Shown here one piece after another: positions 1 to 22,947 of a stretch of DNA of 22,947 nt. The DNA comes from a virus. Under the pieces are notes generated by a model. The model was not told the origin of the DNA. It searched no databases and saw only the letters and a program-made list of their open reading frames with translations. The first letter of the stretch is position 1, and each line of letters opens with the position of its first letter. The position numbers were made by a program, and so were the translations under genes. The stretch lies in the IMG/VR virus record IMGVR_UViG_3300050015_001119, positions 1-22,947 of that record; one strand, given 5' to 3'.

Positions 1-3000
1 TTAAACTCCATGACTATGCCAATCAAAAGTGCCGACTTGCGCAACACCTTGGGCGTTAAACAGCTTGATTTTAAAACTCGTCGTCGACTTATCCGCAAAC
101 TGCGCGTAAATTCCATTGCCGCTTGTTATTTCGATATGTACATTTGGATCCTCGTGATAAGTCTTGATAAAGAATACTTCCTTGCCTTCGTTTGCATTCG
201 TAACCTCATCGTTTCCAAAATCATCTACATCCGGCAGATCTCCGAGATACTGCAAGGTTGAACACGTCACGTAATCTCCTAAATTTCCTCGCGTCAGAAT
301 CATCTTGAGCTGAAAGTACCTGCAGTAATAATCGCCGGGCTGATAATCAATCCATTCAGACCAGTTAATATTGTCCTCCGATAGTCGTATCTTAAAACTG
401 GCCACACTTTGAGTCTCTTGACCAGTGAACCGATAAGATAAACTGTCGTTAAAACGCGCATCCGGGTCGCTGTTAAACTTTCTGCCGGTTGATAAAGAAA
501 CAATCGCTTCTATCTCAACAAAAACCGCCGCTACATAACTGATATCCCGCACCGGCGCCTCGTATTCTCCTGAGAGAAATCCGTCAGAGATCACCAGCGT
601 CTCAGAACTAATTTCAAGATTTGTTTTTACGCCTTCCCACAGCGGATGTTCCTGATATTCAGCTACGACATTTCTGAAAGGGATCTCGCCAACAGTAAGG
701 ATTGATTCCGTAGGATCTTGAGAATAGTTTCCTGAGGTATCAATTGCCTTAATCCAGAATTTCTGATCAATGCCTTTTTTAAGGCCGGTGGTAAGATAAT
801 GCGTCCCCTGCTGAAAAGTGATCACCTCGCCGCTTTCCCAATCTACCCCGCGCCTTATTTCATATCCCCAAACATCCACGTCTGGAATCTCGCTCCATCC
901 GAAATAAAGCTGATCCCTATTCTGATTGACCAAGAACGTCGAAACATCGCTTGGCGGGGCAGATTTACCGACAACCGTAATTGAGGCTTCGGGTGCTGTG
1001 ATAAGCGCACTTTCCTCGTCTATATCCGTAAGCGATGTAACCTTAACCCTATAGGTGTGCCGGTCAACAATATCTCCGATGATGCGAAAATATGATCCTG
1101 TTGTTTCACCTCTTGCTCCCCAGCTCAAACCATCATCATCGCTTATATAGATTTTCGCCTTGGCAAAGGATTTGACGTAATGATCGACATATACCGGCCG
1201 GTCAAACCAAACATCAATGGCGTTCTCAATTGTGCCGTCTGTTTTTTTGACCAGCGATTCGGTCAAGTTCAGATTGGTAACAATCGGGATCTCTCCTGAA
1301 AGCGAAGAATAATTATTCTGCGGCAGGATAATATCGGAATCGTCATACACCGCCTCGTCATACTCCAATGCCTGTATCTGGACTTCATTTTTGCTTTCCC
1401 GCTGAATGGCTACAACCCGAAAATCTTTTTTGACCTTATTTGTTTCGCCGATGACATAGACATCGAAATCCTGCGGCGCGTTTGTAAAAGCCGCGCATGC
1501 AAGCTCTGTATAGGTGCCTGCCGGTGACGTTATCGCCATCTCCTCGATCGTATCGTCGTTGAACCTGACCTGAATCTTGTAGGATTTCCCATCCTCAATT
1601 GTCATCGGGCGATCCAATTTAATTAAGGTTTGAGTTGAGCCGTCCTTTACCCTGCCAGAGAATCCCCACTGCGGCACATCATGCGAAATCGAAATAATAT
1701 CCCCTGCCTGACAGGCAACCGCATCAATCCCTGCCTTAAAAACAATCGAGCGGTTAATGTATTTTGCGACCTTTAAGGCATAGCGCGCCGCGCGGATAGC
1801 ATAGCTTGCTCCTGTTGTAAATAAACGGATCTGGCTTTTACGCATCGGCTCGCCGCTCGCAAGAGCTTCCTCGTCGATGTAAGCAATGGTTTCCTGCCGG
1901 TAGTTTTTTTCTTTATCAGTGAATTGCACTTCGATAACGTTCGGCACTTCTTTGATCGTCTTCCAGCTCTGCACAAAACTATCTTTGACAATATTGCCCA
2001 TGCCAAATAGCTGAGTAGGCAACGTCTGTTTATCAATCTTGAACGATATTCCACCTGCGCTGTATAAAGGCATCGCGTTAAATACGGCACTCAGCTGAAT
2101 CAGAATATCGAGCGCTTTGTTGTTTGAATCAACCACTACATCAAGCCTGAAACGTTTCTCGAAGCCGCCTTTACCGTCAGCCACCTTCTCCTCGCAATAC
2201 TGCGACATTTCTAACAGCGACGCGTTATCAAGATGCGACGTTAAAATAAACTCCCCAAGGCCGTACCGGTTATTAGTGATGAAATCACTTAAACACCACA
2301 CCGGATTCGCGCAATACTTCTGAACATAAGCCGCGCCATCCCATTCGAGTAAAGTGTCATCTGATAAAAGGCGGTAATTACTTCCATCCCAATAGTAGTC
2401 ATCCCAGCTAACCGATGCGCCGCTATTACGAATATCAGGGACCGAAACTTTCTTGCCTTTCACAATTGCGGTGATATTCGGCGTGCCTCCGCTAAGCTGA
2501 TCTGTGGCCAGAAGCTGTAAGCCCAACAACGCTGTATTGGGATAACTTAAATCGTCTGTCTTGAGCTCATCAATTTGAAACAAGGTTAAATCGCCCTGCC
2601 TTAACGGTTGCAATGAACTGTCATCACTGGTGCGGGTAATCCTGATATCGTATTGCCCGAGAGTTAATCCGACCTTGCGAAACACCCTGCGTACTGTTGA
2701 TCGCGATTTTTCCGAAATAGTCGTCTCGCCTAAATCAATATAGATGCCCTCGGAATGCAGTTTGTATTCAACCTTATAAGTCACGCTCCAGCTCTGTATA
2801 TCCCCGGAACCTGAACTCTGCTGGTAAAGGCCGTTATTAAGCCTGAGATGAACTTCAAATCCTTCGACGTCTGAATCAAACATGGTGTAAACATAGGGGC
2901 TGTCTTTGACTAAATTGGCATTGACCGGGTAAAGGTTATGCAGATCTTCAAAGTTATTTACAAGGCTTTGATTGTTCGTGCCGTAGCGTTTTGAAACTGT

Positions 3001-3621
3001 AACACCGCCAAAGTTTGCGATCGGGTTATTGTTAATTTCCATACTATTAATCGACTCAATCTCTCCCTCGCAAAGCGCAAGCAGTATGCTTAAATAGTGA
3101 TTGTCGCCGTCTTCCCAAAGGTATTGGTTTACAATGTTGCCGCCGATCCGGTGCTCGCCATAAACAACCGCAACCGGCACTCCCACTTCCTGAATAGTCT
3201 GGACGCCGTCCCAGCCGTAAGTAGGTGAGCCTTCATCAAGTCCCGTTGCGCCGCCAAGGTTAAAATCCGGCATTTTGGGCTGGTTCATATTCTGATAAAT
3301 AGCGTAACCCATGGACAACACAAAGAACGTAAACAAGAACGGATGAGCTACGGCTACCGCCCAGACCGCCGAAATTATGGCAGAGATAATCGCGACTATC
3401 GGCGCTTTGACTTCCGGGATAACGGTAATCTCATCTCCGCATTCAAGCTTTTCCGATAGATCCAAGATCCTGCGGCCGGTGACAATAACGCGCCTATCTT
3501 CATAAGCAAAACCCGCGGCTTTAAGATACTCCTCAATAGTCTTGCTTCTTGAATACTCAAGCTCTTTAACCTGCGCTTCTTCCAGCTTAAACGGATTGTC
3601 GATATTTCTTATTGTTACCAT
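1..3621 (-). CDS. J: Tail tip protein: lambda gpI-like domain fused to gpJ-like central fibre/host-specificity protein
   Basis: This 1206-aa protein would form the tail tip that contacts the host. Residues 1-75 look like the beta-grasp-type N-terminus of lambda gpI. Residues 73-115 are two hydrophobic segments, as in the C-terminal part of gpI. A 'GVPVAVVYGEHRIGG' segment near 147-161 resembles the end of gpI. From about residue 175 the sequence follows gpJ, including 'LLALCEGEIE' and 'YPNTALLGLQ' (lambda J has YPNTALVGVQ), then fibronectin-III-like repeats around 810-1000 and a C-terminal domain ending in 'DWHSHGV'. Lambda encodes I and J separately (223 and 1132 aa), so one ORF here carries both. 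The stop is the first three bases of the window, so the gene is complete. Its ATG overlaps the upstream K-like gene by 7 bp. The receptor is unknown. Confidence 0.9.
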   Translation of the reverse strand: MVTIRNIDNPFKLEEAQVKELEYSRSKTIEEYLKAAGFAYEDRRVIVTGRRILDLSEKLECGDEITVIPEVKAPIVAIISAIISAVWAVAVAHPFLFTFFVLSMGYAIYQNMNQPKMPDFNLGGATGLDEGSPTYGWDGVQTIQEVGVPVAVVYGEHRIGGNIVNQYLWEDGDNHYLSILLALCEGEIESINSMEINNNPIANFGGVTVSKRYGTNNQSLVNNFEDLHNLYPVNANLVKDSPYVYTMFDSDVEGFEVHLRLNNGLYQQSSGSGDIQSWSVTYKVEYKLHSEGIYIDLGETTISEKSRSTVRRVFRKVGLTLGQYDIRITRTSDDSSLQPLRQGDLTLFQIDELKTDDLSYPNTALLGLQLLATDQLSGGTPNITAIVKGKKVSVPDIRNSGASVSWDDYYWDGSNYRLLSDDTLLEWDGAAYVQKYCANPVWCLSDFITNNRYGLGEFILTSHLDNASLLEMSQYCEEKVADGKGGFEKRFRLDVVVDSNNKALDILIQLSAVFNAMPLYSAGGISFKIDKQTLPTQLFGMGNIVKDSFVQSWKTIKEVPNVIEVQFTDKEKNYRQETIAYIDEEALASGEPMRKSQIRLFTTGASYAIRAARYALKVAKYINRSIVFKAGIDAVACQAGDIISISHDVPQWGFSGRVKDGSTQTLIKLDRPMTIEDGKSYKIQVRFNDDTIEEMAITSPAGTYTELACAAFTNAPQDFDVYVIGETNKVKKDFRVVAIQRESKNEVQIQALEYDEAVYDDSDIILPQNNYSSLSGEIPIVTNLNLTESLVKKTDGTIENAIDVWFDRPVYVDHYVKSFAKAKIYISDDDGLSWGARGETTGSYFRIIGDIVDRHTYRVKVTSLTDIDEESALITAPEASITVVGKSAPPSDVSTFLVNQNRDQLYFGWSEIPDVDVWGYEIRRGVDWESGEVITFQQGTHYLTTGLKKGIDQKFWIKAIDTSGNYSQDPTESILTVGEIPFRNVVAEYQEHPLWEGVKTNLEISSETLVISDGFLSGEYEAPVRDISYVAAVFVEIEAIVSLSTGRKFNSDPDARFNDSLSYRFTGQETQSVASFKIRLSEDNINWSEWIDYQPGDYYCRYFQLKMILTRGNLGDYVTCSTLQYLGDLPDVDDFGNDEVTNANEGKEVFFIKTYHEDPNVHIEITSGNGIYAQFADKSTTSFKIKLFNAQGVAQVGTFDWHSHGV

Positions 3622-4007
3622 CTCTTATCCTTTAATCTGTAAAATCCCTCTGCCCTTACTACCCACGAGGAATCCCTGAGCCTTGAAATAATCACTCCCT
3701 GCCTGCAACAATGAATAAATCTTTTGTTGCTCAAAACAATTCCCGCATGATTAGCAATCTTTCTTGAATTAACAAACAATACCCCGTCAAGAATCTCCGG
3801 CGTTTTGACTTCAACCCAATCATGAAAGTAATGCGCCTTAAAATAATCTTTGCCCTCAAGGCCCCAGACTTTGCTGTATTCAAGATCCTCGACATCAAAC
3901 AACCTCACTCCTAAATCGGCATAGACAAACTTCAAGAACCCCCAGCAGTCAAGGCCGTCTAACGCCCGGCCCCTGTGCCGATACGGAATGCCAAGATACT
4001 TATCCAC
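3615..4007 (-). CDS. K: NlpC/P60 cysteine peptidase, tail tip assembly protein K-like
   Basis: This is a cell-wall-cleaving NlpC/P60 peptidase of the lambda gpK type, acting at the tail tip during DNA entry or tip assembly. The catalytic triad is visible as C21 in 'GLDCWGF', H87 in 'NHAGIVL' and H99 in 'FIHCC' of the 130-aa product. I chose the GTG at 4007 as start: it follows a GAGAG motif, lies 11 bases after the stop of the L-like gene, and gives the usual short N-terminus ('VDKYLGIPYRHRGRALDGLDC') of phage members. An ATG at 4115 would add 36 residues but would overlap the L-like gene by 97 bp with sequence that does not look like this family. Lambda gpK also has an N-terminal JAB metallopeptidase domain; that is missing here. 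Confidence 0.85.
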   Translation of the reverse strand: MDKYLGIPYRHRGRALDGLDCWGFLKFVYADLGVRLFDVEDLEYSKVWGLEGKDYFKAHYFHDWVEVKTPEILDGVLFVNSRKIANHAGIVLSNKRFIHCCRQGVIISRLRDSSWVVRAEGFYRLKDKRW

Positions 4008-4018
4008 GATGCATCTCT

Positions 4019-4630
4019 CTACATCATGTATATGCGCCTTGTCGGCACTGAGGGGAAAGCCCCGAACCTCTGGTAATTGTTCAGTTGCTTGCATCTCTGC
4101 TTTGTCTTGTTGCATGTAATTTCAACTCCTAAATATCCGCACTCTGCGGATTTAAACTTCCATGCGCAGTAATTCCGAGAATATCGCCTTGCCGGTAAAT
4201 CCACTCCCAAAACATCAAACTTTCCTGTGAGCGTAAACTCCACGTTATTCTGATCCGCGGTGTAACTATCGATGTAAAAGATGTCATCCATGAAAGCATC
4301 CGGATCCGACAGCTGATTCAACCAGACCATGCGGATAGTGACTCGCCTCCCTCTAAAATCAAACTGCTCTAAATAGAGCTGAATGAGCCTTGAAACATTG
4401 GCAAGCCGCACCTTTACTTGATCAATTGCGCCTTGATTGTTCTCGCCGACAAACTCATGAGTTATAGGAAACTTTGAGTAAGTAATACCGTTATAAACCA
4501 CGTCCTCATCAATGCCAGCAAGGTACAAATCGTTTATGCCGTCATATTTTTCAAGCGTATACAAAAAAATAGGCGTATTTTCCCGCTTCGCCTTCTCTGA
4601 TTTAAATGTGCTGTCGACTTCGCGCGGCAT
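4019..4630 (-). CDS. L: Minor tail protein L-like, with four-cysteine Fe-S cluster motif
   Basis: This 203-aa protein matches the lambda gpL family in size, position and cysteine pattern. Lambda gpL is known to hold a 4Fe-4S cluster in its C-terminal domain. Here four cysteines sit at residues 155, 164, 173 and 180, within 'NYCAWKFKSAECGYLG' and 'CNKTKQRC', followed by the conserved 'NNYQRFGAFP'. The N-terminal half (about 1-145) is the beta-rich domain that joins the tail-tip hub. Its ATG overlaps the M-like gene's stop (TAATG), so translation is probably coupled. It lies between M-like and K-like genes exactly as in lambda. Confidence 0.88.
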   Translation of the reverse strand: MPREVDSTFKSEKAKRENTPIFLYTLEKYDGINDLYLAGIDEDVVYNGITYSKFPITHEFVGENNQGAIDQVKVRLANVSRLIQLYLEQFDFRGRRVTIRMVWLNQLSDPDAFMDDIFYIDSYTADQNNVEFTLTGKFDVLGVDLPARRYSRNYCAWKFKSAECGYLGVEITCNKTKQRCKQLNNYQRFGAFPSVPTRRIYMM

Positions 4631-4968
4631 TATTTCACCTCGATAAATTCAAATTCAAAGTCATACACTGCGTATGCCTTGCGGCTAAACTGAAAACTGT
4701 CCTCAACAAACCGAACAATATATTCTGTTGAATCGTTCGGGTTCGTCCATGTAAACGCCATAAATGATCCGAATTTGCTTTTAAAGAAATCTGAAACATC
4801 CGCCATCTCCGCATGCGTTCTGTTATTAAACCGAAGTGTCCATTTGCGCTGTGGATTCGCCCATTTGCGGCGTCTCTGCTCCGCGCCGTTCTCAAACTCC
4901 GAAACAAGCGTCTTATATTCCACTGCCTCATCAATGAGAAAATCCGGCAGATATGTGAAATCGCTCAT
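4630..4968 (-). CDS. M: Minor tail protein M-like (tail tip, distal tail family)
   Basis: This 112-aa protein has the size of lambda gpM (109 aa) and sits between the tape measure gene and the L-like gene. The 'VSEFENGAEQRRRKWANPQRKWTLRF' region, the aromatic 'MAFTWTNP' and the C-terminal beta-rich 'YDFEFEFIEV' are typical of the Phage_min_tail/DUF2460-like family. It is expected to form part of the ring at the tail tip, to which the tape measure C-terminus binds. Its ATG overlaps the tape measure stop (ATGA), so the two are probably translationally coupled. Confidence 0.85.
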   Translation of the reverse strand: MSDFTYLPDFLIDEAVEYKTLVSEFENGAEQRRRKWANPQRKWTLRFNNRTHAEMADVSDFFKSKFGSFMAFTWTNPNDSTEYIVRFVEDSFQFSRKAYAVYDFEFEFIEVK

Positions 4969-6509
4969 GTGTAACTCCTGATTACCGAACGTATCTTGCC
5001 GTTGTTATAAATATCCTCGGCAATGGCATTTGATAGCATCTTGCGGTTACGCCAAACATCTTGGGCGTCCCACGCCTGTATGACCTGATTCACATTTATG
5101 GTTACGTTCCCCTTTGCGGACTTTCCTTCGTTTAGGGATCTCAAATTGTCTGATCCGCCTAACGCGCGCATGCCGCGTCTGGATAAAACCCCTTCGCCTG
5201 TCTGCGCAACAATCGGCACCTCATCAATCGCAAGGCCAGCATGCGCTCTTATGGGTGAAACCTCCCCGCCGGAGTGATACACCATCCCACCTTGATGAAA
5301 GAACGGGATCATGCCCGGAAAAATCGAACCTATGGTTTTGACAAGAATCATCTTGGCGAAAACTTCTGCTAAAACTTCCAACATCATATTGCCCAGTTCA
5401 GCGAAATAATCTCTGACATCATCGATCTGGCCTTTAAAAGCATCGCTAAAGAAGTGTTTAAACACTGCCCCAAGAGATCTTGCTGTCCCCTCTGCCATTG
5501 ACTGAATCGCGTCAAACTTCTGCGCTACTTCTTCGATCTTGATATCCGTGCCTAGGTTTTTAAGCGCGTCGACAAATCCGGCAATCGCATTTTTTGCCTT
5601 GTCGTATCCTTTGACTAAACTGCCTTCGCCGGTAACCAAGACGTTTGATATCTTGTTGCCGACTCTATCCATCTCCATATCAGAAGCTTTAATAAGGCCC
5701 TGAAGATTGTCCCGAAACGTTTTGATATGTTGCGAGGCTTCACGATACGGCTCGCCTAACTTTCCCGGAATCTTGCCCAAGACATCGTAGAATTTCTCTA
5801 AGCCAAGAGCCAGATTGTCGAAGCCGACCAAAAGGTACTTGATCAGTTTCACAAAACCGATATATACCATCTGACAAGCAATCTCGATCGCGTTCAAGAC
5901 CGGCACGGCAACGTCTCTGAATTTAAGAAAGACGACAATAAGCCCGGCAACGACAACCGCGATCCCCACAAGCCATGGATTTGCCAAGGCAAATAACGCA
6001 AACTTAGCCACCAAATCGATAATAATTCCACCAAGCCTCGTGAACCTGCCAACCAAAGACAATACGATTCCGCCGAGCATTAAAAATATTCCGCTAATCG
6101 CGATCGACTGAATAATCAAACCCTGAGTCGCTGGCGACAATCTGTTCCAAATATTGAGCAAATTACCGAAAACATTGGCCACCTGATGCACAACCGGCAC
6201 CAATGCCTCGGCGATGCTCACTCTTAAACCGATAAACGCGTTATCAAGACGCTTTAGTTCGTTGGAAACGGATAGCGAATACTTCTCTGCGGATTTGAAT
6301 GCGAGTGCCAAGGGGCCCGTTAACGCGCCGCCCATGAAGATAAGATTCTGACCGACCTGCGATATTTCGCGGCCAACCTGACGCATAGTCCCGCCAAGCT
6401 GTTTGCAGGAATTGGCGAACTTCTGAATGTTGCCCTCTATTCCCTGTAGACGCTTGGTGATTTCGTCTTTTAACTTCATCACAATCTCAAGTTCACGATT
6501 GGTAGGCAT
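4965..6509 (-). CDS. H: Tape measure protein (lambda gpH-like)
   Basis: This 514-aa protein is the tail length ruler and probably enters the envelope during DNA ejection. The N-terminal 120 residues are helical and polar ('MKLKDEITKRLQGIEGNIQKFANSCKQLGG'). Residues about 130-195 form a long hydrophobic stretch with several potential membrane helices. The C-terminus carries the glycine-rich signature of tape measures ('FFHQGGMVYHSGGEVSPI', then 'VAQTGEGVLSRRGMRALGG'). At roughly 1.5 Angstrom per residue it predicts a tail tube of about 75-80 nm, shorter than lambda's. It starts immediately after the stop of the T reading frame (TAG at 6510-6512) and ends in an ATGA overlap with the M-like gene. 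Confidence 0.92.
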   Translation of the reverse strand: MPTNRELEIVMKLKDEITKRLQGIEGNIQKFANSCKQLGGTMRQVGREISQVGQNLIFMGGALTGPLALAFKSAEKYSLSVSNELKRLDNAFIGLRVSIAEALVPVVHQVANVFGNLLNIWNRLSPATQGLIIQSIAISGIFLMLGGIVLSLVGRFTRLGGIIIDLVAKFALFALANPWLVGIAVVVAGLIVVFLKFRDVAVPVLNAIEIACQMVYIGFVKLIKYLLVGFDNLALGLEKFYDVLGKIPGKLGEPYREASQHIKTFRDNLQGLIKASDMEMDRVGNKISNVLVTGEGSLVKGYDKAKNAIAGFVDALKNLGTDIKIEEVAQKFDAIQSMAEGTARSLGAVFKHFFSDAFKGQIDDVRDYFAELGNMMLEVLAEVFAKMILVKTIGSIFPGMIPFFHQGGMVYHSGGEVSPIRAHAGLAIDEVPIVAQTGEGVLSRRGMRALGGSDNLRSLNEGKSAKGNVTINVNQVIQAWDAQDVWRNRKMLSNAIAEDIYNNGKIRSVIRSYT

Positions 6510-6821
6510 CTACTCCTCGCTCTCTTTCATACGCGCGATCTCCCGCTCGATTAAAATAACCGCCTCAACAAACTTCGCGGGTTGATCCAGCCAACCTCCG
6601 AGATTGGGAAGATAGCCTTTGATGAAGAAAAAATACGCGCTTAGATATTCAACGCTTTTTCTTTCGACAAGTATTTTTGGACATCGCGTAAACTCCCAAT
6701 CGTTTAATTTCCACATACCGGGGATCGGCGAATCAGTCTCACAACCCCGCTCATTCTTTTGAGCGCCTGAGCATTTGTGGCAGTCCAGCTTGAACTTATT
6801 TAACCAGACCGCCAGTGTCAG
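6510..6821 (-). CDS. T: T frame of the GT tail assembly chaperone, reached by -1 frameshift
   Basis: This is the downstream half of a lambda GT-type fusion. After slippage at 6821-6827 the -1 frame runs without a stop for 103 codons to TAG at 6510. It encodes 'LTLAVWLNKFKLDCHKCSGA' onward and contains a CxxC plus two more cysteines (GCE, RCP), a possible zinc site. The only ATG in this frame that could start it independently (6716) has no Shine-Dalgarno, so translation as part of G is far more likely. The fusion would be 244 aa (141 from G plus 103). In lambda the T segment lets gpGT bind the tail tube protein while G coats the tape measure. The T frame ends one base before the tape measure ATG, as expected. 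Confidence 0.85.
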   Translation of the reverse strand: MTLAVWLNKFKLDCHKCSGAQKNERGCETDSPIPGMWKLNDWEFTRCPKILVERKSVEYLSAYFFFIKGYLPNLGGWLDQPAKFVEAVILIEREIARMKESEE

Positions 6822-6827
6822 TTTTTT
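6779..6827 (-). promoter_or_regulatory. Programmed -1 ribosomal frameshift signal (slippery heptamer plus stem-loop)
   Basis: On the minus strand the last codons of G read ATA AAA AAC TGA. This places a perfect X XXY YYZ heptamer, A AAA AAC, at 6827-6821 directly before the stop. A 7-nt spacer (TGACACT) follows, then GGCGGTCTGG (6813-6804). That pairs over all 10 positions, three of them G-U, with CTGGACTGCC (6788-6779) around a 15-nt loop. Heptamer, spacer and stem all match standard -1 frameshift signals, and the product joins G to an open T frame. Confidence 0.87.
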
Positions 6828-7243
6828 ATTTCGTTCTCGCTCAATGTATTTTCAGCCAAAATCACTTCGGACAGCTCATCAATCAACGCCTTTGGAAACA
6901 TCGAAATAATCTCGTCGGATAAGACGTTATAATTCTTCCCGTTTACCGGCATAGACACGGTGTCAAACTTAACCGGCTTCTTATCCCGCGGATCGAGAAA
7001 ATTCTCCAACCCTTTAAGCCCGAACTTCACCACCATAAGATTGCGCTTTGAGGCATTGATATTCGCTTTGGCCGATTCCTTCGGATTCTTTGAACTGAAC
7101 TCGAAACTGGTCGTTTGATCCTCGATAAATGCCCTTAAATGAGAATCAAGAAGACCAAGATTAAACACAGTAGGATTACCCGCGTCAGAATCCAGTTTTG
7201 ATTTGTAAGGTTTGCTTTCATAAATATTTATTCCTGTAAGCAT
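6818..7243 (-). CDS. G: Tail assembly chaperone G
   Basis: This 141-aa protein lies between the tail tube and tape measure genes, the fixed position of the G chaperone in long-tailed phages. It is polar and has no hydrophobic segments, consistent with a soluble protein that coats the tape measure during tail assembly and is absent from virions. A strong GAGGAGG site precedes the ATG. Family assignment rests mainly on position, size and the frameshift at its 3' end, because G proteins diverge strongly. Most ribosomes should stop at TGA 6820-6818, and a minority should continue into T. Confidence 0.85.
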   Translation of the reverse strand: MLTGINIYESKPYKSKLDSDAGNPTVFNLGLLDSHLRAFIEDQTTSFEFSSKNPKESAKANINASKRNLMVVKFGLKGLENFLDPRDKKPVKFDTVSMPVNGKNYNVLSDEIISMFPKALIDELSEVILAENTLSENEIKN

Positions 7244-7258
7244 GATTTTCCTCCTCGT

Positions 7259-8401
7259 TTAAAGTGCTAGGATTGTTATTTCATCGTCACCCGGCGTGAC
7301 TGAACCGTTAAGGCAAAATGCGCTCTTTGCCAGCTGAAGCCCGTCTCTGTCTTCGTCATCAACCTTCGTATATTGCGCCTTTGGAATGTAAATCCTGAAT
7401 TTGTTACCGGCAACCGACCCGATAGTGCAGTCAACAACCATCTCCGCGCCCGAGAACCACTTGGTGTGAAAATCATAGGCCGCGACCGTTACCATCTCCG
7501 GATTGAATGATCCAGTAACATTACGCCCAGTAATCACAAAGGAAAGAACCCCGCGAACATCATTGACATCATCGCGCACGGCTAAGACGTTGCCGATATC
7601 AATATCCATTTCGCCGATCTTGGCCGAATACGCGTCCACCGAGAAAAGCGCGTTCAGGAATACCGGCGGCTTTGTAGTCTCGTAAGTCACATTCGCCAAG
7701 AACGCCGTATCCGTGACCCCAGCCTCAACGCCTTGAAAATCAAGATCCAGCATGACCGGCTCACCAGACTTAAAACCAATCTTCACCTTGCCGCGCGATC
7801 CCTTAATGAGTTTGCGGGTGCCGTCTTCATAACTCCCCTGCGTCAAACAGGGAATATTGTCAGAAACAAGCTTAAATTCATTGCCCACAGTCGTCGGAAC
7901 GGATGAGGTGACAGCGGTCGCAGTGGACGTGCCGCCGGTGATAGTTTCACCGGTCGAGAACGTGCCTGATACAGTCACAAAGTAAATAAACGTCGCTCCG
8001 GTCGCGGTATTTATAACCACTCTGCCTTTGGCCGCAGACGTACCGCCTGTAATGGTCTCACCGTGCTGAAAAGGCCCATTAGTAACTGCGCCTATGTTCA
8101 TAGACTTAAGTGCGTTCACCCCGAACCCGCACGCCTGAAGCAACTTTCCCCATTCCGGCACCGTTATAGCCGTGCCGGATCCTTTTAATTCCAAGCGATA
8201 AGAAATACCCGCTGTGCGCTTACCCGGTGTTTTACCGATATTCGAGAATGACGGACGAGCGGGATTGCGATCAAACATCGCCACATCAAAACTAACCTTC
8301 GGGTTATAAACCAATAGCTTCGCATCCGCGGCCACGAGCGTTTCAGCAACACCCTCCACCGCCTCTAGCTTTGCGGCCAGCTGTCTTTTACGCGTTAACA
8401 T
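7259..8401 (-). CDS. V: Major tail tube protein (lambda gpV-like)
   Basis: This 380-aa protein lies between the tail terminator and G genes, where lambda encodes gpV. Its ends ('MLTRKRQLAAKLEAVEGVAETL', 'KVSFDVAMFDRNPARPSFSN') resemble tail tube proteins of the Phage_tail_TTP type. It is longer than gpV (246 aa), partly because of an insert at about residues 100-175. That insert carries two copies of an 18-residue unit sharing 'GETITGGTS' (109-126 and 146-163), so it is likely an exposed decoration of the tube surface. A GAGGAGG site precedes the ATG. The capsid and tube genes are both expected to be highly translated. Confidence 0.85.
   Translation of the reverse strand: MLTRKRQLAAKLEAVEGVAETLVAADAKLLVYNPKVSFDVAMFDRNPARPSFSNIGKTPGKRTAGISYRLELKGSGTAITVPEWGKLLQACGFGVNALKSMNIGAVTNGPFQHGETITGGTSAAKGRVVINTATGATFIYFVTVSGTFSTGETITGGTSTATAVTSSVPTTVGNEFKLVSDNIPCLTQGSYEDGTRKLIKGSRGKVKIGFKSGEPVMLDLDFQGVEAGVTDTAFLANVTYETTKPPVFLNALFSVDAYSAKIGEMDIDIGNVLAVRDDVNDVRGVLSFVITGRNVTGSFNPEMVTVAAYDFHTKWFSGAEMVVDCTIGSVAGNKFRIYIPKAQYTKVDDEDRDGLQLAKSAFCLNGSVTPGDDEITILAL
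7913..8077 (-). repeat. Two-copy coding repeat in the tail tube gene (GETITGGTS units)
   Basis: Codons at 8077-8024 and 7966-7913 encode GPFQHGETITGGTSAAKG and GTFSTGETITGGTSTATA, which share 12 of 18 residues at a 37-residue period. The DNA copies are diverged, so this looks like an old tandem duplication or a repeated beta-strand motif rather than a recent event. Confidence 0.75.
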
Positions 8402-8413
8402 GACTCTCCTCCT

Positions 8414-8872
8414 CTATCCGGAAACTTCCGGATCAGTCTGTTTGTGCTGATAAATGATTTCCAACTCAATGACAATCCCAGCGTGCGGCTGGCCTTCCAC
8501 CGTTTCAAAAAGAACATTTGATTTGATATTCGTATCCTTGGCATTCCCGCCGCGGGTGACATCACCTATGATTGCCTTTTCGATGTCGCCTAAAAGACTA
8601 TTTAAAATCGAATCCGTTGACTGCGGATCGCCCTCGTCCTGCCTTACCCACACATCCAGATAAACTGTAAACCGGCACGTCATAAACGGATTGGGCGACA
8701 TATCCTTTTCTTCCGCGCCCGCGTTAATAACAACGCACGGCACCGATATCAGAGAATTGCCCGCCTGCCGCCAACGCTGGACGCTTTGAACGTCGTTGTG
8801 ATAGCCGTTAGCGATCGTCACGCCCAAAAGCGTCGTCCTTAAATCCTCTAAAATGCTTTCCCGAATCGTCAT
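8414..8872 (-). CDS. U: Tail terminator protein (lambda gpU-like)
   Basis: This 152-aa protein would cap the tail tube and mediate joining to the head. Size, position between Z-like and V-like genes, and the layout of an N-terminal helix ('IRESILEDLRTTLLG') followed by a beta-rich body with 'VPCVVINAGAEEK' and 'CRFTVYLDVWVR' fit the tail terminator family. Sequence identity to lambda U is not evident by eye, so the call leans on synteny. Its ATG overlaps the stop of the Z-like gene (ATGA). Confidence 0.78.
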   Translation of the reverse strand: MTIRESILEDLRTTLLGVTIANGYHNDVQSVQRWRQAGNSLISVPCVVINAGAEEKDMSPNPFMTCRFTVYLDVWVRQDEGDPQSTDSILNSLLGDIEKAIIGDVTRGGNAKDTNIKSNVLFETVEGQPHAGIVIELEIIYQHKQTDPEVSG

Positions 8873-9474
8873 ACTTTGCTCAATGCTTTCTCGACGGATT
8901 TATTAAGAATCACGATCCGTTCGTTTTGCAGGTCATCCCACGTTTGGTAAAACATCAGCCTCGGCTTTATGCGGACGCTGTTCTTTAAAACAAAAAGTGG
9001 TAGAATCTGCCTCGCCTTCTTTATAATCCTCGCCAAAAACGTCTTGCCTCTCAATTGAATGGGAATCACGTTCTTGATTAATCGTGGCTGTCGGTATTGC
9101 TTTTTGAGACGTCCATTAGAGGTAAACAACTCGCGTCTTGCCGAAAGCGGCACTGCGAGCTTCCCTCCGCCCGGGTTCTTAACCGTTGCCCCTTCCTCAT
9201 GCATGCGCGCGATCTTCGAATCCGAAAAAATCACCATGCCAATGCCTTCAATATCCTGCGATACCAAACTCGCGCGGCTAAAATGCGTGAATATCCCATG
9301 TGGGCGCCCTTTTATCCCCGGAGGGCCCTGAAGCCGCGTCTGCTTGAACACTTTCAAGAACTTCCGGCTGATATGATCCATACCGTCGGCGATTTCATAC
9401 TTAAGATCCTTCGGGAATAACCTGATCGCCCGTTCAAGATTCTGCGTGTTTATCTCGACAGTTAATTCGCTCAT
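8869..9474 (-). CDS. Z: Tail completion protein Z-like (HK97 gp10-type family)
   Basis: This 201-aa protein occupies the Z position, between the FII-like joining protein and the tail terminator. It begins 'MSELTVEINTQNLERAIRLF', followed by many basic residues and 'HEEGATVKNPGGGKLAVPLS', a motif common in gp10/Z-like proteins. I chose the ATG at 9474 because it overlaps the FII stop as ATGA. An earlier in-frame ATG at 9534 would add 20 residues lying wholly inside the FII gene and is unlikely. The protein is expected at the head-tail junction or in late tail completion. Confidence 0.78.
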   Translation of the reverse strand: MSELTVEINTQNLERAIRLFPKDLKYEIADGMDHISRKFLKVFKQTRLQGPPGIKGRPHGIFTHFSRASLVSQDIEGIGMVIFSDSKIARMHEEGATVKNPGGGKLAVPLSARRELFTSNGRLKKQYRQPRLIKNVIPIQLRGKTFLARIIKKARQILPLFVLKNSVRIKPRLMFYQTWDDLQNERIVILNKSVEKALSKV

Positions 9475-9818
9475 TTCTGCACCAGTAAATGCCAAATACC
9501 TTCGTCTTGCCCTAAAATATCCGCGATGATCCAATTAATAGCCGACCCGCCAATATTCTCGGGAAACGACACCATATCCCCGCCTTTGCTAATGGACGCA
9601 ATGCCTGCCGCCGCATCATTGGCAATAAAGATTTCACATTGATTGATAAGAACACGGCCGATATCCTCAGACGCGGGGTCTAGTCGTTTACGATTAACAA
9701 CAGCCGTGATAGACTTCGGAACGCCTGCCTTGGGCGTGTATACGACACTTTCCGCGAATTCATTGGTGTTTAAAAAACCTTTAGCCGCATCCTGCGCTAG
9801 CTGATTCTTAAAACTCAT
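9471..9818 (-). CDS. FII: Head-tail joining protein (lambda gpFII-like)
   Basis: This 115-aa protein lies directly downstream of the major capsid gene and matches lambda gpFII in length (117 aa) and position. It has a helical N-terminus ('LAQDAAKGFLNTNEFAESV') and a beta-rich remainder ('SITAVVNRKR', 'CEIFIANDAAAGI'), as expected for a protein that caps the filled head and binds the tail terminator. A GGAGG site lies just upstream of the ATG, and its leader contains the strong hairpin at 9837-9864. Its stop overlaps the start of the Z-like gene. Confidence 0.78.
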   Translation of the reverse strand: MSFKNQLAQDAAKGFLNTNEFAESVVYTPKAGVPKSITAVVNRKRLDPASEDIGRVLINQCEIFIANDAAAGIASISKGGDMVSFPENIGGSAINWIIADILGQDEGIWHLLVQK

Positions 9819-9836
9819 TTCTCCTCCAAAGGTTGC

Positions 9837-9864
9837 GGGGGATCCCCTGCAAAGAGGATCCCCC
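9837..9864 (-). promoter_or_regulatory. Perfect 9-bp hairpin just after the major capsid gene
   Basis: GGGGGATCC (9837-9845) and GGATCCCCC (9856-9864) are perfect inverted copies around a 10-nt loop, 14 bases past the capsid stop. No T-tract follows on the minus strand, so it is not a standard intrinsic terminator. It more likely protects the capsid mRNA 3' end or dampens expression of genes downstream of capsid. Confidence 0.6.
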
Positions 9865-9878
9865 TTGCCTTAATTTCC

Positions 9879-10835
9879 TTAAGCAACCTTCATGAGGTGC
9901 GCGAAGTACGGATCAATGACGATCTCGTCCACATGCTGACGCACGCGAAAGATATCGCTTCTTGACGCGTCATCACGGTACTGCTCGACCGTCGCATTCT
10001 CCGGACTGTCAGACGACCAAAGGAACGTCCTTCCAACACTCGGGTCAGAAAGACGATTCGCATCGCCAATCACCGCGACCATGGCGTAAGAGGCATTCCA
10101 AATATCGCCGTTGATGAACGTCTTGCCTTCCTTGGCGGTGTTATAAATTCCCCTGCCGACAAGGATATTCTTTACTCCCAAAACGTCCGCAAGAGCGTTT
10201 AATATCTCCGCCTCAGTCAAACGCGCCACGTACTTAATGCAATCCTTGATGACGCTGTTATTCAACAGCCGGTCAAGATTCGCCTTGCTGAAGATGAGCG
10301 TACTGGGGTCAATGCCGCTATTGGCACGCACCTTCTCGCGGATGGCGCGCACCTGCGCGATCACATCGGTCGATGCGCTTGTCCAAGGCGTTGCCGAATT
10401 ATCGGTGTAAAGCTGAGCACCGGTAAACACGGCCGTATTGAACATAAGTCCAGCGACACGCCGCTCTTGCGCCTGCAAGACCCTGCGGGTGACGATTTGA
10501 ACCGTCGTCAGCTCAGCGTCGAAGTCGGTGGAATACAGCGTTCTTTCGCCGTCGTCCAGCACGCCTTCAAGACCAAACTCCTCGCAGTTATACTGCTTGT
10601 CCTTGGCCGAGAAACCGTCGCGGTTGTAGTTTCCGCGCGGGGCGCGTTTGGTATCAGCCTCGCGGGTGATACTTTCACGCGTGATCGCCGGAAAAATACT
10701 CGATTTCTTTTTGGTTTGAAAAATCGGCAAAACCTGAGTGCCGATAAACTCGTTTTGCTGTTGCGTAAACTCCAAAGTCGCCTCTCCCAGATCCAACCTA
10801 GGCACTGCTCTCGAACCTGAATAATCAACTCCCAT
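9879..10835 (-). CDS. Major capsid protein (HK97 fold)
   Basis: This 318-aa protein is the main shell protein. It lies between the decoration protein and FII-like genes, the position of gene E in lambda. An acidic-basic N-terminal arm ('LDLGEATLEFTQQQNEF') precedes 'FPAITRES', a long helix with 'IVTRRVLQAQERRVAGLMF', and the segment 'STLIFSKANLDRLLNNSVI' leading to 'LADVLGVKNILVGRG', typical of HK97-fold capsids related to the gpE group. It is preceded by a strong GAGGAGGG site at a good distance, consistent with high expression. A hairpin follows its stop. Confidence 0.87.
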   Translation of the reverse strand: MGVDYSGSRAVPRLDLGEATLEFTQQQNEFIGTQVLPIFQTKKKSSIFPAITRESITREADTKRAPRGNYNRDGFSAKDKQYNCEEFGLEGVLDDGERTLYSTDFDAELTTVQIVTRRVLQAQERRVAGLMFNTAVFTGAQLYTDNSATPWTSASTDVIAQVRAIREKVRANSGIDPSTLIFSKANLDRLLNNSVIKDCIKYVARLTEAEILNALADVLGVKNILVGRGIYNTAKEGKTFINGDIWNASYAMVAVIGDANRLSDPSVGRTFLWSSDSPENATVEQYRDDASRSDIFRVRQHVDEIVIDPYFAHLMKVA

Positions 10836-10866
10836 GGTATTCCCTCCTCGTTTTATGAAACTTTAA

Positions 10867-11223
10867 TTACAATAGAATGGACTCGACGATTTCGCCGTCT
10901 GCCGCAGTCGCTTCCAAAATACGCCCCTGAATGGAACCGCTCACCGTTGCGCTGATCTTGCCGTCCAGCGCGCCGTAAAAACTTCCGCCGATAGCGATCG
11001 CGCCGTTGGCTTCCATTTTGAACGTCCTGCCGGTATGCTTAAGGTCGATTGAAACCATCTCGCCAGTAAGCGCCCTTGCCGCGCTGACACCAATGAACGC
11101 ATCTCCCGCGTCCGCGTATTCGACCAGCGTCCCGCTTCCTGCGGTTAACTTCACTCTGCGATACGGCTCGATTACCGCCTCATTCGCAACAAATGCCTTT
11201 GAACCTAAATTAAACTGTGACAT
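10867..11223 (-). CDS. Capsid decoration/cement protein (DUF2190-like, role of lambda gpD)
   Basis: This 118-aa protein lies between the protease/scaffold and capsid genes, as lambda D does. Its sequence fits DUF2190-type cement proteins: an N-terminal 'GSKAFVANEAVIEPYRRVKL', a 'YADAGDAFIGVSAARALTGEMVSIDL' core and a glycine- and alanine-rich C-terminus. Such proteins bind the expanded capsid surface and stabilise it against internal DNA pressure. A strong AGGAGG site precedes the ATG. Confidence 0.8.
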   Translation of the reverse strand: MSQFNLGSKAFVANEAVIEPYRRVKLTAGSGTLVEYADAGDAFIGVSAARALTGEMVSIDLKHTGRTFKMEANGAIAIGGSFYGALDGKISATVSGSIQGRILEATAADGEIVESILL

Positions 11224-11239
11224 CTTTCTCCTCCTTGTT

Positions 11240-11632
11240 TTACTTTTGACGTTTATCCGCCGTTATTTTCAAAGCCTCGGTCATACTGCAACCGTGTTCC
11301 TGTTTGTAAGCCTTCGCCTTCTCCAAATGCGTGGCCGGTTTCTTGGACAGATCCTCTCCCGTATCAGGCCCGACCGGAGGCACCGACGCCTTCTGCAGGC
11401 CCTCAAGCTGTTTTTCCTGAAACTTGATCGTGGCCTGTTCAATCGACGCGCCATTATCAATCGACTCAAGAGCAAGATCATTCATGTCTTTAAACCCTTT
11501 TGACTTCTTAAGAATCGAGCCTGCCCGCTCGCGCTCTTTCTTCGTTCCCTCTTCAACCCCAAGCGCGTGAATAGAGTTGTAAAGGTCGGATCGCTCCGCC
11601 TTGAGTTTCTCTAACGTGATTTCTTCAAACAT
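11240..11632 (-). CDS. Nested scaffold protein (Nu3-like) from internal start in the protease gene
   Basis: An in-frame ATG at 11632 is preceded at 5 nt by a perfect AGGAGG (11643-11638), inside the protease gene. The four glutamate codons GAG GAG GAA GAA just before it create this site. Translation here would give a 130-aa helical, charged protein identical to the C-terminus of the protease ('MFEEITLEKLKAERSDLYNS'). In lambda, scaffold Nu3 is likewise produced from inside gene C. The signal is plain in the sequence; that the shorter protein is made is inference. Confidence 0.7.
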   Translation of the reverse strand: MFEEITLEKLKAERSDLYNSIHALGVEEGTKKERERAGSILKKSKGFKDMNDLALESIDNGASIEQATIKFQEKQLEGLQKASVPPVGPDTGEDLSKKPATHLEKAKAYKQEHGCSMTEALKITADKRQK

Positions 11633-12313
11633 TTCTTCCTCCTCTTTGTTTGTATCTCTGTTAAAACCATATCTCTGCAAAAACGAGATCACCTTCTCAA
11701 CCGCTTCCGGCTGATTGAGAAACTTATCTAAAAACACCGTTACCTCTGCGGACGGTTTCACGCTTTCCGAGAAGAACGGCATTCCGAAAAGACCGTCGTT
11801 AGCCGCTGGATCGTCAACCACATCCACCGACATAAGTTTTTTTACGCGGATATACGGCGGCAATGCTTTGCCGTCTTTACCCGTTTCCTTTTTAAACTCT
11901 TCTTCCCAGTGAATCACCATGGAAGAACCGAAAGCATCCGGGTCGCTCTGCGCAAGATTCATAACGTAACCCGCTAAATCGCCGTCTGGCGTTTTGTGAG
12001 CGGTCGGGTCGATATGTAAATCCGCCCGAACGATATCCCCATCGCGCCTGAAGTTTTTCGCCCGGCCCAAGAACGTTCCCAAAGCTGTACCGCTCATATT
12101 CGGATGACCAAATCGAGATTTGATGCCCGCCTTCGCCTGATTGCCAAATTCCACCACCGAATTCAACGCTACCTCATCAAACTCCCCCCTTTCATCGTGC
12201 GTGACGCCCTTGGTGACAACCGCGAAACCGGCGATCACTTCTTTCTCCCGATTAACCTGAACACCGCCGCCGCGGGCGATATCCGAACGAAAATAAATAT
12301 CTTTATTTGCCAT
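11240..12313 (-). CDS. C: Prohead maturation serine protease with C-terminal scaffold domain
   Basis: This 357-aa protein combines a prohead protease and a scaffold. Residues 1-200 include 'GFAVVTKGVTHDERGEFDE', a catalytic-type histidine at H70 ('FGHPNMSG') and a serine pair at 130-131 ('DAFGSSMVI'), the expected dyad of phage prohead serine proteases. After an acidic run near residue 225 the C-terminus is helical, charged and alanine-poor, as scaffolds are. I chose the ATG at 12313, which has AAGGAGC at good spacing; an upstream in-frame start at 12346 adds 11 residues with no better site. The scaffold half also has its own start (see 11632). Lambda C/Nu3 is built in the same way, although lambda C belongs to the S49 family. 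Confidence 0.85.
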   Translation of the reverse strand: MANKDIYFRSDIARGGGVQVNREKEVIAGFAVVTKGVTHDERGEFDEVALNSVVEFGNQAKAGIKSRFGHPNMSGTALGTFLGRAKNFRRDGDIVRADLHIDPTAHKTPDGDLAGYVMNLAQSDPDAFGSSMVIHWEEEFKKETGKDGKALPPYIRVKKLMSVDVVDDPAANDGLFGMPFFSESVKPSAEVTVFLDKFLNQPEAVEKVISFLQRYGFNRDTNKEEEEMFEEITLEKLKAERSDLYNSIHALGVEEGTKKERERAGSILKKSKGFKDMNDLALESIDNGASIEQATIKFQEKQLEGLQKASVPPVGPDTGEDLSKKPATHLEKAKAYKQEHGCSMTEALKITADKRQK

Positions 12314-12375
12314 CAGTCGCTCCTTTTTGCCGCTCGATAGAAACATCGATCACGCACGGCATAGCCATCTGGCTT

Positions 12376-13971
12376 TTATTTCCCAGCACCAGCTTGTTGA
12401 TCGTCTTGGTTTGGATCCGCGATCGTTTTGTTTTGGTTCGCTTGGTTCCCATTGAATGCTTGCTCCAGCCCCAATTCTTTAATTTTGGTTTCTTCGCGTT
12501 TACGTTGCTCAAAACTCTCCTCCCAGTCCTTGCCTTCCTGAGCGTAAATATCCGAGAACGTAACGATGCCGTTCTTTAATCCAACCTCCGCGGCCTGCGC
12601 TTCTTTTAACGGATCCACCCACTCCCAGCCCGGAGCGATCCAAGACGCGCCAGTCCAATAACGCTTGTTTTCGTAAAATGTGTCCGCGCTGATTTCACCG
12701 CGAAGATACGCCTCCTCTAAGACCATCTCCCAAACCGGCTGACAGAGTTTTCGAGCAAGCCATTCCTGCCGCATTTTGAAATACCGCCTTGCCTCAAGTA
12801 ATGCCGCCCGCGCGCTCGAATAATTTGTTTTACTGAAATCTTTAGCCACCAGTTCATACGGCAAACCTAATGCCGCCGAAATTGCTTTTAAGATGCGATC
12901 CACGAACGGCTCAAAACTCGCCCCCGGCCTCTGCGGATTAAACGAAGTAATGCTCTCACCCGGCATTAAGTGCTTAATCATCCCCGGCTCAAGGCTTTCG
13001 AGAAGTTGACCTGACGGATTTCTGTCATACGCGCCGCCAGCTGATACGTCCATCGATGCTTCGGATGTGATGAAAAGCGAGAAACACGCCGCGATCCGCG
13101 CGGCCACCAACTCAGCTTCCGCGTATTCCCCAAGGTCTTTGAAATACGTCAAAACCGGAGCAAAGAACGGCACGCCCCGCGTCTGCCCGGAACGCTGGAC
13201 GTAATAAAGATGAAAAACATTTTTGCGGCCGTATTCATTCTTGGCAGGTATCTCGGTAAATATTCTTTCAGCTTGCTTGGTGTAGCGGATATCCCCGGGA
13301 TGCGTCTTTTGAATGAAATACGAAACCGGTTCGCCCTTTTCGCCGATCTTCACGCCTGAACGTATCGACCGGTCACCCTGCATGCCAGTCGGCGTATCCA
13401 ACCGGTCTGATTCGATAATCTGCAACGCCAATGAATACGGACGGTCGGGATCCTGAAGCATCATCGGGAGGATGATTGCCTCGCCGTTTTCTAAAATCTG
13501 CCTATCAACGAGTTCTTGAATCTCGTAAAAATCCATACGGTTGCCTGCGTCCGCATACGGTGTCCATTTTTTCCAAACACGCTCCGCCTCCTTCTGAAAC
13601 GTACTTGCCGCGCCCTCATCCATTCCGAGTGACTCTTTATCAATCCGCGACTGCGGACGAATGCCTGATCCGACCACATTGGTGGTCATGGTGGAGGTAA
13701 TGCCTGACGCATGCGCGTCGTTGCGATTTAAGTCGCGGCTACGCTCCCTGATGTCTTTTAGTTCAGGCAATAAGTCCGAGTCCGCGGATCCGCCGCCCGG
13801 GATCCACGATGAACGAAGCCGATCGCGGGAAGCCCCTTTATAAGAACCAAACGAATCCGATAACTTAATCGCCTGCCGGAACATGCTTCTTTTGAAACCG
13901 GCCCGGGGAGAAAAAAACGAAATGAGGCCATCTAAACCGCCCGATAATCTGTCAGAAAAAGTTTCTTTCAT
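12376..13971 (-). CDS. B: Portal protein (lambda gpB-like, Phage_portal_2)
   Basis: This 531-aa protein forms the dodecameric portal through which DNA is packaged and ejected. Lambda B is 533 aa. It begins with 'SDSFGSYKGASRDRLRSSWIPGGGSADSDLLPELKDIRERSRDLNRN'-type sequence typical of the family, has 'GSGIRPQSRID' near residue 100, and carries the family hallmark 'LGLPYELVAKDFSKTNYSS' followed by 'ARAALLEARRYFKMRQEWLA'. The C-terminus is glutamine- and asparagine-rich and variable. Its ATG overlaps the gpW stop (ATGA). Order gpW-portal-protease matches lambda. Confidence 0.94.
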   Translation of the reverse strand: MKETFSDRLSGGLDGLISFFSPRAGFKRSMFRQAIKLSDSFGSYKGASRDRLRSSWIPGGGSADSDLLPELKDIRERSRDLNRNDAHASGITSTMTTNVVGSGIRPQSRIDKESLGMDEGAASTFQKEAERVWKKWTPYADAGNRMDFYEIQELVDRQILENGEAIILPMMLQDPDRPYSLALQIIESDRLDTPTGMQGDRSIRSGVKIGEKGEPVSYFIQKTHPGDIRYTKQAERIFTEIPAKNEYGRKNVFHLYYVQRSGQTRGVPFFAPVLTYFKDLGEYAEAELVAARIAACFSLFITSEASMDVSAGGAYDRNPSGQLLESLEPGMIKHLMPGESITSFNPQRPGASFEPFVDRILKAISAALGLPYELVAKDFSKTNYSSARAALLEARRYFKMRQEWLARKLCQPVWEMVLEEAYLRGEISADTFYENKRYWTGASWIAPGWEWVDPLKEAQAAEVGLKNGIVTFSDIYAQEGKDWEESFEQRKREETKIKELGLEQAFNGNQANQNKTIADPNQDDQQAGAGK

Positions 13972-14183
13972 GACGGACTCCCGAACGAAGCGTAGGTTGT
14001 GTTTTCACCGGAACCCGCTATCTCGCGGCGTAACTGATCCCGCAAGTTTCGCAACTCGTCTAAAGTGATGTATTGAAGATTTCGCCCGCCAATCGAATAC
14101 GAATGCACCGCGCCGCCGGTAATTCGCGCGTTGATCGCAGTCTCAACGTTATCAAGCATTTCTTGTCTTGTTGGTGCGCTCAA
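13968..14183 (-). CDS. W: Head-tail joining protein gpW
   Basis: This 71-aa protein matches gpW (68 aa in lambda), which binds the portal and gives the platform for FII and the tail. The pattern of an N-terminal helix ('RQEMLDNVETAINARITGG'), a short beta hairpin ('SYSIGGRNLQYITLDEL') and a second helix ('RNLRDQLRREIAG') is diagnostic. The start is a TTG at 14183 with AGGAGG 6 nt upstream. An ATG eight codons later would lack this site and cut into helix 1. It is the first gene after the terminator-like hairpin. Confidence 0.92.
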   Translation of the reverse strand: MSAPTRQEMLDNVETAINARITGGAVHSYSIGGRNLQYITLDELRNLRDQLRREIAGSGENTTYASFGSPS

Positions 14184-14200
14184 ACCTGCCTCCTATTTTT

Positions 14201-14259
14201 CCCAATAAAAAAGCCACCTCCCGCCAGTCGACTGGAGATGGCTTTTTACAGCTATTGGG
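14201..14259 (-). terminator. Large hairpin, probable intrinsic terminator in front of gpW
   Basis: Nested inverted repeats are CCCAATA (14201-14207) with TATTGGG (14253-14259), AAAAAGCCA/TGGCTTTTT (14208-14216 and 14239-14247) with one mismatch before CTC/GAG, and an inner palindrome CCAGTCGACTGG (14224-14235). Read leftward the stem ends in a T-tract, as in a rho-independent terminator. The right side of the stem also gives a T-tract, so it could act in both directions. Confidence 0.75.
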
Positions 14260-14304
14260 CGCGGCAACAGTGATCAGCTGTCCCGCTATAAGTTTTCTAT
14301 TTCA

Positions 14305-14332
14305 ATATTACCTTAACCACATTTTTTGACAA
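14305..14332 (-). promoter_or_regulatory. Candidate sigma-70-type promoter upstream of the head operon
   Basis: Reading leftward, TTGTCA (14332-14327) and TAATAT (14310-14305) are separated by 16 bp. This is a near-consensus -35 and a 4-of-6 -10. It lies in the 178-bp gap between the zinc-ribbon gene and gpW, upstream of the terminator hairpin. That order would give an attenuated or antiterminated leader for the head genes. It was picked by eye only. Confidence 0.4.
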
Positions 14333-14361
14333 TGGGGTCGTTACTACGCAGTAGCAATAAG

Positions 14362-14613
14362 TCATTTATCCTCATCAACCTCAACTGATTTAAAATTATG
14401 CCCGCATTTGTAACAACTATGATATCGAATCGGGGGATGCGTCGAATAACAACGTGTGTTTTTGCTTCTGCATTTCGGACATCTGATAGGAATAAACCGC
14501 ACGCCGTAATCCGACGAGTCATTCGGCGGCCGCCCGAATGGTTTCTCCGCGGCTTCGTTTCCGCCGCTGACATTTTTCAGCCAGTTTGGTTTTCTCTCTA
14601 TCCATCTCCCCAT
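14362..14613 (-). CDS. Small zinc-ribbon protein (Ogr/Com-like), between TerL and gpW
   Basis: This 83-aa protein has a four-cysteine zinc ribbon at residues 45-70 ('CPKCRSKNTRCYSTHPPIRYHSCYKC'; C45, C48, C67, C70), followed by 'GHNFKSVEV'. This resembles the ribbon of phage Ogr/Delta late activators and of the Mu translational regulator Com, so it probably binds nucleic acid. The N-terminal 40 residues are polar and unrecognised. I chose the ATG at 14613 because it overlaps the terminase stop (TAATG). An ATG at 14646 would lie inside terminase and add 11 residues. The gene is absent from lambda at this site. A promoter candidate and terminator lie just after it, so a role in late transcription is possible but unproven. 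Confidence 0.7.
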   Translation of the reverse strand: MGRWIERKPNWLKNVSGGNEAAEKPFGRPPNDSSDYGVRFIPIRCPKCRSKNTRCYSTHPPIRYHSCYKCGHNFKSVEVDEDK

Positions 14614-16457
14614 TAAAGCCAAGATCCTTCCGGTTTGCGAAGCCACCCTTTTCTAATATTCTCTTCTTGAATAACTTGATGAACACGCGGCGCGTCTTCG
14701 CGCCTCATATTAAGCGCGCGTATGATATCCGCGGCCGCGAGCGCGTATACCTCGGCATCCAAATAATGATTTGCCGCTGATTCTTTCTTTTTCTGCCAAA
14801 CCTCTTTTGCTTTGCCGGTTGTGCGGTTACGAATAAGCACTTTATGCTCAGAAGTAAACTGAAGAAGATAATCATCGCTTGGCTTGCGGAATATATTCCA
14901 TTTAGCCGGATTCTGCGAAGTAACGAGACGATTGATTTTGTCTTTATACTGCGTCACATTAAGATTCCATAAGACAAGCCCGCCCGGGATGACCGCTCCA
15001 GTCCTCGAGTTGATATCAATTTTATTCGCTCGATAAAAACGGCCGCCCGTAATATCCTCCAGACCTTTTATCGCTTTTGTCTTATCCTGCCACGTGCGGC
15101 AGAAACGATATACCTCATCCGTCCTGAAGCCCGAATCAACGCAGGTCATATAAACACCGAGCGTCTCCGCTGAACTAACCCTGTGATACTCCGTCTTTAA
15201 TAAAACCTCGACAACGTCTTCCCAGTATTCAAGCCTGCCAGTCCGAATAAGCCACGATTCCTCGTAATAACCCCAGCCGCGTATGACATAGTAAAAATGA
15301 TCTTTCTGAACGTCGACTCCAGCCGTTAAAACCAGCACATCTTCAGGAACAATGCCCTCGTCATAATCACGTGCTAAATTGCGAATTTTATCAACCGTCG
15401 TTTCCTCGATCTTCTCTTCCCAAACCTCCGCAAGCCACGAATTGACGAAGTTCATCAGAAGTTCGACATAATCTTTGGATTTCAGAAACTCTGCGGCGAT
15501 ATCTGAAAAGGTAAGCCACGGCGAATAAAGCGAGCTGATCCAGAAACCGCGGTTGCGGTTAAGTTCTTTCTTTTCAGCGATCCACTCGCCTTCCAACATC
15601 ATCTTTTGTTTTTGAACATTTTCGATGCGCTTGTGGCAATGAATGCATTCGTACCACGCCAGCCGTTCGTTTTTTATCCTTTCCGCTGACGATTCCTCTT
15701 TCGGCCATTTAATTTGACCGAACACCAAAACCTGTTTCTTGCCGCAATGCGGGCAAGGCACATAAAATCTGCGTTGGTCGGATTTGTCGTACTCGCGAAA
15801 GATATACCCCTCGCGCGTGGTGGGCGTTGACACTTTAACCGTCTTTTTATTCCAGAAAGTTTTTTGACGTTCAGAGGCCAGTTTGATCGGATCCGCCTCC
15901 CGACCTGAAAATCTCGGATATTTATCAACCTCGTCCAAAAACAAATACCGAATCGGGCGCGATGCCAAGTCGGCCGGGCTGTTTGACCCGGCGAAATATA
16001 AAATCATTCTATCGAAGTGATATTCAAGTTTCGTTATCTCATCCTGATTCAGCGGTAAATACTGGCTCAATACCGGTGAACTGTCGATCATAGGCTTAAC
16101 GCGGTTATACGAAACACTTCTCGCATCATCCGCGCGCGGTAATACCATCAAAGTCGGCCCGGGGTCTTGATCAATGATATATCCGAGCATGTTATACATC
16201 CCCTCGGTCTTTCCCACCTGAGACGCCGCCATAACCGTGATCTCATCCACGTACGGATCCGTGAAAGCATCCATGACGCCTTTAAGATACGGCGTCCGCT
16301 CCGTTGACCATTGCCCGGGTTCAGCTGATGTTTTCACATCCAGCCGCCGGTAACGATCAGCCCACTCGCTAACAGTGATCTTTTCCGGCAACACCCACTC
16401 CGCGGCCGCGTACGGCACAACGGTCTTAAGTATTTCTTTTTCGAGCTTTATTGACAT
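14613..16457 (-). CDS. A: Terminase large subunit (GpA type)
   Basis: This 614-aa protein is the packaging motor and cos/pac nuclease of the lambda gpA family (lambda A is 641 aa). Visible features in order are the N-terminal 'WVLPEKITVSEWADRYRRLD', a Walker A-like 'AASQVGKTE' at residues 77-85, and Walker B 'YLFLDEVDKYP' at 171-181. Two CxxC pairs follow around 235-275 ('CPHCGKK', 'CIHCHKR'), then the nuclease-domain strand 'VLTAGVDVQKDHFYY' near 378. All are expected for the family. It overlaps the TerS gene by 32 bp at its start and ends TAATG with the zinc-ribbon gene. Lambda-type packaging implies cos ends, but no cos site was identified here. Confidence 0.95.
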   Translation of the reverse strand: MSIKLEKEILKTVVPYAAAEWVLPEKITVSEWADRYRRLDVKTSAEPGQWSTERTPYLKGVMDAFTDPYVDEITVMAASQVGKTEGMYNMLGYIIDQDPGPTLMVLPRADDARSVSYNRVKPMIDSSPVLSQYLPLNQDEITKLEYHFDRMILYFAGSNSPADLASRPIRYLFLDEVDKYPRFSGREADPIKLASERQKTFWNKKTVKVSTPTTREGYIFREYDKSDQRRFYVPCPHCGKKQVLVFGQIKWPKEESSAERIKNERLAWYECIHCHKRIENVQKQKMMLEGEWIAEKKELNRNRGFWISSLYSPWLTFSDIAAEFLKSKDYVELLMNFVNSWLAEVWEEKIEETTVDKIRNLARDYDEGIVPEDVLVLTAGVDVQKDHFYYVIRGWGYYEESWLIRTGRLEYWEDVVEVLLKTEYHRVSSAETLGVYMTCVDSGFRTDEVYRFCRTWQDKTKAIKGLEDITGGRFYRANKIDINSRTGAVIPGGLVLWNLNVTQYKDKINRLVTSQNPAKWNIFRKPSDDYLLQFTSEHKVLIRNRTTGKAKEVWQKKKESAANHYLDAEVYALAAADIIRALNMRREDAPRVHQVIQEENIRKGWLRKPEGSWL

Positions 16458-17052
16458 GACGCATTCCCGCGAATTGGTTGATAATAAAACGAATTTCCTC
16501 GTCTAACATTTCACAAATGACCTTGGGTTCCTGCTGGTACAACTTCGGCGCGACATGTTTCGGAAGCCTCAAGAATCCTGTCTTAACCCCTCGCACCTGA
16601 TTTTTAACAATAGACACGTGATCCTCGAATGAAATAATCTCGCCCTCTTTCTGACGAAGTTCGATCTCGCTTAACTTTGCCCGGTTCTTGCGGTATTCGT
16701 TATCCCAATACTCTTTCCCCTCATCATCTCCTGCCTTTGAACCGTAAAGCCATTTGAATACATCGTTCACCTTAAAACGAAATATCTCACCGGCTGAATC
16801 ACGAATAACCGGCATCCCTTGATCGATATACCGCCTGACCATGCGAGGCGATTTCTCCAAAAAGATTGATATTGTCGGCAAATCAACAGTCCCGGCAATA
16901 ACGTCAACTTCCGGCCGCGAGTTCGCCTTCTCGAAACCCTCCAGCTCTTTGACTTCTTTTTGAGTAAGAGTGCTCCGGCTGAGTTTTTCAACCAGCGCGA
17001 TATAGCGTTTCTTTTTAGCAATCTCTGTAAGGTTGCGATTTCGTTCATCCAT
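16426..17052 (-). CDS. Nu1: Terminase small subunit (Nu1-like)
   Basis: This 208-aa protein would recognise the packaging site and hand the DNA to the large subunit. A winged helix-turn-helix at residues 55-110 ('LPTISIFLEKSPRMVRRYIDQGMPVIRDSAGEIFRFKVNDVFKWL') is the DNA-binding part of Nu1. Downstream is a long helix ('YRKNRAKLSEIELRQKEGEIISFEDHVSIV') typical of its oligomerisation domain. It lies immediately upstream of the large subunit, overlapping it by 32 bp, and 3 bp after the methyltransferase stop. The first 50 residues are extra relative to lambda Nu1 (181 aa). Confidence 0.9.
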   Translation of the reverse strand: MDERNRNLTEIAKKKRYIALVEKLSRSTLTQKEVKELEGFEKANSRPEVDVIAGTVDLPTISIFLEKSPRMVRRYIDQGMPVIRDSAGEIFRFKVNDVFKWLYGSKAGDDEGKEYWDNEYRKNRAKLSEIELRQKEGEIISFEDHVSIVKNQVRGVKTGFLRLPKHVAPKLYQQEPKVICEMLDEEIRFIINQFAGMRHVNKARKRNT

Positions 17053-17055
17053 CGA

Positions 17056-18351
17056 TTATTCTCTGGCCGCTTTCTTCCCAGAAAACTCCTCCCATCGTCT
17101 CACGGCTACATCACAGAAGACCGGCTCGATCTCCATGGCGAACACCCGCCTATTCAAACGCTCGCCCGCGATGATTTGCGATCCCGACCCTGAGAACGGC
17201 TCGTAGCAAATATCACCCGGGATCGTATGCACCCGCATTGGTATCGCGAACACCTCGGTGGGCTTCACAGTCGGATGATCAATGCCCGGATTGCGTTTCT
17301 TACCTTCCCAATCAAGTTCCCAGACATCGGTATGATATTCCGGAGTCGTCGGATCGCCCGACCTTAAGAAATCAACAGTCCACACACTGCCGATAGATTT
17401 ATTCTTTGGCTTATACTCCGGCCGCTGACCCTTGATCCACATCAAAAGGCACGGCTCATGCCGCCACGAATAAAATGAAAAGGTCAGAATCACGCACGGC
17501 TTGACCCAAACGATTTCCTGATGAATGAGGACACCGATTTCTTTACACAGGCCCTCAATATCCGAACGCCGCTTGGAAGCGTGCCACATATACACGGCCG
17601 TTTTTTCTTTAATCTGCTTAAGCCCAACGGTCAAAAACTTACGCATGAAATCTATCGCATCGGGAATATCGATCTCATGATAAACATTCGACCAATCACG
17701 GCCGCCGTTAGGACGATTCGCTCCGGTATAATCCACGCAATACGGCGGGTCGGTCGCAAACAAGCTTGCCTTGTGACCGTCCATGAGCCGCAACACATCC
17801 TCATCGGTTGTGCTGTCACCGCAAAGAAGCCGGTGATCACCCAAGATCCATAAATCACCTTTTTTGGTAATTGTTTCTTTAGGCGGCTCGGGAATATCAT
17901 CCGGCAAAGTTCTGCCGTCTCCAATATTCTCGACCCCCATATCCCCGACGCTCTCCCGAAGCTCCTTAAGCCGAAGATTTATGTAGTCATCCGATGCCTC
18001 TTTTCGCAACCTCTCAATAAGAGGGATAAGTGACGCTGTCCATTCCCCGCCGATCTCGTTATTATTTAACGTGAGATTCATGGCCTGTTCTTCGATCTCA
18101 TTCAAATCAACCATAATGACCTTTACGCTCTCGACGTCATACTCCTGCAAAATTTTGTATCGTTGATGGCCGCCAACGATCCGCATGTTGCGCTTGTTGA
18201 CCACGATCAACCCGACATACCCGAACTTTTCCAAACTGTGCTTTAGACCGGAATACGCGCCTTCGGATATTTCACGCGGGTTATACGGTGCGGGATTCAA
18301 ATCCGCGACCTTGACCTCGACTATTTCCGGCTGAACGTTAATTTTCCCCAC
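17056..18351 (-). CDS. ParB-like nuclease domain fused to beta-class DNA adenine methyltransferase
   Basis: This 431-aa protein has a ParB/Srx-type N-terminus (residues 10-105, with 'NPAPYNPREISEGAYSGLKHSLEKFG' and 'IVGGHQRYKIL') and a DNA methyltransferase C-terminus. The latter has the catalytic motif IV 'DPPY' at 201-204 and the AdoMet-binding 'FSGSG' at 386-390. The order IV then I marks the beta class, and DPPY usually means N6-adenine methylation. The start is GTG at 18351 with a perfect AGGAGG. Such fusions are common in phages and mobile elements and may protect phage DNA or time packaging or replication. It sits between replication and packaging genes. The target sequence is unknown. 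Confidence 0.88.
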   Translation of the reverse strand: MGKINVQPEIVEVKVADLNPAPYNPREISEGAYSGLKHSLEKFGYVGLIVVNKRNMRIVGGHQRYKILQEYDVESVKVIMVDLNEIEEQAMNLTLNNNEIGGEWTASLIPLIERLRKEASDDYINLRLKELRESVGDMGVENIGDGRTLPDDIPEPPKETITKKGDLWILGDHRLLCGDSTTDEDVLRLMDGHKASLFATDPPYCVDYTGANRPNGGRDWSNVYHEIDIPDAIDFMRKFLTVGLKQIKEKTAVYMWHASKRRSDIEGLCKEIGVLIHQEIVWVKPCVILTFSFYSWRHEPCLLMWIKGQRPEYKPKNKSIGSVWTVDFLRSGDPTTPEYHTDVWELDWEGKKRNPGIDHPTVKPTEVFAIPMRVHTIPGDICYEPFSGSGSQIIAGERLNRRVFAMEIEPVFCDVAVRRWEEFSGKKAARE

Positions 18352-18489
18352 TATGCCCTCCTTTTATCGTTTTCCTTAAGGGAACACCCCTTGAATTGAC
18401 ATTGACATCGATTTTTTGACCTGAAATCACTGAAGGCTCGCGCCTCGCCCGACCCGCTCCCGACACCCCCTTCCAAGGACCCGTAAACC
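18352..18489. other. 138-bp non-coding gap between methyltransferase and replication gene
   Basis: The gap holds the methyltransferase ribosome-binding site, a TTGACATTGACA direct repeat (two TTGACA copies) near 18395 on the plus strand, and an AAGGG-aacac-CCCTT short stem. Neither looks like a clear promoter or terminator. A leftward promoter serving the methyltransferase and terminase genes could be here, but I cannot identify it. Confidence 0.4.
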
Positions 18490-19293
18490 CTACTCTCGAC
18501 GAGGAACGATGTGCGATAGCAACTGCCCTATCCTGACCGGTTCTTTCTTGATCCGTTCATGCTCTCGTATGTTCATGTCAATGAAAGCCTGTCTCATCTG
18601 CACATCAACGGTCTTCTTAAACCATCCCCAAGCGTTCTTGATACGCCCCTTCTCCTGCCTAAACTGCTTACACAAACCAATAAGAACGTCCGGCTTGGGC
18701 GGGTAGCCTTTGTCACTACGGTACTCCAGTATCAATCGGTATAAATTGACCTCGGCAAGAAGCCTTTCACACCATGAAGCCAGTTCTGCTACCTGCTCTT
18801 TGCTCGGTTGACCATAAGGCAATTCGGAAGTTATCCACAGATCTGCTAAAGAAACACCTGTCTTGTTAGTTCTTTCTTGATCATCTAATTCTTGTTTGGG
18901 TGACACGGGTGACACTACCAGTGGTGACATCGGTGGCACTACCCCAGTGCCATGAGTGTCACTGGTGACAACGGTGTCACTACTTTTATCCACAGGCGAA
19001 TTGAGCAATTTATAGATGTTCGGCTTTCCCTTTTTTCGTTCGATCGAAACGATCTGAATTTTTTCGAGGACTTTCACCGTCCGCATGATCGTCCTGCGGC
19101 TCACATTGCAATGCTGAGCAAGCGTCCTTAATGATGGGTAACAGTTTTGATTTTTGGCGTTCGCGTAATAGCATAGCCAAGAATAGACCGACACTCCGCG
19201 ATTGCCAGCTTTAGCGCTGACCAGATTCAAAGCGGCTTTATCTATCCATAGAAACTTCCCATCGCGTAAATCCCTGATATCGATATTTTCCAT
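18490..19293 (-). CDS. Phage replication initiator, O-like, winged-helix N-terminus
   Basis: This 267-aa protein has a helix-turn-helix of the phage replication O/RepA-like type at about residues 25-105. Its 'SVYSWLCYYANAKNQNCYPSLRTLAQHCNVSRRTIMRTVKVLEKIQIVSIERKKGKPNIYKLL'-type pattern is the classical 'plant primase/O N-domain' layout. A linker at 110-140 is rich in T, S, V and P ('TVVTSDTHGTGVVPPMSPLV'), and its DNA forms the iteron array. The C-terminus is helical. It likely binds its own gene to start replication, as lambda O does. No helicase loader or helicase gene is seen here. I chose ATG 19293 with AAAAGG 6 nt away over a TTG at 19308. No replicative polymerase is present, so host polymerase is expected. 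Confidence 0.75.
   Translation of the reverse strand: MENIDIRDLRDGKFLWIDKAALNLVSAKAGNRGVSVYSWLCYYANAKNQNCYPSLRTLAQHCNVSRRTIMRTVKVLEKIQIVSIERKKGKPNIYKLLNSPVDKSSDTVVTSDTHGTGVVPPMSPLVVSPVSPKQELDDQERTNKTGVSLADLWITSELPYGQPSKEQVAELASWCERLLAEVNLYRLILEYRSDKGYPPKPDVLIGLCKQFRQEKGRIKNAWGWFKKTVDVQMRQAFIDMNIREHERIKKEPVRIGQLLSHIVPRRE
18831..18994 (+). other. Probable phage replication origin: iterons and two DnaA boxes inside the initiator gene
   Basis: Perfect 9-bp DnaA boxes TTATCCACA lie at 18831-18839 and 18986-18994, both on the plus strand. Between them are iteron-like copies of GGTGACAC at 18899-18906, 18908-18915, 18923-18930 (GGTGACAT), 18932-18939 (GGTGGCAC) and 18964-18971 (GGTGACAA). Inverted copies are at 18955-18962 (AGTGTCAC) and 18973-18980 (GGTGTCAC). 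Palindromes include TGTCAC-TG-GTGACA (18957-18970) and TGGCACT/AGTGCCA (18934-18952). In lambda the origin is also iterons inside gene O. Which strand opens and where was not determined. Confidence 0.72.
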
Positions 19294-19304
19294 TAAAAAC
19301 CTTT

Positions 19305-19553
19305 TCAAGAAGAAACAACTTCATACCAAGACATGTTGCCCTTGAGGTTTCGCCGGATGCATTCATCCTTGCCGATCTTCCTCACCATGCCTTGCAAAAC
19401 AAAATCTCTGATCGTTCTCTCGGCCCGCAAATAATAACTTTTGGTGCCAAACGATATGGCCTCGGCCTTTGAGAAAATCCTTTTCTGCCTGCACCAGCGT
19501 AAAAGCTGTTCTTCTTTTGATAAAAATTTGTCTACCGGCTCATCTATCTCCAT
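19305..19553 (-). CDS. Small winged-helix-like DNA-binding protein
   Basis: This 82-aa protein is basic overall and has a compact helical pattern ('SKEEQLLRWCRQKRIFSKAEAISFGTKSYYLRAERTIRDFVLQGMVRKIGKDECIRRN'), which resembles a winged helix. A strong GGAGG lies 8 nt upstream of the ATG at 19553. A GTG at 19562 is next to that site and too close to be used. Its stop lies 11 bases before the replication-protein ATG, so the two are probably co-translated. It may be a co-factor for replication initiation or a regulator; no specific family is recognised. Confidence 0.6.
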   Translation of the reverse strand: MEIDEPVDKFLSKEEQLLRWCRQKRIFSKAEAISFGTKSYYLRAERTIRDFVLQGMVRKIGKDECIRRNLKGNMSWYEVVSS

Positions 19554-19574
19554 TTTTCTCACCTCCTGACCAAT

Positions 19575-19892
19575 TCATCTTGCCCAGCTGATCCAGCCCC
19601 ACAAGGCCAAGAAAAAGTACACAACAAATAGAAACGACTGGGCGTATAAACGCTTCCTGAAATCAATCACTGCCCAGCAGGCGTTTGTAAGCATCCATAC
19701 CTGAAATCCGGCCGGGTCTTTATGCACATTCAAGACAACCCCAAAGATCGACAGGCCCGCGAGAATCCACATCGCCATCTCTTTGAACTCTTTCGGATCC
19801 TTGCCGAATGGCCGGTTTGCTTCAATCATCCTGCGCCGGTTATAATCGCTCAATCCCTTGTAGATTTCCTTCCAGCCCTTATTAATTTTCAT
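19575..19892 (-). CDS. Three-helix PnuC-like membrane protein (half-size)
   Basis: This 105-aa protein has a polar N-terminus (1-38) and three hydrophobic segments at about 39-56, 62-78 and 83-103. The pattern 'TNACWAVIDFRKRLYAQSFLFVVYFFLALWGWISW' closely follows the repeat of the PnuC nicotinamide riboside transporter family. PnuC proteins contain two three-helix repeats, so this is half of one and would need to dimerise, like SemiSWEETs. I chose the ATG at 19892, with AGGAG 5 nt upstream; the reading frame continues upstream but only inside the neighbouring gene. It overlaps the 96-aa gene by 11 bp. Transport function is inference. The N-terminal 38 residues are not part of PnuC. Confidence 0.6.
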   Translation of the reverse strand: MKINKGWKEIYKGLSDYNRRRMIEANRPFGKDPKEFKEMAMWILAGLSIFGVVLNVHKDPAGFQVWMLTNACWAVIDFRKRLYAQSFLFVVYFFLALWGWISWAR

Positions 19893-20172
19893 CTGGTCTC
19901 CTTTCTTTGCTCTTCGGGGCTCGTTCAACAATAAAAAACTCTTCCCCAATCTTTTCGGTCGCGCATTCCGTGAAGACGCTCGCGAGCAAAGCGCCGACTT
20001 CATCAGTAACGTGAATGATGACCTTATGCCCGGACATGAGAAATGATCCGTCCATTTTGACCCGGGCTTTTCCAAAGACGCCCCGCGCCGCGCGCATCGC
20101 CGATTCCATCTGCTCCTGAACGAGTTGCTTGTCGATCCGTTCATCAAATTCAAACTTATAAACCAAGTCCAT
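19882..20172 (-). CDS. Early protein of unknown function (96 aa)
   Basis: This protein is preceded by a strong GAGGAGG and overlaps the next gene by 11 bp. It is soluble, mixed alpha-beta ('LVYKFEFDERIDKQLVQEQMESAMRAARGVFGKARVKMDGSFLMSGHKVIIHVTDEVG'-type pattern) and lysine- and glutamate-rich at its C-terminus. The beta strand 'GHKVIIHVTDEVGALLASVFTECA' followed by 'KIGEEFFIVERAPK' suggests a small alpha-beta domain. No cysteine-pair, helix-turn-helix or membrane segment is seen. I do not recognise the family. Its position in the early operon between the sigma-like gene and the PnuC-like gene is the only functional hint. Confidence 0.65.
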   Translation of the reverse strand: MDLVYKFEFDERIDKQLVQEQMESAMRAARGVFGKARVKMDGSFLMSGHKVIIHVTDEVGALLASVFTECATEKIGEEFFIVERAPKSKERRPDEN

Positions 20173-20190
20173 TTTGTTCCTCCTCTCTAA

Positions 20191-20724
20191 TCACCATAAA
20201 TATTCTTCCAATCCCTCATTTTGAAATATCACGCGAATACGTTTAACTTCCTCATTAAGCGTCGTTCTCGGGATGTTCATTTTTTCGCCCGCCCCTTTAA
20301 TGCTCACACCTTCCATAAGAAACCGACAAAGTTGCTTTTGCCTGAAAGAAAGTTTGTCGGTTACCCGCGTCATTGCCGCCGGAAGATCCGCCGCGGTTAT
20401 TTTTTGCACCACCTGTTCATCAACCATTAATATCTTCTCCTTTGCACCGCTTGATTCCCCGTCCTCGTCGATCGCGTCAAGCGATTCGCTCATATAGAAG
20501 ACCTTTCGTTTATTAGCCCCCTTAATACGCATAAGATCGGCCAGTTTGTTGCGCGTAACCCTGTTCAGAAAAGTCCGCTCCGACGCTCCTTCCTCCGGTC
20601 GATACTGATCTTTCATGAAAAACCAATGAATCAAACACTCCTGCAACAGATCCTCAAAACCCTCGCCTTTCAAACAGAGATAATCACGCTGAGCGCTCCT
20701 GACAAGACAGCGAACCTCGCGCAT
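20191..20724 (-). CDS. Sigma-70-family factor (region 2 and 4), N-terminus uncertain
   Basis: This 177-aa protein resembles sigma-70-like regulators found in some phages and bacteria. Region 2 is at about 1-72 ('DYLCLKGEGFEDLLQECLIHWFF', 'ERTFLNRVTRNKLADLMRIKGANKRK'). Region 4 with a helix-turn-helix is at 118-165 ('LSFRQKQLCRFLMEGVSIKGAGEKMNIPRTTLNEEVKRIRVIF'). It ends 'GLEEYLW'. It may direct late transcription of the structural genes. The ATG at 20724 has no clear Shine-Dalgarno, and the same frame is open upstream to a TGA at 20808-20806 without any ATG, GTG or TTG. A -1 slip on A7 at 20775-20781 would join it to an upstream ORF, giving 227 aa (see finding). Confidence 0.72.
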   Translation of the reverse strand: MREVRCLVRSAQRDYLCLKGEGFEDLLQECLIHWFFMKDQYRPEEGASERTFLNRVTRNKLADLMRIKGANKRKVFYMSESLDAIDEDGESSGAKEKILMVDEQVVQKITAADLPAAMTRVTDKLSFRQKQLCRFLMEGVSIKGAGEKMNIPRTTLNEEVKRIRVIFQNEGLEEYLW

Positions 20725-20873
20725 TTCCCATTCTTCAAATAATCCGCGATAGTTTTGGCTAATCTGGACACCCCTTTTTTTGGCTGTGTCCAGAAATCCA
20801 GCTGATCAGTCCCGCTTGAGGCCAAATTATAATTTTTTCTTTCGAGTAAGTGGTTTGCATCCAGATAGTTCAT
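20670..20873 (-). other. Reading frame overlapping the sigma gene start; possible frameshift-linked N-terminus
   Basis: This 67-codon frame starts at ATG 20873 and ends inside the sigma-like gene. Its first 33 codons ('MNYLDANHLLERKNYNLASS' onward) lie upstream of the sigma ATG and stop being plausible after an A7G4 run. It overlaps the 71-aa gene by 47 bp, and its ribosome site is weak (GAGAG at about 10 nt). Alone it would be a 67-aa protein of no known family. It is more interesting as the N-terminus of the sigma protein via a -1 shift. Confidence 0.4.
20763..20794 (-). promoter_or_regulatory. Perfect 9-bp inverted repeat enclosing an A7G4 run
   Basis: TCTGGACAC (20763-20771) and GTGTCCAGA (20786-20794) are perfect inverted copies with a 14-nt loop. 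The loop contains seven consecutive A on the minus strand, followed by G. It lies 39 bases upstream of the sigma ATG. It may be an RNA hairpin controlling translation, an operator, or part of a slippage site. Confidence 0.65.
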
Positions 20874-21042
20874 CAGGCGTCGGCTCTCTTTTTAATATGC
20901 CAGTTAGTACGGCTTTGACGGCTTCAAGGATTTTCTGGTTTTGCATTCTCCGGGCCGTACCCTCCAAGGGTTTCTCCGGATACACAACAACGAATCCCCG
21001 ATTAAACCGTTTCTCAAAGTTAGATATTTGCCTTTCGCCCAT
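20827..21042 (-). CDS. First early gene: small basic protein of unknown function (71 aa)
   Basis: This is the first leftward gene after the control region and has a strong GAGGAGC site 4-5 nt before its ATG. It is basic, soluble and shows a helix 'NQKILEAVKAVLTGILKREPTPDELSG' with a lysine- and arginine-rich tail 'TRKKKL'. No helix-turn-helix of CI/Cro type is evident, so it is not recognisably a repressor. Being first in the early operon and next to palindromic operators, it could be a regulator or DNA-binding early protein. I do not recognise the family. Confidence 0.65.
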   Translation of the reverse strand: MGERQISNFEKRFNRGFVVVYPEKPLEGTARRMQNQKILEAVKAVLTGILKREPTPDELSGCKPLTRKKKL

Positions 21043-21270
21043 AACGCTCCTCTAATTGCTACATACGAAGACTTTTGCAAAAGTGACGAAAAAAACTTCA
21101 AAAAATAAAAAATATCCGTCACCCTGCCGGAAATCTTCGTATATAGCGATAGGGAGTGCGTTTCAGCGATCCCCGAGCAGAACAGGTGTAACATCTTCAT
21201 ATAGATTGACTTGTGACAGCTTTCATTATAGGGTTGGGTCGAGATTAACACACGACATTGAAAGGCTGGG
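21043..21270. promoter_or_regulatory. Divergent control region between early operon and integrase
   Basis: A perfect 14-bp palindrome ACTTTTGCAAAAGT lies at 21071-21084. ATACGAAGA (21063-21071) and its inverted copy TCTTCGTAT (21134-21142) flank an A-rich stretch, and a third related copy TCTTCATAT is at 21194-21202. For the integrase, TTGACT (21206-21211) with TATAGG (21227-21232) is a weak promoter candidate at 15-bp spacing, and GAAAGG lies before the ATG. The leftward early promoter is probably in the A-rich part, but no clear box pair stands out. The repeated motifs look like operators for an unidentified regulator. Confidence 0.6.
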
Positions 21271-22947
21271 ATGACACAAATTATTAGATCAAAAGAAAAA
21301 AAACGATTCGTGATTTACACCCGGTGTTCTACCGACGATCAAGCACAAGGTGATTTCACGACGCTGGACGCGCAAGCGCACCACTGTAAAAACATGCTTG
21401 ATGCGTTTGGCTATGAACTTGCGGATCTCGGAAAAAACGGCATCATCAACGATGACGGCTATTCCGGAAAAGATTTGAACCGGCCGGGAATTCAACTGAT
21501 CCTTAATAATATCGAAAAGGAAAGAAAATTTGACGGCATAATATTTTTCAGACTTGACCGCATAACGCGAAACCCGCGCGACCTCTACGCCCTCATCGAC
21601 CTTTTTCGAGACAAGAACGTTGATTTTATATCCGTCCGCGAAAACTTAGACAGCTCAACTGCGATCGGCCGCGTAGTAATAGGAATACTCGGACTCCTCT
21701 CCGCGTTTGAACGCGAACTGACCGGCGAACGCGTGAAAGCCTCCGCGATCGCCCGCGTGCGCCAAGGCAAATGGGTCGGCGGTTTCTTATCCTATGGATA
21801 TAAATTAATAAAAAACGGCGATCCCCTCCCCAACGGCAGACAGCCTCACTCGGTCGTACTGGATCAGGAAGTCGCGCCAAGACTGCAAATGATTTGGGAA
21901 ATGGCCGCTGAAAACAAATCTCTTATGGAAATCGGACAAGAGCTGACGCGCCAAGGCGTTAAAACCCGCCACGGCAAGGACTGGCGCAAGCAAACATTAT
22001 CAACGATTATCAAAAACCCGTTTTATAAAGGGTATATTTTCTACGCGAAAGAAATGCATAAAGGAATTCACGAAGCACTGGTCGAACCCGCGCTCTGGGA
22101 GAAGGCAAACAAAATGCTCGTTGCCAAACTGCCCGGGCACGGATTCAGCCGGAAACCAAAATCATACGATTATTTATTGAGTGGATTATTACGATGCGGT
22201 AAATGCGGAAGCCACCTTATATCGATATCCAACAAGGGGCGATCGGGAAAGAGTTTTCCTTATTACATCTGCGGAAGATCAAAACAAAAACTCGGATGTG
22301 ATGAACTAAGCATCCCGGCGCAAGTATTTGACCGGGCCCTGATCAACTATTTCCGCAAGGCATCTCAGAACCGCGAGATTATAGCCAAAGGAATTGGCGA
22401 TGCCATGCGCGAGGCCCAGCTGATGGCCGGGCGCATCGATACCATGATCAATGAAAGCGAAACAAAGCTGAATGACTGCCAGCATGAAGCCAAAACTCTG
22501 CTGGATCTGGCGATGACCGGCACCGTAACTCAAGGCCCTGCGTACAAAACCAAAATGGCCGAGATTGACAGCCAGATCATAACTCTAGAAGACAAACTTA
22601 CAAAACTGCGGACACAAAAGACGGCCAATGACATGACCGCGAACTCAGCCGACTACCTCCACGAAACCCTGCAATTTGCCATGCAACACCTCGACAAAGC
22701 CCCCGTAGATGCCCAGAAAAGCCTCGTACACGCCCTAATAAAAGACATTGTGATCCATAACGACGTAATTGACCTTAAGATGTACCTCGGCGATCCTGAC
22801 ACAGTTTTGCAAGCCGATATAACCGATTGTGAGCATGATCACGACGGTATAAAAAAGAAAAGCCCCACTCCGGCGCAATGCCGAAATGGGGCTGTAACCG
22901 AACAGAAGCTTGGTGCGTCTGTTCGTCAACAATGGCTCCCCCTCTAG
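21271..22947 (+). CDS. int: Large serine recombinase (phage integrase)
   Basis: This 558-aa protein would catalyse integration and excision. The N-terminal resolvase domain (12-160) has the catalytic serine S20 in 'YTRCSTDDQ', 'DGYSGKDLNRPGIQ' and the conserved 'FFRLDRITRNPRD' at 92-103. The recombinase domain follows at about 175-290. A four-cysteine zinc ribbon is at C309, C312, C334 and C343. A long coiled coil at about 375-470 is the expected regulator of direction. The last 35 residues are low in family signal and overlap a terminator-like hairpin. AAAGG precedes the ATG. It is the only rightward gene, opposite to the early operon. It ends exactly at the right edge of the window (TAG at 22945-22947). 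Attachment sites were not identified. Confidence 0.95.
   Translation: MTQIIRSKEKKRFVIYTRCSTDDQAQGDFTTLDAQAHHCKNMLDAFGYELADLGKNGIINDDGYSGKDLNRPGIQLILNNIEKERKFDGIIFFRLDRITRNPRDLYALIDLFRDKNVDFISVRENLDSSTAIGRVVIGILGLLSAFERELTGERVKASAIARVRQGKWVGGFLSYGYKLIKNGDPLPNGRQPHSVVLDQEVAPRLQMIWEMAAENKSLMEIGQELTRQGVKTRHGKDWRKQTLSTIIKNPFYKGYIFYAKEMHKGIHEALVEPALWEKANKMLVAKLPGHGFSRKPKSYDYLLSGLLRCGKCGSHLISISNKGRSGKSFPYYICGRSKQKLGCDELSIPAQVFDRALINYFRKASQNREIIAKGIGDAMREAQLMAGRIDTMINESETKLNDCQHEAKTLLDLAMTGTVTQGPAYKTKMAEIDSQIITLEDKLTKLRTQKTANDMTANSADYLHETLQFAMQHLDKAPVDAQKSLVHALIKDIVIHNDVIDLKMYLGDPDTVLQADITDCEHDHDGIKKKSPTPAQCRNGAVTEQKLGASVRQQWLPL
22850..22893 (-). terminator. Leftward intrinsic terminator inside the integrase 3' end
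   Basis: AGCCCCA (22861-22867) and TGGGGCT (22887-22893) pair, with an inner CGGC/GCCG (22871-22874, 22880-22883). Read leftward, the stem is followed by TTTTCTTTTTT (22860-22850), a good rho-independent terminator. It would stop transcripts arriving from the right of the window before they run antisense into the integrase gene. Read rightward there is no T-tract. Confidence 0.75.

Follow-up and report, generated by a model that had tools for sequence, protein, structure and literature searches.

The window analysed here is the virus record IMGVR_UViG_3300050015_001119 at its full length (22,947 nt, positions 1 to 22,947), to which all coordinates refer. On its minus strand, an ORF of 141 amino acids (6818..7243), which we call G and predict to be the zero-frame part of a tail assembly chaperone, starts at an ATG with a strong SD sequence (GAGGAGG) in front of it and ends in ...ENEIKN*. 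The last zero-frame codons, ATA AAA AAC TGA, contain the slippery heptamer A_AAA_AAC (6821..6827, minus), and the UGA stop of G (6818..6820, minus) follows it immediately. The -1 frame, called T, is open for 103 codons plus TAG (6510..6821, minus); it begins CTG ACA CTG from 6821, and its terminator (6512..6510) abuts the ATG of the tape measure gene at 6509 with no gap. The heptamer directly before the G stop and the 103-codon frame reaching to the tape measure ATG had both been noted in a preliminary description of this DNA, and they agree with the coordinates and the phase given here. Six nucleotides downstream of the heptamer, furthermore, a 13-bp helix pairs 6814-6802 with 6790-6778 (5' arm 6802..6814 and 3' arm 6778..6790, minus, assigned from the MFE fold and the family-wide register) around an 11-nt loop (6791..6801, minus, MFE fold). 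The stem that had previously been described, with 10 bp, a 7-nt spacer and a 15-nt loop, is present and forms the core of this longer helix.

The gene order at the locus is tail-tube-like, G, T and tape measure, with the neighbours assigned by PHROG profile matches. The next gene downstream (4965..6509, minus) encodes a tape measure protein of 514 amino acids matching the PHROG tail length tape measure family (PHROG 1533, best E 9e-14), and the next gene upstream (7259..8401, minus) is a putative tail tube gene (PHROG 290 tail protein, E 6e-16). Also in Agrobacterium phage JP1, an annotated tail tube gene lies upstream of G, with one small gene in between. The putative tail tube protein of the window carries an internal repeat, GETITGGTSAAKG / GETITGGTSTATA, which matches tail fibre profiles and is possibly an inserted decoration domain. 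Elsewhere the window encodes a lambda-type terminase and portal, a major capsid protein, a tail terminator and minor tail genes. Near the terminase genes, the translation of 17056-18351 (minus), as judged by eye, combines a ParB-like N-terminus with a DNA methyltransferase-like domain. A large serine recombinase is encoded at 21271-22947 (plus); in NCBIfam it is related to Ccr/XisF-type recombinases, with scores far under their cut-offs.

Conservation of the heptamer and the adjacent stop

The sequence AAAAAAC is by itself frequent in the window, with 14 sites against about 10 expected, and the case for a frameshift site must therefore rest on the place of the heptamer and on its conservation. 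What goes beyond chance is its position before the G stop, its phase, the open -1 frame and the stem behind it, repeated in 53 junctions. In all twelve viral loci found with G, the stem is present and AAAAAAC is immediately followed by TGA or TAA. Profiles of T and G brought in further loci from viral records, genomes and isolated phages, and A_AAA_AAC stands directly before the stop in the same phase in 53 distinct related loci. The preliminary description had looked to related phages for conservation of the heptamer, the spacer and compensatory changes in the stem, and these, together with the position of the stop, were indeed found down to about 30% identity of T. When T was clustered at 60% identity, 24 clusters were obtained: 14 with AAAAAAC and an adjacent stop, one with AAAAAAA and an adjacent stop, five with AAAAAAC and a stop 3-69 nt further on, three with GGGAAAC or GGGAAAA, and one with AAAAAAA and a distant stop, where the most distant heptamer assignments are permissive (L044, L049, L052 and L053 are not counted as firm, and L054 is left out of all counts). 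Isolated phages are among these relatives; namely, Alteromonas phage P24 has A_AAA_AAC TAA, JP1 and Rhodobacter phage RcZahn have A_AAA_AAC, and Rhizobium phages RHph_I4 and L338C have G_GGA_AAC.

The heptamer is conserved as RNA rather than as protein. In all 53 loci with the adjacent stop, the base preceding AAA-AAC is A, compared with 21% A at third positions elsewhere in G, and the codon carrying this A encodes nine different amino acids. The lysine is always AAA and the asparagine always AAC in these loci, whereas the rest of G favours AAG and AAT. Also, K140, which the heptamer encodes, is the sole invariant column in an alignment of 33 G proteins with identities as low as 19%, and N141 varies hardly at all.

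The recurrence of the site bears on the idea that a sequencing error or gene decay has split a single ORF. Nothing beyond the frame break itself speaks for such an accident, and the same break occurs at the same codon in dozens of independent contigs, in MAGs, in two prophages of one bacterial chromosome (LiM) and in isolated phages; the idea is refuted by these relatives, and its likelihood is negligible. Slippage of RNA polymerase, by which shifted mRNAs would yield the longer product, has more to recommend it in that the site is a run of A, that runs of nine As slip in bacteria (PMC5009743) and that one relative (L043) carries ten As. The run is, however, six As long in the window and six to eight in nearly all relatives, and the GC-rich relatives have G_GGA_AAC or G_GGA_AAA at the site. 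The conserved phase, the adjacent stop and the stem at a fixed distance of 6 nt are, moreover, features of ribosomal frameshifting, and we consider transcriptional slippage extremely improbable.

According to the preliminary description, relatives with a broken heptamer and an intact T would speak against a frameshift between G and T. One locus, L033, fits this picture: its heptamer is broken to GCAGAAAACTAA (near 520-565) while the stem and T are intact. This is, however, the single clear break, and a near relative (L087) has an intact site. It is possible that L033 is a variant using the remaining A_AAC tetramer, or that it contains a sequence error. An absolute requirement for the heptamer was in any case rejected, given that L033 lacks it.

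The stop adjacent to the heptamer (UGA, UAA or UAG) is present in 15 of the 24 T clusters. That this stop is never UAG, as a role of release factor 2 might suggest, was true of the first 50 loci and was then broken by two further ones with UAG (L083 and L095). Rous sarcoma virus and barley yellow dwarf virus have a stop right after the slippery heptamer, and in a bacterial test system frameshifting was reduced by a stop in this position and abolished by raised RF2 (PMC4373837). In light of this effect, the conserved adjacent stop probably holds the longer product at a low level, with the release factor competing with slippage.

The downstream stem and the upstream element

In the window, the 71-nt stretch containing the stem folds with -21.3 kcal/mol, compared with -13.2±2.4 kcal/mol for dinucleotide shuffles (z -3.4). 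When the codons were shuffled synonymously, 37 of 400 shuffles folded equally well, and in the window alone the stem thus exceeds the constraint of the T protein only modestly; the claim for the stem therefore rests on the family. Of the 50 loci with an adjacent stop and a mapped stem, 45 have the stem in the same register; of the other five, L045, L051, L077 and L087 have it lengthened by 6 nt, which corresponds to two additional codons in the loop, and L094 deviates. By a pairing statistic that ignores phylogeny, 93.5% of the 13 pairs form in these 45 loci, compared with 79.5±1.2% under synonymous-codon shuffling (82.9% at most in 300 shuffles), and in the twelve viral loci found with G the proportion reaches 99.4%. 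The high level under shuffling arises because the stem arms encode conserved residues of T (A4 V5 and D13 C14); the stem is hence doubly used, and its pairing is partly driven by the protein through the LAV...LDC codons.

Three pairs vary on both sides and rank high among the 1378 column pairs in an APC-corrected G-test, which also ignores phylogeny: pair 16-32 (GC, UA and CG; rank 3), pair 13-35 (CG to UA; rank 4) and pair 14-34 (CG, GC, UG and UA; rank 10). The family-wide test is decisive in our view and argues that the stem is kept as RNA. Stems that stimulate programmed -1 frameshifting are looked for 5-9 nt past the heptamer and with compensatory changes, and the present stem has both properties. 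In Rfam, no known RNA family matched the signal.

Upstream of the heptamer, most relatives have an SD-like GAGG in a constant position, with its end 8 nt ahead of AAA-AAC, which the preliminary description had missed. Pairing of this region with the anti-SD sequence averages -7.5 kcal/mol in the 53 relatives, compared with -6.1±0.36 kcal/mol for synonymous shuffles. The corresponding region of the window (6829..6849, minus) has only GAGCGAGAACG, whose anti-SD duplex is weak (-5.5 kcal/mol). The GAGG of the relatives may be a stimulator like that of dnaX-type signals, in which an SD-like element is looked for about 10 nt upstream of the heptamer, with at most a weak counterpart in the window.

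Translation of T and the G and T proteins

T has no initiation site of its own. In the window, its first 35 codons include no ATG, GTG or TTG, and the first such codon is the ATG at 6716 (codon 36), with no SD sequence in front of it (CCCCGGTATG); the earlier remark that this internal ATG has no ribosome site therefore holds. The codon-36 ATG is missing from several relatives in which the T frame is still intact, and the entire T frame of L060 has zero ATG, GTG or TTG. Among 30 close relatives, third positions of T codons take 53% of the differences before the window's ATG and 49% further on, and the bias in codons 1-35 indicates that this region is translated in the T frame.

These results weigh upon the alternative that T is translated independently, with ribosomes either reinitiating after the G stop or starting internally, and that the heptamer is incidental. 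In seven of the 30 close relatives (the L012 type), the third T codon is indeed an ATG, which lies two codons beyond the stop, and ten have one at codon 36; also, the annotators of RcZahn, RHph_I4 and L338C called T a separate gene. No start position is common to the 30 relatives, however; the first one in the window is at codon 36, where the ATG lacks an SD sequence, and L060 is without any. Codons 1-35 evolve as codons of the T frame and hence as translated sequence, and the heptamer is retained even in the relatives with an ATG. Independent translation of T is thus very unlikely.

That automatic annotation would miss the start of T, as had been predicted, is borne out by the deposited phage genomes, in which T is misannotated or missing: the records of JP1 and L338C give it a truncated N-terminus, those of RHph_I4 and RcZahn make it a separate gene, and that of P24 leaves it unannotated.

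Neither G nor T matched any family in Pfam and PHROG (E up to 1) or in NCBIfam (E up to 0.1). Conservation of G extends to relatives of about 20% identity. An AlphaFold2 model of G has a mean pLDDT of 80. Compared with viral structures by Foldseek, it matched named tail assembly or tape measure chaperones, Mu FS-gp41 and a protein of HHTV-2 among them, with E-values from 5e-3 to 6e-2 and probabilities of 0.77-1.0; the best matches (E 1e-9 and 1e-4) were unnamed viral proteins. As modelled, therefore, G has the fold of a tail assembly chaperone. The model of T gave nothing significant against viral structures, and solved structures in the PDB gave no meaningful match to either protein. T has conserved cysteines at T14, T17, T27 and T47, plus a GGWLDQP motif, and the four cysteines may bind a metal.

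The preferred reading, which we hold with a probability of roughly 0.95, is programmed -1 ribosomal frameshifting that would join the two parts of a siphophage tail chaperone and so yield both G and GT for tail assembly. This reading, already put forward in the preliminary description, is supported by the conserved heptamer, stop, spacer and stem, by the compensatory changes and by T without a start. From sequence comparison we infer that the majority of ribosomes would read AAA AAC and terminate at the adjacent UGA, producing G (141 aa). A minority, delayed by the 13-bp stem 6 nt downstream, would slip back one base on A_AAA_AAC in a tandem slip, by which AAA and AAC would re-pair with AAA and AAA, and would continue into T to produce GT (244 aa). 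If the roles are as in lambda, for which PMC5009743 summarises them, G would coat the tape measure protein, and GT, present in few copies, would use its C-terminal part to recruit the tail tube protein.

We also entertain, as a tentative and on balance unlikely proposal, that the stop occupies the A site during part of the slippage, so that the ratio of G to GT is set by how much release factor the host supplies. The weak heptamer, the stem used both as RNA and as the coding sequence of the LAV...LDC motif, and the stop would then together make up a termination-sensitive class of frameshift typical of this chaperone family.

Known frameshift systems and the probable host

Frameshifting of the G/GT kind in phages is already well known, and we claim no new class of signal. 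In lambda and its long-tailed relatives (Xu, Hendrix and Duda 2004, as cited in PMC5009743), the chaperone gene likewise consists of two parts and immediately precedes the tape measure gene, the -1 slip falls close to the 3' end of G, T has no start of its own, and a set ratio of G to GT is expected. The lambda heptamer is G_GGA_AAG, unlike A_AAA_AAC here; the present system also differs by the G stop directly after the heptamer, by its strong conserved stem and by G and T proteins that match no Pfam, PHROG or NCBIfam family. The g-t frameshift is found also in the archaeal tailed viruses HCTV-1, HCTV-2 and HCTV-5 (PMC5009743); HCTV-2 shares the heptamer, and the hosts are archaeal. The E. coli dnaX signal (SD, A_AAA_AAG and stem) resembles the present one in its A-rich heptamer, its simple downstream stem and the upstream SD-like element, which most members of the family have and the window does not clearly have. 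It differs in that AAG occupies the A site, which is AAC here, and the product here is a longer tail chaperone. In some bacteria, dnaX has a zero-frame stop directly after the site (PMC5009743). The transposase frameshift of IS1 uses A_AAA_AAC in a bacterial setting (PMC4066793), whereas it has no established stimulator and makes a transposase, not a tail protein. Rous sarcoma and barley yellow dwarf viruses, which share the stop directly after the heptamer (PMC4373837), are eukaryotic RNA viruses with other heptamers and other stimulatory structures.

The present case is distinguished by a heptamer of low efficiency in E. coli, by the conserved stop that follows it immediately and by a pair of chaperones outside Pfam, PHROG and NCBIfam; indeed, G/GT frameshifting is thereby extended to a chaperone family held by no curated library. 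With E. coli ribosomes, A_AAA_AAC is a low-efficiency heptamer (PMC4066793), and to call the signal a textbook one, as the preliminary description did, is generous for bacteria, although the reading as a -1 frameshift between G and GT is itself supported. A heptamer deemed weak in bacteria has thus been kept over deep divergence together with an adjacent stop, which makes the role of such a stop in bacterial frameshifting testable.

Bacterial genomes also contain relatives of T, most of them within Candidatus Omnitrophota, and the closed chromosome of Velamenicoccus archaeovorus LiM is one such genome. AAAAAAC and the adjacent stop are retained in all 14 Omnitrophota chromosomal loci that extend far enough to show the site, with TAG as the stop in two of them. 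The LiM chromosome contains two related prophages (G002:C1, about 1870101-1886934 and 1918776-1935163), both of which have a G/T frameshift site of their own (L082 and L096); their terminases are 87% and 83% identical to that of the window, and their recombinases 65% and 60%. From the signal in these fourteen loci and the related LiM prophages, the host of the phage is probably an omnitrophote. Strong comparative evidence thus extends G/GT frameshifting to phages and prophages of the phylum Omnitrophota, hardly any of whose members have been cultured.

A relaxed tRNA-Asn, i.e., one without queuosine, was considered as an explanation of the AAC codon. The TGT family of queuosine synthesis was, however, found in four of five host genomes carrying the locus (one of the four as a fragment) and was absent from the fifth, an incomplete MAG; with TGT thus present in likely hosts, a relaxed tRNA-Asn is not supported. 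As a further observation on LiM, the two prophages lie about 50 kb apart in one chromosome, and copies of the serine recombinase, 60-65% identical, are located beside both.
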